Assembly: GCF_900114835.1 (NCBI RefSeq)
Contig: NZ_FOUJ01000008.1
Location: forward strand, 1-64,000
DNA length: 64,000 bases
Direction: 5' to 3'
Source: Methanolobus profundi
Lineage (GTDB): Archaea; Halobacteriota; Methanosarcinia; Methanosarcinales; Methanosarcinaceae
Shown here: positions 1-64,000 of the stretch, one piece after another
Position numbering within the stretch: position 1 is the stretch's first letter
Layout of the letters: each line of letters opens with the position of its first letter
The notes under the pieces: model-generated
Told to the model about the DNA's origin: nothing
The model's input: the letters and a program-made list of their open reading frames with translations, nothing else
Databases searched by the model: none
Made by a program: the position numbers and the translations under genes

Positions 1-282
1 CTTTTAATATCAAGAGCTTTGAGTTTGTTTTTGTGTTTTCAACTTAATATTAACTCTTATAGCTCAGGTTTTGTTCTATTCAGTATGCATGCATTCCACG
101 GTATGTCTACTCTTACCTTCCATCTGCATAGACAATATCATTAGAATAGGGGGGTATTGCAGGGTTGACATTCATATCGAAGTCTACCTTTTGTAGGGTA
201 TTGCTTTACCGATAATAAGCATATTTTAATAATGATCCTGCGTGAAAAAGGCACTAAAATAAAGGATCTATTTTGCCCTATA
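1..282. other. Left-edge intergenic region
   Basis: This AT-rich stretch lies between the window edge and the terminator of the first gene. I see no convincing gene in it: the only open frame of any length here (plus strand from 232) runs into the 3' end of the opposing surface-protein gene and has no ribosome binding site. Regulatory elements of a gene to the left of the window may lie here but cannot be identified. Confidence 0.5.
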
Positions 283-319
283 AAAAAAGAGGTAGCACCC
301 CGAATAACTTATCCGGGGT
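283..319 (-). terminator. Hairpin plus T-run after the lectin/PKD gene
   Basis: Read on the minus strand, the stop codon at 340 is followed by a 6-bp stem (ACCCCG at 297-302 with CGGGGT at 314-319) and then by a T-run (complement of the A-run near 283-288). A stem followed by T's just past a stop codon fits a transcription terminator; archaea often need only the T-run. Confidence 0.6.
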
Positions 320-339
320 CTGATACAAAAAAGGTCTGG

Positions 340-3231
340 TCACAACCGTTCATTTTCTTCATTATTTCTTCTTTTGATCAAAATAATGAAGAAACCTGCT
401 ACAATAAGCAGTGCAAGTAGTCCGAGAACCTTTAATGTACTGCTCTCTTCTCCGTGTGATCCGTCATGTCCCAAATCTGATCCATCTGGATCTTCCATGG
501 AAGCTGAAATTCCATTGCCATCTGATATCCCGGTGGACACAGGTTCAACTATATCTGTATCTTCTGAACTGACCATCTCAGCTGCTGTCTCCTCTACAGT
601 TTCATCATCACTCCAGAACAGGAGTTTCTTAAGATAATATGGCATTCCATCGCTTTCGGAGGTAGACGATGAACTGTATTGATAGTTACATGTGACAGCA
701 AATGGTGAGTATCCGGAAATATTCCTTACAATGAAGTAGGAGTATGTTCCATCATTACCTGTAAGTTCAGGTGTGTACGCTTCCCACTGTGGATTGGACC
801 AGTGCCTGAGGTATACGGTATTGATGATCAGGCTTCCTCCATCCTTTGTATTGAGTACTCTGAACTCTATGCTGCGGTTGTTGCTTCCATCATTGACCAG
901 TGTCTCGTTGTTGAAACCAATATCGAAATACTGGTATATTGAAGAGGCAGGGAAATCGATACTTGAACTGTTGATCGAAGAAGTGTTCAGTACTTCCACC
1001 TTGATCTGTATACCCGTGGTGTTGTTTCCTGTATTGAATGATGTTGAAATTATACTGCATGCAAGACCGTTACAATCTCTCTCATTGTTGTTTGTCGTGT
1101 TGAAGCGCAAGTACTTGTCACTGCCATTTATCGTAATATCTGGTGTGGTATTGATCATTATCTCAATGTCATCTCCACTTTCAGATGAATTAGTGATCGT
1201 CCATTCCCAGGAATGTGTGTCTGTCCTTCCAATGCTTTCGTTACTGGTCTGAACGGACACATTATATATCTCCATAAAGAAATTACTCTGGCTGAAGTAC
1301 TGGCTGCTGTTGATCAGACAATAGGATACAAGGGACGAATCATTTGTGTTATTGAACAATGTGGCGCCTGTTCCGTTTACAGGATTTCCGTCAACGAGCC
1401 ATACAAAGCTTGAGTAAAGAGTGCTCTGAATACTGAAATTCAGTTCTTCTCCATATGCTGATATTGCTGATGTGTTCTCAGGTGAGTATGTATTGATCGG
1501 TTCATCCGCACATCTGATATTGAAAAGGCTTGAAGATGTCCCGTTGCTGTTCTGTACTGTGAGGTTTACTGTGTAGTTACCAGATGTGAACATGTGCGTA
1601 GTGTTACTGTCAGTTGTATTACTTCCATCACCGAAGTCCCAGTTCCAGTCCGTTACAAGTCCGGATGAGTTGTCGGTGAAATTAACTGTAAGCGGACTTA
1701 TTCCTCTGCTTACGTTAACATTAATATCGGCGATCGGCAGGATGGACACGTTCATATGTACATTCTCTGTGTTGTTCACATGTCCGAAATTATCGGCAAA
1801 ACTACAGTTATAGGTCATTGAACTTACCAGTGTACCGGAATTGCTTGCAGGGATAGAAATGTTATATGAATAGTTCCCTGAATCAAAGGTCATTTCATAT
1901 TCCTGTCCATCCACTGTTATATTGCACCAGTCCACTCCGGCGATATCAGTGACATTTATCTCTACGGTAACAGTCTCTCCTGTACTACCATTAAGGACTT
2001 TCTCGACCCAATTATGGTCAGGTCCGCTTGAATCTATTGTAAATGTGACATCTCTTGCTGATGAGTTATCCTGTGTATCATTCGCATATACACGGAACAT
2101 AGCATTTTCAGTATCATCCTGGGGTAAAGTGTAAGCCATGCTTGTGCTTGTCAAAAGACTTCCGATCTGAGCCCAGCTTCCATTGAAGAGCCACAGGTCG
2201 TATTTCACACTGTCACCTTCCACATCTGTGGACGAACCCCATGATACTGTCATAGAGCTTCCACCCTGTTTGATCTGTCCGCTTGTTGGTGATGTGAATG
2301 CTCCTGGGGTTGTTGGTGCATCATTTACTGACGTAACGCTCACAGTAACTGTGGTTGATAATTGTGGTGATTCATCACCTGCCATTCCGCCATATTCGAC
2401 AAAATAACCTGTTATTGGGTCGGTATAACCTGAATAGTAATCGTTCCATTCTCCATTTACAAGTAAGTGGGCACAGTCTTCACCATATGACAGATATGCA
2501 TCATTTGGCTCTCCACTTGCCCAATTTTCGTATGCTAATGCAGAACCAGCGTAGTTACCACTCCAAAATTGAGTTCCTGCTTCAGGTCCGGTTACCCATT
2601 TCCACACTCCTTCAGTGTCTGCATCACTTGCTCCTATCCATGCCTGTCCTTGTATTTTAGAACTGATGAAAGTGTTCTCTGCTGCAGATGTAATTGTTGC
2701 AAGATATCCCTGTAATCCTTCCAGTTCCCTGCTTGCAGCAGCAGTTTCTGCTGCTGTCCATGAAATATGGGAACTTGCCACGTATTCATAATAGTGGCCT
2801 GTATCTTCTAAATATAATGTATTTCCTCCCAGGACAAAGGTGATCTTTCGGTTTGCAGTGTTTGGTTCCTCGTTTGTATTCTCGTACCTTACATTTCTGA
2901 AGGCAGCCTGATATGCTGCTGGAGTTGTGCTGTCGGAAGACAATGTCAGTACTCCTGTAGAGGTGTCAAATGATCCTGATATGCCACTTGTTGTGTCATA
3001 TCTTAGATAGTCCTGTCCGGAGACATAACCATCTCCTATGTATACTTTAGCTGAAGAGTAAGTAGACTCGCTGCCGGTGATCGTCAGTCCGGGGTCTATA
3101 TACATGTCATCATTTTCAGTATAAGTTGCAGTACTGCTCGAAGCAGTCAATGTAGTTACTGCTTGTGCAACAGGCGTGAAGGCCACACATGATATTAATA
3201 GTAATGTGGCAATAATAATTGATCTGTGCAT
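340..3231 (-). CDS. Secreted C-type lectin/PKD surface protein
   Basis: Large (963 aa) predicted cell-surface adhesin or envelope protein. It has an N-terminal signal peptide (about 1-25). A C-type-lectin-like domain at about 139-280 shows WIGASD, the acidic GEPND sequence and a WND before the final Tyr strand. An FN3-like segment follows (about 295-395), then a PKD domain (about 497-567, with WDFGDG), then a region resembling the PGF-pre-PGF module ending in SGYSPFAV, and an acidic linker. A C-terminal membrane helix (about 925-955) ends in a basic KRRN tail. It is rich in N-glycosylation sequons. The start at 3231 is preferred over an ATG 17 codons upstream because GAGAGGAG lies just before it and it opens a clean signal peptide. 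Carbohydrate binding is inferred from the lectin fold; the ligand is unknown. It stands alone, with a TATA-like CATATAAAG near 3287. Confidence 0.8.
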   Translation of the reverse strand: MHRSIIIATLLLISCVAFTPVAQAVTTLTASSSTATYTENDDMYIDPGLTITGSESTYSSAKVYIGDGYVSGQDYLRYDTTSGISGSFDTSTGVLTLSSDSTTPAAYQAAFRNVRYENTNEEPNTANRKITFVLGGNTLYLEDTGHYYEYVASSHISWTAAETAAASRELEGLQGYLATITSAAENTFISSKIQGQAWIGASDADTEGVWKWVTGPEAGTQFWSGNYAGSALAYENWASGEPNDAYLSYGEDCAHLLVNGEWNDYYSGYTDPITGYFVEYGGMAGDESPQLSTTVTVSVTSVNDAPTTPGAFTSPTSGQIKQGGSSMTVSWGSSTDVEGDSVKYDLWLFNGSWAQIGSLLTSTSMAYTLPQDDTENAMFRVYANDTQDNSSARDVTFTIDSSGPDHNWVEKVLNGSTGETVTVEINVTDIAGVDWCNITVDGQEYEMTFDSGNYSYNISIPASNSGTLVSSMTYNCSFADNFGHVNNTENVHMNVSILPIADINVNVSRGISPLTVNFTDNSSGLVTDWNWDFGDGSNTTDSNTTHMFTSGNYTVNLTVQNSNGTSSSLFNIRCADEPINTYSPENTSAISAYGEELNFSIQSTLYSSFVWLVDGNPVNGTGATLFNNTNDSSLVSYCLINSSQYFSQSNFFMEIYNVSVQTSNESIGRTDTHSWEWTITNSSESGDDIEIMINTTPDITINGSDKYLRFNTTNNNERDCNGLACSIISTSFNTGNNTTGIQIKVEVLNTSSINSSSIDFPASSIYQYFDIGFNNETLVNDGSNNRSIEFRVLNTKDGGSLIINTVYLRHWSNPQWEAYTPELTGNDGTYSYFIVRNISGYSPFAVTCNYQYSSSSTSESDGMPYYLKKLLFWSDDETVEETAAEMVSSEDTDIVEPVSTGISDGNGISASMEDPDGSDLGHDGSHGEESSTLKVLGLLALLIVAGFFIILIKRRNNEENERL

Positions 3232-3644
3232 AAATTCCTCTCCTCTCTGAATTATGTATTTGGTTAATGTGAAAAAAATCAATGTCTTTATATGGCATCA
3301 AGTACCATGCTTATTATTTATCCATATTTATTTTTATCTTTAAATTAATAAAGGTATTTTAATCTTTCCGTAAATTGATCACAGAAGTTATTCTCGTGCA
3401 CTCTTTGCATGGTATTAGCAATGCATCGAATAATTTGTGATATTAAAAATGCAGATCAGGATGGCGTAAATAAACAATATTTGCCAAAAATCGAGAATAT
3501 GGTGGAATATATACTCCATAAAATTGATCTTATCTCTTAAGGTGATCGATGCACAGCTCATCAATTATATGCCTGCACAAATAATTATTTCTAAAAAAGA
3601 GAACATTTAGCTGCTATCCTCGGACAGCAGCTTAAAAAAAAGAA
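3232..3644. other. Intergenic region with a promoter and a T-run terminator
   Basis: The left part holds the minus-strand promoter of the lectin/PKD gene (TATA-like element about 3285-3296). The right part holds a T-run on the minus strand (about 3634-3644) directly after the stop of the citrate-synthase-like gene, a plausible archaeal terminator. Next to it is a 7-bp inverted repeat (AGCTGCT at 3609-3615, AGCAGCT at 3626-3632). I see no gene in the remaining AT-rich sequence. Confidence 0.5.
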
Positions 3645-4991
3645 TTAGTCTATGGTATCATGCATGCGAGGTTTGATCTCATTTAGACCACTTGACTCGC
3701 TTTCATCACCATTCTCATCATGATCTCTGCGATGCATTTCCTTGCTGACCATCTGGTTGAACATGAAGTACTTCTTCACGTATGCCATGATCTCTTCATC
3801 GGATATGCAGGAAACCCTCTTTTCATCATTATAGAGCTTCTGGATATCTGTCTGGATCGCTCTGAGACGTTTATCGTTCTTATCGATCTCGATATTAACT
3901 TCCAGCAGTTCGTTCAGTGTTTCCTGGACCTTATATCTGAGTACTTCGATGCCTGATGAATCACCGATAAGGAATATCCTCTTTCCACCAACGATCTCAG
4001 GTGGGTATGGCTCGTAGGTGAACGGATTCTTGATAACACCGGCAGAGTGGATGCCTGATTCATGGGCGAACACGTTGTTACCTACAACAGACTTGTTCCT
4101 TGGTATACGGATACCGATCTCATCCTGCATGAACTTTGAGAACTCTACGATAGAATCAAGGTTATACTTGTCAAATCCTTCGATACGCCTTGCCAGGAAC
4201 AACAGAAGCTTCTCCATTTCAGCATTACCTGCCCTTTCTCCTATTCCTAAGAATGTAACGTTGGACCAGTTTGCACCGTGCCAGTAGCCTGCAATAGAGT
4301 TAGCGACTGCAAGGCCGAAATCATCATGGCAGTGGGTCTCGATGTTCTTGACATTGAGCTCATCCTTCAGGTACTTTGTGATCATTGGTATTCCAAATGG
4401 CTCGTCAACACCTTCAAAAGGTATACCGAACCCGATGGTATCACAGATACGAATAGTACAGTCAGGATCGATGTCCATTATCTTCTTGATAAGCGGGAAT
4501 GTAAAATCGTAATTGTCTGCACGGGTCATATCTTCGATATGAGCCCTGGTACGAAGGCCATGGTCCACTGCATACTGGAGTGCATTGAGATATTTCTCCT
4601 CAGCTGTCTCACGGGTCAGTCCCATCTTATCGATTATGTGCGGGTCTGATACTGACATCAGGACACCGGTTTCCTCGATACCGTCAATGTTGAGTACCAT
4701 ATCAATATCAGCAGGATTAGCACGTGCCCATCCGGTGATCTCCGGGAATTCATATCCCTGATCCATCATGAGCTTGATAGCCTTTCTGTCCCTTTCGTTG
4801 TACACGAATGACTCAAGTTTCTCTATTCCTATCTGATGCAGGTAGTTATATATCTGGAACTTCTGCTGACTCTTCATAACAATACCGGGCATCTGTGCCC
4901 CGTCCCTGATAGTGCTGTCACTGATAGATACTTCCTGCCCCAGAGGCAATTTTATTTTTGGAAGATCATCATAATCCTTGTATATTTTCAT
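3645..4991 (-). CDS. Re-citrate synthase-like enzyme (DRE-TIM aldol synthase)
   Basis: 448-aa member of the isopropylmalate/homocitrate synthase superfamily, which condenses acetyl-CoA with a 2-oxo acid. The DSTIRDGAQ loop near the N terminus (metal and substrate site), the HCHDD metal motif and NVFAHESGIHSAG are all visible. The block GYEFPEITGWARA followed by ETGVLMSVSD resembles the Re-type citrate synthase of Clostridium kluyveri more than LeuA or homocitrate synthase, as far as I recall that sequence. Methanosarcinaceae run a partial oxidative TCA branch to 2-oxoglutarate, so citrate formation is a sensible role, but the substrate is inferred. The start is ATG 4991 with AAGGAGG eight bases upstream; an ATG 14 codons earlier lacks a site. 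A charged tail (about 425-448) follows the catalytic barrel. Alternative: another acyl-CoA/2-oxoacid condensing enzyme. Confidence 0.6.
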   Translation of the reverse strand: MKIYKDYDDLPKIKLPLGQEVSISDSTIRDGAQMPGIVMKSQQKFQIYNYLHQIGIEKLESFVYNERDRKAIKLMMDQGYEFPEITGWARANPADIDMVLNIDGIEETGVLMSVSDPHIIDKMGLTRETAEEKYLNALQYAVDHGLRTRAHIEDMTRADNYDFTFPLIKKIMDIDPDCTIRICDTIGFGIPFEGVDEPFGIPMITKYLKDELNVKNIETHCHDDFGLAVANSIAGYWHGANWSNVTFLGIGERAGNAEMEKLLLFLARRIEGFDKYNLDSIVEFSKFMQDEIGIRIPRNKSVVGNNVFAHESGIHSAGVIKNPFTYEPYPPEIVGGKRIFLIGDSSGIEVLRYKVQETLNELLEVNIEIDKNDKRLRAIQTDIQKLYNDEKRVSCISDEEIMAYVKKYFMFNQMVSKEMHRRDHDENGDESESSGLNEIKPRMHDTID

Positions 4992-5240
4992 TCCATACCT
5001 CCTTTGTATAGATCTTGTGATCCCGGAACGCATATCCTATGCAAAAATGAGTCAATATCAAATATTGATGTCTAACTGGAAAGCGATCAAACTCCGGGTA
5101 ATTATCTTTATTGAAAGATGAACTCCATCTATTATAGGCAAACTTCTACTTAAAATGTCCTTTCGTTATCTGTAATTTAATAATTTTCTTGAGATGTGAG
5201 TGACAATAAACCTTTAAATCTTTATAATTTAAATTAGTAC

Positions 5241-5753
5241 ATGATTCATATGTGGAGCACATTACTCAGGAAGTTCGAAAAATATCCGGCCCAGCAAAAG
5301 GTCCTGAAGGTCCTTTTTGAAAGAGGTTTCCAGGTAAACGATGAAGGCAAGGTGACCTCAGGCGCAATAGAGATAGCCCACACACAACTTGCCAGAGAAG
5401 CAGGTGTTGACAGGCGTGTTGTTGATTCCACCACGGAGGTCATCCTTTCAGATGACCAGTTGAAAAAGATCTTCCAGAATGTAAGGTCCATACCATTTCT
5501 TCGTGATGTAGCCCCTCTTCTTGGTCAGGGTGTTGTTATAATCACTCCTGATGATGCATCACACAAGGGTATAATCTCAGAGGTATCCACAGTGATCGCA
5601 AAGCATAATATCAGTATCAGGCAAGCTGTATCAGATGACCCGTTCTTCACTAACGAGCCTAAGCTCACCATAATAACAGATACCAAGGTCCCTGGAAGTA
5701 TTGTAGAAGAATTGCTCAAACTGGATTCAGTAAAGGGTGTCAGTATCTATTGA
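5241..5753 (+). CDS. ACT-domain protein, predicted amino-acid-metabolism regulator
   Basis: 170-aa cytoplasmic protein. The N-terminal half looks helical and could be a small winged helix (about 10-75, with LAREAGVDRRVVDSTTEVI). The C-terminal half (about 95-170) is an ACT-like beta-alpha-beta domain of the kind that binds amino acids. It matches the conserved archaeal family annotated as a predicted regulator of amino acid metabolism. It is divergent from the citrate-synthase-like gene, with a short shared promoter region (TATAATTTAAAT about 5222-5233). With that TATA element so close, the mRNA is probably leaderless; ATG 5241 and ATG 5250 are both possible starts. Effector and targets cannot be read from sequence. 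Confidence 0.65.
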   Translation: MIHMWSTLLRKFEKYPAQQKVLKVLFERGFQVNDEGKVTSGAIEIAHTQLAREAGVDRRVVDSTTEVILSDDQLKKIFQNVRSIPFLRDVAPLLGQGVVIITPDDASHKGIISEVSTVIAKHNISIRQAVSDDPFFTNEPKLTIITDTKVPGSIVEELLKLDSVKGVSIY

Positions 5754-5772
5754 AGCCCTCTTCTATCTTTTC

Positions 5773-6975
5773 CTAAAGAACAGCCTTTGCAAAGGCACGG
5801 AACACCTTTAACATATGCACCGAACGTGAAGGGTGCAGCATCTTTTTTATCAGTATGGATGGATGGTCCATGTCGCCATAGCGTGTGATGGTGTCAAGAA
5901 TAGCTGGATCGTTCATGGACCCTATCAGCTCATCGAGCTCACTGTCCTCAAGTCCACCTATGAAATTATGTATCCTCATTCCCATGGAAAGTTCCTTTCC
6001 TATCTTTCCACGCCATCTTTTATCATATTCCGAAAGGAAGTTCGAAGAACTATTTTCCTCAGAAACAGCTTTTGCAGCAACCTCTCCTGCTATCTTTGCG
6101 CAGACAGCACCGGTGTATATTCCTCCACCTGATGTTGGCTTGACCTGACCAGCAGCATCTCCTACCACAATCACACCGTCAGAATATGTCTTTTCAAGAG
6201 GTCCAAGTGGTATCCCGCCCATTACAAGGTCCAGTTTACCTCCACCATATCTCGAGGCTACATGCTTGTTATTTATCAGTAATTCTTCCAGGACCTCATG
6301 GGCATTGATGCCATATTTTGGGTCAACTGCCATCCCTACTCGTGAAATACTTTCATTCACAGGTACTGTCCATCCAAAGAATCCAGGAACCTGTGATCCT
6401 ACGAACAGTTCCACAAAATCAGTATCATCTGAGCGATACGGGACCTCTGCCTGGATTCCCGGAAGTACTTTGCTCACATTACCAAGACCTGCCATCTTTG
6501 CTATCCTGCTACGAACACCATCTGCTGCGATGATCACATTAGCCTCAATTGTCTCAGTTCTTCCTTCTCTAATTACAGACAATCTCTGTATCTTGCCGGA
6601 TGTTTCGATGCCAGTAGCTCTGGTATTCAGCCATAGGTCCACATCTTCTCCAAGTGCCATCGCTCCGAGCTGGCGGTCGAACATCTTTCTGGAAACAACA
6701 TATGCTTTTGTCTTCTTTCCATCAATGGGCAGACGGTCACCATTCATAGGGTGTACGAATGCTCCTCTGACCGAGTTGAACACAAAGTCATCAGATGGCT
6801 CTACGTCGCATTCACTGACCGCTCTTGTGCTTAATAATCCGGTGCATCCTACGGGGCTGCCAATTGAAGAGTGGTCCTCTACCATCAATGTCCTGGCACC
6901 GTTCATGGCGGCATATCTTGCTGCTGTGGAACCGATGGGTCCGGCTCCTACAACTATAACATCATATCTTTTCAT
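5773..6975 (-). CDS. Geranylgeranyl reductase family flavoprotein
   Basis: 400-aa FAD-dependent oxidoreductase. A Rossmann dinucleotide motif (VVGAGPIGSTAA) lies at the extreme N terminus. A GG-type second FAD motif (GVIVVGDAAGQVKPTSGGGI) sits near residue 280, and GCTGLLS near 50 is typical of geranylgeranyl reductases. In methanogens these enzymes saturate the isoprenoid chains of archaeol lipids or related prenyl substrates; which substrate applies here is not evident. Several paralogues usually occur per genome. The start at 6975 puts the dinucleotide motif at the usual place and leaves one base after the upstream HAD gene; an ATG at 6993 would overlap that gene. The two genes are probably co-transcribed. 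Confidence 0.75.
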   Translation of the reverse strand: MKRYDVIVVGAGPIGSTAARYAAMNGARTLMVEDHSSIGSPVGCTGLLSTRAVSECDVEPSDDFVFNSVRGAFVHPMNGDRLPIDGKKTKAYVVSRKMFDRQLGAMALGEDVDLWLNTRATGIETSGKIQRLSVIREGRTETIEANVIIAADGVRSRIAKMAGLGNVSKVLPGIQAEVPYRSDDTDFVELFVGSQVPGFFGWTVPVNESISRVGMAVDPKYGINAHEVLEELLINNKHVASRYGGGKLDLVMGGIPLGPLEKTYSDGVIVVGDAAGQVKPTSGGGIYTGAVCAKIAGEVAAKAVSEENSSSNFLSEYDKRWRGKIGKELSMGMRIHNFIGGLEDSELDELIGSMNDPAILDTITRYGDMDHPSILIKKMLHPSRSVHMLKVFRAFAKAVL

Positions 6976-6976
6976 G

Positions 6977-7687
6977 TCAGCTTCTATTTCCATTCTGTAT
7001 TATTGTGAGCAATTCCCTGAACGCATTTATTGTATGGTCAGGTCTTTCCATTGCCTGCACGTTATCATCAGGGTGGCTGTAATCGCCATATAATGCATGT
7101 ACAGTTACCATTCCGATCTGTTTGGAGGGGATGATGTCTCTTCTGAGACTATCTCCTACATAAAGCGTCTCGTAGGCTTTGAGGCCCATGGAGTCCAGTG
7201 CATAGGTAAATGGTTCATGGGATGGTTTCTTGTGTCCTGTCATATCATAGGTGAAAAGTGAATCGAAACATCCACAGAGGCCTACCTTTCTGAGGCGTTT
7301 GCTGGCATTGTTCTTATCAGCATCAGTCAGTATTCCAATACTGAGCTCCATTTCCTTCAGGTCGAGCATTGTATCCTTCACACCTGGATAGAGTTCGATA
7401 GTGCTTATCTTCTCCCTTTCGTATATGGCGCAGCAATCGTTGAACATCTGTTCCGAGTACATATCATATTCTATCAGATAATCGCTGATATTCTCAAGGT
7501 CTTCAAACCCGTATTTCTTCCTGCGGAAATAGGATAACAGTTCATGAGCTTCTCCTTTTCCGATGAATTCCACAATGGCAGTGCAGGCAGTTATTTTTGC
7601 TTCTATGAAGTCAAAAAGGGTGTTATCCATGTCGAATATAACGCCTTTTAACTCACCTGTCATTATCGTGCCGTCCATTATTCTCAT
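6977..7687 (-). CDS. HAD-superfamily hydrolase
   Basis: 236-aa haloacid-dehalogenase-type phosphatase. Motif I is FDMDNTLFDF (nucleophile Asp), motif II is GILTDAD, motif III is the Lys of TGHKKPSHEPF, and motif IV is VGDSLRRDI. The helical cap between motifs I and II is of the C1 type. The substrate is unknown; phosphoglycolate- or nucleotide-type phosphatases have this layout. It lies one base ahead of the geranylgeranyl-reductase-family gene. Three in-frame ATGs (7687, 7678, 7660) could start it; GAAGATGAG before 7687 is a weak site. Confidence 0.75.
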   Translation of the reverse strand: MRIMDGTIMTGELKGVIFDMDNTLFDFIEAKITACTAIVEFIGKGEAHELLSYFRRKKYGFEDLENISDYLIEYDMYSEQMFNDCCAIYEREKISTIELYPGVKDTMLDLKEMELSIGILTDADKNNASKRLRKVGLCGCFDSLFTYDMTGHKKPSHEPFTYALDSMGLKAYETLYVGDSLRRDIIPSKQIGMVTVHALYGDYSHPDDNVQAMERPDHTINAFRELLTIIQNGNRS

Positions 7688-7844
7688 CTCATCTTCAAGG
7701 GTATAATGCTCTCCCTCGGTCGGAATTATGCAGCATTCATATATCAGCTATTCGTCTGCTGAAATATTCCAAAAGCAATATTTATATATTATTCTGATAT
7801 ATACAATAAACCTACTATCAAAATGATAGTTACTGAGGGAAACA

Positions 7845-7988
7845 ATGGTTAAACAAATACAGTTAGAAAAGACTGATAACCCAGTGCAGTCCAATTCATC
7901 GACCGCTGATGAATTTGTTGTACGAAGTGAAGAGGATGGGTTCTATTCATCCTGTGGTCAGGCATATATCAGGATCGACAGAAACTGA
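7845..7988 (+). CDS. Small 47-aa protein of unknown function
   Basis: Short open frame starting MVKQIQLEKTD and ending AYIRIDRN. It is preceded by GAGGGA seven bases before the ATG. Strong TATA-like sequences (about 7770-7795) lie 50-75 bases upstream. The protein is hydrophilic, with one Cys in SSCGQAY and no membrane segment. It is the only plus-strand gene between two minus-strand genes, so its promoter and ribosome site are not explained by neighbours. I recognise no family. Confidence 0.45.
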   Translation: MVKQIQLEKTDNPVQSNSSTADEFVVRSEEDGFYSSCGQAYIRIDRN

Positions 7989-8063
7989 ACATTGAAGTTT
8001 TAATGATCTCTATTTTTCTGATAATAGTTCCTACTTTCCATTTTTTGCTGGATCTTCTGTTTT

Positions 8064-8906
8064 TCAGGTGATCTTTTCAGATCTGTCCTTGTAATGGTCG
8101 AAAAGTTCCTTTCCCCATAAGATGGCAGAGTCCTCGGAACTTGATATCGTAGTACTATCGTATTTCCCCTGATTTCCGGGAAGTGCCATTGAGAAAAATT
8201 TTTCACTTACAATTAGGTCCAGAGGCCTGACCTGTCCTTTATAGACAAAGATGTTGGACCTTTCATCTTTGAACAGGTTGTTGATATCTTTCTCGTATTC
8301 TTTTTTCAGCGATGCGAATATCGGATTGTCTGTCAGTAATATATTGTGATTCTGTGGGATCTCTCCTCTTATGGTCCTGTAGACATCCTCTGTAATTATG
8401 AGATCGAGCATGGTTCCCTTTTCCATGAGCCCTGAGTATATTATAAGCTGTGCCGGGTGATGCACTGGAATAAATGCCATTATCCTTTCAGAACCATCTA
8501 TTCTCTGCAACATGTCTTCCTGTTGTTCGAATATATCAGGCATCTGCGGTTCACATATCTCGCAATTGCTAAGCTCTCCTATCCTGTAGAGAAGTTCATC
8601 TGGAATGGGTCTGAGGTCATGTTTGAGCCAATAGCTCCTGTATCTCTCATGGATCTCGAGGGTTGCCAGGAGATCTTCCATATTTCTCACTATCACTTTT
8701 CCCATGGGTGTGAGGGTGCAGGTTCCCTTATAGTAGGTTATCAGGTCCCATTCGACAAGCTTCTTTATCTGTGGTATCATTGATTTCCAGGGAAAATCAA
8801 AAGCTACCTTTATCTCATCTGAACTCTTTGCTCCATTCTTCAGGAACAATAGTAATTCCTTCCTTTTTTCCGAAAGGAACAATGTATCGATCAGAGACGA
8901 TCGCAT
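8064..8906 (-). CDS. FilR1-type HTH transcriptional regulator
   Basis: 280-aa protein with an N-terminal ArsR-like winged helix (about 5-75: LFLSEKRKELLLFLKNGAKSSDEI then a recognition region around PWKSMIPQIKKL). A C-terminal FilR1/DUF1724 domain (about 125-260: HPAQLIIYSGLMEKGTMLDLI then NIFVYKGQVRPLDLIVSEKFFSMAL) follows. This architecture is abundant in Methanosarcinales. Characterised members (the Msr regulators of Methanosarcina) control methyltransferase genes, while the Methanothrix FilR1 is tied to filament formation; the target here is unknown. A TATA element on the minus strand lies near 8937-8945. A TTCATT-N3-AATGAA inverted repeat (8964-8978) sits just upstream of it and could be an operator. 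Confidence 0.75.
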   Translation of the reverse strand: MRSSLIDTLFLSEKRKELLLFLKNGAKSSDEIKVAFDFPWKSMIPQIKKLVEWDLITYYKGTCTLTPMGKVIVRNMEDLLATLEIHERYRSYWLKHDLRPIPDELLYRIGELSNCEICEPQMPDIFEQQEDMLQRIDGSERIMAFIPVHHPAQLIIYSGLMEKGTMLDLIITEDVYRTIRGEIPQNHNILLTDNPIFASLKKEYEKDINNLFKDERSNIFVYKGQVRPLDLIVSEKFFSMALPGNQGKYDSTTISSSEDSAILWGKELFDHYKDRSEKIT

Positions 8907-9126
8907 GTAAACCCCATTTTCAATTTGCTTTCAAAGGCATATATAGTAATTGGAATATTGTTATTCATTAGGAATGAACATATGATCTGTTACTTTTCCA
9001 ACGCTGTTGTCCTTCTCCACTGATGCTGGAATATTCGTATGCCTGTTGCCATATCATCATGGTTTTGGCTATATCTTTTCAACTGAAAATATATTATGAG
9101 GAAGGGACCTCGGGAGGAATCGTCTA

Positions 9127-10266
9127 ATGGGGCATATCAGAACAGCAGTATTAGTTTCAGTTCTATTTACAACAGTGATATTACTATTCACTTCAGTGTC
9201 TGTAGCAGCAACAGGTATGGGAATGTCAGCTTCATCAATGGATCCTGATGGTGAGAATTACGAATTTCTGATGGTAAGGGTCGTCACTCCGGATTCATTG
9301 GAGGTCACAGTGGGGGATACAGTGACCTGGCGGAACCTGCAACGTCCAAAGGTGCCGATCGTTCTTGTGAGCATTGACGGTCTGTGGGATGATGCGACCC
9401 TTTACTATGGCAAGACCTTTTCATATACATTTGAAGAGCCAGGGACCTATGCATTTACAGTTCAGGACAATCCTGCAATGGCAGGAACTATAGTCGTATC
9501 TGAGGGAACGATGCGTTCGGTAGCCGATACATCTGAGGATGAAGAAATGATGGTGCCGGAACCTGTGATAATGATGACACAGTCTAACGAACAGGTCATG
9601 AGCCGTATGCAGGAACAGGTTATGGATCATAGGAATGAGTTCCTTATCGTCCGCACACTTACACCAACTTCGATGGAGGTCTATGCAGGTGAGGCTGTCA
9701 CATGGAGGAATCTCCAACGCCCAAAGATGCCTGTAGTGCTCATAAGCGATGAGGGTCTGTGGGATGATCAGACCCTGTATTATGGTAAGACATTCTCCTA
9801 CATCTTTGATGAACCGGGTACCTATAGTTTCAGTATTCAGGACCATCCTGAGATGTCCGGGACCGTTGTAGTCTCTGAGAAAAGGATGGCATCTGTAGAA
9901 GATGAGGATACTGAAGCGGTAATGGTAGCACCAGGGCCTGTAATGATGAAAGAGGGTGAGGAAGTCGGAACCATGGAACAGGTAAGGGTACGTGTGGAGG
10001 AACAAACGATGGAACATAACTACGAGTTCCTTCTCGTCCGCGTGGCAACTCCTGAGTCGATGGAGATCGAAGCAGGTGAGACTGTTACATGGAGAAATCT
10101 CCAGCGTCCAAAGTTCCCTCTTGTACTTGTGAGTGATGATGGTCTCTGGGATGACCAGACCCTTTACTATGGTAAGACATTCTCATATACGTTCGAGAAT
10201 GCAGGAACTTACAGTTTCAGTGTTCAGGGCAATCCTGCAATGACAGGTACTATAGTTGTAAAATAA
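9127..10266 (+). CDS. Secreted protein with three cupredoxin-like repeats
   Basis: 379-aa exported protein: signal peptide (1-28), then three homologous beta domains at about 45-125, 170-250 and 299-379. Each shows the cupredoxin signature of TVTWRN, DGLWDD, YYGKTFSY.F, PGTY.F and a final GTIVV or GTVVV strand. The Cys and the His copper ligands are absent in all repeats: where a type I copper protein has Cys-x-x-His-x-x-Met, the repeats read VQDNPAM, IQDHPEM and VQGNPAM, keeping only the Met. The linkers are acidic and Met-rich (EEMMVPEPVIMM, QVMSRMQEQVMDH). A strong ribosome site (GGGAGGA) precedes ATG 9127. The role may be structural, or metal binding through the Met-rich linkers; both are inference. 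Confidence 0.75.
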   Translation: MGHIRTAVLVSVLFTTVILLFTSVSVAATGMGMSASSMDPDGENYEFLMVRVVTPDSLEVTVGDTVTWRNLQRPKVPIVLVSIDGLWDDATLYYGKTFSYTFEEPGTYAFTVQDNPAMAGTIVVSEGTMRSVADTSEDEEMMVPEPVIMMTQSNEQVMSRMQEQVMDHRNEFLIVRTLTPTSMEVYAGEAVTWRNLQRPKMPVVLISDEGLWDDQTLYYGKTFSYIFDEPGTYSFSIQDHPEMSGTVVVSEKRMASVEDEDTEAVMVAPGPVMMKEGEEVGTMEQVRVRVEEQTMEHNYEFLLVRVATPESMEIEAGETVTWRNLQRPKFPLVLVSDDGLWDDQTLYYGKTFSYTFENAGTYSFSVQGNPAMTGTIVVK

Positions 10267-10270
10267 GTAT

Positions 10271-10300
10271 GGAAGGTAATTTTCAACCTTCCTCTTTTCT
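10271..10300 (+). terminator. Terminator after the cupredoxin-repeat gene
   Basis: A 7-bp stem (GGAAGGT at 10271-10277, ACCTTCC at 10286-10292) follows the stop codon by a few bases and is followed by the T-rich TCTTTTCT. Confidence 0.6.
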
Positions 10301-10310
10301 ATCTTTCAGG

Positions 10311-11258
10311 TTATTGGAATATGAGTTCCAGTTCTTTCTGCAGATCATCTGCCATCATTGGTGAATATCCATGTGTACTGCCGTTCACTGAATACATCTC
10401 CTTTGGTTCACTTGCTTTGTTGAAGGTACTCAGTGCCATCTCATAGGGAATGACAGTGTCATCTACTGAATGGATCATCACATATCTGCGGGGTGTGATC
10501 TCTCCAAGATAGTTGTCAGGGTCTATGGACCTGGAGAACAGGTATGCATCCATGTCCGTGTTCTCATCGACAACAATACTGTCCGTATCATATCCACTTG
10601 TACTAATAGCGATCACTCCTTTTATATCCGGGTCGATAGCCGTGGAAATGATGGCGAACCTTCCTCCATTGCTGAGTCCCAGCATTGCGATGTTCTCGCT
10701 GTCCACCAGTGACTGTTCACCAAGTACATCTGCTGCGACCATTGCATCATGCACCATCATATATTCCACCGGCTCCTCTCCGTTCATGAAAAGTTCAAGG
10801 TCACTCTGCATGTCTATTCCGCCAAGATTCCTCTGGTCGATGGTTATGGATGCATAACCGAGTTCTGCAAGTAATTCCGGGATAGAAGTCTGCTGCTCTT
10901 TGGAAACCCCTGCTCCCGGAAGTACGACCACACCAGGTACGGCTGTATCTGAATCCGGTAATCTGATCAGGGCTTCGATATCCGAGTCCCTGCTTTTGAA
11001 GGTCAGTGTCCTTACAGTTGTATTGTCGTCTCCGGTCATGACGTTGCTGATGCTATATTCAGTTTGGTCCATCTGTGAATAAGAAAGGATACCCTCGTCT
11101 GAAACGGACCAGTCAGCATCCTTGTCAGATGCAAGGGACATTCCGATCACTCCTGCTGCCATAAGTATGATCCCTAATGCAAGTGGCAGTATTTTCACAG
11201 TTGGTTTCTGCTGTTGTGCTGTCTTTCTTTTTCCTTTAGTGGTATGGTGCTTGCTCAT
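10311..11258 (-). CDS. Membrane-anchored alpha/beta hydrolase
   Basis: 315-aa protein with a basic cytoplasmic start, one membrane helix (about 24-43) and an extracellular alpha/beta-hydrolase domain. The dienelactone-hydrolase/prolyl-oligopeptidase layout is visible: oxyanion region VVLPGAG, nucleophile elbow GLSNGG (Ser), acid Asp in HSVDDTVIP and catalytic His in STHGYS. It is a serine esterase or peptidase of unknown substrate, acting outside the membrane. A GGTGAT site precedes ATG 11258. It is monocistronic and convergent with the cupredoxin-repeat gene. Confidence 0.7.
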   Translation of the reverse strand: MSKHHTTKGKRKTAQQQKPTVKILPLALGIILMAAGVIGMSLASDKDADWSVSDEGILSYSQMDQTEYSISNVMTGDDNTTVRTLTFKSRDSDIEALIRLPDSDTAVPGVVVLPGAGVSKEQQTSIPELLAELGYASITIDQRNLGGIDMQSDLELFMNGEEPVEYMMVHDAMVAADVLGEQSLVDSENIAMLGLSNGGRFAIISTAIDPDIKGVIAISTSGYDTDSIVVDENTDMDAYLFSRSIDPDNYLGEITPRRYVMIHSVDDTVIPYEMALSTFNKASEPKEMYSVNGSTHGYSPMMADDLQKELELIFQ

Positions 11259-11280
11259 ATGATCACCAGAAATAGTTATA

Positions 11281-11352
11281 CGAACCTGCCGGGAGTCGAA
11301 CCCGGGTTCTAAGCTCCGGAGGCTTAAGTGATATCCGCTACACTACAGGTCC
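11281..11352 (-). tRNA. tRNA-Arg (anticodon CCG)
   Basis: The minus strand folds as a cloverleaf. The acceptor GGACCTG pairs with CAGGTTC (one G-U). The anticodon stem TAAGC/GCTTA encloses CTCCGGA, giving anticodon CCG. The T stem CCGGG/CCCGG encloses TTCGACT. The discriminator is G and CCA is not encoded. It reads the rare Arg codon CGG. Confidence 0.9.
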
Positions 11353-11402
11353 ATTGTATCGATATAGGTCCATTCTGCATGTTTCTCATTGAAGATAAAT
11401 AT

Positions 11403-11471
11403 AATGTTTCCTTGAATGTTTCCTTGAATGTTCCCTTAAATGTTCCCTTGATCTACTCAAATGTTTCTTTG
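11403..11471 (+). repeat. 12-bp tandem repeat (AATGTTTCCTTG)
   Basis: Four direct 12-bp units (11403-11450) with consensus AATGTTyCCTTG are followed after 9 bases by a fifth, degenerate unit (11460-11471). The open frame across the repeat is an artefact of the 12-bp (4-codon) period. No function is apparent. Confidence 0.7.
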
Positions 11472-11610
11472 AATATCCTCCAAAATGATCAATTTATGGG
11501 TATTTTGAACGCATATCTGGATGTCGAGATCAGGCATTTTTGTATATATTTGTCCTTTATCGATCATATCAGGTTAATTAGTAACTATACGAACAAAAAG
11601 TTTTAAATAT

Positions 11611-11643
11611 CACAATTGTGTATTAGGTGTATTCACGATCGTG
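11611..11643. promoter_or_regulatory. Paired palindromic operators CACAATTGTG and CACGATCGTG
   Basis: Two perfect 10-bp palindromes, at 11611-11620 and 11634-11643, have centres 23 bp apart (about two helical turns). They lie just downstream of a TATA-like TTTTAAATA (11601-11609), so they would cover the start of a plus-strand transcript. The first is identical to the palindrome in the promoter of the HTH regulator gene at 14.4 kb. See the findings for the proposed regulon. Confidence 0.6.
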
Positions 11644-11790
11644 ATGAAAAACGTACATCAAGGTTATAAGGTTGTTATGAAATTGGCTGCATAGCACTCC
11701 TTTCCGGTTACATGCCGTACCTTGTACTAGTGGTCTATTCCACATGAATCCTTCAAATGACAGGAGCTTCCGCGGCTCCTGTTAAAAAAC
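11632..11790 (+). ncRNA. Candidate operator-controlled small RNA or structured leader
   Basis: A transcript starting about 25 bases after the TATA-like element at 11601 would begin near 11632. No long open frame exists here (only a 16-codon frame at 11644-11694). A 10-bp hairpin with one wobble pair (ACAGGAGC at 11760-11767 with GCTCCTGT at 11775-11782, extended by two pairs) closes the region. The sequence AAAAACGTACA occurs at both ends (11647-11657 and 11785-11795). It could be an independent RNA or the 5' leader of the MoaD-like gene; the latter appears to have its own TATA element (about 11818-11828). Confidence 0.35.
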
Positions 11791-11851
11791 GTACACTCCT
11801 GAAAGTTAAAACCCCTTGTTTTATTTATTAACCACGCTAATAGGTTGCACC

Positions 11852-12046
11852 ATGAAAATAAGACTCCCTTCAGGCAAGACCGAAGATATTGATCTGGGTC
11901 CTCTTACCGTTGAAGAATTACTTCGTGAACTGGATATAGCTCAGGGCGAGGTGCTTGTCTCCCGTGATGGGGAAATAATTCCCGAGGACACTATCCTTAA
12001 TATTGATGACAACATCCGTATCATGCAGGTAGTGTTCGGTGGATGA
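11852..12046 (+). CDS. MoaD/ThiS-like ubiquitin-fold sulfur carrier
   Basis: 64-aa beta-grasp protein beginning MKIRLPSGKTEDIDL and ending in the diagnostic VVFGG. The terminal Gly-Gly would be adenylated by an E1-like enzyme and carry sulfur as a thiocarboxylate, or be conjugated to proteins as in SAMP/Urm1 systems. The matching E1-like gene (14702) and MoaE (15448) are in the same block. The start is ATG 11852; an upstream frame extension (ATG 11816) adds a non-conserved segment and has no ribosome site. The TATA-like sequence about 30 bases upstream allows a leaderless message. Confidence 0.75.
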   Translation: MKIRLPSGKTEDIDLGPLTVEELLRELDIAQGEVLVSRDGEIIPEDTILNIDDNIRIMQVVFGG

Positions 12047-12075
12047 AAATAAGTCCCTGATAAGTGCTTTTTCTC

Positions 12076-12876
12076 TTACTCATCTGGTTGCGCAGCGTTG
12101 CTCATAGCTTCACAAACAGGCTCAGGAATATCTGTTATCCTCTTCCCCCATGAGTAAACGTTCATCTTTTTGCTTCTTACAAAGCCGATTATCGTAAGTC
12201 CACGTGCCCTTGCTATATCTATGGCAAGTGTGGTTGTTGCTCCTCTTGAAACTACGATCGGGATATTGGCTGTCAGGCATTTCCTCACCATCTCAGATGA
12301 TATCCTGCCAGAACAGATGATATATGTTCTTGAAAGGTCGATACCTCTCTCTAATGCGTAACCTATGATCTTGTCAAGTGCATTGTGCCTGCCTATGTCC
12401 TCAACAACACAGACCTTTCCTTCTGCATTGTAAAGTCCTACCACATGGATCCCACCGGTCAGGACATGAAGTTCGGAATCAAGTGCTTCCTTCACAGAGT
12501 TACGTATGGTCTCTGAATCAAGTGTCAGGTCAGAGTTGATCTCCGGAAGTTTGGCTATATCCAGATAGGACATGGAACCTCCGCATCCGCTGAGCACGGT
12601 TTTTTTAGAGACAAGTATCTTAAAAGGACTTTTTGTGAGTACACTGGCATCGGTGTTCTCTATCTTGATGGATTCGATCTCGTCGACATCTTTGATGATA
12701 CCTTCAGTATAAAGGAAACCAAGAACGAACTCCCTGAGCATATCAGGACTTATCATGGCTGTCAGGGCATGTCTTCCATTAACTCTTACTGCAAGGGGCA
12801 TTTCCTCTATGACCTGATGTCCTTCCAGCTCAAAAGAGTCAGCATCTCCCTTGATGCAATCAAATTCTGTGTACAT
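12076..12876 (-). CDS. fdhD: FdhD-family sulfurtransferase
   Basis: 266-aa homologue of FdhD, which moves sulfur from a cysteine desulfurase to the molybdenum/tungsten cofactor of formate dehydrogenase. VLTGGIHVVGL, VEDIGRHNALDKIIGYAL and CSGRISSEMV match the family core. The usual CxxC sulfur-transfer loop reads SGCGGS here, leaving one Cys. The gene directly abuts the cysteine desulfurase gene: the AAGGAGAT before its ATG is the tail of that gene, so the two are translationally linked and the desulfurase is its obvious sulfur donor. No formate dehydrogenase is in the window. Confidence 0.85.
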   Translation of the reverse strand: MYTEFDCIKGDADSFELEGHQVIEEMPLAVRVNGRHALTAMISPDMLREFVLGFLYTEGIIKDVDEIESIKIENTDASVLTKSPFKILVSKKTVLSGCGGSMSYLDIAKLPEINSDLTLDSETIRNSVKEALDSELHVLTGGIHVVGLYNAEGKVCVVEDIGRHNALDKIIGYALERGIDLSRTYIICSGRISSEMVRKCLTANIPIVVSRGATTTLAIDIARARGLTIIGFVRSKKMNVYSWGKRITDIPEPVCEAMSNAAQPDE

Positions 12877-14061
12877 TTATAATCTCCTTGCCAGTTCCTT
12901 CATGGTGTCTATAAGCCTGTCAACCTCTTCCTCTGTGTTGTAAAGATAAAGGCTTGCACGTACAGTCCCACCCTCAAGACCCAGATGGTCCATAAGTGGG
13001 TGACAGCAGTGTTCCCCTGACCTTACCATTATGCCTGCTCCTTCATCAAGGATATGTGCAACTTCATGAGGGTGTAATCCGTCAACATTGAACGAAACGA
13101 CTCCGATCCTGTCCTTATCATCTTCAGGGCCGTAGACTGTCACTTCATCTATCTCTCTTAGTCCTTCAAGTATTCTCGTTGTAAGCCGTTCTTCATGTTC
13201 CCTTATCTTCAGCATGTTGTGATCTTCAAGGTAATCCACTGCTCTGGCAAGTCCTATTATCCCGGATATGTTCGGTGTCCCTGCTTCATATTTTTCATAT
13301 CCATCAGCAGTAGTATATCCATCCACGGATACATTTTCTATCATACCGCCACCAAGCATGAGCGGGTGGATATCTGCTTCCTTCATCCACAGAATTCCGG
13401 TACCCGTAGATCCAAGCATCTTATGTCCTGAAAAACACAGGTAGTCACATCCAAGTTCTTTTACATCGACCGGTATGTGTGGGACAGATTGGGCGCCATC
13501 CACAAGGAGCTTTGCACCTTTCTCATGGCATATCTCAGCTATCTCTTTTACAGGTAAAAGGTTGCCAAGTGTATTGGAAGCATGTGTTATCGCCACGATC
13601 TTTGTCCTGTCATTGATCGCATTTGCAAGCTGTTCTATATCTATGGAACCTTGCATGTCAGTGTTAACTACTGAAACATCCACTCCTCTGTTACGCAGAC
13701 GGATCCACGGGAGGAAATTCGAGTGATGCTCAAGGACCGTGGTCACTACGTTATCGCCTTTGTTCCACCTAGTTCCGCAGGCCACCATATTAATGGCTTC
13801 TGTGGTGTTCTTGGTCAGAACAGTGGTACCGTTACCACCGCCGATGAATCTGGCTATCTTCTCATGGGAATGCCAGTACTTTTGTGAGGCGATATTGGTC
13901 AGTCTGTGAACTCCTCTTCCTACATTGGCACGGTAATGCCTCTCGAATTCGTTCGTTGAGCTAACTACCTGCTCAGGTGAAAGGCTGGTGGCAGCGCTAT
14001 CCATGTAGGCTATGTCTGCAAGGATGGGGAAATCGTTCCTGATCCTGTCTACTTTAAGCAT
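12877..14061 (-). CDS. Cysteine desulfurase (SufS-like)
   Basis: 394-aa PLP-dependent enzyme that releases sulfur from L-cysteine as a protein persulfide. It has the N-terminal YMDSAATSLSP, the PLP Lys in CFSGHKMLGSTG, the aspartate motif LVDGAQSVPH and the catalytic Cys in RSGEHCCHPLM, as in group II (SufS/CsdA) enzymes. It lies between the HTH regulator (50 bases upstream) and fdhD (abutting), forming a likely three-gene operon that would supply sulfur for FdhD and perhaps for Fe-S clusters and the MoaD-like carrier. A GGATGGAA site precedes ATG 14061. Confidence 0.85.
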   Translation of the reverse strand: MLKVDRIRNDFPILADIAYMDSAATSLSPEQVVSSTNEFERHYRANVGRGVHRLTNIASQKYWHSHEKIARFIGGGNGTTVLTKNTTEAINMVACGTRWNKGDNVVTTVLEHHSNFLPWIRLRNRGVDVSVVNTDMQGSIDIEQLANAINDRTKIVAITHASNTLGNLLPVKEIAEICHEKGAKLLVDGAQSVPHIPVDVKELGCDYLCFSGHKMLGSTGTGILWMKEADIHPLMLGGGMIENVSVDGYTTADGYEKYEAGTPNISGIIGLARAVDYLEDHNMLKIREHEERLTTRILEGLREIDEVTVYGPEDDKDRIGVVSFNVDGLHPHEVAHILDEGAGIMVRSGEHCCHPLMDHLGLEGGTVRASLYLYNTEEEVDRLIDTMKELARRL

Positions 14062-14111
14062 GCTGTTCCATCCGAAATATCAGGTTATGTAATGATGAAT
14101 GGATGCACTTC

Positions 14112-14432
14112 TTATTCTTCGCTGCCAGCTCCGCATTGCTGTTCGTCCTGGCGCAGCTTTTTGCAGATGGTGCATATTCTTCCCGGCAGGTTGTCCACCG
14201 TGCCATCTTTCATCTCTTCTGCAAGAATACGTATAGAGTTCTTGACATCATCATCAAAGACGATGCGATATCCTCTTTTCTTGGAAAGGTACTGTGAAAC
14301 GGCCGAAGGTGCCATATCAAGCTCTTTGGCTACTTCCTGTTGCGAAAGGCCACAATTAACAAGTTCTTCTGCAATAGCTGCCCTTATTGCCGGCAACACA
14401 TCCCAGACTATCTTTTGACAGGGTAATTCCAT
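14112..14432 (-). CDS. Cys-rich XRE/HTH regulator, putative Fe-S or sulfur sensor
   Basis: 106-aa protein. A helix-turn-helix occupies about 28-52 (GLSQQEVAKELDMAPSAVSQYL). Cys5 is near the N terminus, Cys27 adjoins the HTH, and a C-terminal cluster has Cys87-x2-Cys90-x9-Cys100. Four or five Cys in so small a regulator suggest metal or Fe-S cluster binding, which is inference. ATG 14432 with AGAGGAAAC upstream is preferred over a GTG at 14471. It is the first gene of the operon with the desulfurase and fdhD. The palindrome TCACAATTGTGA at 14484-14495 overlaps its expected transcription start, pointing to autoregulation. It resembles the uncharacterised archaeal regulators of COG2522. Confidence 0.7.
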   Translation of the reverse strand: MELPCQKIVWDVLPAIRAAIAEELVNCGLSQQEVAKELDMAPSAVSQYLSKKRGYRIVFDDDVKNSIRILAEEMKDGTVDNLPGRICTICKKLRQDEQQCGAGSEE

Positions 14433-14483
14433 AATTTTAGTTTCCTCTGAATTATTGATGGTTATTTCCACTAATGATATAAC

Positions 14484-14495
14484 TCACAATTGTGA
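14484..14495. promoter_or_regulatory. Operator palindrome TCACAATTGTGA (regulator promoter)
   Basis: Perfect 12-bp palindrome 52 bp before the regulator start codon. It is about 15-25 bp downstream of a minus-strand TATA-like CTTTTAAGA (about 14507-14515), so a bound protein would block initiation. Confidence 0.65.
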
Positions 14496-14557
14496 ATATG
14501 CTTTTGATCTTAAAAGCCTTTTCTGTTATCTTTGTAATTGTCTTTGCCTTGTACAAT

Positions 14558-14582
14558 ATTTATATATCTTCACAATTGTTAA
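14558..14582 (+). promoter_or_regulatory. TATA box and operator CACAATTGTT ahead of the E1-like gene
   Basis: TTTATATAT (about 14559-14567) is followed immediately by TTCACAATTGTTAA, a one-mismatch version of the palindrome in the opposing regulator promoter (core 14571-14580). The position between TATA box and transcription start fits repression of the plus-strand moeB/moaE operon. This leaves a 5' leader of about 110 nt. Confidence 0.6.
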
Positions 14583-14701
14583 TAAATGGATTATCGGTAT
14601 ATGGAAAGTATAGCACTAAGGTCAAAGAGATGACCTTTGACCCCATGTTATTTACTTATCCAGTTACATATCTAATATCACAGACTTGAAGGACCCATCT
14701 C

Positions 14702-15442
14702 ATGTTTAGCGAAGATGAACTTGAACGTTACAGCAGGCAGACAATGCTCTTTGGCGAGGACGGCCAGAAGCGGTTAAAGGATGCAACGGTCTTCATTGCC
14801 GGTGCAGGAGGACTCGGATGTCCTGTTGCTCTCTACCTTGCAGCCGCAGGTGTAGGGAACCTGGTAATTGCAGACCGTGACACGGTGGAGCGAACCAATC
14901 TCAACAGGCAGGTATTGCACTGGGAATCGGATATTGGCAGGGAGAAAGTTCTCTCTGTTAAGGAGAAGCTCCATGATATTAATCCACATATCAATGTTGA
15001 GACCTTCTATCTGACAATAGATCATACTAATATCAGGGAACTTGTGGGAGATGCCGATATTATTATCGATGCAATGGACAACTATCCTGTCCGTTATCTG
15101 CTGAACCAGGTTGCCCATGAGAAAGGTATTCCATTGGTCCACGGTGCTATCCGTGGCTTTGACGGGCAGGCAATGACCATAGTCCCTGGTGAAAGTGCAT
15201 GTTTTAATTGTGTTTTCCCTTCTCCTCCGCCAACAGAGGTATTTCCGGTCGTAGGTGTGACCCCTGGTATAATTGCCATGATACAGGTAAATGAAGCTAT
15301 CAAGTACCTGCTGGGCACAGGCGAACTCCTGACCAACAGATTGCTCATATGGAACGGGCTCTGCTCTGAGATGGAGTATATGAGAGTGTCAAAGAGATGT
15401 GACTGCAAGATATGTGCTGAAATTGGAAATAAACAGGAGTGA
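14702..15442 (+). CDS. ThiF/MoeB/HesA-family E1-like adenylyltransferase
   Basis: 246-aa enzyme that adenylates the C-terminal Gly of a ubiquitin-like sulfur carrier. GAGGLGCPVALYLAAAGVG is the nucleotide-binding loop, followed by DRDTVERTNLNRQ and MDNYPVRYLLN (ATP/Mg site). Two CxxC pairs (CFNC about 170, CKIC near the C terminus) form the structural zinc site. Substrate candidates are the MoaD-like protein at 11852 and other carriers elsewhere. It is followed six bases later by moaE, so molybdopterin synthase activation is likely; a tRNA-thiolation or SAMP role is also possible. Confidence 0.85.
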   Translation: MFSEDELERYSRQTMLFGEDGQKRLKDATVFIAGAGGLGCPVALYLAAAGVGNLVIADRDTVERTNLNRQVLHWESDIGREKVLSVKEKLHDINPHINVETFYLTIDHTNIRELVGDADIIIDAMDNYPVRYLLNQVAHEKGIPLVHGAIRGFDGQAMTIVPGESACFNCVFPSPPPTEVFPVVGVTPGIIAMIQVNEAIKYLLGTGELLTNRLLIWNGLCSEMEYMRVSKRCDCKICAEIGNKQE

Positions 15443-15447
15443 TCCCC

Positions 15448-15855
15448 ATGATCAGGATAACACACGATGATTTTGATATAAACGCAATGATATCAGCTGC
15501 CAGGACCTCTAAGATGGGTGCTCTGGTGACTTTTATCGGAACTGTAAGGGATGATGGAATGGACATGCTTCAATTCGAGGTCTATGAGGAAGTGGCTATC
15601 TCTGAACTTGAAACTATTCGTGATGAGGCATTCGAGAAGTTCGAGATAGAAAGCGTTGATGTCATTCACCGAACAGGTGACCTGCCGGTAGGCGAGAACA
15701 TCCTGCTTATTATTGTAGGTGCCGGACACCGCAAACACGCATTCGATGCATGTGAATATGTCCTTGAACGCATAAAGGAAAGTGTCCCTATCTGGAAAAA
15801 AGAAATTGGTGGATCGGGAGATCGATGGATCCCCGGAGAAGCTTATAATTCCTGA
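15448..15855 (+). CDS. moaE: Molybdopterin synthase catalytic subunit MoaE
   Basis: 135-aa protein that, with thiocarboxylated MoaD, inserts the dithiolene sulfurs into precursor Z. GALVTFIGTVRDDG, EVYEEVAISEL, IHRTGDLPVGE, GAGHRKHAFDACEYVLERIKESVPIWKKE and GDRWI are all canonical, including the Lys residues of the active site. ATG 15448 has AGGAG eight bases upstream; an in-frame GTG at 15439 overlaps the preceding stop and is less likely. It is co-transcribed with the E1-like gene. Confidence 0.92.
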   Translation: MIRITHDDFDINAMISAARTSKMGALVTFIGTVRDDGMDMLQFEVYEEVAISELETIRDEAFEKFEIESVDVIHRTGDLPVGENILLIIVGAGHRKHAFDACEYVLERIKESVPIWKKEIGGSGDRWIPGEAYNS

Positions 15856-15879
15856 TCCGTTTATTTAAATCTTTTTTTA

Positions 15880-16812
15880 TCACTTGATATCCAGCATTCT
15901 CTGGATGGCAAGTCTTGCTTTTTCTGCAACTTCCTCTGGTACGGTCACTCTTGGAGTTAGACTTTCAAGTGAGTTGTATACTTTTTGAAGGTCTGTTCTT
16001 TTCATTGTGATGCATACAGCATTGTCAGATAATGGATAGTACAACTTATCAGGGCAGTCATTTTTCATCCTGTGGATGATCCCTACCTCTGTACCGATAA
16101 TGAATTCCTTGTTCTCGCTCTTACATACATGTTCTATCATGCCGGATGTTGAATATACATGGTCTGCCAGGTCTACGACCTCTGAGCGACATTCGGGATG
16201 TACAAGTACTTCTGCACCGGGATGTAGCTTACGTGCGTTAATGACATCTTCCGGTGTGATCCTGTCATGGACGAAACAGAAACCTTCCCATGGCATTACC
16301 TGTTTATCGGTAAAACGGGCAACATAACTTCCAAGGTTCCTGTCAGGCACGAAGATCACCTTATCTTCATCGAGGGACTCAACAACCTTCACAGCATTGG
16401 AGGAAGTACAGCATATATCGCTCTCTGCTTTCACTTCGGCTGAGGTGTTCACGTAGCATACTACCGCTGCATCAGGGAACCTTTCCTTGAGCACACGCAG
16501 TTCACCTGCTGTTATCATCTCGGCCATAGGGCAGTTAGCATCTGCCGCTGGTAACAGGACAGTCTTTTCAGGTGACAGTATGGCTGCTGTCTCTGCCATG
16601 AAATCAACTCCACAGAACACTATCACGTCAGCGTCCAGGTTTGCTGCCTTTCTGGCAAGTTCAAGGGAATCGCCTATGAAATCAGCTATGTCCTGCACCT
16701 CGCCTATCTGGTAGTTGTGGGCAAGTATTACTGCACTGTGTTCTTCTTTAAGCTTGAGTATCTTATCTTTGAGTGCTTTTGCGTCAAGTGTCGTTCTGTC
16801 GATATAGGTCAT
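15880..16812 (-). CDS. nadA: Quinolinate synthase NadA
   Basis: 310-aa [4Fe-4S] enzyme that condenses iminoaspartate with dihydroxyacetone phosphate to quinolinate for NAD synthesis. AHNYQIGEVQDIADFIGDSLELA, the Cys in ANCPMAEM and in HPECR, and the C-terminal SDNAVCITMKRT Cys give the three cluster ligands expected (others are also present). It is convergent with moaE. AAAGGTAG precedes ATG 16812. Its promoter holds the same CACAATTGTT element as the Fe-S/sulfur genes next door, which fits a cluster-dependent enzyme. Confidence 0.92.
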   Translation of the reverse strand: MTYIDRTTLDAKALKDKILKLKEEHSAVILAHNYQIGEVQDIADFIGDSLELARKAANLDADVIVFCGVDFMAETAAILSPEKTVLLPAADANCPMAEMITAGELRVLKERFPDAAVVCYVNTSAEVKAESDICCTSSNAVKVVESLDEDKVIFVPDRNLGSYVARFTDKQVMPWEGFCFVHDRITPEDVINARKLHPGAEVLVHPECRSEVVDLADHVYSTSGMIEHVCKSENKEFIIGTEVGIIHRMKNDCPDKLYYPLSDNAVCITMKRTDLQKVYNSLESLTPRVTVPEEVAEKARLAIQRMLDIK

Positions 16813-16860
16813 AAGTGCTACCTTTGAGTGTTATTGGTGGTTCGTATCCAATGACACGAA

Positions 16861-16873
16861 TTCACAATTGTTA
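16861..16873. promoter_or_regulatory. Operator TTCACAATTGTTA upstream of nadA
   Basis: This is the same 13-bp sequence as the site ahead of the E1-like gene (core CACAATTGTT at 16863-16872). It lies 50 bp upstream of the nadA start codon, downstream of AT-rich sequence that could hold the minus-strand TATA box. Confidence 0.6.
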
Positions 16874-16988
16874 TTTAGTATTATTTCTATTTACTTCTTA
16901 CCACAATATACTGGTCATATAGTCCCTATATATTAGATGATGTAATGGAGTTTAAGAGCTTGTATTGGTTGTATCATCACCTTTTTGA

Positions 16989-17025
16989 ATGATACTATCT
17001 ATTTTTTAGTATCATCTTTATAATT
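16989..17025 (+). promoter_or_regulatory. Inverted repeat and TATA box of the corrinoid/kinase cluster
   Basis: A perfect 9-bp inverted repeat, ATGATACTA (16989-16997) and TAGTATCAT (17007-17015), separated by 9 bases, directly abuts a TATA-like CTTTATAATT (17016-17025) about 40 bp before the corrinoid-protein start. The half-site GTATCATC also occurs near 16970. It is a likely operator for a dedicated regulator. Confidence 0.5.
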
Positions 17026-17064
17026 TGTACACTATGAATATATTTACGAAAAAATGGCTGAACT

Positions 17065-17706
17065 ATGGGTAGGGAAAGCTTTCATCCGGGGGAGTTCGAA
17101 GAAGCACTCCTGACCATGAACAGGGTTGCTGCTAAGAATATGATACTCAGTGAGTTCAATGGCAACAATGCGTTTGAACTGATAAATGAAATTATCTCTC
17201 CTGCACTTCAGAATATTGGCGAGAGTTGGTCGAATGGTGATATTGCATTGTCCCAGGAATACATGGCCAGTAAAATGTGTGAAGAAATAGTGGAATCTTT
17301 GCTCCCTGCTGAAAGCCCTGTAAGGAAGGATATTCCTTCAATAGGTATCACAACCCTTGGGGATGAACATATGCTTGGGAAACGTATAGTCACGTCATTT
17401 CTCAAGGCAAATGGGTTCAATATCCATGATTATGGTGATATGGGTGTGGAAATGGTTCTCAGAAAGATCCGGGATGATGGGATAGAGGTCCTTATGGTCT
17501 CTACATTAATGCTTAATCTTGCTCTTGAGGTCAAAAAGCTCAGAGAGATGCTCGACAGGGAGAATATCGGTACGAAGATCATAGTCGGAGGGGCACCTTT
17601 CCTTTTTGATCGTGATCTCTGGAAAGAGGTGGGTGCTGATGCTATGGCAGTCGATGCTATGGAGTCTGTAGAGAAGATACGTGAGGTTATGGGGGTAAGC
17701 CGGTGA
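17065..17706 (+). CDS. Corrinoid (cobalamin-binding) protein, MtaC-like
   Basis: 213-aa two-domain protein of the methyltransferase corrinoid family. A helical cap domain (about 10-85, with ISPALQNIGESWSNGDIALSQEYMASKM) precedes a B12-binding Rossmann domain (about 92-210) with the base-off cobalamin motif GDEHMLG (DxHxxG, His ligand), VSTLML and IVGGAPF. In methylotrophic methanogens such proteins carry a methyl group between a substrate-specific methyltransferase and a UroD-type CoM methylase. The next gene overlaps by four bases and is UroD-type, but no substrate-specific methyltransferase is adjacent. Two histidine kinases follow, suggesting a sensory rather than catabolic role. Confidence 0.85.
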   Translation: MGRESFHPGEFEEALLTMNRVAAKNMILSEFNGNNAFELINEIISPALQNIGESWSNGDIALSQEYMASKMCEEIVESLLPAESPVRKDIPSIGITTLGDEHMLGKRIVTSFLKANGFNIHDYGDMGVEMVLRKIRDDGIEVLMVSTLMLNLALEVKKLREMLDRENIGTKIIVGGAPFLFDRDLWKEVGADAMAVDAMESVEKIREVMGVSR

Positions 17707-18737
17707 GCAGTGATGAAATGACACCTATGGAGAGGGTATCCGCAACGCTTGGACATGAAGTGCCTGACAGGGTACCATTCTTCTTGTTGCTGACCACACA
17801 TGGTGCTGACGAGTTCAATGTTTCCATCGAGAAATATTTCTCGAATCCTGAAATGGTGGCAGAGGCCCAGATAAGGATGCAGCAGAAATATGGACATGAC
17901 TGTTATTATGCGTTCTACTATGCTTCTCTGGAGGCTGAGGCATGGGGAGGCAATTCTATCTTTTACCCGGATGCACCTCCTAATTCGGGCAGACCTATCA
18001 TAGATCACTTTGAGGATATCCATTCTCTGGAAGTGCCTGATGTTGCGGGCTCAGCTATACTGAAGAACGTATTGAGGACCATAGAGGTCTTAAAACAGAA
18101 TTCTGGGAATGATATACCTATAATTGGTGTTGTGATGTCGCCTTTTTCCCTTCCCACTATGCAGATGGGGTTCGGCCCTTATCTTGATCTTATTTATGAT
18201 GAACCAGAGGCTTTCCGGGAACTGATGAACGTGAACGAAGAATTCTGTGTTCAGTGGGCTAATTTGCAGGTAGAAGCAGGCGCAACTGCAATATGTTACT
18301 TTGACCCTGTATCTTCATCGACTATGATCCCTCCTGAGCTTTACAGGAGAACGGGCTTCAAGGTGGCCAGAAAGACCATCTCTCAAATAAAAGCTCCTAC
18401 TGTCACCCACATGGCTTCGGGAAGGTGCCTTCCTGTCATTGATGATATCATGGACACCGGTACGGTAGCGATCAGCACAAGTTCACTTGAACCTCTTTCA
18501 GATATAAAGGCCGCATGTAAGGGTAAAGTCACAGTAGCTGGCAATCTTAATGGGCTGGAAATGAGACATTGGTCGCCTCAGGAAACTGAAGATAATGTCC
18601 GATCAGCAATTGAGGAAGCAGCTGATGACGGAGGATTCATCCTGTCAGACAACCACGGTGATATCCCTTATGGTGTATCTTCTGAAGTTCTCATGGATCT
18701 ATCCTCATCCGCAATAAAATGGGGTCAATACAGGTAG
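17703..18737 (+). CDS. UroD/MtaA-family methyltransferase-like protein with altered zinc site
   Basis: 344-aa TIM-barrel protein of the uroporphyrinogen decarboxylase/methylcobamide:CoM methyltransferase family (MTPMERVSATLGHEVPDRVPF start, FDPVSSSTMIPPELYRR middle). In MtaA/MtbA the zinc ligands are His and Cys of an HxC motif plus a late Cys. Here the first reads HMASGRC (no Cys two residues after His) and the late one reads SDNHGD, with His in place of Cys. Either a different ligand set binds zinc or the site is lost. It starts at GTG inside the stop of the corrinoid gene (GTGA overlap, GGGGGTAAG site), so the two products are made together and probably interact. Confidence 0.75.
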   Translation: MSSDEMTPMERVSATLGHEVPDRVPFFLLLTTHGADEFNVSIEKYFSNPEMVAEAQIRMQQKYGHDCYYAFYYASLEAEAWGGNSIFYPDAPPNSGRPIIDHFEDIHSLEVPDVAGSAILKNVLRTIEVLKQNSGNDIPIIGVVMSPFSLPTMQMGFGPYLDLIYDEPEAFRELMNVNEEFCVQWANLQVEAGATAICYFDPVSSSTMIPPELYRRTGFKVARKTISQIKAPTVTHMASGRCLPVIDDIMDTGTVAISTSSLEPLSDIKAACKGKVTVAGNLNGLEMRHWSPQETEDNVRSAIEEAADDGGFILSDNHGDIPYGVSSEVLMDLSSSAIKWGQYR

Positions 18738-18742
18738 TTATT

Positions 18743-20410
18743 ATGTTCTATGATCATTATGTAATTGCACCGGAATTCATCAGAAGAGAGATCGGATCCC
18801 TGGTGGAGGGTAACACTCAGTTGCAGGGGATAAAGACCTCTTTTTTTCTCCCTTCCAGCGATAAAGATAATGAATGTCTTATCTTTGATGCGATCAAGGA
18901 AATGAAATGTGACAACGATATATTGCTTCTTTGTGATGCATCCTGCCCCCCGGTATCTGTCCCGGACGATTACTGCGGCTCGTTGAAGGTCAGCAGACCT
19001 GTGGATCTCTATAATATGTTCGCCGGGGATCGAAGACTTCAGGAACACAAGGATGCAGGCGCTTTTATCACGATACCCGGATGGCTTGAAAGCTGGCAAC
19101 ACGATCCCGATGGTATGCTTTCTTCTATGCTCTTAGATGGTTCTTTCTCAGAGAGATACTCTTCCATCCTGATCCTGGATACTGGTCTGTATCCCGGCAT
19201 GCCTTTGATCGCAAAGAGATTTTCAGAGCAGGTAGGTGTTCCTTTCAGTATTATGGATGTGGGTATCGAGCATTTCAAACTTGAATTTGACAACATGGTA
19301 CTTCAATGGAGTATTGAGAAGAAGCAGGATCAGTTGAAAGTATGTAACCGTAAGGCAGCTTCATATGCGATGTCAATTGATTTCATAAAGACCATTGCAG
19401 ATCTTACTGATGAAGCAACTGCTATAGATTCTATATGTAAGTTGTTCAGCACTATGTTCGCTCCTAAGAACGTTGTCTATTATTCTTTTCATGAAAATGA
19501 GATCGAGCTTAAGTATTGTAAGTCACCTGAATCTGAAAAGGAACTCATAATGAATTTGAGGGATTCGGATTCCAATTATGTTGTTTTTGATAAGGAGGAT
19601 GGTTTCGCCATAAAGATATTGGCGGCAGAGGACCTTCTTGGTATTATCGAGATACATGGGGTGGCTTTTCCCGAATATCTGGATGAATATCTCAGTGTAG
19701 GTTATGATCTGGCAAAGGCATCAGGACTTGCGATCTCTAACATAAGGCGGTATCATGAGCTATTCCGCTCCAGAGAAGAGCATGTAAAGCTCACAGAGAC
19801 TCTCAGGACAACTAATCGTATTCTGAGACATGATATAGCAAATGACCTCCAGATAGTGCTGGGAGCACTGGACCTGCTCGAAGAGAACTATGATGAGAAG
19901 TTCCTCCTAATGATAAGGAAGGCTGCTAACAAAAGTGCTTCACTTATTGAGAATATGAAAGAACTCGATCAATTGTCAGTCGGTGTTGATCAGTTAGAGA
20001 TCCTGAATGTTAAAGAGCTTATGGAGAGCATAATGGGTAAGCATTCGGTGGAATTCAATATGGTCGGGAACTGTGCTGTAATGGGTGACAAAGCTCTGTC
20101 ATCAGTTCTTGATAATATTATCAGTAATGCCATAGTTCACGGGGATGCCAGCAAGATCGATATTGTGATGCAGAATGATGATACTTCCTGTAAGATATCT
20201 ATATCTGATAATGGTGTAGGTATTCCTGACAGTGTGAAGCCAAAGATATTTGATGAGGGGTACAAGTATGGAAAGACCGGTCACACAGGTTTTGGTCTCT
20301 ATATTGCGAAAAAGACAATTGAGCGCTATAGTGGGTCAATACATGTGGAAGACAATGATCCGGTAGGTTCAACATTTGTCATAGGGCTGAAGCCTGCCAG
20401 AATACATTAA
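18743..20410 (+). CDS. Soluble histidine kinase with DUF1638-like sensor domain
   Basis: 555-aa cytoplasmic protein. The first about 190 residues resemble DUF1638 (CDASCPP, GAFITIPGWLESW, LILDTGLYP), a domain often found beside corrinoid methyltransferases, although the HDC motif I would expect is replaced by PVDL. A GAF-like region (about 205-345) follows, then the phosphoacceptor helix RILRHDIANDLQ (His about 363) and an HATPase domain (NIISNAIVHGD, DNGVGIPD, GHTGFGLYIAKK) to the end. ATG 18743 lies six bases after the UroD-like stop with CAGGTAG upstream. No response regulator domain or gene is adjacent. The sensed signal may be the state of the corrinoid/UroD pair; this is inference. Confidence 0.7.
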   Translation: MFYDHYVIAPEFIRREIGSLVEGNTQLQGIKTSFFLPSSDKDNECLIFDAIKEMKCDNDILLLCDASCPPVSVPDDYCGSLKVSRPVDLYNMFAGDRRLQEHKDAGAFITIPGWLESWQHDPDGMLSSMLLDGSFSERYSSILILDTGLYPGMPLIAKRFSEQVGVPFSIMDVGIEHFKLEFDNMVLQWSIEKKQDQLKVCNRKAASYAMSIDFIKTIADLTDEATAIDSICKLFSTMFAPKNVVYYSFHENEIELKYCKSPESEKELIMNLRDSDSNYVVFDKEDGFAIKILAAEDLLGIIEIHGVAFPEYLDEYLSVGYDLAKASGLAISNIRRYHELFRSREEHVKLTETLRTTNRILRHDIANDLQIVLGALDLLEENYDEKFLLMIRKAANKSASLIENMKELDQLSVGVDQLEILNVKELMESIMGKHSVEFNMVGNCAVMGDKALSSVLDNIISNAIVHGDASKIDIVMQNDDTSCKISISDNGVGIPDSVKPKIFDEGYKYGKTGHTGFGLYIAKKTIERYSGSIHVEDNDPVGSTFVIGLKPARIH

Positions 20411-20550
20411 CAGCCTTCTGATTAAATGATTTTTTGGTAATCCTGTGCATGATAGTGAATAGTTGTGTATTGCAAGCCTATCATTATATGTTATGACTGT
20501 CCATTATGTAATGGATATAAATTTATGGAGTACATCTAAGGGGTCTGGAA

Positions 20551-22005
20551 TTGGGGGAAACACATTCATATAATCGTTATTCTGAAACCATATTCATATT
20601 TTTTATTCTTGTATGTCTGTACTTTGTAAGCCTGAAAAGTTTCCTTCTTTTTCATAGCATTGTTGAAATAGCAAGTGTTGTGGTAATATCGGCTGTTTTT
20701 CTAATTACCTGGAACTCGAGACATTACCTGAAGAATTCCTATCTTCTTTTTCTTGGAGTAAGTTTACTTTTTGTGGCTGGTATCGATCTTATCCATGTGA
20801 TGAGCTATAAGGGGATGAATATATTCGCTGATGGTGGGGCAGATCTCCCAACCCAGTTATGGATCGCTGCAAGATATTTACAGGCAATTTCTTTTTTGAT
20901 AGCCCCTTTCATGTTGGGAAAAGTATTGAATGTACATAAGATATTTTCTATATACTCTGTGGTGACCATCTCTATTTTAGCATCAATATATCATGGTTAT
21001 TTCCCGAAATGCTTCATTGAAGGAAGCGGGCTAACTCAATTCAAGATAATAAGTGAATATGTGATCTCCTTGATCCTGCTGGCTTCATTCATTATTCTCC
21101 GCCAGCATAAAGAAGAGTTTGATATAAAGGTCTATAATTTACTATCTGGTGCGATCATCCTGACCATTTTGGCAGAGCTGGCATTTACATTCTACATCGA
21201 TGTCTATGGCTTTTCAAATCTTGTAGGACATTATTTTAAATTACTTTCATTCTATCTGATATACAAAGCTATAGTCGTTACAAGTCTTACAAGACCATAT
21301 GACCTTCTTTACAGGGAACTTAAGATGAGGGAATATGAACTTGTGAAGAAGAAGGAAGCACAAGAGCGTCTTCTGGAAACTCTGGGTCTTGTTAACCAGA
21401 TCCTTCGTCATGATATTCTCAATGATCTCAATATCATTTCTCTGTCAGTTGATAATCTCAAAGAAAGAATGAATGAAAGAGAGCTTGATCTGTCCGAGAA
21501 AGCTGTGAGGCATAGTCTGCAAATTATCAGGGAGATGAAAGATATGGAATCACTGATGTATATAAGAGATATGAAGACGATCGATCTTCGTACTCTTACA
21601 ATGGAGATCGCACAGGAATTCCCAATTGATGTGGATGTACATGGTACCTGTTCTGTAAAAGCGGATAGTGGTCTCCATTCTGTTATTGGTAATATCATCC
21701 TGAATGCAATGGTCCACGGCAAGGCGGATAAGGTGGATATATCAATGAGCTCACAAGATGATCATTGTGAGATGCGAATATCAGATAATGGGAGTGGGAT
21801 CCCTGATAAGATAAAAGAACGTGTTTTTGAGGAAGGCTTCAAGTATGGTCCTTCCGGGCATACTGGTCTGGGTCTGTATATAGTGAAGCAGATCGTAGAG
21901 AGATATGGCGAGATATCTCTGGAGGATAATGTTCCTTCGGGTGCGACATTTGTACTGAAGTTCTATCACAATTATCCGGTAAATGAAGAAAAAGAAGCTA
22001 AGTAA
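20551..22005 (+). CDS. Membrane histidine kinase with MASE3 sensor
   Basis: 484-aa protein. The N-terminal half is a seven-helix membrane domain of the MASE3 type (GIDLIHVMSYKGMNIF between helices 3 and 4, TRPYDLLYREL exit). A short coil follows, then the phosphoacceptor ILRHDILNDLNII (His about 287) and an HATPase domain (NIILNAMVHGK, DNGSGIPD, GHTGLGLYIVKQ). The kinase core is clearly paralogous to that of the upstream soluble kinase. The start is TTG 20551, supported by AAGGGGT seven bases upstream; no ATG or GTG fits. It lies 140 bp after the preceding gene, which may leave room for its own promoter (AATATAAAT-like sequence about 20510-20525). Confidence 0.8.
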   Translation: MGETHSYNRYSETIFIFFILVCLYFVSLKSFLLFHSIVEIASVVVISAVFLITWNSRHYLKNSYLLFLGVSLLFVAGIDLIHVMSYKGMNIFADGGADLPTQLWIAARYLQAISFLIAPFMLGKVLNVHKIFSIYSVVTISILASIYHGYFPKCFIEGSGLTQFKIISEYVISLILLASFIILRQHKEEFDIKVYNLLSGAIILTILAELAFTFYIDVYGFSNLVGHYFKLLSFYLIYKAIVVTSLTRPYDLLYRELKMREYELVKKKEAQERLLETLGLVNQILRHDILNDLNIISLSVDNLKERMNERELDLSEKAVRHSLQIIREMKDMESLMYIRDMKTIDLRTLTMEIAQEFPIDVDVHGTCSVKADSGLHSVIGNIILNAMVHGKADKVDISMSSQDDHCEMRISDNGSGIPDKIKERVFEEGFKYGPSGHTGLGLYIVKQIVERYGEISLEDNVPSGATFVLKFYHNYPVNEEKEAK

Positions 22006-22018
22006 TGATCCTCTAAAT

Positions 22019-22045
22019 AAAAAAGAGATACCCACATGAGTGGGT
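22019..22045 (-). terminator. Hairpin with T-run between convergent genes
   Basis: ACCCAC (22030-22035) pairs with GTGGGT (22040-22045) around ATGA. On the minus strand the stem is followed by CTCTTTTTT, so it terminates the DUF1641 gene. Confidence 0.65.
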
Positions 22046-22054
22046 GTTCCTGTT

Positions 22055-22411
22055 CTACTCTTCCGTGGCTCTTCCAATGGCCTTAACAAGTGTAAGCATG
22101 ACTCCCATACCTTTCTGGAAGTCTTCGTCCCCCATCTGTTTGATAAGGCCGCCAAGGCCGATCTTTGGAGGATCAAGAAGAGCTTTGTCAAGTTCAGGGT
22201 CTTGCATTCCTCTTTCAAGCACGTCGATAAGATCTGTGCTTATTACTGCATTGGTCAGTTTGAGCACGGTAGCCATGATCTCGGCTATCCCATGGGCTGT
22301 CTGGTCGTTCATGTAGTCCTGCATTATCCTTGCTGTTCTTACAAGGTCCAGGAAAGCTTCCATGTCCTCAGGTCCTACCGGAATGCTTGTTGGTGTATTA
22401 TCATTTTCCAT
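22055..22411 (-). CDS. DUF1641 protein
   Basis: 118-aa cytoplasmic protein with the DUF1641 pattern (LDLVRTARIMQDYMNDQTAHGI, then DLIDVLERGMQDPELDKALLDPPKIGLGGLI and LVKAIGRA). The family is often coupled to SQR-like or formate-dehydrogenase-type oxidoreductases; here it follows an SQR-like gene by a few bases. ATG 22411 is chosen because AGGAGGG is six bases upstream; the ATG at 22417 touches that sequence. The function is unknown, probably as partner of the flavoprotein. Confidence 0.75.
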   Translation of the reverse strand: MENDNTPTSIPVGPEDMEAFLDLVRTARIMQDYMNDQTAHGIAEIMATVLKLTNAVISTDLIDVLERGMQDPELDKALLDPPKIGLGGLIKQMGDEDFQKGMGVMLTLVKAIGRATEE

Positions 22412-22423
22412 ATTCATCCCTCC

Positions 22424-23614
22424 TTAGAACAACCCCTTTACACTCATGTCCCAGTGCAGGTAGTAATACATACGATACATGTACCAACCCATTTTAGTGG
22501 GTTTGAACGGTGCAGGCATAACGCCATAGTTCCAGGTAGCTATGTATGCCTGGCCTGCGGAAGAAGGTGTTTCCATCTCTGTGATTATAGGACAACCTGT
22601 CTCTCCTTCATATGGTGCTTTTGTATTGTTGCCATATATGTCATTGATAAGGTTCTGACTGACAACAAGTGCCTGATAGTGAGCCCCTATTCCTGTTTTT
22701 AGTATGTCGGCAGGTCCGTTGTCACCAAGGATGTAAACGTTATCATGGTTGCCTGCAGGACCACGGTATTGTAATGTTGTTCTGTCACAGGGTACCCATC
22801 CCTTTTCATCAGTGATGCCGGAATCACTAAGTACTTTCTGGGGTTTGTGTGGAGGAACTGCTATCAAAAGATCATAGTTAACCGTTTCTCCTTCCTTTGA
22901 GCTAAGTTCTTTTTTGGCAGCATCGACCTGTCCAAGAGGGAAGCTTCTCTTTACTTCGATATTCTTTTCCTTGAGAAGCCCACTCACAAGTTTATTGAAC
23001 TCAGGTGGCCCGATAGGTTCCATTGGCCAGAGTAGTGTAAGGTTGAACTGTTCCCTGTTCTTCAGTACATTTCTGAGGTAACTATCAAGCAGGAATGTGA
23101 ATTTGACCGGTGCACCAGGGCATGGGATCGGCATTGCGGCAACGGAAACAACAATATCTCCTTTGTCCATGCTTCGTATCTTTTCGCCAACCTGTGTAGC
23201 TCCTTCGATCGATGTATAGAATGTATTGAGCTCATCTGCAAGTCCGGGCACGGCATCAGCATCAGCACGTGCTCCCATGGCGATAACAAGATAGTCATAA
23301 TTGTATCTCTTTCCACTTTTGACACCTACTTCCTTACTGTTAAGGTCAATAGATGTGACTTCTCCTGCATCTCCAAATGCTGTGTTAACTCGGGGACTTA
23401 TAAGTTTCCTTCTCTTCCTGACGATGTCTTCGGGCGTGTATAGTCCGAATGGAAGGAAAGTGAAGCCTCCCTGATTTATGCTAGTATCGTCCCTGTCAAG
23501 AATAGTGATCTCCAGTTCATCTCTGGCGATCTTCTTCCTGAACTCCCTTGCAAGTTTATTGGCTACCACAGAACCTGCATAGCCTGCTCCTATGATCAGT
23601 ACCTTTTCTTTCAT
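22424..23614 (-). CDS. Sulfide:quinone oxidoreductase-like flavoprotein
   Basis: 396-aa FAD enzyme of the SQR/NDH-2 superfamily. IIGAGYAGSVVANKLA binds FAD, DYLVIAMGARADADAVPG and VYILGDNGPA are the second and third FAD motifs, and the C-terminal part (GWYMYRMYYYLHWDM) is a likely membrane-association region. Redox Cys candidates are in PIPCPGAP (about 165) and VPCDRTT (about 290); the third Cys of classic SQRs is not obvious. It could oxidise sulfide or another low-molecular donor with methanophenazine as acceptor; this is inference. It forms an operon with DUF1641. Confidence 0.7.
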   Translation of the reverse strand: MKEKVLIIGAGYAGSVVANKLAREFRKKIARDELEITILDRDDTSINQGGFTFLPFGLYTPEDIVRKRRKLISPRVNTAFGDAGEVTSIDLNSKEVGVKSGKRYNYDYLVIAMGARADADAVPGLADELNTFYTSIEGATQVGEKIRSMDKGDIVVSVAAMPIPCPGAPVKFTFLLDSYLRNVLKNREQFNLTLLWPMEPIGPPEFNKLVSGLLKEKNIEVKRSFPLGQVDAAKKELSSKEGETVNYDLLIAVPPHKPQKVLSDSGITDEKGWVPCDRTTLQYRGPAGNHDNVYILGDNGPADILKTGIGAHYQALVVSQNLINDIYGNNTKAPYEGETGCPIITEMETPSSAGQAYIATWNYGVMPAPFKPTKMGWYMYRMYYYLHWDMSVKGLF

Positions 23615-23723
23615 TACTAAACCCCAATTTTGAATGAGTTATCTGTTCAGATAAAAATTTCGGTACTGATACTCTTCCTCAGTAGTATTTAAACAAATGG
23701 AAGAACCTATTAAAAAAGATACT

Positions 23724-23850
23724 TTTTTGCAGTTCTATGCAAAAATCTTCCATAGCCAGCACTGGCTGGCTAGTGAAAGATGAGAAGTAGAGAAGGTTAC
23801 AGATGTGATCTGTAACTTAAAGGTTATAGTTATTGCTGGCAATAACTATA
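23724..23850 (-). terminator. Series of four hairpins downstream of rpsJ
   Basis: Beginning four bases past the rpsJ stop, the sequence holds a perfect 12-bp stem with a 2-base loop (TATAGTTATTGC 23825-23836 / 23839-23850). Then come a 9-bp stem GTTACAGAT (23796-23804 / 23808-23816), an 8-bp stem TAGCCAGC (23753-23760 / 23765-23772), and an 8-bp stem TTTTTGCA (23724-23731 / 23738-23745) followed on the minus strand by a T-run. This array lies between the translation operon and the SQR-like gene and probably terminates or protects the long message. Confidence 0.6.
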
Positions 23851-23853
23851 GGT

Positions 23854-24174
<321 letters not shown>

Positions 24175-24199
24175 CTAAAAAAAGGAAAATTTGAGTGTC

Positions 24200-25471
24200 T
24201 TACTGTTTCTGTTTGACACTCATGCACATGCCAGCTGCAATGGTCATTCCCATATCACGGATAGCGAATCTTCCGAGCTGTGGAATTTCCTTTACTGGCT
24301 CGATAACCATTGGCCTTGTTGGTCTGATGGTTACGATAGCTGCATCGCCTGCCTTGATGAATGTTGCATTCTCTTCCTTGACCTGGCCTGTCTTTGGATC
24401 AAGCTTCTTGTCAATGGACATGAGGGTACATGCGGTCTGGGTTGTGTGGCAGTGGAATACAGGTGTGTATCCTGCTGTGATAGCGGATGGGTGCTGAAGG
24501 ACAACGATCTGTCCTGTGAACTCTTCTGCTACTGAAGGTGGGTTGTCAGCTGGGCCACAGACATCTCCTCTGCGTACGTCGTTCTTTCCGACACCACGTA
24601 CGTTCCATCCAATGTTGTCACCAGGTACTGCTTCAGGAGCTTCTTCGTGGTGCATTTCAATGGACTTTACTTCTCCGCTTACGCCACTTGGGTTGAAGGT
24701 TACTGTCTGACCCTTCTTCATTACACCGGTCTCGACCCTACCTACTGGTACGGTTCCGATACCGGAGATGGTGTATGCATCCTGTACAGGGATACGGAGT
24801 GGAAGTTTGTCTGGCTTTTCTGGTTCCTTAAGCTCGTTGAGGCAGTCAAGAAGTGATGGTCCTGTGTACCATGGTGTGTTCTCGCTTGACTTTGTGATGT
24901 TGTCACCCTCGAATGCGGATGTTGGGACAAATGGTACTTCTGATGCCTTGAATCCTACCATACCGAGAAGCTGGCTAACATCTTCCTTGACCTGGTTGTA
25001 TCTTTCTTCGCTGTATTCAGCTGCGTCCATCTTGTTGACAGCAACGATAAGCTGGTTGATACCAAGGGTCCTTGAAAGGAACACGTGCTCTTTTGTCTGA
25101 GCCATTACACCATCAGGTGCTGCTACGACAAGAACAGCTGCATCAGCCTGGGATGCACCGGTGATCATGTTCTTTACGAAGTCACGGTGACCTGGGCAGT
25201 CTACTACTGTAAAGTAGTACTTGTCTGTGTCGAATCTCTTGTGGGAGATATCGATGGTTACTCCTCTCTCACGCTCTTCCTTAAGTGAGTCCATAACCCA
25301 TGCGAAAGCAAAGGATTCTTTTCCTTTCTCTTTTGCTTCTGCTCTGTATTTCTCGATAAGGTGTGCAGGTACTGCTCCTGTTTCGAACATCAATCTTCCG
25401 ACAAATGTTGATTTGCCGTGGTCAACGTGACCGATAACTGCTAAGTTTAAGTGTGGTTTCTCAGCTGCCAT
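24200..25471 (-). CDS. tuf: Elongation factor 1-alpha (EF-Tu homologue)
   Basis: 423-aa GTPase that delivers aminoacyl-tRNA to the ribosome. GTP motifs [17 protein letters not shown] and NKMD are present, followed by domains 2 and 3 of the archaeal type. ATG 25471 gives proper spacing from AGGAGAT; an ATG two codons earlier lies too close. A hairpin separates it from fusA. Confidence 0.95.
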
Positions 25472-25558
25472 TTTCATATCTCCTATAGTTTAATTACAAT
25501 ATATCAGTTTGATTTGCCATAATAGGTCTTTTTACGTTTAAACCTTTCTGACGAAATA

Positions 25559-25589
25559 GGGTTTTTGCAGTATTTTACTGCAAAAATCC
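25559..25589 (-). promoter_or_regulatory. Hairpin between fusA and tuf
   Basis: TTTTTGCAGTA (25562-25572) pairs perfectly with TACTGCAAAAA (25576-25586) around TTT, and the flanks add three more pairs (one wobble). It sits seven bases past the fusA stop. The arms share TTTTTGCAGT and GCAAAAATC with the distal hairpin after rpsJ, so the two may be the same kind of processing or attenuation element. Confidence 0.55.
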
Positions 25590-25595
25590 TGGCAA

Positions 25596-27797
25596 TTACA
25601 TGCTAAGGTAGTCAGATGCTTGTGGAAGCTCCTTCTTGAGTCCCTTCCTTTCTCTTATTCCGCTGACTATCTCTGCGGTAAGGTTAGTTGGAAGTGTGTC
25701 AAATCCTGAGAACTCTGTGCTCCACATTGCACGGCCTTCAGTTGCAGATCTGATGTCTCCTGCAAATCCGAAAAGTTCGGATACTGGTGCCCTGGACTCG
25801 ATTATTGTCATGTCTCCTTCTGAGGTCATGTCAATGATAATTCCACGACGTCCCTGGATCTCCTTGGTTGCACCACCCATGTTATTCTGTGGTACCTGGA
25901 TGAATACCTTCTGGTATGGTTCAAGGAGTGTGTCATCAGCCATTAACATTGCTGCCTGGATACCCTGTCTGGATGCAGGTATTACCTGTGCTGGTCCTCT
26001 GTGGACAGCATCCTCGTGTAACTTTGCGTCAACGAGCTTGACCTTTACGCCCATACATGGTTCCTTTGAAAGAGGTCCTGCTTTCATTACTTCCTGGAAT
26101 CCTTCAAGGATAAGTTCCATGGTTTCATTGAGGTGCTGGATACCTTTTGTGACATCAATGTAAACATTGCTCTCGAAGATGTCCACAATACCCTTAGCTT
26201 CATCTTTGTCAAGACCTGCTGCCATGAGCTTCTCTCTGCGCTCTACCTCAGGCATACGCATGGATATCTCGCCAGCCTTGATAAGGTCTCTGACGCCTTC
26301 CTCGAGTGGCTCGACCTCAACATAGAACCTGTTGTGTCTGTTCGGGGACTTTCCTTCTACTGGTCCGGCGTGGCCACGAATGGTCTCACGGTAAACTACA
26401 ATAGGTGGTGTTGTTGTGATCTCTACACCCTTGTCACGCTCGATCCTGTGAGCAATAACTTCGAGGTGAAGTTCACCCATACCAGCCATTAAGTGCTCAC
26501 CGGTCTCTTCGTCCAGTGTGATCTTAAGTGTTGGGTCTTCCTTTGCGACCTGTCTCAATACTTCAACAAGCTTTGGAAGATCCTTCATGTGCTTAGCTTC
26601 GACAGCAACGGTAACTACAGGCTCACTTGCGTGAGTGATACTCTCGAAAGGCTCCATGCCTTCAAGGGTGGTTACTGTTGAACCGACAATAGCATCTCTA
26701 AGTCCTGTTACAGCTGCAATGTTTCCTGCAGGGATGTTCTCTACTTCAAGTCTCTTTGGACCCATGAAAACACCGACCTGCTGGATCCTGTTGGTCCTTG
26801 ATGTACCGGATACATAAACTTCCATACCACGTTTGAGTGATCCGCTGAACAACCTTCCGGTTGCAACTTCACCTGCATGTGGGTCCATGGTAATGTCTGT
26901 AACCATGAAAGCAAGGTCTCCCTGTGGATCTGCACTTGCCATTGACTTTGCGATCTTTGTTTCCTTGTCTCCATGCCAGATAGCGTTAACTCTGCCTTCC
27001 TGTGCCTGAAGTGGGGATGGAAGGAACCTGATAACCATGTCGTTGAGAACTTCGTGGAGTGGGCACTTGTCTGCAAGTTCCCTTATCTTTTCAGGATCAT
27101 CTGCTTTATTATAATCATAGATCTGCTGGAAAGTTACTCCGGTCTTCTGCATCATTGGTACGCTGATAGCCCAGTTGTACAATGCTGAACCGAAAGCCAC
27201 AGTACCTTCTGCTGCGTCTACTCTCCATCCTGCCTTGTAGCGTTCTTCGTTCATACCTTTGATGAGCTTGTTGACGTGGTCAATAAGCTTACCGAGTCTG
27301 ATCTGCATTTCCTGTCCGTCGACCTGCAACTCATTGATGAGACGGTCAACCTTGTTGATGAAAAGAACCGGCTTGACGTGTTCCTTCAATGCCTGCCTGA
27401 GAACGGTCTCTGTCTGTGGCATTGTACCTTCTACAGCATCAATTACTACTACAGCACCATCTACTGCACGCATTGCACGTGTAACGTCACCACCAAAGTC
27501 TACGTGGCCTGGTGTGTCGATAAGGTTGATGAGATATTCCTGGTCCTCATACTCGTGGACCATTGAAACGTTTGCGGAATCAATTGTAATACCTCTCTCT
27601 TGTTCCTCTTCATCAGAATCTGTCCAGCATGCGTTACCTGCAAGCTCTTTTGAGAGCATGCCGGCGCCTGCAAGAAGGTTATCTGATAAAGTTGTCTTTC
27701 CGTGATCGATGTGCGCAACAATACCGATGTTACGTATCATCTTTGGCTGACTCATGAGCGCTGCTACACGGTCCACCATTTTATCATTTCTAGCCAT
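25596..27797 (-). CDS. fusA: Elongation factor 2
   Basis: 733-aa translocase GTPase. [17 protein letters not shown] and NKVD are the GTP motifs. [16 protein letters not shown] near residue 600 carries the His converted to diphthamide in archaea. Length and domain order are usual for archaeal EF-2. It lies downstream of rpsG in the conserved str-like order. Confidence 0.95.
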
Positions 27798-27838
27798 ATT
27801 TACTACCTGATCTTAATTTACTAAATGCCAAGGCTTGA

Positions 27839-28399
27839 TTAACGTGCTGCCTTTGCGACTCTTTCCTTCGCATCTTTCCTGTTGATGGAGAAGCATTTTG
27901 CATCGCGGTTAGAAGCTGCGATAAGTTCTGATGCGAGGCATTCTGCTGCACTTCTCTTTGATTTGAAAGCAGCCTTGTTTGCGCCCATTGTGATGTACCT
28001 GAGTGCGCTGTCAACACGTCTCTGTGGAGCAGTGTCCACTGCCTTTGGTACAGATATTCCACCGTACTTAAGCCTGACAACTTCTTCCCTTGGACCTGCG
28101 TTGGAGATAGCCTCTACCAGTACCTGTACAGGGTTCTTCTTTGTTCTTGTGTTGATCACATCAAAAGCTTCAGAGACTATCATCATAGCTCTCTGCTTCT
28201 TTCCAGTGTTCTGTTCGTTGCGCATAACATTGTTGACAAGACGCTCAACGATGCAGATGTCTGACTTGTTGAACTGCTGTCTTGCATGCTTTCCGTTTGT
28301 GTGAGGGATGATCACAGGGTCAAGGTTAACGTACCTTATAATTCCCTGGTCAGCGACCTCAACTTCAGTGAGATCCCATTTCCCAAATAATTTATACAT
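27839..28399 (-). CDS. rpsG: Ribosomal protein S7
   Basis: 186-aa uS7 ([55 protein letters not shown]). The frame is open 11 codons further upstream, but ATG 28399 has AAGGAGAT at good spacing and matches the usual archaeal N terminus. It starts four bases after rpsL ends. Confidence 0.95.
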
Positions 28400-28403
28400 A
28401 TGA

Positions 28404-28832
28404 TTATCTCCTTGGTTTCTCTTTACGGCCAATGACCATTTCTCTTAAACATACGTTGTTTACAGCAGTGACCTTGAAGCGCACACCGGGAATATCACCC
28501 ATTGCACCACCCATACGGCCACCAATTCTCTCTACTGTAACTTCGTCGTGCTCGTCGATAAAGTTGATAGCTCCGTCTCCAGGGCAGAATGCTGATACCT
28601 GACGACCGTTCTTGATCAACTGTATTCTTACACACTTTCTGATAGCTGAGTTTGGCTGTTTAGCCTCTATGCCCACCTTCTCAAGCACAATGCCTCTTCC
28701 CTGAGGTGCACCACTGAGTGGATCTGCTTTGATGTCAAGTCCGAGTGTACGTCTGTTATAGCGTGAGTCCTTCCATCTTGCATCCTTTCGCATGCGCTGG
28801 ATAGTGTGAGCTGCATATTTTCCATTTGGCAT
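28404..28832 (-). CDS. rpsL: Ribosomal protein S12
   Basis: 142-aa uS12 of archaeal/eukaryotic type. [30 protein letters not shown] is the decoding-site loop, with PNSAIRK. AGGAGG precedes ATG 28832. Confidence 0.96.
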
Positions 28833-28884
28833 ATATTATGTCCTCCAATTTATGTCTTTGATGAGTATGATATTATTCGATGAA

Positions 28885-29310
28885 TCATTGCAGGATGACA
28901 TCATCTATATCGTGATGTCGCTTTGCAACAAGTTTGACCTTTTCAATGTTTTTCCCATTACGTCCTATGGCAAGACCTTTGTCCTTATTGGATACTTCTA
29001 CATAAGCCAATCGCTTATTGTTCCTGCTTGTAATGTTCACCGATCTGACAGATACCGGACTGAATGCGTTCTTTACGAATGCAACAGGTTCGTCCGAGTA
29101 TTCGACGAGATCGATCTGCTTGTCCACCGTCTTTTTCATCCGGTTGATGTGGTCTCCTTTTTTCCCAATGGCGGCGCCCATGTCGCCTGCCTTTATCACA
29201 TATATTATCCTGCCATCGTCAATAATACAGTCTTTGACAGTTGCCCCTGTAAGTTTTTCAAATAATGCGATGTATCGGATACCTTCGGTGGATAGCTTGA
29301 TCTCGCCCAA
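28885..29310 (-). CDS. nusA: Archaeal NusA-like KH-domain protein
   Basis: 141-aa RNA-binding protein consisting of two KH domains (IGKKGDHI and IGRNGKNI), lacking the N-terminal and S1 parts of bacterial NusA. It is a predicted transcription elongation/termination factor. It sits between rpl30e and rpsL as in other euryarchaea. No ATG is available: TTG 29310 has AAAGGAG eight to nine bases upstream, whereas TTG 29319 touches that site, so 29310 is preferred. Confidence 0.88.
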   Translation of the reverse strand: MGEIKLSTEGIRYIALFEKLTGATVKDCIIDDGRIIYVIKAGDMGAAIGKKGDHINRMKKTVDKQIDLVEYSDEPVAFVKNAFSPVSVRSVNITSRNNKRLAYVEVSNKDKGLAIGRNGKNIEKVKLVAKRHHDIDDVILQ

Positions 29311-29324
29311 ATATCGCAACTCCT

Positions 29325-29612
29325 TTAAGCGGCAGCCAGAATATCGGACTCGCCGCTGTCAATGATCGCCATTGCAGCGATGAGGAATGGTTTTCCGCAT
29401 GCAGGTCCGAGTTCTGTTCCTGTGCCTGGGTAGTTGAGTATCGGTACGTTGGTGCTTTCTATCTTGGCCCTTACTTCTGCAGGACAGTTTGCAGCGAGTA
29501 CTACCATTTTAGCTTCATTACTTGTGGCAGCATCGATAGTCCTGTTGGAACCAATGATCACCTTTCCGGTCCTGATCACTTTGATCAGTGCTTTGTCAAT
29601 GTTAATGTCCAT
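29325..29612 (-). CDS. rpl30e: Ribosomal protein L30e
   Basis: 95-aa eL30 ([46 protein letters not shown]). It is an L7Ae-fold protein of the large subunit, in its usual place after rpoA2. Confidence 0.95.
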
Positions 29613-29716
29613 TTATATCAACTCATTTATAACGTCAGTTTGAGATTTGTATTAATAAGTGATTCCGTATATTTACTTTCTGGTTGTTCTTTATATATCT
29701 CTATATAATGAACCAA

Positions 29717-30859
29717 TTATCTGGTAATTAGATGTACGTCTCCGGTTCCCAGCTTTATAGGCTGGCCCACGATAATGTTCTCCGTTACACCGTTGAGCTC
29801 ATCGCGGTCTCCACGCATTCCAGCATCAAGCAAGTGGTTCACAGTAACTTCGAACGCTGCACGCGCGAACACACTGGCTTTCTCTCCGGAAATACCGTGC
29901 CTACCGATTTGCTTCACTTCACCATCACAGCACATAATATCAGATACGAGCATTATGTGTCTGATATCAACAGTAAGACCTTGTTCTGAAAGTGTGTTGA
30001 TAGCTTCTGTGATGATCGAGTTCCTTGCAGCCTCGACACCGAATACCTCGTATATCTCTCCGATATTGTTCGTGGATGTCCTTGTAACATCTACTCCCTC
30101 TATCTGGAGTACTTCTTTCAATTGTGATCCTTCAGTATAAAGGGTGTATTCCTCGCCATCTTTTCTGATAACGACCCTTTTGATACCTTCGATACCTTTC
30201 AGTGTAATTGAATGAATGTTCTTTGCAAGCTGGAGAAGTTCACGGTATGATGGCGCGTTAGGGGTCACAATGACCTGGTTCGCAACACTGCCTGATACAT
30301 TTACCATTACATCGAGCTCCTCTCGAAGCTTGTCTGCAATGTCATCAGCGGAGAGTGCTCTCTGCATCAATGTTTTCTCGTGAAGATCAATGATAAGCTG
30401 CATGTTGGCAAGGTCCGTTGTGATGTCTGCAAGATGTTCGATATGAGTTGCCTCTATCTCCCATGCAAGACTACGTGCCTTATCCCTGTCATTTGCATAA
30501 TCTTCTTCCAGTGCGATCGTCATCATTGGTGTGCTTGGTTGTTTCCTTGCATCCACGATCTCAATGAGACGTGGCAGACCAAGTGTAACGTTAATTTCAG
30601 CGACACCAGCGTAGTGGAAGGTACGCATGGTCATCTGAGTACCCGGTTCACCAATGGATTGTCCTGCAACGACACCTACTGCTTCACAGGGTTCCACACA
30701 TGCATATTCGTAACTGGCCATCACCTGCTCAACGATCTCTTCAAGCTCTTTCTTTGAGACTCCTACTTTCATCACGTCGTCCTTTAAGGTCTTCATGATG
30801 TTCTTTGGCAGATCAAGTCCGCTGATCATTGCATCAATAGTAGCTTCACTGATTGTCAT
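29717..30859 (-). CDS. rpoA2: RNA polymerase subunit A''
   Basis: 380-aa C-terminal part of the largest RNA polymerase subunit. [36 protein letters not shown] is the trigger-loop/bridge region. [41 protein letters not shown] is the conserved C-terminal block. It follows rpoA1 directly. Confidence 0.96.
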
Positions 30860-30860
30860 T

Positions 30861-33506
30861 TTAGTTCACCTCCTTCCCGGTGACTCTCCTGACGATACGG
30901 TGAATAGCCTCAGGTTTACTATAGTCACTCTTTGTGGAGTCAATACCGTCCTCTCCATACTTGAACTGGACAATAACTCCACGTGTTTCACGTACCGATC
31001 CGTCATACTGGACCTCAAGGTCCTGCAATGCGTTAACAAGTCTTCTCTGCAGGTAACCTGACTGGGAAGTACGGACCGCAGTATCTACAAGACCTTCACG
31101 ACCACCAATTGCGTGGAAGAAGTATTCGGTCGGGTTCAGTCCGCTCTTATAACTTGCTTTTACGAATCCGTGAGCATCTGCACCAAGGTCACCCTTATCG
31201 AAGTGTGGGAGTGTCCTTCCTGCATAACCTCTTCTGATCCTTTCACCACGAACCGCTTGCTGTCCGACACAGGCAGCCATCTGGGTAAGGTTAAGCATTG
31301 AACCTCTTGCTCCTGACTTTGCCATCAACACAGCAGAGTTCTCAAGACCAAGCTGCTGACCTGCAATATTACCGGTCTGGTCCCTGGCCTTACCGAGTTC
31401 CTGCATGATCTTCATTTCGATCGTTTCCTGAAGGGTACGTCCTGGCAATGGTTCGAGTTCCTTTGCTTCATAAGCTTCAATGAGCTTTGAAACTCTCTCT
31501 TCAGCTTCATTCAGGAGATTTCCGATCTGGATCTTTGCAGTAGTTGGAATATCTTCATCACTTATACCGAAACTAAGACCCGTCTTCATCACACCACGGA
31601 TAGCAAGTCTGGTAAAGTCATCTACGAAATTAGCTCCTGCTTCAGGACTGTATTCCTTCACGACCTTATCGAGGATCTTGCCCTTGAATGCACCAATGGA
31701 CTGTTCGTCAATAGTACCCTGGAGCATCTCTCCATCTTCTATGACAACATATGCATTGTATTCGCAGTCTCTCTTCTTACAGGTATCACACTTGAAACAA
31801 GCCTGTGCAGGGAATTCCAGATAGAGTCCTTTAGGGAGGATCTGACTGAAGATCTGCTTACCGTTCCAGAGTGGTTCTCCGTCCTCAGAGTAACTTGCCG
31901 GCTCCGGCAGGACTCTGATATCGGATTTCCTGAGCAGTTCCAGAGCAGCGTTCTTTGTGATCGCGTTCTCGTTCCTTGTAAGAAGGAAAAGACCTGAGAT
32001 GTGGTCGTGTATACCACCAATGATAGGTCCTCCGAAACGTGGGGAAAGGATGTTCTCCTGGACCTGCATGAGGATGCTGGCCTCTGCCCTTGACTCCTCG
32101 GTCTGCAGAACGTGCATGTTCATTTCGTCACCGTCAAAGTCAGCGTTGTATGGTGCACATACTGCAGGGTTAAGTCTGAATGTCTTGAATGGAAGTACCT
32201 TGACCCTGTGAGCCATGATACTCATCTTGTGAAGTGAAGGCTGTCTGTTAAAGAGAACGATGTCTCCATCCATGAGCTGTCTCTCGACAGTCCATCCTAC
32301 CTCGATCTTCTCAGCGAGTTCTTCCTTGTTGATCTCAGATACTCTGATACGCCTACCGTCATCACGTATTGCATAGTTTGCACCAGGGTGGACCTCTTTA
32401 CCACGCTGTACATACATACGGAGGAGCTCAAGGTTCCTTGATGTGACCTTTTCAGGAATTGTCATCTGCTTGGCAATTGCAAAAGGTACACCAACTTCGT
32501 TGATACTAAGGTTAGGGTCAGGTGATACTACAGTACGTGCAGAGAAGTTCACACGCTTACCTGACAGACTTCCTCTGAAACGTCCTTCTTTACCCTTAAG
32601 ACGCTGTGTGAGTGTCTTCAGTGGCCTTCCTGATCTGTGTCTGGCAGGAGGTACACCTGATACTTCATTATCGAAGAATGTTGTAACATGGTACTGGAGC
32701 AGTTCCCACAGGTCCTCTATAATAAGTTGTGGAGCACCAGCATCCCTGTTCTCCTGGAATCTCTGGTTGATCCTGATAATATCTACAAGTTTGTGGGTCA
32801 GGTCATCTTCACTGCGCTGACCGGATTCAAGGGTAATTGAAGGTCTGACAGTTACCGGTGGTACCGGAAGTACTGTAAGGATCATCCATTCAGGCCTTGC
32901 GCTTGATGGGTCCATTCCCAGTACCTTCACATCCTCATCAGGGATGTTCTCGAAGCGGTCACGGATCTCGGTAGGTGTGAGTTTGTGTCCATCCTCTACG
33001 TAGTCGCTTGGTTTCTCGAATTTGATCTCAAGCTGGTCTGTAGAACAGTATGGGCATGATTTGGACTTACGTGCTTCCTTGAATACTTCGTTGATGATGC
33101 TGTCAGGGAGGTGTCCCATTTCCTTTGCTGTGCTTAACTGGTCAAGGAATTCTTGTTTCTTACTTGCATCAAGGAGAAGCCTGCTACAGTTGCGGCAGAC
33201 CGAACGCAGTGTCTTGCGTATTGTCTTGTTGAATCCTACGTGAATTACCGGGGCGACCAGATCGATGTGTCCGAAGTGTCCCGGACATTCTCCTGCACGG
33301 CTTCCACAGGTCTTACATTTAAGACCTGGGTCAATAACTCCAAGACGAAGGTCCATAAGACCCATGTCTATTGGATAACCGTCGTCATCATAAGTGTCAG
33401 CGGTAATGATCGCTGTCACACTCATTTTCCTGACTTCTCTGGGTGAGAGCAGACCGAATTTTATCGCGCCGACCCTTTTTGGAATTGATGGTATATCATT
33501 GTTCAT
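30861..33506 (-). CDS. rpoA1: RNA polymerase subunit A'
   Basis: 881-aa catalytic subunit. [10 protein letters not shown] holds the Asp triad for Mg2+. Zinc motifs near the N terminus are [17 protein letters not shown] and CPYC. A further Cys-rich loop, [12 protein letters not shown], lies near residue 575. [21 protein letters not shown] is also canonical. It ends one base before rpoA2. Confidence 0.96.
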
Positions 33507-33519
33507 CCTTGATCACTCC

Positions 33520-35334
33520 TCATACAGCATCCTCTAGTTGCAGTCTTGGAGCTACACCAAGGGACTTGATCTCATCAAGCAGTAGTTTGAATGCGTAACT
33601 CATGTCTACAGGGTGGATGTCCGTCTCAGCACCACAGTTAGCGCAGTATCTGACATTCCTCTTCCTGTCGAAGGTTGCTACCATTCCACAGTGTCCGCAG
33701 ACAAGTTCTGTTACTTTATCTGACTCATCGAGAAGTCTTTCTTTCAGTGTCATTGCAGCACCGTGTCCGATAAGGACATCACGCTCCATTTCTCCGAAAC
33801 GAAGACCTCCTTCACGGGCACGACCTTCAGTTGGCTGCCTTGTAAGCACCTGTACAGGTCCACGGGACCTTGCATGCATCTTTGATGCGACCATGTGGTG
33901 CAGTTTCTGGTAAAGGATAACTCCTACGAACACATCTGCCTGTATCTTCTTTCCGGTTACACCATCAAAGAAGACTTCCTTTCCTGTGTGTGCAAATCCA
34001 TGCTCTTTAAGGCCTGCACGCAGGTCATCTTCATTCTCTCCTGAGAATGCAGTTGCATTGATCCTTCTTCCTTCCATGGAACCGACCTTACCTCCGATCA
34101 TCTCAAGCACGTGACCGACGGTCATACGTGAAGGGATCGCGTGAGGGTTGATAACAAGGTCAGGGACCAGTCCTTTCTCTGTGAACGGCATGTCGGCAAA
34201 AGGTACAATAAGTCCGATAACTCCCTTCTGACCGTGTCTTGATGCAAACTTGTCACCGATCTCTGGGATCCTCTGGTCTCTTATCTTTACCTTTGCAAGA
34301 CGTGTTCCGTTTATTGATTCTGTGATTATTACTGTGTCAACGACTCCTTTTTCGTTGGAGCGCATTGTGATAGCACTTTCTCTGCGCTGCTCAACTGTTA
34401 TTCCGAAGTCGGACTGTTCTTCAAGGAAACGTGGCGGACTTGTCTTTCCGATAAGCACATCATTTGGACCGACCTTTGTCTCAGGGTTCACAAGACCATC
34501 GATATCAAGGTTTGCGTATGCCTCCGGGCTACGTGCTCCTCTGAACTCGGAGTCAGGGATCTCGAACTTGTCTTCCTGTCCTCCAGGGTAACGTCTTTCC
34601 TCACCCTCAAAGGTCCTGATGAAGTGACTTCTTCCAAGTCCTCTCTCAATAGAGCCCTTGTTGAAGACCAGTGCATCTTCAATATTGTGTCCTTCGTAGG
34701 ACATGACAGCTACAACAAAGTTCTGTCCTGCAGGCCTGTCATCGAAATGGATAGATTCACAGGTCTGTGTCCTTACCATTGCTCTCTGTGGGTAATGCAG
34801 GAGGTGTGCACGGGTGTCCGGTCTAAGCTTGGTGTTGGATGTTGATACACCGATACATTGCTTGACCATCGCTGCACCCATTGTGTTACGTGGGGATGCG
34901 TTGTGTTCCGGATAAGGTACCATTCCTGTACAGATACCTAACATAAGTCCCGGATTGATCTCCATGTGGGTGTGCTTGTCTGTGATGTGTTCCCTGTAAA
35001 GGGCAATAAATGCATTTTCTTCTTCTTCGGAATCGAGGTACTCTACCTTACCGGCCTTTGTCAGGTCGTCATAGGACATCTTGCCCTCAGCAAGGAGTGC
35101 CTCCTCTTCTTCCGTCATGAGTGCTTCTCCATTGCTCACGATGATGAGCGGCCTTCTTGCACGGCCCATATCAGTGTTAATGAGCACTTCATGTATGTCT
35201 TCGTAATATGTGATATTGATCTGCTTTGAGATCATTCCTGTTCTGCGCTGTTCTCTGAGGTCATGTATCAGTTCAACAGGGTCAGTATGGGTTCCTATGA
35301 GTTCTCCATTCAGGAAAACTTTAGCTTCATTCAT
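33520..35334 (-). CDS. rpoB1: RNA polymerase subunit B'
   Basis: 604-aa C-terminal part of the second-largest subunit. It contains the active-site Lys region ([23 protein letters not shown]) and the zinc motif [22 protein letters not shown] near the C terminus. ATG 35334 overlaps the rpoB2 stop by eight bases and uses GGGAGGAC within that gene; an ATG seven codons earlier is less plausible. The B''/B' split is a methanogen/halophile trait. Confidence 0.96.
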
Positions 35335-36973
35335 CGAGAAGTCCTCCCATGTCATCTAATGAATCAGAATAGTTCGTATACCCGATCGGTTCTGGCTTCA
35401 CATCTTCTTCCACTACGGTCTTAACTTCAAGCTCTTCAATGAAATCATCAAGCTCTTCATCATATTCAGGAAGTGCTTTCAGTGATGAATTGAGTACTGT
35501 CTTCACGACGCCAAGGTCATAAAGCACATTCTTGAGCTTCTTTTCTTCATCTGAACCGGTTGAAAGTTCTACCATCTGTGCAAAGTTCTTCACAAGACCA
35601 CAATTCGGACCTTCCGGAGTCTCTGATGGACAAAGTCTTCCCCATTGTGTAGGGTGAAGATCACGAGCTTCGAAGTGTGGCTGTGCCCTTGAAAGTGGGG
35701 AAATTACACGCCTGAGGTGAGAAAGTGTTGATATGTAGTCTGTTCTGTCAAGCAATTGTGATACACCAGTTCTGCCGCCTACCCAGTTACCAGTTGCAAG
35801 TGGGTGCTGCAGTCTGTCTGTGAGTACGTCTGCTCTTACAAGGGTGATCACATTGAGCTCACGGTTCCTCATATTAGCTCTCTCTAGCTGATATTTGATA
35901 TCTCTTGAGAGCCTGTTGAATGCAACCCTGAACAGGTCTTCCATAAGGTCACCTGTGAGCTTTAATCTCTTGTTCGAGTAATGGTCCTTATCATCCGGAT
36001 TACGCCTTCCAAGTGCCAGCTCGAAACAGGATTCTGCCATCCTTCCAAGGAAGTTTGCCTTTGCAGCTCTGTCAGTTGGTTCGTTCCCAAGATGTGGTAA
36101 AAGGTATCTGTCAATAACGTAGTTCGCACGTTTGATCTGGTAGTCCCTTGCCTGTCCTGAGGCAACTCTTGACCCGATCTTCTCCATTGCATCCTCGATG
36201 TTGTCGACCTCTGCTTCTTCAAGGTTCTCGAACATGAACTTCATGATCTCAGGGTCTGTGGATACCGCTTTTACAAGCTCTTCGTCAGTCTCCACACCGA
36301 GCGCTCTCATAAGTGTGATAAAATTGATACGTCCTGAAATTGAAGGGAATGATACTTCGAGAAGTGATTTTCTACCTCTCTCTACGACCACAAGTGCCCT
36401 GTATCCTCTTCTCTGTGAGAATACCTTTGATACTTCGATGGTGTCGCCATATCTTTCACCGAATTCAGTGAGTATCTTGTTCGGAGCGAGGTCTTCCAGT
36501 GTCATGACCACACGCTCTGTTCCGTTGATGATGAAATATCCTCCTGGGTCCAGTGGGTCCTCTCCGAATTTGACCATCTCTTCCTCGGTGAGCTCTGTGA
36601 GGTTACAGATGTTGGATTTGATCATCACCGGGAGCTGTCCGATCTTTGCTTCCTGTGGTTCTTTTTCCTCATCATTCTCAACTACACTCATCTGAAGGTA
36701 GAGTGGCGCTGAGTATGAGAGGTTCCTGAGCCTTGCCTCATTTGGATAGAGGTTCTCAATAGCACCATCTGCCTCTTTTACCACTGGGTTCTCTACTCTG
36801 ATAGTACCCAGTTTGATGTATGTATCTTCGAGGTCAGTTTCGATGATCTGCTGTTCATCGATGATCTTTTGCAGACCGCTCTCCAGAAACTTATTATAGG
36901 AATCGATATGATGCTGTACGATCTTATCTTTCGTGAAGAACGAACGTGGGATCTGTCCTTTAGTTAACGCTAT
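35327..36973 (-). CDS. rpoB2: RNA polymerase subunit B'' (apparent AUA start)
   Basis: 548-aa N-terminal part of the second-largest subunit (protrusion and lobe domains). [36 protein letters not shown] and [33 protein letters not shown]-type blocks are present, the second as [16 protein letters not shown]. The first ATG/GTG/TTG in frame is GTG 36784, but that would cut off conserved sequence. The frame stays open upstream and encodes [20 protein letters not shown] then [16 protein letters not shown], the normal B'' N terminus, up to two stop codons before 37000. No standard start codon exists there. An ATA at 36971-36973 preceded by GAAGGTG is the best start. Confidence 0.85.
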
Positions 36974-37059
36974 GATAGCACCTTCTTTGTGTGATTTGTA
37001 TTATTATAAAATGGTAAAAAAAGCCATGACAAATGGTCTCTATGTGCTGATCGCTCCCT

Positions 37060-37296
37060 TTAAGCGATCACTAGTCTGTAATAGAATGCCTCATCGGCAG
37101 TCTGACTGTTACGGGTAATTTTGACAACTTCCCCAACTTGTGCCCCAATTTCCTGTATTATCGGATCAACGACCTTTATCTTGGGTAGTTGTTCCTTCTC
37201 AATTGCATATTGCTTTAAAACAGATCTAAGTTCATCTTCCGGCATGATCTCATGTTTCGGGATTAACTGGTGGTCGAGCAGGCTAAATTTTCTCAC
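37060..37296 (-). CDS. rpoH: RNA polymerase subunit H (Rpb5-like)
   Basis: 78-aa subunit that binds the jaw of archaeal RNA polymerase (FSLLDHQLIPKHEIMPEDELRSVLKQY, KITRNSQTADEAFYYRLV). GTG 37296 is eight bases after GGAGGAG and matches the family length; the open frame upstream lacks a site. It is the first gene of the rpo-str cluster. Confidence 0.93.
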   Translation of the reverse strand: MRKFSLLDHQLIPKHEIMPEDELRSVLKQYAIEKEQLPKIKVVDPIIQEIGAQVGEVVKITRNSQTADEAFYYRLVIA

Positions 37297-37351
37297 TATT
37301 ATTACTCCTCCCTCAAAAATGTGAACGTGAACACTCCTGTGCAAAGTGTGG

Positions 37352-37425
37352 CGGGCTCGTAGGGATTTGAACCCTAGGCCGTCTGGTTAAAAGCCAGACG
37401 CTCTGCCTGACTGAGCTACGAGCCC
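37352..37425 (-). tRNA. tRNA-Lys (anticodon TTT)
   Basis: The minus strand gives acceptor GGGCTCG/CGAGCCC and anticodon stem TCTGG/CCAGA around CTTTTAA (anticodon TTT). The T arm is CTAGG/CCTA-type with TTCAAAT. Discriminator G is followed by CCA in the genome (37351-37349), so the 3' CCA may be encoded. It lies 56 bp upstream of rpoH on the same strand. Confidence 0.93.
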
Positions 37426-37753
37426 AATATGTTGTTGGGTGGGTTTGCTGAGGCTGCTTCACGTTCATCGACTTCGGTGTAGCGGGTGATAGAGGCACTT
37501 ATAGTATATAATTCTTTTGTGCTTTCCCAGTATCTTCAAACTACTATAATTTACAATGATCTACTGGTACTTATAGGTTTTTTATTAAAGTAGATTTAAA
37601 CTGGTGAAAAACAGAATGTTTATATCATATTATTTCTGCTTTTTACAAAGTAGACGTGGATTTCTCACTCCACTGCTCCAGATCCCTGCTGAAAAAAGTG
37701 ATATTTAATGGTGTAGCGACTTGATGTATCGCTTTTTGAAAAAAGAAGGGGAC
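37426..37753. other. Intergenic region between tRNA-Lys and the hydrolase gene
   Basis: No protein gene is visible. AT-rich sequence about 37500-37570 is the likely minus-strand promoter region of tRNA-Lys and the rpo cluster. A plus-oriented GTTTATATC near 37617-37625 could promote a short transcript across 37645-37740, but I see no recognisable RNA fold. A T-run on the minus strand (about 37734-37748) just past the stop at 37754 is a plausible terminator of the hydrolase gene. Confidence 0.4.
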
Positions 37754-38989
37754 TTATGTCCCACATTCCCAGCCGCTCATGTAGGCTGATTGTTCCTCTG
37801 ATAGCTTATCAATACTGATGCCCATTGACATGAGTTTCATCTCTGCAACACCGATGTCAAGCTCGCTTGGTACTGTGTGTACTCCATCAGGCAGCTTGTT
37901 CTCTGCTATGTATTTGACACAGAGTGCCTGATTCGCAAAGCTCATGTCCATGACCTCTGCAGGATGTCCGTCACCTGCTGCAAGGTTCACAAGTCTTCCG
38001 TCTGCAAGTACATAGACACGCTTGTCTGTGAGCTTGTATTCCTTGATATTGTTCCTGACAGTCTTTATGGAGCTTGCCATTGCAGTAAGGTCCTCGAGGT
38101 TGATCTCAACATTGAAGTGACCTGCATTTGCCAGTATGGCACCATCCTTGATGACCTCGAAGTCCTCTCTCTTAAGGATATCTCTGTTACCGGTTGTTGT
38201 AAGGAATATGTCACCTATCTTTGCAGCCTCTTTCATAGGCATGACACTGTTACCGTCCATACGTGCTTCCAGTGCTCTTATGGGGTCGATCTCGGTGACA
38301 ATGACGTTTGCTCCAAGTCCGCTTGCACGCATTGCAGCTCCTTTACCACACCATCCGTATCCACCGATAACAACGTTCTTACCTGCCACAAGGAGATTGG
38401 TAGTTCTCATGATTCCGTCCCATGCTGACTGGCCTGTTCCGTACCTGTTATCGAAAAGGAATTTTGTCATTGCATCATTCACTGCAATGACCGGCATCTT
38501 GAGCGCACCGTCACGTTCCATTGCCTTAAGTCTGTGAATTCCGGTTGTGGTCTCCTCACAGCCACCGAGTATTGATGGCAGAAGGTCTGTGCGTTCGGTG
38601 TGAAGCTTGAATATAAGGTCAGCACCATCATCTATTGTGATATCAGGTTCGAAGTCAAGGACCTTGTCAATAGCCTCATAGTACTCCTCTGTGCAGCAGT
38701 CATACTTTGCAAAGCACTGGATGTTGTCCTTCTGGTGAAGTGCAAGGGAAACATCATCCTGTGTACTTAACGGATTACAGCCTGCAATAGCTACTTCCGC
38801 TCCGCCGATAGCAAGTGTCTCGACCAATGCTGCGGTCTTTGCCTCTACGTGTAATGCCATACCTACTCTGTGACCTGCAAGTGGTTTTTCTTTTTCGAAC
38901 TGTTCTCTGATAATATTGAGAACTGGCATATGGTTAAGGACCCAGTCTATCTTCATGTTGCCGGATCCTATCATCTCAGTATCGCTCAT
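37754..38989 (-). CDS. ahcY: Adenosylhomocysteinase-family hydrolase (SAH or SIH)
   Basis: 411-aa NAD-dependent hydrolase. [38 protein letters not shown], the substrate Lys/Asp block [22 protein letters not shown] and the NAD motif [11 protein letters not shown] are canonical. The C terminus ends SGWECGT without the KPDHYRY tail of bacterial/eukaryotic enzymes. In Methanocaldococcus the homologue hydrolyses S-inosylhomocysteine produced by the deaminase DadD. A dadD-like gene lies immediately upstream here, so that substrate is likely. GGAGAG precedes ATG 38989. Confidence 0.9.
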
Positions 38990-39037
38990 TTAATCTCTCC
39001 AGTTGTGTTAAAGTTGAATTTAATAATAATTAGTGTC

Positions 39038-40336
39038 TCAATTGTTGATCTTCGATATAAGGTCTTTTGAGCTTTTGACAGCTATATCAATTACTTCCTG
39101 CTCATCCATTGAGAGTACCTTTCCATCTTCCATCAGTACCTTTCCGTTCACAATGGTGGCGCTCACATCCTTACCACTTGCAGCATATACAAGATGGGAT
39201 GCCACGTCATAGACAGGTGTCAGATGTGCCCTGTTCATGTCCACTATGATCATATCGGCATTGTATCCTTCCTTGAGCATTCCGCTGTTGATACCAAGCG
39301 CTTTTGCACCGTTGATGGTTGCCATCTCAAGGACCTTGCGTGCAGGAAGTACTGTGGGGTCCATTGTACTGACCTTCTGCAGAAGTGCTGCTGTCCTCAT
39401 TTCCTCGAACATGTCAAGGTTATTATTGGATGCACAGCCATCTGTCCCAAGGCACACATTCGCTCCTGCGTCAATGAGTTTGGATACCGGGCATATGCCT
39501 GATGCCAGTTTCATATTGCTTATAGGATTGTGGGAAATATTGACGCCGTATTCGGCCAGTATCTTTATGTCTCCGTCAGACAGCCAGACACAGTGTGCTG
39601 CAAGTACGTCGGTGCCCCAGAAGTCGATCCCTTTGAGGAAATGTATGGAACACATGCCGAAGTTCTCTTTCATATAGTTTAGCTCAGCTTCGGTCTCAAG
39701 CACGTGGATATGCAGTTTTACGTTGTCCTTTACAGCCTGTTCCTTTACCCTGATCAGGAAATCTCTGGAACATGTGTTAGGTGCATGTGGACCGTACATG
39801 GTCGTTATCCTGCCATCTCCCTTCCCGTTGAACTCTTTGACAAAGGCGGTGCCTACTTCAAGCTCCTTGTCTGCCTTTTCCTTATCTCCGAAGTCTATCA
39901 TCCCGTAGGAAAGTGCAGCACGTATGCCTGCCTCGTCAACGGCCTGGGCCACTCTGTTCTCGTGGATGTACATGTCTGCAAAGGCGATAGTGCCGGAGCG
40001 GATCATCTCAAGGCAAGCAAGCCTTGTACCTGCGTAGATGTCCTCATCCGTGAGCTTTGCCTCGGCAGGCCAGATATGGTTCTCAAGCCAGTCCTGTAAT
40101 TGCATATCATCCGCATAGCCACGGAATATTGTCATTCCTGCATGGCAGTGTGTATTTACCAGTCCTGGCATAAGGACAGAACCCTTTGCGTCGATGATCT
40201 TATCAGCACTACATTCAGTTGAAGTACCTATCTCCTTTATCGTGCTGTTCTCTATCACAACGACCCCGTTCTCGATGTCACCTGCATCCGGGTCCATAGT
40301 GAGTATATATGCATTCTTTATTATGATATCAGCCAT
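39038..40336 (-). CDS. dadD: 5'-deoxyadenosine/SAH/MTA deaminase (DadD-like)
   Basis: 432-aa amidohydrolase. Metal ligands are visible in NTHCHAGMTIFRG, KLHIHVLETEAE, AAHCVWLSD and LGTDGCASNNNLDM. The family deaminates 5'-deoxyadenosine, S-adenosylhomocysteine and methylthioadenosine to inosine derivatives, recycling radical-SAM and methyltransferase by-products. ATG 40336 with GGAGAGAG upstream is preferred over an ATG 12 codons earlier. The product would feed the hydrolase encoded next, 48 bases downstream. Confidence 0.85.
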   Translation of the reverse strand: MADIIIKNAYILTMDPDAGDIENGVVVIENSTIKEIGTSTECSADKIIDAKGSVLMPGLVNTHCHAGMTIFRGYADDMQLQDWLENHIWPAEAKLTDEDIYAGTRLACLEMIRSGTIAFADMYIHENRVAQAVDEAGIRAALSYGMIDFGDKEKADKELEVGTAFVKEFNGKGDGRITTMYGPHAPNTCSRDFLIRVKEQAVKDNVKLHIHVLETEAELNYMKENFGMCSIHFLKGIDFWGTDVLAAHCVWLSDGDIKILAEYGVNISHNPISNMKLASGICPVSKLIDAGANVCLGTDGCASNNNLDMFEEMRTAALLQKVSTMDPTVLPARKVLEMATINGAKALGINSGMLKEGYNADMIIVDMNRAHLTPVYDVASHLVYAASGKDVSATIVNGKVLMEDGKVLSMDEQEVIDIAVKSSKDLISKINN

Positions 40337-40381
40337 TATCTCTCTCCAATTCTCTAGTATGGTAATGTTCAATTAATGTTA

Positions 40382-41014
40382 TCAGACCGTTTCCTGTTTT
40401 AGTTCTTCCAGGTACATACGCATGATCTCAAGTCTCTGCTCTGCGATCACCCTGGCAGTTTCAGTGTTCAGCTTTTCTGGTATTTTGAATGGTTTTCTTT
40501 CCATATAATCATAGAATCCATCAAAAGGGTCCTCTGTGTAAGCGTTCATAGATGTCTCTTTTACAGTGCCTATGGTCTGCTTCAGGGCTCTTAATGCTCC
40601 CATTGAGACAAGGGAGCGAAAGATCCCCACGGCTCCGAGTGCGTCAATTCTGTCAGCATCCTGAAGTATCTGAGCTTCGATGGTCTCTGCTTTCATGCCA
40701 CGACTGAAGCGGTGTGTGAGGATGCATGATGTAACATGGTCTATGAGCTTTGTATCTGCACCGTTCTTGTTCAAAAAATCGCGTGCGATCTCTGCACTGT
40801 ATTCTGCATGATTGCCACCTTCTTCATGCTCCCTGACAATACCAACATCATGTAACAGGGCTGCAAGACGAAGGACTTTAAGGTCACCACCTTCAGTTTC
40901 CTGTATCTTCATACAGTTATTCTCCACGCGGTTGATATGTGACATATCATGGGTGCTGGGTTCACCTTCAAGGATCTCTGCAACGAACTCTCTTGTTATA
41001 TCTATCAGATCCAT
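40382..41014 (-). CDS. HD-domain phosphohydrolase
   Basis: 210-aa metal-dependent hydrolase of the YedJ/uncharacterised HD type. HDMSHINRVENNC, AALLHDVGI (HD pair), ILTHRFS and LQDADRIDALGA (late Asp) are the metal ligands. The substrate is probably a nucleotide or other phosphate ester, not identifiable here. Its start overlaps the end of the phosphopantothenate synthetase gene by 10 bases, so they are translationally coupled. Confidence 0.75.
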   Translation of the reverse strand: MDLIDITREFVAEILEGEPSTHDMSHINRVENNCMKIQETEGGDLKVLRLAALLHDVGIVREHEEGGNHAEYSAEIARDFLNKNGADTKLIDHVTSCILTHRFSRGMKAETIEAQILQDADRIDALGAVGIFRSLVSMGALRALKQTIGTVKETSMNAYTEDPFDGFYDYMERKPFKIPEKLNTETARVIAEQRLEIMRMYLEELKQETV

Positions 41015-41775
41015 TTGATACCTCTCTCTTCCGCCTTGTTCTTCAGGTTCTCCTGCATGGAGTAGAGTGTATCGGATATGACCTTATCATTGTCGTATGC
41101 ATCGATAACATCAAGGAGCGAGTCATTACTTTTATTTTTCATGTCCTTTGTGAACTGCACCATATTGCTCAGTGCCCGGGTCACGTTATCTATTATGGAT
41201 ACTGTGGCAGTGAGTGTCGTTCTGGAAAGTGGGTTGAGATCTATCGATATAACGGTCTTTCTCATTTCCACAAGCTTCTGGCAGCGATCTCCATCCTCAA
41301 GAGGTACCAGCACTACATCGGCACTGAATATCCCGTCCTCATCGACGATGGCCCTGTCGTGGGAAAGGTCAAGTCTCTTATCTCCCTTTCCTCCGAGGAC
41401 GACATCAGCACCCTGTGAGCGGAGATGCTCTGTTATCTTGTGAACCCTTGCATCGCTCCTGTGGAACAGATTCACTTCCAGCCTTGCACCTGTGACATCA
41501 GCAAGAGCTACCATCAGGTCAGGTACAAGTGCAGCCGTGTTCCCATTCACTGATATTATAGGGTTCCTTGCAAGAAGTATGTGGGCAACAGCTGCCCTTT
41601 CGGCAATGGCTGCAGATTCAATTGTCTTTTCCCCAATAAGATAATCAAAGGCCTCACCACGTCCCTGGGCTACAAGCCCCTGCTTGCTGGTGATCCCAAT
41701 ATTCACTCCGTTGACTATCTTTTCCCTTGTAATGAGGGATTCATACCTTGGATGGTCTTTAGGGATGTCTGTCAT
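41005..41775 (-). CDS. 4-phosphopantoate--beta-alanine ligase
   Basis: 256-aa archaeal phosphopantothenate synthetase (formerly DUF137). HPRYESLITREKIVNGVNIGITSKQGLVAQGRGEAFDYLIGE, VNGNTAALVP, NLFHRSDARVHKITEHL and SIDLNPLSRTT are family blocks. It joins 4-phosphopantoate to beta-alanine with ATP, the second step of the archaeal CoA route, following pantoate kinase encoded two genes upstream. Confidence 0.88.
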   Translation of the reverse strand: MTDIPKDHPRYESLITREKIVNGVNIGITSKQGLVAQGRGEAFDYLIGEKTIESAAIAERAAVAHILLARNPIISVNGNTAALVPDLMVALADVTGARLEVNLFHRSDARVHKITEHLRSQGADVVLGGKGDKRLDLSHDRAIVDEDGIFSADVVLVPLEDGDRCQKLVEMRKTVISIDLNPLSRTTLTATVSIIDNVTRALSNMVQFTKDMKNKSNDSLLDVIDAYDNDKVISDTLYSMQENLKNKAEERGIKWI

Positions 41776-41803
41776 TCAGTTGTTTTCTCCTTATTGTTTA
41801 CTT

Positions 41804-42787
41804 TTAACTGTTGCTGGCATCAAGTATTATTCCCTGGTCGGTAGGCACCAGCATTGTCTGGATGTCCTGTCCCTGCAACATCTGTATGTATTTGTAATTT
41901 ATAAGATCAGGGTTCTTTGCCAGTTGTTCATTTATTATTCTAAGAGCTTCAGCTTCACCGTGTGCTTCTGCGATAGTAGCATTTGCAACACCGTTGGCCT
42001 CGATTATCTTTCTCTCTGCCTCAAGCTGTTCTTTTTCCTTAACGAATATCATTCTCTGAGCTTCCTGGTCTGCCTGTAGCTTTGCTTCGATAGCCTCAGC
42101 AACTCTTGTTGGTAATACAACGTTCCTTACCAGGACCTCTTCTACAATGATCCCATCGCTTCCCAGTGCCTGATCAATGTTCGTGAGCATTTCTCCTGCA
42201 ACCAGTTGCCTTTCTTCACCATAGACCTGTAATGCGGTCTTAGTGGATACGACCTCGCGTATCGATGATCTTATCGTAGGACGTATTATCTTCTCTGCGT
42301 AGTTGGTTCCCAGGTTCTGATGTACGGTACTGACCTCATCGGACATTAGTCTGTACCTTACTGTGATGTCAAGTCCCAGAGTAAGTCCTTCTACTGTAAG
42401 GGCTTTGATCTGGTCGTCTCCTGTGACCTGACCCTCGCCTTCAATTCCGCTCATGGTGTACGTTTCACTTCTGACAGAGTATTTTGTTACACTGACCCAT
42501 GGTGGAACGATGTGTAGTCCTTCTCCAAGTTCATCCTCTTCAACACCGCCGAACTGGTTGAATTTCACACCAACCTCTCCTGCTCCTACCGACACGAAGA
42601 TCGAGCCGAACATTATTGAGAACAATATTAGAATTACAAAAATGATAGGTATTATACGAGCTAGTTTACTAAATATAGGTGGTATCGCACCCAGTGGAAT
42701 ATCAGGAACCCGTTTCTGGGGTTCTGGTTCCCATTCACCTTCAACAACCATATTTTCATATCTCCCAGGTCGATAATGACCTTCCAT
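41804..42787 (-). CDS. SPFH/band 7 (prohibitin-like) membrane protein
   Basis: 327-aa protein: a short cytoplasmic lead, one membrane helix (about 44-68) and an SPFH domain (about 70-245, VGAGEVGVKFNQFGG, VEGLTLGLDITVRYRL, VVLPTRVAEAIEAKLQADQEAQRM). A coiled-coil tail rich in Glu/Ala follows. Such proteins form membrane scaffolds and often affect membrane proteases. It lies inside the CoA gene run with no obvious link; it may simply share transcription. Confidence 0.82.
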   Translation of the reverse strand: MEGHYRPGRYENMVVEGEWEPEPQKRVPDIPLGAIPPIFSKLARIIPIIFVILILFSIMFGSIFVSVGAGEVGVKFNQFGGVEEDELGEGLHIVPPWVSVTKYSVRSETYTMSGIEGEGQVTGDDQIKALTVEGLTLGLDITVRYRLMSDEVSTVHQNLGTNYAEKIIRPTIRSSIREVVSTKTALQVYGEERQLVAGEMLTNIDQALGSDGIIVEEVLVRNVVLPTRVAEAIEAKLQADQEAQRMIFVKEKEQLEAERKIIEANGVANATIAEAHGEAEALRIINEQLAKNPDLINYKYIQMLQGQDIQTMLVPTDQGIILDASNS

Positions 42788-42822
42788 TCATCTATAAATG
42801 GAACTGTTAAATATGTTTTCAC

Positions 42823-43716
42823 TCAGTTGATGCGGATAGTTCCTGTCCTTACTTTGAACCTGAGCACCGTTCCGAATTCGGAGAATATGTTCTCAAGTTC
42901 ATTACTATCTTTCTGGGAAGGCATAGAGAACACCGCATTACCAAGCATTGCCTGTGATGCCGTAACTCCAATAGTATCAGCAGCTTCAATGGCATCCATG
43001 ACCTTTTCACTGGCCAGCATACTCTGTATTGTGAAATCTCTGGAACAATGCATGAAGTTCTCTACCGAAGGCTTTTGCATTAGCTTCTTCATAGCTTCTT
43101 TTCCGGCATTATTGATGTCATTTACCATTTCTTGATCGCTTAATACTGAACTTGTGGACAGCTCACCCAGGACCACGCAGTAGACATCATTTTCCTTCGA
43201 TGGGATCTGATCCACAGAAGCTACGGATGGTGCGCCCGGTGTTTTTCTGATGAGAATGCCTCCGTGAGCCTGTCCTGTAACATCACCAAGTCCGCTTCCA
43301 TTGCTGACCTCTGCCACATGTGCAATATCATTTAGCTGGCTTGCAGTATGTCCAAGTGAAAGTGCATGGTCAAGTGCGTATGCAGTCCCGAGTGCTCCTG
43401 CTCCTGAAGCTCCAAATCCGCATCCGATCGGTATCTCTGATGTGCTCTCTACCGTGACCGGAATCTCTGTCATGGAACTTACAACTGCCCTGCTGGTATC
43501 TCCGGCAACCTTCTCTCCGTTGAGATATATGTCGGTGCTCTCGATATCATCGCCTATTGTCACGGTGGTATGAACTCCTCTGTCAAGTACTACTCCACAT
43601 CCGGTAGAACCTTTTTTCATTGGCTCCTTATGGTCATGTATCTGAAAAAAACCTGTAATATGAGCAGGTGCAAAAGCCCTGGCTGTAAATTTATCTTTGC
43701 ACGATCCGCATTGCAT
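42823..43716 (-). CDS. Pantoate kinase (GHMP family)
   Basis: 297-aa archaeal pantoate kinase, the first step of archaeal CoA synthesis after pantoate. The GHMP motif 2 is PIGCGFGASGAGALGTAYAL, N-terminal AFAPAHITGFFQIHDH and VSNGSGLGDVTGQAHGG are also typical. It directly abuts coaBC (its ATG follows the coaBC stop), so they are translated from one message. Confidence 0.85.
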   Translation of the reverse strand: MQCGSCKDKFTARAFAPAHITGFFQIHDHKEPMKKGSTGCGVVLDRGVHTTVTIGDDIESTDIYLNGEKVAGDTSRAVVSSMTEIPVTVESTSEIPIGCGFGASGAGALGTAYALDHALSLGHTASQLNDIAHVAEVSNGSGLGDVTGQAHGGILIRKTPGAPSVASVDQIPSKENDVYCVVLGELSTSSVLSDQEMVNDINNAGKEAMKKLMQKPSVENFMHCSRDFTIQSMLASEKVMDAIEAADTIGVTASQAMLGNAVFSMPSQKDSNELENIFSEFGTVLRFKVRTGTIRIN

Positions 43717-44961
43717 CTATTCTTCGTCCTGTGCTTCAAGCAGTAATGTTATTTCATCCATTAGGACATTTGCAATAAGACTTTTGGGACCTTCAATGTT
43801 CAGATCCTCTTTTTCATCGGAGTATAATATAGTAACATTGTTGTTGTCAGTTCCAATGCCACCCTTGCTGACCTCGTTGGCAACTATCATATCAAGCCGG
43901 GAATCTTTCAGGGTATGCCTGGCTCTTTTTAGCAGTTCACCACTGTCAACTCCGGCCTCCGCCTTGAAGCCGACTATCTTTGTTTGTGGATATGCTTCTT
44001 TTGCTTCTTTTATAAGCTTGCGTGTGGTCCTGAAAGAGAGTTCAAGACCCTTGCCGGAACTTATCTTCTGCTCACTGGCATCCAGTGTATAATCAGCAAT
44101 AGCAGCAGCACTTATCAGCATGTCGTATCCTTTTGCCAGTTCACCAAGAACTGCATCTGTCATCTGTGCTGCTGTTTCGGCATGTATCTCGTTAATGCCT
44201 GTAACTCCTAATTTGTTCCTATGGACAATGGTCACATCAGCACCCCTGCGATATGCTTCAAGGGCCAGTTCATTTCCGGTCTTTCCGGATGCCCTGTTTG
44301 TAAGGATACGTATTGGGTCGATGGGTTCTGCAGTGGAACCGCTTGTAATGAGTATCTTCTTACCTCTGAGGCTATCCTGACCAACTGTCCGCTCAACCTC
44401 AAGCACGATCTCATCATTACCGGCTATCTTGGCTATTCCTTCCTCGACCTTGGGCCCGACAAAGTTAATTCCCCAACTCTTCATCTTCTCTATATTCTCT
44501 CCGACAGCCGGATGATCATACATGTCCTCATGCATCGCAGGTACTATCATTACAGGTTTGCCTGCACCGATGGCCGTTGTCGCAAAGGTTGTCACAGGTG
44601 TGTCGTCTATGCCTGCTGCGATCTTCCCGAGTGTATTGGCGGTTGCAGGTGCTATAAGTAAAAGGTCAGCCCTGCCAAGATTGCCAAAGAACTCCACATG
44701 CTCTACTTTCCCTGTAATTGCAGTGATAACCTCATTTCCTGTTGCATATTGCAGGGCCATCGGGGTGATTATCCATCCGGCAGCCTCGCTCATCACTGCA
44801 TGTACGTCAGCTCCTCTGCGGATAAATTCACGGGCAAGTTCCACTGTCCTTACAGCAGCGATGCTGCCTGTGACCGCAAGCACGATGGTCTTTCCTTTCA
44901 ATGAATCTGATCTTGTGGATCTGATCCAGAGTGTCGGGTGTTCATTTGGGATTTGAGGCAT
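43717..44961 (-). CDS. coaBC: Phosphopantothenoylcysteine synthetase/decarboxylase (CoaBC)
   Basis: 414-aa bifunctional enzyme making 4'-phosphopantetheine. The N-terminal flavoprotein decarboxylase (about 25-190) shows VTGSIAAVRTVELAREF, LIAPATANTLGKIAAGI and VPAMHEDM. The C-terminal ligase (about 200-410) shows ITSGSTAEPIDPIRILTNRASGK and VGFKAEAG. It is the first gene of the CoA run. A minus-strand TATA-like CATATAAATACC lies about 45-55 bases upstream (about 45005-45017). Confidence 0.93.
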   Translation of the reverse strand: MPQIPNEHPTLWIRSTRSDSLKGKTIVLAVTGSIAAVRTVELAREFIRRGADVHAVMSEAAGWIITPMALQYATGNEVITAITGKVEHVEFFGNLGRADLLLIAPATANTLGKIAAGIDDTPVTTFATTAIGAGKPVMIVPAMHEDMYDHPAVGENIEKMKSWGINFVGPKVEEGIAKIAGNDEIVLEVERTVGQDSLRGKKILITSGSTAEPIDPIRILTNRASGKTGNELALEAYRRGADVTIVHRNKLGVTGINEIHAETAAQMTDAVLGELAKGYDMLISAAAIADYTLDASEQKISSGKGLELSFRTTRKLIKEAKEAYPQTKIVGFKAEAGVDSGELLKRARHTLKDSRLDMIVANEVSKGGIGTDNNNVTILYSDEKEDLNIEGPKSLIANVLMDEITLLLEAQDEE

Positions 44962-45030
44962 ATTCTGTCCTTATTTGATGAATAAGTGGATTAGTGGATC
45001 TTTGGTATTTATATGCGGAGGTGGGATCTA

Positions 45031-45363
45031 TTACTCTGAGAGGATTACGTTTACTACTCTATTCAATTCAGGAATATCTTTCTTGGCAGTGTTCCAGACT
45101 TCTTCAAGATCAACACCAAAATAGACATGTATCAGTTTATCTCTCATTCCTGCTATCTCTTTCCAGGGGATCAGGGGATATTTATCTGTCGTATTGGATG
45201 ATAGATTCTTTGTGGCTTCACCAATTATTTCCAGTTGCCTGATAACAGCATCCTGTACAAGTCTTTTTTCAATAAAATCCTCAAAGCTCATTTCAGAAGT
45301 ATATTCTTCTATTTGCTCAGTTGCATCCAGGATGTGATTAAGAAAAACAGAATCATCCTTCAC
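45031..45363 (-). CDS. hepT: HEPN-domain toxin HepT
   Basis: 110-aa DUF86/HEPN protein with the RNase motif RX4HXY seen as RDKLIHVY. It is paired with MntA, whose gene overlaps its start by 11 bases (antitoxin first, as is usual for this type VII module). MntA homologues inactivate HepT by AMPylating the Tyr of this motif. Confidence 0.85.
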   Translation of the reverse strand: MKDDSVFLNHILDATEQIEEYTSEMSFEDFIEKRLVQDAVIRQLEIIGEATKNLSSNTTDKYPLIPWKEIAGMRDKLIHVYFGVDLEEVWNTAKKDIPELNRVVNVILSE

Positions 45364-45682
45364 AATAGATGCTCCTCAGTTCATTTTTTACCATGGGCGA
45401 AATGTGTGGGCTCAATGCTTTTTCAGTTACCATGTCTATTTTTGTTCCCAGCAGTTCTTCAAACTCGTTCTCGATCTTAATGTGATCGATAAGACTCTTG
45501 CCTTTAGAGAATGTTACCAGAAGATCAATGTCACTGTTCCCGGTTTGTTCTCCTCTTGAAAAAGAACCAAAAAGCCCAAGGGAAACTATGTCATTCTTCC
45601 TGCAAAGTTCCATTACATCTTCCCCTACGCTCCTGTCAAGGCCAAGGGATTTTACAAGATCGAATATGTCGTTGATTTCCAT
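45353..45682 (-). CDS. mntA: MNT nucleotidyltransferase antitoxin MntA
   Basis: 109-aa minimal nucleotidyltransferase with the GSX10DXD catalytic motif (GSFSRGEQTGNSDID followed by LLV). It is the antitoxin partner of HepT, AMPylating it in characterised pairs. A GAGAAGAAC-like site precedes ATG 45682. This is a plasmid- and island-type accessory module in an otherwise core region. Confidence 0.85.
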   Translation of the reverse strand: MEINDIFDLVKSLGLDRSVGEDVMELCRKNDIVSLGLFGSFSRGEQTGNSDIDLLVTFSKGKSLIDHIKIENEFEELLGTKIDMVTEKALSPHISPMVKNELRSIYCEG

Positions 45683-45848
45683 GTGTTCTTCTCTTTTAGG
45701 TGGAGTATTATCTTTTTTATCTTCATTTCCTGCTTAAGAACTGTGGTTACATCTTATTTCGCATTATTATTAGCTATCATTCTTATTAAATTTCTTGCAG
45801 GATACTTCATTCAATTTTCAGCAAATTCAGGCAGGATGATCCCTTCAC

Positions 45849-46550
45849 CTAAACCAACTTTGCTCTTGCAGATTCCAGAGCAGCTTTTCCAACAGTCTTT
45901 TCTGCAAACCTGTCTGCAAGTATCTCCAGTTCATCCTGGGAATGGTTCCCTGTAAAGCTCATGAGGGCCAGTTGTCTTAGTATCGGGGTTTTGTTATTGT
46001 GGCGAAGATGCCATACCTCATGTGCAAGGATAGCTTTTAGTTCCGGTGTATCTGTAAGTTCCAGCATTCCGATGGACAGGAAAATAGCTTTTCCCGAAGC
46101 AAAAGCTCCGGGTACTGCAGAATCATAGTAATACACTGTTGCCTTTATGTCAAGCTCATCAACAAATTCCTGTGGCCAGTCCATTATCTCTGTTATTGGT
46201 CTGGCTTTGTATCTTTTGATAAGTACCTTATAATAGACTCTCGGGAGGAGAAGGATAATTGAGGTCGATAGTATCACATAGGCCATATATATCTCAAGGC
46301 TTAGCATCTGACTGCAATTCATGGCATGGATGATCAGTGCTATGGCAGCGAGAATGGACAGTTGTCCCAGAACAAGTGAGATAAGTCTGTTTTTGGTATC
46401 TGTGCTTTTCAGGTACAGGCCAAACATCAGTGTGGCTGCCAGAAGCACAACTCCTATCAATGGCAGAAGGCCTGAATCGCTGATGCATGTAACATAACAT
46501 TGCAACTCGTCCCTGATGTTGAACATGTTATACCCGCCGGAAAAGTTCAC
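45849..46550 (-). CDS. M48/BlaR1-type membrane metallopeptidase
   Basis: 233-aa protein with three or four membrane helices in the first about 115 residues and a zinc protease domain. HEVWH is the HExxH site and DELEILADRFAEK supplies the third ligand. PGAFASGKAIFLSIGML is the substrate strand typical of M48/M56 enzymes. It is encoded directly after a BlaI-family repressor, as BlaR1/MecR1 is with BlaI, but it lacks a penicillin-binding sensor domain. GTG 46550 overlaps the repressor stop (GTGA); ATG 46526 behind GGCGGGT is the alternative start. It might cleave the repressor in response to a signal; this is inference. Confidence 0.75.
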   Translation of the reverse strand: MNFSGGYNMFNIRDELQCYVTCISDSGLLPLIGVVLLAATLMFGLYLKSTDTKNRLISLVLGQLSILAAIALIIHAMNCSQMLSLEIYMAYVILSTSIILLLPRVYYKVLIKRYKARPITEIMDWPQEFVDELDIKATVYYYDSAVPGAFASGKAIFLSIGMLELTDTPELKAILAHEVWHLRHNNKTPILRQLALMSFTGNHSQDELEILADRFAEKTVGKAALESARAKLV

Positions 46551-46906
46551 TTCTTTTTATTGTATGTGTGAAAATTCTCGATCGCCACTTTACCAAAGGT
46601 GTCCACAAGACTGTCCAGCACCTTTTGCGTGATATGGTTTGCCGTGTTATCCATAGAATCAGATGCAGAATAGATATATCTGACCTTGTTTCCGCTCTTG
46701 TCAAGTTCCCGGTTCGCATAACCTGCTTTTACAAGTCTGTCAAGGGTACCGGCAACGCTGGATAATGGGATGTCCGTCTTTTCTGTGATCATGGAAGTTG
46801 TCAGCTCTTCGTTCTCCCATAGGACCTGCATTATCTGTGATTCAATGGGACTGAAGAACTTTGTCAATCCTTCATTTGAGAGGTTTATTCTGTCCAGTTT
46901 CACCAT
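46547..46906 (-). CDS. BlaI/MecI/CopY-family repressor
   Basis: 119-aa winged-helix protein. FSPIESQIMQVLWENEELTTSMI, then IPLSSVAGTLDRLVKAGYANREL is the family recognition helix region, followed by a dimerisation helix (HITQKVLDSLVDTFGKVAIENF). A TATA box (ATATATAT, about 46930-46937) lies so close that the message is probably leaderless. A perfect TTTACAAC-T-GTTGTAAA palindrome lies between the two, suggesting autorepression. More copies occur ahead of the divergent ABC operon. Confidence 0.85.
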   Translation of the reverse strand: MVKLDRINLSNEGLTKFFSPIESQIMQVLWENEELTTSMITEKTDIPLSSVAGTLDRLVKAGYANRELDKSGNKVRYIYSASDSMDNTANHITQKVLDSLVDTFGKVAIENFHTYNKKK

Positions 46907-46909
46907 GAC

Positions 46910-46926
46910 TTTACAACTGTTGTAAA
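46910..46926. promoter_or_regulatory. BlaI-type operator 1 (TTTACAACTGTTGTAAA)
   Basis: Perfect 8-1-8 palindrome four bases before the repressor ATG, over its expected transcription start. It contains the TACA...TGTA halves known from BlaI/CopY operators. Confidence 0.7.
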
Positions 46927-46972
46927 ACCATATATATCTTGTCGGTTTTTCTGGGATCTTTGTTCTTCGTAT

Positions 46973-46993
46973 ACTTTACATCAGCCGTAAAGT
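46973..46993. promoter_or_regulatory. BlaI-type operator 2
   Basis: ACTTTAC and GTAAAGT are separated by seven bases, the same TTTAC-N7-GTAAA spacing as operator 1. Confidence 0.6.
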
Positions 46994-47002
46994 TAATCTG
47001 CT

Positions 47003-47019
47003 TTTACACTTGTTGTAAA
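47003..47019. promoter_or_regulatory. BlaI-type operator 3 (TTTACACTTGTTGTAAA)
   Basis: Same TTTAC-N7-GTAAA layout, with an outer half TTGTAAA identical to operator 1. The centre is 28 bp from operator 2. Confidence 0.65.
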
Positions 47020-47027
47020 GTAGTCAC

Positions 47028-47044
47028 TTTACACTTACTGTATA
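47028..47044. promoter_or_regulatory. BlaI-type operator 4 (degenerate)
   Basis: TTTAC-N7-GTATA, one mismatch from the consensus. The centre is 25 bp from operator 3 and about 55 bp ahead of the ABC permease start. Confidence 0.5.
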
Positions 47045-47099
47045 GTGGTATGATAAGTTATTAGAAGAAGAAACAGAGGACAAGGACAGGGGAAAAAGG

Positions 47100-48275
47100 A
47101 TGCATTTACACTCTTTTGTATTGAAGGACCTTTTCAGAAGAAAAACAAAACTGATGGTGGCGGTGTTGGGTGTTGTAGTTGCTGCGGCTGCAATTGTCGC
47201 TGTCATTACCACATTCTCAGTGGCAGAGGAAAGTTTCCACGAGGCAACCAACAAGTTTGGTGCCAATGTAGTGGTCAGACCTGCCATCGAGTCAATTCCA
47301 CTCGTTGATGGATATTCAACCATGGGCTCACTCTATGCCGGGAACAATTACATAGATGAATCCGATATTCAGAAGATCTACACGATCAGGGACAATGCCA
47401 GTCTTTCAGTTGTAGCACCACGGCTGTACGGCATTGCAGAACTCGAAGGTTCTTCTGTTGTTGTTATGGGTATTGATCCGGAGCAGGAAAGAAACCTCAA
47501 ACCATGGTGGATGGTCAGGGGACACTGGCTCACAGACGAGGATACTGAAGTACCAGAGGCATTGCTGGGTTCGGATATTGCTGTACCTCTGGGTCTGACG
47601 GAAGGTTCAATGATCTCACTTTCCAGGGAAAATATCTCGATCGATGTTCGGGTTGCAGGTGTGATAGAAAGCACAGGTGATAACGAGGACGGATACGTGA
47701 TACTTCCGCTTGCCACCTCCCAGTACCTGCTCTCACAGGAAGGAAAGGTCAGCAGTCTGGAAGTGAGGGCATTATGTAACGCCTGTCCTGTGGAAGAGAT
47801 GAGCCAGCAGATAGAAGGCGTTCTTCCGGGTATAGAGGCAAGGGCCATGAGCCAGATAGTCCAGAACGAGATGGCGATAGTAGATCACACAAGATCCTCA
47901 GCCATGGCAGTTTCTATTATCACCCTGCTTGTAAGCACCCTGACAGTCGCTTCCACAATGCTTGCTTCCATCAATGAGAAAATGAAAGAGATAGGTATCA
48001 TGCGTGCCATCGGCGCCAGTGATATTCAGATAGTTTCCATGCTCTTCTTTGAAGGTGCACTTATCGGAGCTGTTGGAGGTTTCATTGGTTTCTTTGTCGG
48101 TACACTGGCATCGTTCATTGCAGCCCCTATGCTGGTCTCGGAAACTCCTGATCCAATGTGGAATATACTGCTACCTGTTGTAGGTGTCTGTATATTCACA
48201 GGAATGCTTGCCTCCCTTGTTCCCGCAAAAAGGGCTCTGGGTATCGATCCAGCAGAGGTGTTGAGAAGTGTCTGA
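47100..48275 (+). CDS. MacB/FtsX-type ABC transporter permease
   Basis: 391-aa permease. A membrane helix (about 17-40) is followed by an extracellular MacB-like domain (about 41-265), then three helices in the C-terminal third (SIITLLVSTLTVASTMLASINEKMKEIGIMRAIGAS is the FtsX signature). The periplasm-side loop includes CNACP. It is the first gene of a permease-ATPase-DUF2318 operon. Its position matches the permeases of the Campylobacter P19-type iron-uptake clusters, but only one permease is present. Confidence 0.85.
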   Translation: MHLHSFVLKDLFRRKTKLMVAVLGVVVAAAAIVAVITTFSVAEESFHEATNKFGANVVVRPAIESIPLVDGYSTMGSLYAGNNYIDESDIQKIYTIRDNASLSVVAPRLYGIAELEGSSVVVMGIDPEQERNLKPWWMVRGHWLTDEDTEVPEALLGSDIAVPLGLTEGSMISLSRENISIDVRVAGVIESTGDNEDGYVILPLATSQYLLSQEGKVSSLEVRALCNACPVEEMSQQIEGVLPGIEARAMSQIVQNEMAIVDHTRSSAMAVSIITLLVSTLTVASTMLASINEKMKEIGIMRAIGASDIQIVSMLFFEGALIGAVGGFIGFFVGTLASFIAAPMLVSETPDPMWNILLPVVGVCIFTGMLASLVPAKRALGIDPAEVLRSV

Positions 48276-48969
48276 TGAGAATAATGTTATTGGTCAGGTT
48301 CATGAGCAGGATATGATCCGGGTCACGGATGTGACAAAGAACTATAGTCTCGGCTCCGGTGAAGTAGAGGTCTTGCACGGTATCAACATGTCCGTCAAAA
48401 AAGGCGAGTTCGTTTCCATTATGGGTCAATCCGGTTCAGGGAAGACCACTTTGATGAATCTTATCGGAATGCTGGACAGTCCTACAGACGGAAGTATCAG
48501 TATAAATGGCACTGAGATCACAGGTCGTTCTCAGAAAGAGCTTGTTCAGATGAGGCGAAAGACTGCAGGCTTTATTTTCCAGCAGTTCCACCTCATCCCT
48601 TCACTGACCGCTTACGAGAACGTTGCTCTGCCACTGGTATTTGCCGGTGAGAAAGATGAAGGTGCTGTGGCAAAGGCAATGGAGAAAGTAGGTCTTCATC
48701 ACAGGATGCATCACAGACCATCAGAAATGAGTGGAGGAGAACAGCAGCGTGTGGCTATTGCAAGAGCTGTTGTCATGCAGCCACAGATACTGCTTGCTGA
48801 TGAACCTACAGGTGCTCTGGATGCGGTTACTGGTGCTAAGATCATGTCCCTGCTCAAGTCGCTGGCCGGTGAGATGACGGTGATCATGGTGACGCATAAC
48901 AGGGAACTTGCAGATCATTCTGATAGAATTATTGAATTACAGGACGGCTACGTAAAGATATCAATTTAA
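48268..48969 (+). CDS. ABC transporter ATPase (MacB/LolD type)
   Basis: 233-aa ATPase. Walker A GQSGSGKTT, Q-loop FQQFHLIP, signature MSGGEQQR, Walker B ILLADEPTGALD and H-loop THN are all intact. GTG 48268 overlaps the permease stop by eight bases. It powers the preceding permease. Confidence 0.93.
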   Translation: MSDENNVIGQVHEQDMIRVTDVTKNYSLGSGEVEVLHGINMSVKKGEFVSIMGQSGSGKTTLMNLIGMLDSPTDGSISINGTEITGRSQKELVQMRRKTAGFIFQQFHLIPSLTAYENVALPLVFAGEKDEGAVAKAMEKVGLHHRMHHRPSEMSGGEQQRVAIARAVVMQPQILLADEPTGALDAVTGAKIMSLLKSLAGEMTVIMVTHNRELADHSDRIIELQDGYVKISI

Positions 48970-48992
48970 AAAAGAATATAGGGAGCAATAAT

Positions 48993-49487
48993 ATGAATCG
49001 AAAAATGGTATTTGTGTCTTTGTTGGCAATTCTAGTTTCCCTTTCAGCTCTGGGATGTATAGGTTCCAACGATCCTGCATCCGCAGGTTCGTCTGAACCA
49101 GTGAAAGGAACATGGATCGAATCTAAGGTGAGCGGGGATACGGTGTCCATACCGGTCAGCTCGGTGGAGCTATACACTAATGTCCATTCAAAAGTGAACA
49201 CGGAAATTGGTGAGGTTGCTATTATGGCCTACATGCTGGATGATGAGGTGGTCGTCAGGTCCAATGTATGTCCTCCATGTGGTTCTATAGGATTCACACT
49301 TAAGGATGAGGTTTTGATATGTGATGCATGTGCCACGGTATTTGATGCAGCTACAGGCGACGGGATAATGGGAGGCTGTGTGGCCTATCCAAAGGAGAAT
49401 ATCCCATACACGATATCGGACGGAAATATCGTCATGAAGCTGGATGATGTTGTGACAGCTCACAGGGATACAGTAAAAGTGAACTGA
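48993..49487 (+). CDS. DUF2318-like Cys-rich lipoprotein
   Basis: 164-aa exported protein: lipobox SALGC (about 18-22), then a DUF2318-like core with VCPPCGSIGF, LICDACATVFD and GGCVAYPKENIPY. Its two CxxC pairs and following Cys resemble DUF2318 proteins that accompany Ftr1/P19-type transporters and are thought to bind metal or Fe-S. It is the last gene of the ABC operon and presumably acts on the outer face of the membrane with the transporter. Confidence 0.75.
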   Translation: MNRKMVFVSLLAILVSLSALGCIGSNDPASAGSSEPVKGTWIESKVSGDTVSIPVSSVELYTNVHSKVNTEIGEVAIMAYMLDDEVVVRSNVCPPCGSIGFTLKDEVLICDACATVFDAATGDGIMGGCVAYPKENIPYTISDGNIVMKLDDVVTAHRDTVKVN

Positions 49488-49513
49488 ACATCTCTTTGAT
49501 CTTACTTTCGAAG

Positions 49514-49547
49514 GAATAAGGCTTCGTTGCCTTATTCTCTATTTTTT
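49514..49547 (+). terminator. Terminator of the ABC operon
   Basis: A 9-bp stem GAATAAGGC (49514-49522) / GCCTTATTC (49529-49537) with loop TTCGTT is followed by TCTATTTTTT. It lies 27 bases past the DUF2318 stop. Confidence 0.75.
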
Positions 49548-49586
49548 ACGGACACTTTTCTGAATACCACTCTGAAGAGTTGTCAC

Positions 49587-50249
49587 TTACCTGAATATCG
49601 ACCTCAGGATGGGAAGCATGAACAGTCCATAGGCTACATACTGGATAAACAATGCTGCAAAGGCAAGTGAGTATCGTCTAATTATGCTCGTGCTCACACC
49701 TGAGAATCTCTTCTCATTGAGCATATGTGCCAGCATGGGGAAGATGCCATAAACGAACATGACAATGATCGCATACAGTAATCCAAACACGGTCTCAGTG
49801 AATATCCTCAGGAATACCTGCCCAGTTTCTTCTGCGAATATGCCGTAAATTCCTGTTATCAGAAAAACATCCCTGCCTGTGTATTTAAATCTCCTCAGGA
49901 CCAGGTACCATGCAGAGATCACAAAAAGATAGTACGCAAAACCAAATATAATATCATTTACTGGATCCGGGCTTAGAAGGATCCTCTGCTCAGCAGGTTT
50001 TGGAAGGTTATCTATAATTGCAAATACTTCGGTCAAAAGCCCAAACAGCACTCCCGCTCCAATAAAGGATGTCCTCAATGGATATTTTTCGAGAAGAGCA
50101 CTTAGTCTCTCTTTGAACAGATATGTGAATATCCACATTGGAAATATCAGGTTCATTGGTTCATTTAGTCCGTGTATTGTCAGAATGATGCCAAGGAATA
50201 TCAGTAGTGCCCTTTTCCAATCCATCTGGATTAGTATGAGGACTTTCAT
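49587..50249 (-). CDS. Multi-pass membrane protein of unknown function
   Basis: 220-aa protein with about six hydrophobic helices and no soluble domain. Polar residues inside or next to helices (ALLIFLGIILTIHGLNEPMN, FAEETGQVFLR) might form an active site, but I recognise no family; a resemblance to intramembrane protease folds is too weak to claim. Start candidates are ATG 50249 and ATG 50225; neither has a clear ribosome site. Confidence 0.55.
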   Translation of the reverse strand: MKVLILIQMDWKRALLIFLGIILTIHGLNEPMNLIFPMWIFTYLFKERLSALLEKYPLRTSFIGAGVLFGLLTEVFAIIDNLPKPAEQRILLSPDPVNDIIFGFAYYLFVISAWYLVLRRFKYTGRDVFLITGIYGIFAEETGQVFLRIFTETVFGLLYAIIVMFVYGIFPMLAHMLNEKRFSGVSTSIIRRYSLAFAALFIQYVAYGLFMLPILRSIFR

Positions 50250-50674
50250 TATATTTTAGTTTTTGACTCTGTAGAAATCCTGTTTGAATGGCTCATACGA
50301 TCCAGAATTATCTGTCATGGTTACAGACTATCAATTTCATGGGAACATAGACTTTTTAAATGTCGTATGAAGCAAAAGAGTTGTGGAATATATATTATTC
50401 GGCTTTTAGGATTGTGCCGGCTTCGCCGGACCCTTCGGGATGACCTAAGTTATTCATAACTTCCAGTTAGTCAAACTTATTGTCCATCACAACCTTGCGT
50501 TTCTGATAGTTCTGCAAAAATTATTGACAAACAAAGAACGCACGACCATCCGCCGCAGGCGGCACGTTCCTTCATTACTCTTCTAATGGCTACTGGATAT
50601 TTGTATCAAAAATCCAAAAATATTTATTCTATTCTTTTCAGTAGTATCCTTAATAATTTAAAAAACTGAGTGCC
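50250..50674. other. Intergenic region with GC-rich hairpins
   Basis: No protein gene. Two GC-rich hairpins stand out in AT-rich sequence: CCGGC-TTC-GCCGG (50417-50429) followed by CCC-TTC-GGG, and a two-part stem in which GAACG (50536-50540) pairs with CGTTC (50565-50569) around CCGCC-GCA-GGCGG (50550-50562). AT-rich sequence at 50620-50660 is the likely promoter of the next gene. The hairpins could belong to a small RNA or to a remnant of a dispersed repeat. Confidence 0.4.
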
Positions 50675-51142
50675 ATGGCAAAAGAGTTTGATTATTACAG
50701 GATTCGATCAATAGATTATACTTCTGATTTTGCATCCGGTGCAACGATAGTACCTTTGGTATCCTGTGCTTTCTTTTATTTTATTGGTTTTGAAACACAG
50801 TTTCTATCTTGGATTAAAATAGCAGTTTTTTCAAGTTTGGCAGGAATACTTTTTCTGGCTTGGAGGAGACATTTCTTCCATGAATTGTACGTGAAGGGTG
50901 TTGATGTTACAGGCCGTATTGATTCTGCTCAGGCATTCAAAAGAGGTGGATCAAGGGTGGAATACAAATATGAATATCAAGGTGAAAAGTACTGGAGAGG
51001 GAATACATTAACAGCCTCTTCCTTTCGTAAATATGGCTTTAGTGAAGGAGATGAAGTTGTGCTTCGGATTGATCCGAAAAATCCTAGAAGGGCTGTTATA
51101 AGGGATATATATTTTCTGCTCGACGTGAGAATAAATCAGTAG
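50675..51142 (+). CDS. DUF3592-like membrane protein
   Basis: 155-aa protein with two membrane helices (about 26-44 and 48-64) and a cytoplasmic or external beta domain (about 75-145: DVTGRIDSAQ, VEYKYEYQGEKYWRG, GDEVVLRIDPKNPRRAV) of the DUF3592 type. Function unknown. It is monocistronic with its own AT-rich promoter. Confidence 0.6.
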   Translation: MAKEFDYYRIRSIDYTSDFASGATIVPLVSCAFFYFIGFETQFLSWIKIAVFSSLAGILFLAWRRHFFHELYVKGVDVTGRIDSAQAFKRGGSRVEYKYEYQGEKYWRGNTLTASSFRKYGFSEGDEVVLRIDPKNPRRAVIRDIYFLLDVRINQ

Positions 51143-51212
51143 GATTTTTTGTAGGTATCGTACTCTGTGATACAAAAGAAGATTTATCACATTCCATATA
51201 TAACTGGCAACT

Positions 51213-52274
51213 ATGACCTCTCGTTTCCTGCTCTGCACACTCCTCATAACACTCCTCCTGACATCCGGCTGTCTGGAAAACGAAGCAGATACTCCTTATA
51301 ATATTGAAAACGATAATGTTTCCAAAATCACTGATTCCGATGTCCCTGATAATAATGATAAATCTGTTTCAGAAACAGACTACCGCCAGCAAATGCGTGA
51401 TTTTGTCATTGACATCAGCACCTACTCAAAACAAAAAGACCCTGACTTCATAATCATCCCTCAGAACGGTCAGGAACTATTGACATCCGGTGGAGAGCCG
51501 GATGACCTGATAGCACAGGATTACATTGAAGCCATAGACGGGGTCGGCAGGGAAGACCTGTTCTTTGGTTATGATGATGACAATGTGGCTACAGATGAAG
51601 AAGATACAGAATATATGACCTCATTGCTGGATATAGCAAAGGACAACGGTGTAGTAGTGATGGTAACTGATTACTGCTGGACCCGATCTTACGTAGATGC
51701 TTCCTATCAAAAGAATACAGACCGAGGTTACATTTCCTTTGCTGCTGACAGCAGGGACCTTGACACTATTCCTGACTATCCGGCAGAGCCATTCAATGTC
51801 AACGATGATGACATCTATGCTCTCGATGATGCGAGTAATTTCCTGTATATCATCAACCCTGAGGTATTTGACAGTAAGGCAGAGTTTCTGGAAAGCCTTC
51901 AGGAAACTGATTACGATGTGATCCTTGTCGATCTCTTCTATTATGATCTTCCTCTTACTTCTGATGATATTTCCTCTTTGAAAGTCAGATCCAATGGTGG
52001 TTCACGGTTGGTGATCGCTTACATGAGCATCGGTGAAAGTGAAAGCTATCGCTACTACTGGGATGATTCATGGCGTATAGGGTCACCTGAGTGGCTTGAT
52101 GCTGAGAATCCTGACTGGGAAGGGAACTACAAGGTACGCTATTGGGATGAGGAGTGGCAGTCTCTCATCTATGGAAATGAGGATGCATACCTGGATATGA
52201 TAATGGATGCAGGATTTGATGGTGTGTATCTTGATATTATAGATGCTTTCGAGTATTTTGAAGATGATCAGTGA
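51213..52274 (+). CDS. GH114/TM1410-like lipoprotein
   Basis: 353-aa exported lipoprotein (lipobox LLTSGC, about 15-20) with a TIM-barrel domain related to the TM1410/endo-alpha-1,4-polygalactosaminidase family. FVIDISTYSKQKDPDFIIIPQNGQELL, YDVILVDLFYY, VIAYMSIGESESYRYYW, WEGNYKVRYWDEEWQ and GFDGVYLDIIDAFEYF supply the conserved acidic residues. It may act on surface polysaccharide; the substrate is not established. An acidic, low-complexity linker follows the lipobox. Confidence 0.78.
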   Translation: MTSRFLLCTLLITLLLTSGCLENEADTPYNIENDNVSKITDSDVPDNNDKSVSETDYRQQMRDFVIDISTYSKQKDPDFIIIPQNGQELLTSGGEPDDLIAQDYIEAIDGVGREDLFFGYDDDNVATDEEDTEYMTSLLDIAKDNGVVVMVTDYCWTRSYVDASYQKNTDRGYISFAADSRDLDTIPDYPAEPFNVNDDDIYALDDASNFLYIINPEVFDSKAEFLESLQETDYDVILVDLFYYDLPLTSDDISSLKVRSNGGSRLVIAYMSIGESESYRYYWDDSWRIGSPEWLDAENPDWEGNYKVRYWDEEWQSLIYGNEDAYLDMIMDAGFDGVYLDIIDAFEYFEDDQ

Positions 52275-52383
52275 TCTGTCAGGATGGTCATTGCTTCAAG
52301 GTTATGCTGTCATGTGCATATGGTCACAAATAGATACCTATTAATATCATAATACCCGAGGAATCTCACAGAGAGGACTTTTT

Positions 52384-53217
52384 ATGCGGATCGGTATAAA
52401 AAAAGCAGTAGTAATTCTGGCAGTGCTCTTGCTCGCTATATCAGTGACAGGATGTACCTCAGAAGATGGTGGTAATGATAATGAAGGCAGCAGTTCTGCC
52501 GTAAGTGGTGGTGACCTTGGGGATGAGTATACCAACTCAATAGGTATTGAGTTCCAGCGTATCGAAGCTGGCAGTTTCGACATGGGTACATCAAAGTATG
52601 CTTACTCCCAGCCTGTACATGAGGTAAGGATCTCTGATGCATTCTACATCGGTACATATGAGGTAACACAGGCACAGTGGGAAGAGGTAATGGGCAGTGA
52701 TCCATCTGAGTTCCAGGGCGATGATTATCCTGTGGAAAGTGTCTCATGGGATGATATTCAGGAATTCATAGACAAGCTCAATGAGATTGAAGAAACTACA
52801 AAATACAGACTTCCAACCGAGGCTGAGTGGGAATATGCTGCAGCAGCCGGAACAAACACACTCTACTCATTTGGCGAAATAGATGAGGATGAAGGCCCGT
52901 TCCTTAAGGACTATGCATGGTATCAGGAGAACTCATATGAGAGAACCCACAGTGTAGGCGAGAAACTTCCAAACCAGTGGGGACTCTATGATGTGCACGG
53001 TAATGTGGCAGAACTTGTACAGGACAGCTGGGTAGATAACTACGGCAGTGCAAGTGAGGATGGCAGTGCAATGGACAAAGGAGAAGGTTCCCTGAGAGTT
53101 GCCAGAGGTGGCAGTTACTCAAGTAAAGAAAATGCACTCTACACTGCATACAGAAGAAAGCAGGACCCACGCGATGGTGACTCTGCGATCGGCTTCCGTC
53201 TTGTGATGGATGCCTGA
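52384..53217 (+). CDS. Sulfatase-modifying-factor-like (FGE-fold) lipoprotein
   Basis: 277-aa lipoprotein (lipobox SVTGC, about 20-24) with an FGE/SUMF1 fold: FQRIEAGSFDMG, YEVTQAQWEEVMG, PVESVSWDDIQEFIDKL, RLPTEAEWEYAAAAG, GLYDVHGNVAELVQDSW, RVARGGSYSS and GFRLVM. The two catalytic Cys of formylglycine-generating enzymes are absent: the matching stretch after GGSY reads SSKENAL. It is therefore unlikely to convert Cys to formylglycine and may be a binding protein. It is monocistronic; a T-rich stretch (53220-53241) follows. Confidence 0.8.
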   Translation: MRIGIKKAVVILAVLLLAISVTGCTSEDGGNDNEGSSSAVSGGDLGDEYTNSIGIEFQRIEAGSFDMGTSKYAYSQPVHEVRISDAFYIGTYEVTQAQWEEVMGSDPSEFQGDDYPVESVSWDDIQEFIDKLNEIEETTKYRLPTEAEWEYAAAAGTNTLYSFGEIDEDEGPFLKDYAWYQENSYERTHSVGEKLPNQWGLYDVHGNVAELVQDSWVDNYGSASEDGSAMDKGEGSLRVARGGSYSSKENALYTAYRRKQDPRDGDSAIGFRLVMDA

Positions 53218-53219
53218 TA

Positions 53220-53260
53220 TTCTTTTTTTCTTTTCTTTTTTCATAAAGTCCCACTTTATG
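53220..53260 (+). terminator. T-rich terminator and small hairpin
   Basis: A T-rich run (53220-53241) directly after the FGE-like stop is a typical archaeal terminator. It is followed by CATAAAGT-CCC-ACTTTATG (53242-53260), a perfect 8-bp stem just ahead of the promoter of the next operon. Confidence 0.65.
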
Positions 53261-53313
53261 TGGAAATGAATAGACAGGTTATATATTCAGTAAGTTTCTA
53301 TTTCTGTTATAAA

Positions 53314-54339
53314 ATGATAGAGAAGGAAAAGATCGTTGATAATATAAGTTCCATTTTCAACAGGTACTCAGGTAAAGAGGAGATGGAACACGAGATCAAT
53401 AAGTTACGTTCACATATAGTTGAGCTTGAGCTTGATGTTCGGACTGCCAATATAAGGTATGAGAAGAGCACAGAGTCTGAAAAGAAGGCAGTTGCAGCCA
53501 AACAGGAAGCAGAAGAGTCTCTGAAGGCTGCAGAGGTCAGGCTCCTGACCCTTGAGCATGAACTTGAGAAGCAAAGGGAGGATGCTCCGGGAGAACTGTC
53601 ATTCAACCGCGTTGATCATTTCAGCAGGCAAAGGACAATAGAGTTCCTGCATGCTCTGTCATCTTTCAAACAGTCGTCCGGTCCATTGATAACAGTCCAT
53701 GTTGCTGCGGGTGAATCACTTGACGGTATAAAGGACAGCGAGTCTCTTAAAGAGCAGATAGATGTGGGGACAATTGCACTCATCGATAAAGTTGTCTCAG
53801 CAACAGGCTACGTATTGTTCTACTCTCCAGATCATATTGTGAATGAGATGATAGTTCCTCCTTTGCCGGTGACGATATCCGGCTGGAGTACAGGTGAAAC
53901 ATTTGATACCGTCCCTCTTATTTCCCTGCTGGAAAAAGAACTTGGTCTATGTGTACTTGTGGCACATGCCGGTGAATCCTTTGTAGGATATTCCCTTGGT
54001 CCGGAAGAATTCGATTCATTCCAGGTGATAAGAAGTAGTGTAAAGGCCAAGCATGCAAAGGGTGGTTTCAGCCAGAGAAGGTTCGAACGCCTGAGAGATG
54101 AGGATATCGCTCATCATATAGACAAGGTAAAATTAGCTCTTAAGGACATGCTGCAGGAGTTCGCAGGTAGCATCGATCATCTTATCATAGCAGGCGATCC
54201 GCAGCTGGCAAGAGAGATCACAACTGATGTTCCTCTGGACATCGATCAGATATTCTCATCAACCGATGTTCGTATAGAGAAACATAATATCTCTGATATT
54301 CTCAAACAGTTATTGGCATGTCGCAGGTACAGGTTGTAA
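53314..54339 (+). CDS. Archaeal Vms1/eRF1-like protein
   Basis: 341-aa cytoplasmic protein. A coiled coil (about 25-90) is followed by a VLRF1/eRF1-like domain (about 100-235) that contains KGGFSQRRFERLRDEDIAHHI. This equals the GGQ-like loop of Vms1/ANKZF1 peptidyl-tRNA hydrolases, which release peptides from stalled large subunits. A Rossmann-like C-terminal part follows (HLIIAGDPQLAREITTDV). ATG 53314 is about 30 bases after TTATATATT (53279-53287), so the message is probably leaderless; an upstream in-frame ATG (53260) would precede the promoter. It is first in an operon with an unknown protein and RlmE, pointing to ribosome rescue or maintenance. Confidence 0.78.
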   Translation: MIEKEKIVDNISSIFNRYSGKEEMEHEINKLRSHIVELELDVRTANIRYEKSTESEKKAVAAKQEAEESLKAAEVRLLTLEHELEKQREDAPGELSFNRVDHFSRQRTIEFLHALSSFKQSSGPLITVHVAAGESLDGIKDSESLKEQIDVGTIALIDKVVSATGYVLFYSPDHIVNEMIVPPLPVTISGWSTGETFDTVPLISLLEKELGLCVLVAHAGESFVGYSLGPEEFDSFQVIRSSVKAKHAKGGFSQRRFERLRDEDIAHHIDKVKLALKDMLQEFAGSIDHLIIAGDPQLAREITTDVPLDIDQIFSSTDVRIEKHNISDILKQLLACRRYRL

Positions 54340-54351
54340 AAAGGTGGTTGT

Positions 54352-54918
54352 ATGGTGAGCAAAGAAGAGATATGCGGTGTCATCGATGCCATTGGTGCTC
54401 TGACACAGGACGAGATAAGTTCGGTCATCAAAGAGCTGTCCTTGCTGAGGGGTGATACTCCTTTGAGCATTCCTGAGGTAAAAAGTATCTGTGAAGAGGC
54501 TGAGAAAGAGCACCTTATAGTTTCTGTTTCCTGGGAAGAGGTGGAAGGGGTGAAGGAAACCGAGGACCTCTACTACATATCCGGTCCTAATGCATTTCCT
54601 GAAGTGCCTTTTGAACTGAGCGAGGTCATTGACATTCTGGTACTCTCAAAGAGGGGGGTCGATCTCAGTAAAGTGGCATTACGTCTTAACAGGAATCTCC
54701 ACAAAAGGATAAACAACCTTGAGAACAAGATCGACTCAGTCTGCAAAGGTAAGGTCCATCCTCACGACCTGGAGAATCTTGAGCATAGGTATAGTGATAT
54801 CTTAAATCAGTATTATGATTATAACTTCTGGCTTTCTGAAGATATGTCGGAGCTTGAGGGTGAAATTGGTGAGCTCAGCAACCGGATCGAGGCTCTCAGG
54901 TCGGCACAAGGTATTTGA
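54352..54918 (+). CDS. Conserved protein of unknown function in the Vms1-rlmE operon
   Basis: 188-aa soluble, acidic protein. The N-terminal half alternates short helices and strands (EEICGVIDAIGALTQDEISSVIKEL, then IPEVKSICEEAEKEHLIVSV) and could be two small winged helices. The C-terminal third is helical with heptad character (HRYSDILNQYYDYNFWLSEDMSELEG). I recognise no family. It is 13 bases after the Vms1-like gene, with GTTGTATGG-type spacing and an AAAGGTGG site, and 26 bases before rlmE. By context it may help the Vms1-like protein or ribosome assembly. Confidence 0.65.
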   Translation: MVSKEEICGVIDAIGALTQDEISSVIKELSLLRGDTPLSIPEVKSICEEAEKEHLIVSVSWEEVEGVKETEDLYYISGPNAFPEVPFELSEVIDILVLSKRGVDLSKVALRLNRNLHKRINNLENKIDSVCKGKVHPHDLENLEHRYSDILNQYYDYNFWLSEDMSELEGEIGELSNRIEALRSAQGI

Positions 54919-54943
54919 CCTTTAGGTAGTATCAGGAATCAAT

Positions 54944-55717
54944 ATGGCAAGAGATAGACGAGACAAGTATTACTGGAAAGCCAAGGACGAAGGTTATCGT
55001 TCACGTGCATCATACAAGCTTTTCCAGATCAATAGTAAGCACCATATTATCAATGAAGGTGACACTGTGGTGGACCTTGGTGCTGCTCCCGGTGGCTGGC
55101 TGGAGGTTGCAAAGGAGATATCCGGCGGGCGTGTTGTAGGTGTTGACCTGAGAAAGATATCTCCAATAGAAGGCGTCGAGACGATCGTTGGTGACATAAC
55201 TTCCGACAGGACCATCAAGAAGATATTCGAACTTGTGGGTGCAGGTGGGGCAGATGTTGTAATATGTGATGCTGCACCAAACCTTAGTGGTAATTGGAGT
55301 TACGATCATGCAAGGTCGATCGATCTTACACGTTCAGCTCTGAGCTGTGCAAAGAAGATCCTGAAACCAAGTGGTCATTTTGTTGTCAAGGTATTCCAGG
55401 GTGATATGTTCAATTCTTTCCTCGATGAGGTAAGGGATAATTTCACATTCGTACGTTCCTATTCCCCAAAAGCATCAAGGTCCCAGAGTGCTGAGATCTA
55501 TGTTGTTGGTAAGAAGTTCCTGACAGCACCTCTCAGGCGTAATGATGAGTTCGATGTTACAATAGAGAAACTTGGTTCAAGTGGTGACGGTGCTGTGCTT
55601 ATAGATGATTTCGTGGTCTTTGTAAAAGGAGTTGAACTTGGGGACCATGTAAGGATAAAGATACAGGATGTTAAACCCAATTTTGCTTTTGCGGAAGTCA
55701 TAAGTGAGCTAAAATGA
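54944..55717 (+). CDS. rlmE: 23S rRNA 2'-O-methyltransferase RlmE with TRAM domain
   Basis: 257-aa FtsJ/RrmJ enzyme. RSRASYKLFQIN (catalytic Lys), VVDLGAAPGGWLEVA (SAM motif), VVICDAAPNLSG (Asp) and VVKVFQGDMF (second Lys) give the K-D-K-E set. A C-terminal TRAM domain (about 197-257, ending FAFAEVISELK) adds RNA binding, as in other euryarchaea. It methylates U2552-equivalent of 23S rRNA in characterised homologues. Confidence 0.92.
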   Translation: MARDRRDKYYWKAKDEGYRSRASYKLFQINSKHHIINEGDTVVDLGAAPGGWLEVAKEISGGRVVGVDLRKISPIEGVETIVGDITSDRTIKKIFELVGAGGADVVICDAAPNLSGNWSYDHARSIDLTRSALSCAKKILKPSGHFVVKVFQGDMFNSFLDEVRDNFTFVRSYSPKASRSQSAEIYVVGKKFLTAPLRRNDEFDVTIEKLGSSGDGAVLIDDFVVFVKGVELGDHVRIKIQDVKPNFAFAEVISELK

Positions 55718-55883
55718 TCATTTGATCTGGGTCTATGATCTGCCAGGATTACTACTAATATATACTTATATATTTAAGTAATATATTTTTTATATATGAT
55801 CTGCAGTTGTACCTTTGGTACTTTCTGAATAAGATATTCGTTCTTTTTGTAACGTGTATGTAACGATCCAGGAATATGCTCCT

Positions 55884-56891
55884 ATGAATGATGAAGTCCC
55901 TGCTCCAGATAAAAACTCCCGGCAAATGCGTTTGATCATTGCCGTAATAGTGGTTCTTGTAGGGGTCTATGGGCTTCTTGGTGGTTATATAGAAGAGCAG
56001 CGGACATTATATGAGGTCAATTCCATATGGGATGATGCATCAGACCTTCGGGAAGCTGGCAGCTATGAGGAGGCATTACAGTTATACAATTCTGTCTTTG
56101 GTCTTATCTCTTCCAATGAGTATCCTCTTGAATATGGCATGAATCATTACTACAGAGGGAGGGCATATGAGGAGATCTCTTCAGTGGACACTACGAATGG
56201 TTCCAGCTATCTGCAGAGCAGCATATACGCTTATGATTCTTCTCTGAAGTTCATTACCGAAGATGAGTACCCTGCAGAATATGCCAGGGTACAGTATAGT
56301 ATGGGTGACTCATACCTGAAATTATATGCTTTCAATGGTGATGAAGGGACACTAAGTGCCTCGATCGAATATTATAATATTGCACTTGACCATTATTCCA
56401 TAGCTGTTGATCCTGTATATTTTGCTTCTATCCATAACAAGCTGGGAAACGCCTGGCGTAAGAAAGGCAATTTTGAAGGGGATGCAAGTGCCCTTGGAAA
56501 TTCACTTGATGAATACACAGAGGCTTTGAGGGTATTCAGGGCAGATATATATCCTCTTGAGTATGCAGGTGTCCAGAACAACCTTGGTAACCTGTATATC
56601 GAGCTGTCTGCATACAGTGATCAAAAGAACAATATCAACAATGCTATAGTTTCTTTTAATAATGCACTGGAGGTGTATACTCTCGAGACCCGTCCGGTGG
56701 AGTATGCAACTGTCCAGAACAATCTTGGAAATGCCTATTTCGCACTTTCAGAGATCGAGAACAAGGAAAGCAATGTGGAACTGGCTGTGAACGCATACAA
56801 TGAGGCATTGAAAGTCTTCACCATCAGTCTGTTCCCTGATGCACATGATGGTGTCATCTATAATATTGCAAAGGCTTACAGAAGTCTGTGA
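55884..56891 (+). CDS. Membrane-anchored TPR protein
   Basis: 335-aa protein with a single N-terminal membrane helix (about 18-36) and a tetratricopeptide domain (about 50-335) of some six or seven repeats; YPLEYAGVQNNLGNLYIELS and PVEYATVQNNLGNAYFALS are near-identical units. It is likely a scaffold outside or beneath the membrane; no partner is evident. ATG 55884 is preferred over GTG 55854. AT-rich promoter sequence lies at 55755-55800. Confidence 0.75.
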   Translation: MNDEVPAPDKNSRQMRLIIAVIVVLVGVYGLLGGYIEEQRTLYEVNSIWDDASDLREAGSYEEALQLYNSVFGLISSNEYPLEYGMNHYYRGRAYEEISSVDTTNGSSYLQSSIYAYDSSLKFITEDEYPAEYARVQYSMGDSYLKLYAFNGDEGTLSASIEYYNIALDHYSIAVDPVYFASIHNKLGNAWRKKGNFEGDASALGNSLDEYTEALRVFRADIYPLEYAGVQNNLGNLYIELSAYSDQKNNINNAIVSFNNALEVYTLETRPVEYATVQNNLGNAYFALSEIENKESNVELAVNAYNEALKVFTISLFPDAHDGVIYNIAKAYRSL

Positions 56892-56943
56892 TCAAAAGGT
56901 TATGTAAATTAAAAAAGAAGTATTTGATAAGGATGATCGGACC

Positions 56944-57234
56944 TTATCTTTCCTGGAGTGTCTGGACCTCTTCAACCAGACGTTTTCCGGCTGCGATCTC
57001 ATCTATGCTGTGCACTACAGCTCCAAGATTCTCAATGGCCAGTTTTATCTCTTCGTAATCCAGTTCCTCGCCTTCAACAGTTATCTTCACCGTTTCTGTC
57101 TGCTGATCGACCTCATAGAGACTGAGATTAACTCCGTGTACTCCTGGGAGTATACTAAGGGTCTTAGACAATTCAACAATTGATGGATGATGGGGTTTAA
57201 GCACATCCAGAACCAATCTTCTAATTCCTGTCAA
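56944..57234 (-). CDS. DUF211 protein
   Basis: 96-aa ferredoxin-fold protein of the archaeal DUF211 family ([65 protein letters not shown]). Members form multimers of unknown role, perhaps sensing small ligands. It is monocistronic and convergent with the TPR gene. Confidence 0.88.
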
Positions 57235-57387
57235 TTTTTCATCCTTCCTTATTAGAAAGCCGTATTCTATTATAAGTACATGAACATTGCATATAGAACA
57301 TTATATTATTTTTGTTTTCCTATGGAATGGTTTTATCTAATTTCAGAACATAAAAGGAGTCATTCTCAATATCCATGAGGTATTCTT

Positions 57388-58026
57388 ATGATCGATATGC
57401 ATACTCATACTATTTTCAGTGATGGTGAACTTATCCCCAGTGAGCTGGTCAGAAGGGCAGTTGTCCACGGATACAGGGCAATAGGTATCACCGACCATGC
57501 TGATTTCTCAAACGTGGAACATATTCTTAAAAACGTAAGCAAGGCAAAGTACCTTGAGGATGAGCTCGATATCCAGGTAAAGGTAGGTGTGGAGATCACC
57601 CATGTTCCGCCACGAAAGATCGCTCCCCTTGCAAAGATGGCAAAGGACCTGGGTGCAGAGATCGTTGTGGTCCATGGTGAGACCATAAATGAGCCTGTCA
57701 TGCCAGGTACTAACGCTGCATCAGTTGAACTTGCAGATGTTGATATTCTTGCACATCCTGGTTTTATCACCCTCGAGGAAGCCGAGATCGCAAAGGAGAA
57801 TGATGTTTGCCTTGAGATCACTGCAAGGAATGGGCACAACAGGACCAATGGACATGTTGCAAAGATAGGTATGGAAGCCGGTGCAACACTAGTTGTTGAT
57901 ACTGATACTCACAGTCCGGGCAACCTTATCACACGGGACTTTGCACTAAAAGTGGCTATGGGTGCGGGTCTTACAGAAAAGCAGGCAGAAGCTGTCCTGA
58001 ACAATTCACTCAAATTCATTGAGTGA
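57388..58026 (+). CDS. PHP-domain phosphoesterase
   Basis: 212-aa metal-dependent phosphatase fold. Metal ligands are in DMHTHTIFSDGE, ITDHADF, VVHGE, ILAHPGF and VDTDTHS. It resembles the short archaeal PHP proteins related to histidinol phosphatase; the substrate is not known. The following cyclase-family gene overlaps or adjoins its stop, so they form an operon. Confidence 0.82.
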   Translation: MIDMHTHTIFSDGELIPSELVRRAVVHGYRAIGITDHADFSNVEHILKNVSKAKYLEDELDIQVKVGVEITHVPPRKIAPLAKMAKDLGAEIVVVHGETINEPVMPGTNAASVELADVDILAHPGFITLEEAEIAKENDVCLEITARNGHNRTNGHVAKIGMEAGATLVVDTDTHSPGNLITRDFALKVAMGAGLTEKQAEAVLNNSLKFIE

Positions 58027-58043
58027 ATCATTTTTGTTTTGAA

Positions 58044-58676
58044 ATGAAAGGGAAGATAATAGACATCACCACTGGGATCTCTGTTGATACGCCAGTCTAT
58101 GATGGTGATCCGGTCCCTGTGGTCGAGAAGGTGTCCTCAATTGAGGAAGATGGTTTTGCGGTATCACTGATCAGTATTGGTACTCATACAGGGACACATG
58201 TGGATGCTCCTTCTCATATTCTAAAGGATGGTCCCTCTGTCGATAAGATCGAACCCAGTTCGCTTATGGGTGAAGCTATCATGCTTGACCTGTCTTCAGG
58301 TGAAGGTCCCATAACATCAGAAGAACTTGAAACTAATTACCTGTCCTTTGCATGCGGAGATGATATTCCTGTCCTTTTGATACGTACCAAACGAGTTTCA
58401 TCTTCACATATTATGACGGACCAGGAAAGATTTCTTACGTCAAGCGCAGGTAAATGGATAATGGATCATGGATTTTCGGTAGTAGGAGTTGATACTCTTA
58501 GCGTTGATTCTGAACCTTCTCTGCCCAATCATTCACTTTTTTTAAAGAATGAGATTCATATTGTTGAGTATTTGCACTTGTCCGAAGTAATTGAAGGGTT
58601 GTACTATTTCATATGCCTTCCGCTAAAGGTTATCGGGTGTGATGGTGCTCCTGCTCGTGTAATTTTGATCAAATAG
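58044..58676 (+). CDS. Cyclase-family (kynurenine formamidase-like) hydrolase
   Basis: 210-aa metal-dependent amidohydrolase of the cyclase/arylformamidase type. The metal motif HTGTHVDAPSH is complete, with DGDPVP and GVDTLSVD also conserved. Substrate unknown; a tryptophan-catabolic role is unlikely in a methanogen. ATG 58044 gives the usual N terminus (KIIDIT); GTG 58023, overlapping the PHP stop as GTGA, is an alternative start. Confidence 0.8.
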   Translation: MKGKIIDITTGISVDTPVYDGDPVPVVEKVSSIEEDGFAVSLISIGTHTGTHVDAPSHILKDGPSVDKIEPSSLMGEAIMLDLSSGEGPITSEELETNYLSFACGDDIPVLLIRTKRVSSSHIMTDQERFLTSSAGKWIMDHGFSVVGVDTLSVDSEPSLPNHSLFLKNEIHIVEYLHLSEVIEGLYYFICLPLKVIGCDGAPARVILIK

Positions 58677-58874
58677 CCTGATTTTGGCTAGTTATCGGCA
58701 TGTTCAGCTATGCTGTTGCATAGGTTAATTTAAATACCAAGTATGTTATATTCCGATGTATAATTCGTTATAGATATTATAATGGTAATACTAACGATTC
58801 AAAAATATTAAATAACAGGATTAATATAGTATAACCAGCAATATAATACTGTTACACGATTGCTAAAACGTTTC

Positions 58875-59789
58875 ATGAGGGATCGCACGAAAGCAAATCA
58901 GAAGCACTCAATGCACAGGGATGACCGTGCACAGGTAGGTATAGGTACCCTTATCATATTCATATCCATGGTACTTGTGGCAGCAGTAGCCTCAGCTCTT
59001 TTGATCAAGACATCAGGTGTGCTACAGCAAAAAGCGTCACAGACAGGCCAGGAAACGACACGTGAAGTAGCTTCCAATATGCGTATCGATCGTGTAGAAG
59101 GTGCCCGTGCTACGTATACTACGGTAACGGTAACGGATGGTACTCCTTCTGCAACTAATCTAACTTCTTCGAAAGGTGGAATGATAGAATGGATCTCTGA
59201 TTCAGGAGCCTTCAATATATCCGTAGATGGAGAAGATGAGGTTGAAGTAGATGAGTATTCTTATTATGAACATCGTTTTTCAACAGCTGGTTCTCATAAC
59301 TTTACTGTGACAGGTACTGCAGGTAGTACTACTGGTTCTATCACTACAAGCAATGCAGTTGACTATGGTGAGATCACAAAATTACATATCTCCGTATCAC
59401 TTGGTCCTGGTAGTGAGGATGTTGATCTTTCACAGCTTATCATCTATCTTTCAGATGGTTCACACGTTGCTAATGTGAGATATGATACTGGAGATACAGA
59501 TGATGAGATCCATTTGCCTACTGATGAATATTTCTCTGTAAGCCCTATAAGGACCCGTGACCAGACCGTCTTCAAAGCCACACAACCTGTGCTTCGAACA
59601 GGTGATATCATGGAAGTGGTGGTGGATATAAGACGCGTATTCCAGGCAGACGATGAGGAATACGAAGGCCTTTCACCAAGAACTGAAGTTTCCTTCCAGG
59701 TAAGGCCGGAAGCCGGTGCTCTTGTCGTGTTCGACTTTACAACTCCTGGTGCTTATTTCGATGAGAAGTACATCCTGCTCAGGTATTGA
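58875..59789 (+). CDS. Archaellin with an inserted beta domain
   Basis: 304-aa archaellin. Residues 13-45 read [20 protein letters not shown] followed by [12 protein letters not shown], the class III signal peptide cleaved before the hydrophobic assembly helix. [21 protein letters not shown] onward is the usual archaellin core strand. Between helix and core lie about 90 extra residues (about 75-165): [20 protein letters not shown] then [20 protein letters not shown], then [18 protein letters not shown], which read as a small cupredoxin/Ig-like sandwich. The start could be TTG 58860, ATG 58875 or ATG 58911; none has a clear ribosome site. No other archaellum gene follows. Confidence 0.82.
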
Positions 59790-59795
59790 ACGATA

Positions 59796-60365
59796 CTAAA
59801 AGTGGGATAAAGTATATTTTTTATCATCCAGAACAAGTTCCAGATCGAAGTTACCTTCTATTGGTCCTTCAAGAACTATTCCTGAACTTCTATTCTGGTC
59901 CGGATCATTGTTGAGCACCCACTTACCAGTGGTGTTGTCAAATGTTCCTTTTCTGAATAGGATCGTGTTATCATTCTCAATAAGGTATCTGTCCCTGGCA
60001 CCATTCTCATATTGACAGATGATCGTATTATTTTCCAGGGCCCAGTATGTATCACTGAGATTCCCATTCATATCAGTATCAGGGTCCACACCGAATGCAA
60101 TATAGCTTACATGCGGCAGCGAGAGTTCTATAGTACATGTCGATCCGTCAGGGCCATTCTGGTCTGAAAGGTCCCTCGCATATCCGTTCTGTATCGCCAT
60201 CAATTCGACACGGGCACTATCTATCTGCTTACTGTCCTGTGTGCCTGAATATATCGGGGAAAGACTGTTCCACGAAAAGGCCATTAGGAAGATGACAGCT
60301 CCGGTGATCACAAGATAGAATACCATTTTCAAGGGTATTGTATCAGCACCACGTGTATCCTCCAT
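59796..60365 (-). CDS. Pilin-like secreted protein
   Basis: 189-aa protein starting MEDTRGADTIPLKMVFYLVI, i.e. a short charged lead followed by one hydrophobic helix (about 12-33), as in archaeal type IV pilin-like or pseudopilin proteins. An extracellular domain rich in Asp and Asn sequons follows (TCTIELSLPHVSYIAFGVDPD, GTFDNTTGKWVLNNDPDQN). ATG 60365 has AAAGGAAC upstream. It is convergent with the archaellin gene and six bases from its stop; it may be an accessory surface filament component. No family is recognised with certainty. Confidence 0.6.
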   Translation of the reverse strand: MEDTRGADTIPLKMVFYLVITGAVIFLMAFSWNSLSPIYSGTQDSKQIDSARVELMAIQNGYARDLSDQNGPDGSTCTIELSLPHVSYIAFGVDPDTDMNGNLSDTYWALENNTIICQYENGARDRYLIENDNTILFRKGTFDNTTGKWVLNNDPDQNRSSGIVLEGPIEGNFDLELVLDDKKYTLSHF

Positions 60366-60423
60366 AAAAGAAGTTCCTTTAACCCCCACCACGTTACTAC
60401 CCCTTGTTCACTGTATTATTGTT

Positions 60424-60969
60424 CTATTCCAGCCATTCCAGGAACTTATCAAGTGCTCTTCTTCGGTGTGAGACCGTGTTCTTGAAATCGTCACCAAGTT
60501 CTCCGAATGTCTTTCCGTTGTAATCGAATATCGGATCATAACCGAAACCGCCGGTCCCCAGTTCCTCAAAAGCGATCTTGCCTTCAACATTTCCAGTGAA
60601 TGTGAGGGGTTCACTTCCAGGTTCACAATATCCGATGACCGACCTGAAGACCGCTTTTCTATCGGTCTCATCTTCCATTATCTTGAGTATCCTCTGATTT
60701 CCGAGGTTCTTTTCAACAAAGGCAGAGTAAGGTCCTGGAAAACCATTGAGCACTTCGATAAAGAGTCCGGAATCATCCACCATAACAGGCATTCCAAGTC
60801 TCTCAGCCGATAATTTTGCACCGTATGCAGCAATAGGTTCAAGTTCATCTTCCTGAAGTTCCGGATAGCCATCGGTATTCTGAATTACCTCGTATCCTCT
60901 GTCTGCAAGTATGTCCTTCACTTCTCTGAACTTTCCCTTGTTGCCTGTTACAAATACTATTTTACGCAT
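60424..60969 (-). CDS. rdgB: XTP/dITP pyrophosphatase (Ham1/RdgB)
   Basis: 181-aa house-cleaning enzyme that hydrolyses ITP/XTP and deoxy forms. FVTGNKGKFREVKDIL, MVDDSGLFIEVLNGFPGPYSAFVEK, FGYDPIF and SHRRRAL are the family motifs. It overlaps the end of bud32 by eight bases, so kae1, bud32 and this gene form one operon, an arrangement common in euryarchaea. Confidence 0.93.
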   Translation of the reverse strand: MRKIVFVTGNKGKFREVKDILADRGYEVIQNTDGYPELQEDELEPIAAYGAKLSAERLGMPVMVDDSGLFIEVLNGFPGPYSAFVEKNLGNQRILKIMEDETDRKAVFRSVIGYCEPGSEPLTFTGNVEGKIAFEELGTGGFGYDPIFDYNGKTFGELGDDFKNTVSHRRRALDKFLEWLE

Positions 60970-61534
60970 ATCTTCCTCGTTTTTCTATATCTTTGACTCT
61001 TTCGAGCACTTCATCTGCCTGTTCGAAGTCCTGCCTGTAGCCTCTGCAGAATGCTTCTATAAGTTTCTCATGATCTTTGTGTGTACTCTCGAATGTCTGG
61101 AACAGGACATGTACATCCACACCACGTGCTTCGGTGCTGCTGTCAAAGAATGAGAGTCCGAAATCTATCATGTATACGCGATCATTGAAAAGTATAAGAT
61201 TTGATGTTGTAAGGTCTCCGTGAACTATTCCTGCGCCATGCAGGTCAGCTATAAGTATCCCTATCTGTTCACTGAGCTTCTCATCGATAACATATTTCAT
61301 TGCAGTTCCGTCGAGGTACTGCATTTTGATGGTGGAATTCTCTATGTCATAGATGACAGGTGTAGGAACTCCTGCCCTTCTTGCCTCAGATAGCAATCTT
61401 GCCTCTGCTTTTGTCCTTTCTTTGCGTATCCTTTCATCGAGTTCTCTTACCCTGTAGCTTTTAGGTACTCTTTCTTTGATGATGATGCCATCTTCTAACT
61501 TTACCGTTGCTTCGGCACCACTTGTCAGATACAT
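60962..61534 (-). CDS. bud32: Bud32/PRPK kinase of the KEOPS complex
   Basis: 190-aa small atypical kinase. GAEATVKLEDGIIIKERVPKSYR holds the ATP Lys, VHGDLTTSNLIL the catalytic loop and MIDFGLSFFDSSTEARGVDVHVLFQTFESTH the DFG region and conserved tail. It supports tRNA t6A synthesis with Kae1. It starts within the last codons of kae1 (10-base overlap) behind AGGGAGG. In Methanosarcina, as I recall, the two are a single fused protein; here they are separate. Confidence 0.92.
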   Translation of the reverse strand: MYLTSGAEATVKLEDGIIIKERVPKSYRVRELDERIRKERTKAEARLLSEARRAGVPTPVIYDIENSTIKMQYLDGTAMKYVIDEKLSEQIGILIADLHGAGIVHGDLTTSNLILFNDRVYMIDFGLSFFDSSTEARGVDVHVLFQTFESTHKDHEKLIEAFCRGYRQDFEQADEVLERVKDIEKRGRYA

Positions 61535-62550
61535 CTCTGCCTCCCTTCCTCAAGATCCTCAGAAAGCCATGTGACATCAACCTCATCTGGTCTGAAATTA
61601 GGGTTGACGTGTGAATTCTCTACATCGATCACATTGCCTGAATCATACATGAGAAGTCCGAGATATGCGATCATAGCACCATTGTCTCCCATGAAACGTT
61701 TCTCAGGTACATAGAAAGAAGCCCCACGTTCTGTGCACATTATTTCCAGCATTTCCCTGAGCCTCATATTCGCTCCGACCCCGCCTGCAAGGAGAACCTC
61801 GTTCTTTCCTGTGTGGGCAAGGGCACGTTCTGTGACCTCAACAACCATTGCAAAGGCGGTTTCCTGGAAAGAATAGCAGACATCTTCCATAGAATGCTTT
61901 TTCAGAGCCTCGGTGGCAGCTGTAGATAATCCGGAAAATGAGAGATCCATTCCTTTGACCACATAAGGAAGAGGAATGTAGTTCGCTGCATTCCTGGCAA
62001 ATTGTTCTATCTGTGGTCCGCCGGGGTGTCCAAGACCTGCACTCCTTGCGAACTTATCGAATGCATTTCCCAGTCCGATATCCAGTGTTTCTCCGAACAC
62101 TCTGTATCTTCCCATACGATAGGCCAGTACCTGTGAGTTGGCACCGCTGACGTAAAGAGTTACAGGGTCTGTTGCAGGTGTCTTCCAGCGTCCGACCTCT
62201 ACATGTGCAAGACAGTGGTTCACGCCCACAAGTGGTACATCAAGGCTTATGGCAAGCATCCTTGCCGCAGTTGCCACAGTACGCAGACATGCTCCAAGTC
62301 CTGGTCCCTGTGAGAATGAGATCGCATCTATCTGTGAAGCATCCACTCCGTTCTTCTTTGCTTCTTCGAGTACTCCTCTTACAACATAGGATGCATATTT
62401 TGCATGATGCTGGGCTGCTTCCCTTGGGTGTATCCCGCCTGTGGGAGGGCGGTACATATCAGAGACCTCAGCAATAACGTCGTTCTCATTAACGATAGCA
62501 GCACTGAGGTTCCATGCGGTTCCCTCAATGCCAAGCACTGTTCCTTTCAA
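61525..62550 (-). CDS. kae1: tRNA t6A threonylcarbamoyltransferase Kae1
   Basis: 341-aa ASKHA-fold enzyme forming N6-threonylcarbamoyladenosine at A37 of ANN-decoding tRNAs. LGIEGTAWNLSAAIV is the phosphate-1 loop, GVNHCLAHVEVG the iron-binding HxxxH, and YVSGANSQVLAYR, GPQIEQFA and LLAGGVGANMRLREM are conserved. The long upstream extension to 62619 is not family-like. TTG 62550 with GGAGAT upstream gives the normal N terminus. It is translationally coupled to bud32. Confidence 0.92.
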   Translation of the reverse strand: MKGTVLGIEGTAWNLSAAIVNENDVIAEVSDMYRPPTGGIHPREAAQHHAKYASYVVRGVLEEAKKNGVDASQIDAISFSQGPGLGACLRTVATAARMLAISLDVPLVGVNHCLAHVEVGRWKTPATDPVTLYVSGANSQVLAYRMGRYRVFGETLDIGLGNAFDKFARSAGLGHPGGPQIEQFARNAANYIPLPYVVKGMDLSFSGLSTAATEALKKHSMEDVCYSFQETAFAMVVEVTERALAHTGKNEVLLAGGVGANMRLREMLEIMCTERGASFYVPEKRFMGDNGAMIAYLGLLMYDSGNVIDVENSHVNPNFRPDEVDVTWLSEDLEEGRQRCI

Positions 62551-62588
62551 CTTGATATCTCCGACGCTAAAAGGGGTGCAGTTGAATA

Positions 62589-64000
62589 TTAATTTTGCTG
62601 TTTCCTGATGAGTACACAAGTGACCGCAAGTATGGCAATTGTTACAATGCCGGATAGAGCTGGGAGCTTTCCACTCTCATCCGAAGTAGTTGTATCCGTA
62701 TCTTCTGTCTCTGTGGATGCATCAGATATGTCTGCTACTTGCTCTGCTTCATCGTCTTCAATGACATCAGGTTCATCTGCTGTTATTGCGAAAGGAGAAA
62801 ACCCTGGCGTGCTTGCTTCAAAGTAGATATATTCATCATCAGAACCACTTTGTTCGGTGCTGAGCTTTCCCCAGGTATCATCACTGTACCTGTTCAGGGC
62901 TATTGTGTCGACATCGATATTGTTGTTCTGTATCCATTCTTTACTGACCCTGAAACCTATGATTGGATCCTGGATATTAGCTTCGATGGCATAACCGGTC
63001 TTGCCGACCCATATGTTCAGGTTCCTGTAAACCTTTCCAGGAACTGGATCATCAACAAGTGCTGATGTGTCCTTCAGTATCTCTATGGTTGTGCTGATCT
63101 TTCCTGCGTTCTTCAGGGAAAGATAGCGGACATAATCGATATCGTTCTTCTCATCATCGAAATCGAAGTTCACTATGTCATCCTTGCCGGCATAAACTGT
63201 AAGTACATCCTTAAACCCGATGTTCTCATACTCTTCACCGCTAGAGCCGCCTCCGCCTCCACCACCGCCGCCTCCGCCGGATGATGAAGTAGTTGTACTT
63301 GCAGTAGTTGCTACCGTTGTGTTTGTCCAGTTTCCGATATTTCCTGTGAAGTCTATAGGTCTGAGTCCGTAGCTGTAACTTGTACTGGCAGATAGTCCTG
63401 TGTCTGATATCTGCTGGTCGGATACGTTATTAAGGAATACTCCGTTCTTCCAGACTTCCACATGGTCGGTGTCATCGGACCCGTTCCATGAGAGTGTTAT
63501 GGATGATGATGTTCTGGAATTTTCAAGATCGCTGATCACCGGTGCAGTATTGTCCTCGACAGGTGCATAGATGCTCAGGTGAGTGATATTTGTGGTAACT
63601 GTATGTGCGGTGATATTTACCGTGCTTCTGAATGGTATCCACATTCCTTCATCAGGGTCATACCATGCAACAGCCAGTTTGTCGGTATCGTTCACAAGGA
63701 TATGGTCATAACCGAGTGTAAGGGATACATTCCTGCCGAACTGGTATGAATATTCAGGGTCAGACTCATTTATCACTCTGATGTCGATTGCACTTCCCGT
63801 AAGTACCGAACCATTACCAGGCTCATTTCCTCTTACAACAGCAGCAGAGATGTTTCCCGGATTGGAAGGTGTGCCTGTAATGTTGAAGTTAAAGGCCGGA
63901 TCGCTGACATTTGTTGCAAGTCCCTGTAAATTGAAAGTGACCTCATCGTATCCTGTAGTATCGAATGTTTCTCCAAGACTTAGATAGATGGTTGTGTTGG
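62589..64000 (-). CDS. PGF-pre-PGF surface protein (5' end beyond window)
   Basis: Partial gene: the frame is open to the window edge, with no stop between 63777 and 64000, so the GTG at 63776 is internal. The visible 470 residues contain Asn-rich beta repeats and an FN3-like domain (APVISDLENSRTSSSITLSW). An 11-glycine run follows, then a PGF-pre-PGF domain (IGFKDVLTVYAGKDDIVNFDF to FEASTPGFSPFAI), an acidic Thr/Glu/Asp linker, and a C-terminal hydrophobic helix with a basic end (PALSGIVTIAILAVTCVLIRKQ), which may be an archaeosortase-type sorting tail. It is likely an S-layer-associated or adhesion protein. Its stop is 38 bases upstream of kae1. Confidence 0.8.
   Translation of the reverse strand, partial: NTTIYLSLGETFDTTGYDEVTFNLQGLATNVSDPAFNFNITGTPSNPGNISAAVVRGNEPGNGSVLTGSAIDIRVINESDPEYSYQFGRNVSLTLGYDHILVNDTDKLAVAWYDPDEGMWIPFRSTVNITAHTVTTNITHLSIYAPVEDNTAPVISDLENSRTSSSITLSWNGSDDTDHVEVWKNGVFLNNVSDQQISDTGLSASTSYSYGLRPIDFTGNIGNWTNTTVATTASTTTSSSGGGGGGGGGGGSSGEEYENIGFKDVLTVYAGKDDIVNFDFDDEKNDIDYVRYLSLKNAGKISTTIEILKDTSALVDDPVPGKVYRNLNIWVGKTGYAIEANIQDPIIGFRVSKEWIQNNNIDVDTIALNRYSDDTWGKLSTEQSGSDDEYIYFEASTPGFSPFAITADEPDVIEDDEAEQVADISDASTETEDTDTTTSDESGKLPALSGIVTIAILAVTCVLIRKQQN

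What the first reader, a model, noticed from the sequence alone, without database searches (positions are those of the whole stretch)
17065..22005. Corrinoid protein, altered UroD protein and two histidine kinases as one sensory system
A B12-binding protein (GDEHMLG) overlaps a UroD/MtaA-like protein whose zinc ligands differ (HMASGRC, SDNHGD). A soluble histidine kinase with a DUF1638-like N terminus follows after six bases, then a MASE3 membrane kinase with a sister kinase core. No substrate-specific methyltransferase is present. DUF1638 is otherwise met next to corrinoid methyltransferases, so its fusion to a kinase suggests that the methylation or redox state of a corrinoid, or a methyl donor, is read by the kinase. 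Order, overlaps and motifs are seen; sensing is inferred. I know of no described system of this composition.
Basis: partly seen in the sequence, partly recalled or inferred. Interest (0 to 1): 0.82.

Follow-up and report, generated by a model that had tools for sequence, protein, structure and literature searches.

The report
Corrinoid methyltransferase parts as signalling module
Three adjacent genes (a vitamin-B12-type corrinoid protein, a methyltransferase-like protein with a changed metal site, and a sensor protein that usually carries the corrinoid-linked DUF1638 domain) stay together in archaea and in many bacterial phyla while the output end of the sensor is swapped freely, so they look like an undescribed B12-based sensing device.

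Summary
In this Methanolobus genome a corrinoid protein (17065-17706), a UroD/MtaA-like protein (17703-18737) and a DUF1638-GAF histidine kinase (18743-20410) form a tight cluster; a MASE3 kinase follows (20551-22005). The first three genes are a real unit. In a scan of 84,980 prokaryote genomes the UroD subfamily was found at 265 places; of 72 retained loci with full flanks all have the corrinoid gene next to it and 71 a DUF1638/GAF gene, in about a dozen phyla. The third gene's front is constant but its output varies: histidine kinase (with PAS or receiver), GGDEF, or a Cys4 tail. That is the signature of a sensory input module. The UroD proteins form one clade in which the catalytic His-Cys-Cys zinc site is His-Ala-His; the corrinoid DxHxxG site is intact. 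Neighbours are mostly signalling genes. In Azoarcus KH32C the module sits inside a methanol-oxidation island.

Corrections: the MASE3 kinase is not core; DUF1638 is missing in about a sixth of systems while the GAF domain stays; the UroD protein may itself be the methyltransferase. Reading of corrinoid state is likely but inferred. No paper found describes the system.

The parts
17065..17706 (+). Corrinoid (B12-binding) protein, 213 aa; helical cap plus Rossmann domain, DxHxxG (DEHMLG) intact; cap motif IGxxW(x9)EY
   Evidence: orthologues in 72/72 wider loci
17703..18737 (+). UroD/MtaA-like protein, 344 aa, TIM-barrel model; HxASG...SDNHG in place of HxCG...PGCG; start GTG, 4-base overlap with the corrinoid gene
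   Evidence: one clade in tree
18743..20410 (+). Transducer histidine kinase, 555 aa (ATG 18743; alternative ATG 18719): DUF1638 - GAF - DHp/HATPase, H-box, N, G1 and G2 motifs intact
18743..19333 (+). DUF1638 domain of the kinase (approximate limits)
   Evidence: Pfam 27.5 bits, matched residues 64-187 of the 563-aa frame; relatives
19334..19753 (+). GAF domain of the kinase (approximate limits)
   Evidence: AlphaFold2 model, pLDDT 88.7; VIA-align Z 17.2, rmsd 2.1, 139 aligned to PDE6 GAF chain 3jab_B
20551..22005 (+). MASE3 membrane histidine kinase, kinase core 44% identical to that of the transducer; lineage-specific neighbour, not part of the conserved core

Best explanation
A three-protein sensory input module built from corrinoid-methyltransferase parts. 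The small corrinoid protein holds a B12-type cofactor. The UroD-like protein docks on it and sets or tests its state, for example by methylating it from a C1 compound through an altered metal site, or by letting it be oxidised. The state of the pair is passed to the N-terminal DUF1638-GAF (or GAF-only) region of the third protein, which switches its output: histidine kinase here, GGDEF, PAS-kinase or Cys4 tail elsewhere. Shown by sequence: gene order, domain make-up, intact cofactor motif, altered zinc site, constant front with variable output, wide distribution. Inferred: physical complex, bound corrinoid, the signal and the direction of the response. The link to methyl or C1 compounds is the most likely signal but the least secure step.
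For: Order kept in 72/72 (corrinoid) and 71/72 (DUF1638/GAF gene) loci with full flanks, across about a dozen phyla. Third gene: DUF1638 in 49, HATPase in 46, GGDEF in 5, receiver in 9 of 68 by Pfam; Cys4 tail in 11 of 74. Among 20 Methanolobus genomes in both surveys kinase and UroD are both present (9) or both absent (11). Distance matrices of the three proteins correlate, Spearman 0.64-0.76. DxHxxG in 104/105 corrinoid proteins. Nearby genes: receiver domain in 26, HATPase in 20 of 119. Natural decay: G060 has neither corrinoid nor UroD at the locus and its kinase front is replaced by other sequence, G056 has lost UroD and the kinase front. DUF1638 is needed with a RamA-like protein for methionine synthesis in Phaeobacter (PMC5764234). 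C1 context: the window's genome has 14 B12-binding_2 loci and five MtaA/MtbA-type UroD proteins; Azoarcus KH32C carries the module between fae/fhc genes and a PQQ methanol/ethanol dehydrogenase, Zoogloea beside pqqB and a pqqC-like gene.
Against: No biochemistry. DUF1638 is absent in 12 of 74 third genes, so it cannot be the only reader. The C1 neighbourhood is seen only in Zoogloeaceae; most hosts are sulphate reducers, Chloroflexota, magnetotactic or cable bacteria not known to me as methylotrophs. No corrinoid activase (RACo) was detected in 10 of 33 host genomes, some of them drafts. The corrinoid cap (W-x9-[VEI]-Y) differs from that of methyltransferase corrinoid proteins. Distance correlation can partly reflect shared descent of the hosts.
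Confidence: 0.6

Rival explanations
1. Methyl-compound sensor by turnover (a sharper form of the best explanation): the UroD-like protein is a working non-thiol methyltransferase (for methanol, a methoxy or N-methyl compound) that methylates the corrinoid protein, and the methylated form signals.
For: Closest structure is the methanogen methyltransferase of MtaA/MtbA type (4ay8, VIA Z 40.9, rmsd 2.2, 332 aligned). O-methyltransferases of the superfamily change their Cys ligands (PMC10418091). His236 and His318 invariant. Azoarcus methanol island.
Against: First zinc Cys has become Ala/Ser and no carboxylate stands at either site; no demethylating second step or activase beside it; hosts often without C1 context.
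Confidence: 0.35
2. Redox or oxygen sensor: the corrinoid is used as a redox group (Co(II)/Co(I)) and the UroD protein is a non-catalytic adaptor.
For: Catalytic Cys ligands lost in all members; many hosts live at oxic-anoxic boundaries (titles: Electrothrix, Thiomargarita, Magnetobacterium, Magnetococcales); DUF1638 in bacteria has four near-invariant Cys.
Against: UroD is the most conserved of the three (mean identity 0.61 against 0.45 and 0.28), with invariant active-site residues, more than an adaptor should need; Methanosarcinaceae have lost three of the four Cys.
Confidence: 0.25
3. Light sensor of the cobalamin type, like CarH.
For: Cap carries GxxW as in CarH; cobalamin-domain photoreceptors are fused to GGDEF and GAF outputs; 8j2y, a GGDEF protein, is among PDB matches.
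Against: The EH motif is VY, EY or IY; hosts include subsurface and sediment organisms; CarH-type sensors need no UroD partner.
Confidence: 0.06
4. Not a sensor: the pair is a small metabolic or corrinoid-repair enzyme system and the third gene is only its regulator.
For: Corrinoid and UroD proteins are enzymes elsewhere; DUF1638 is linked to corrinoid reactivation.
Against: The third protein's front end is constant and its outputs are swapped, which an ordinary operon regulator would not need; no recurrent metabolic gene accompanies the pair; the trio keeps one order across phyla.
Confidence: 0.12

Closest known systems
Cobalamin-binding-domain photoreceptors (CarH and CBD-GGDEF/GAF fusions)
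   Same: B12-type cofactor domain controls swappable outputs; GxxW in the cap; DxHxxG-type lower-ligand site
   Different: Cofactor domain fused to the output, no UroD-like partner or DUF1638; EH signature absent here
MtaA/MtbA methylcobamide:CoM methyltransferases
   Same: Same fold and superfamily; nearest solved structures 4ay7/4ay8
   Different: Zinc site HxC...C lost; score far below the MtaA/CmuA cut-off (125.7 vs 235.4 bits); separate long-stemmed clade; no catabolic operon
Type 1 mlp gene clusters (Kountz and Balskus, PMC10418091)
   Same: UroD-family proteins with a corrinoid protein, widespread in anaerobes
   Different: Those have several Mlps with His-Cys-Cys, a Ram/RACE activase and no signalling protein; no mention of kinases in the text
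MsmS / RdmS kinases of Methanosarcina acetivorans
   Same: Sensor kinases tied to methyltransferase (methyl-sulphide) regulation in methanogens
   Different: Heme or thiol sensors built of PAS/GAF, no H-box, no corrinoid or UroD partner described
DUF1638 with RamA-like protein in B12-dependent methionine synthesis (Phaeobacter, PMC5764234)
   Same: DUF1638 working with a corrinoid protein and, probably, its redox state
   Different: Stand-alone, metabolic, not fused to signalling domains

Membership tests
MtaA/CmuA methyltransferases (TIGR01463) | Score over curated cut-off 235.4 bits | tested here: not met
   125.7 bits
MtaA/CmuA methyltransferases (TIGR01463) | Zinc ligands His-x-Cys ... Cys | tested here: not met
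   His-x-Ala-Ser-Gly ... Asp-Asn-His-Gly in the window and throughout the subfamily; paralogues have HxCG ... PGCG
URO-D superfamily (PF01208) | Score over cut-off and TIM-barrel fold | tested here: met
   186 bits vs 23.9; model TM 0.87 to 4ay7
Methyltransferase cognate corrinoid proteins (TIGR02370) | Score over cut-off 215.3 bits | tested here: not met
   71.8 bits; best PDB relative is a monomethylamine corrinoid protein, 3ezx, E 3e-15
B12-binding proteins (PF02310 + PF02607) | Both domains over cut-off and DxHxxG lower-ligand motif | tested here: met
   54.3 and 38.1 bits; DEHMLG
DUF1638 (PF07796) | Score over cut-off 27 bits | tested here: met
   27.5 bits, borderline; 49 of 68 relatives match; hhalign E 4e-8 to stand-alone DUF1638
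DUF1638 (PF07796) | Known solved fold | tested here: inconclusive
   No PDB relative by sequence; fold lists are filled by the GAF part
CarH-type cobalamin photoreceptors | Signature GxxW, EH, GxxH, GxxxP | tested here: not met
   GxxW present, EH replaced by EY/VY/IY; GxxxP not checked
Type 1 mlp gene clusters | Mlp2 + Mlp3 with corrinoid protein and Ram/RACE | tested here: not met
   Single UroD protein, no activase-like gene beside it in the window; definition
Sensor histidine kinases | H-box plus N, G1, G2 ATP-binding motifs | tested here: met
   ILRHDIANDL, DNIISNAIVHG, DNGVGIPD, GHTGFGLYI; invariant H363, N462, D489 in 17 orthologues; HATPase_c 72.7 bits
MsmS/RdmS-type kinases | H-box absent, heme or thiol PAS/GAF sensor | tested here: not met
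   H-box present; definition

The most novel reading that the evidence does not exclude
A new, cross-phylum class of signalling input in which a corrinoid methyltransferase half-reaction has been turned into a sensor: a UroD-type protein methylates (or fails to methylate) a dedicated corrinoid protein depending on a C1 compound such as methanol, and a DUF1638-GAF transducer reads the cobalt state and drives interchangeable kinase, c-di-GMP or Cys4 outputs.
Probability: 0.35. Interest if true: 0.92.

Novelty: categorically new. Interest (0 to 1): 0.82.

Why it matters
Cobalamin is known in signalling mainly as a light sensor and as a riboswitch ligand. A three-protein module made from corrinoid-methyltransferase parts, kept in order in archaea and about a dozen bacterial phyla with swapped outputs, would add a new class of chemical sensor. 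It would give DUF1638, a family of unknown function tied to corrinoid activation, a testable role, and would offer a route to how methylotrophs and anaerobes sense methyl compounds or corrinoid redox state, now an open question in methanogens.

Tried and rejected
Four-gene system with the MASE3 kinase: rejected, not linked outside part of Methanolobus. Catabolic methyltransferase operon: not seen among 119 neighbours (only the 25 commonest of 126 families are shown) nor in the window. Photoreceptor: signature only partly present. Known fold for the DUF1638 part: nothing found; sequence search of the PDB gave only chance saposin matches and the fold searches were filled by GAF domains, so this part is barely tested. 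General C1 neighbourhood: proteins of the Azoarcus island searched against the 80 loci gave no C1-specific match elsewhere. Phages: none. Plasmids: one, Azoarcus. Two apparent exceptions to the gene order: L140's corrinoid gene had only been missed by my gene caller; L108 has a different third gene. Literature: 9 searches, no description of the composition; the library lacks most subscription papers.
Full report
WHAT IS THERE. The window is contig C12 of a 3.1 Mb genome. Its genus holds Methanolobus psychrotolerans: genome G009, listed as same genus, has the trio on a contig of the same length (74,804) and position as record NZ_MBKP01000021.1. Four genes run on the + strand between nadA-like and translation-related housekeeping genes (gene names from the sequences, my reading): corrinoid protein, UroD-like protein, DUF1638-GAF histidine kinase, MASE3 kinase. 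Families and scores. The corrinoid and UroD genes overlap by 4 bases (GTGA). The conserved kinase start is ATG 18743, 5 bases after the UroD stop; several relatives start at this Met.

THE TRIO IS A CONSERVED UNIT. In Methanosarcinaceae, kinase relatives were fetched with flanks and the order corrinoid-UroD-kinase was found in 19 of 20 loci, counting one where the kinase is split into a DUF1638 gene and a GAF-kinase gene (G002) and one where the UroD gene is broken by a stop (G046); the exception is G060. In 20 Methanolobus genomes seen in both surveys the kinase and the UroD protein are both present (9) or both absent (11). A scan of 84,980 genomes with the UroD alignment gave 265 places (best 80 kept), from Methanosarcinaceae and Methanomicrobiales, Thermodesulfobacteriota, Nitrospirota, Chloroflexota, Bacteroidota, Pseudomonadota, Myxococcota, Verrucomicrobiota, Riflebacteria, Aminicenantes, Neomarinimicrobiota and SAR324 (titles). 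Of 72 loci with full flanks 71 showed the corrinoid gene and 71 the DUF1638/GAF gene close to UroD. The missing corrinoid gene (L140) was a gene-calling error, it lies within 4805-5746, so the count is 72/72. In the two Electrothrix loci (L104, L143) the order is UroD-corrinoid. L108 is a real exception for the third gene. Hosts include complete or isolate genomes (Desulfonema magnum, Azoarcus KH32C, Methanolobus), so mis-binning does not explain it. In sampled groups the subfamily is in 29 of 393 genomes of the archaeal phylum, 20 of 192 of the Desulfonema class and 6 of 369 of a proteobacterial class.

CONSTANT FRONT, SWAPPED OUTPUT. Among 68 third-gene proteins Pfam finds DUF1638 in 49, HATPase_c in 46, HisKA in 27, receiver in 9, PAS in 8, GGDEF in 5. 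Eleven of 74 end in a CxxCK-IRDD-GYW-FSHG-CxxC tail that no Pfam family in that list covers. With my own profiles 61 of 74 have DUF1638 and GAF, 12 GAF only, 1 DUF1638 only at a contig end. So GAF is the most constant receiver, and DUF1638 is usual, not obligatory. Neighbouring genes are mainly signalling genes (26 receiver, 20 HATPase of 119). Pairwise distances of the three proteins correlate (Spearman 0.64, 0.74, 0.76), as expected for shared inheritance; part of this may be host phylogeny. Decay cases fit: G060 has no corrinoid or UroD gene at the locus and its kinase has other (PAS-like, by eye) sequence in place of most of DUF1638; G056 has a shortened corrinoid gene, no UroD, and a kinase without DUF1638.

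THE PARTS. Corrinoid protein: DxHxxG in 104 of 105. The cap reads IGxxW(x9)[VEI]YM, unlike the F-type cap of the genome's methyltransferase corrinoid proteins and lacking the EH of CarH-type photoreceptors. UroD: 45 sequences, 53-72% identical to the window's, with His236, Ala238, Gly240, Asp316, Asn317, His318, Gly319 invariant in the sampled alignment (the Azoarcus and Zoogloea copies read GENHG). hhalign to the genome's MtaA/MtbA paralogues puts His318 on the last zinc Cys; the first is Ala/Ser. The family forms one side of a well supported branch (99/98) on a very long stem; phyla are mixed inside, which suggests transfer, but inner support is weak. Model pLDDT 89.3, closest to 4ay8/4ay7 (Z 40.9 and 40.7, rmsd 2.2 and 2.1). 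Transducer: model pLDDT 88.7; GAF part clear (Z 17.2, rmsd 2.1, 139 aligned). Bacterial DUF1638 parts keep four cysteines (37, 35, 37, 33 of 38), of which Methanosarcinaceae keep one (10 of 12); stand-alone DUF1638 proteins have Cys in three apparently corresponding motifs (CxxFEDE, YGLCGN, DDCIGA). This suggests an ancestral metal or thiol site that the window's lineage has largely lost.

MECHANISM. DUF1638 is genetically tied to B12-dependent methionine synthase together with a RamA-like protein in Phaeobacter (PMC5764234), and more abundant in Ruegeria grown on methylated osmolytes (PMC12478193). Hence the most likely reading: corrinoid plus UroD protein form the sensing pair, and the DUF1638-GAF or GAF region reads it. 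What is sensed is inference. For a C1 or methyl compound: the methylotrophic setting of Methanolobus, the MtaA-like fold, the precedent that O-methyltransferases of this superfamily change the Cys ligands (PMC10418091), and the Azoarcus KH32C plasmid, where the module and a second kinase lie between fae/fhcABCD and a PQQ methanol/ethanol dehydrogenase, with mch and cofactor genes beyond. In Zoogloea, same family, pqqB and a pqqC-like gene lie beside it (pqqC by eye). Against generality: no such genes near the other loci. For redox: loss of the catalytic ligands and hosts at oxic-anoxic boundaries. RACo activase was found in 23 of 33 host genomes, so reductive activation of corrinoids is common but not universal among hosts.

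THE MASE3 KINASE. It has a kinase core 44% identical to the trio's, sits after the trio in 9 of 14 Methanolobus loci, and occurs alone in others (L178, L179). It may share the pathway in some species, but it is not part of the conserved system.

NOVELTY. Nine full-text searches found no description of this composition. Nearest are cobalamin photoreceptors, MtaA-type enzymes, type 1 mlp clusters and MsmS/RdmS kinases; each fails at least one defining feature tested here. B12-based sensing as such is known (CarH), so a stricter reader could call this a new variant; I rate the input module as categorically new because no sensor made of a corrinoid protein plus a methyltransferase-like partner plus a DUF1638-GAF transducer was found. 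Its biochemical function is unproven.

Noticed in passing
L186 12772-34011 (Azoarcus sp. KH32C plasmid pAZKH, NC_020548.1 263-284 kb): The module and a second, receiver-containing kinase are embedded in a methanol-oxidation/H4MPT/RuBisCO island.
   Followed up: partly
L075, L077, L079, L080, L083, L086-L088, L119, L120, L125 (C-terminus of third gene): About 50-residue Cys4 tail CxxCKxIRDDxGYW...FSHGxCxxC as the output of GAF or DUF1638-GAF proteins; no Pfam family in the tally covers it.
   Followed up: no
L040 and L045 (genome G003): One genome carries two diverged copies of the trio, one with an extra corrinoid gene upstream (L040 11308-11967).
   Followed up: no
L041 8518-10405 (genome G002): The transducer is split into separate DUF1638 and GAF-kinase reading frames; fission or degradation not decided.
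   Followed up: no
L046 8595-10964 (genome G060): Orphan kinase with the DUF1638 front mostly replaced by PAS-like sequence, corrinoid and UroD genes absent.
   Followed up: partly
L055 (G000:C7:982837-983769): A further divergent UroD-family protein in the window's genome (120 bits, very long branch), role unknown.
   Followed up: no
window 9127-10266: Secreted-looking protein with three similar repeats (VTWRNLQRP ... GTYSFSVQ), perhaps cupredoxin-like.
   Followed up: no
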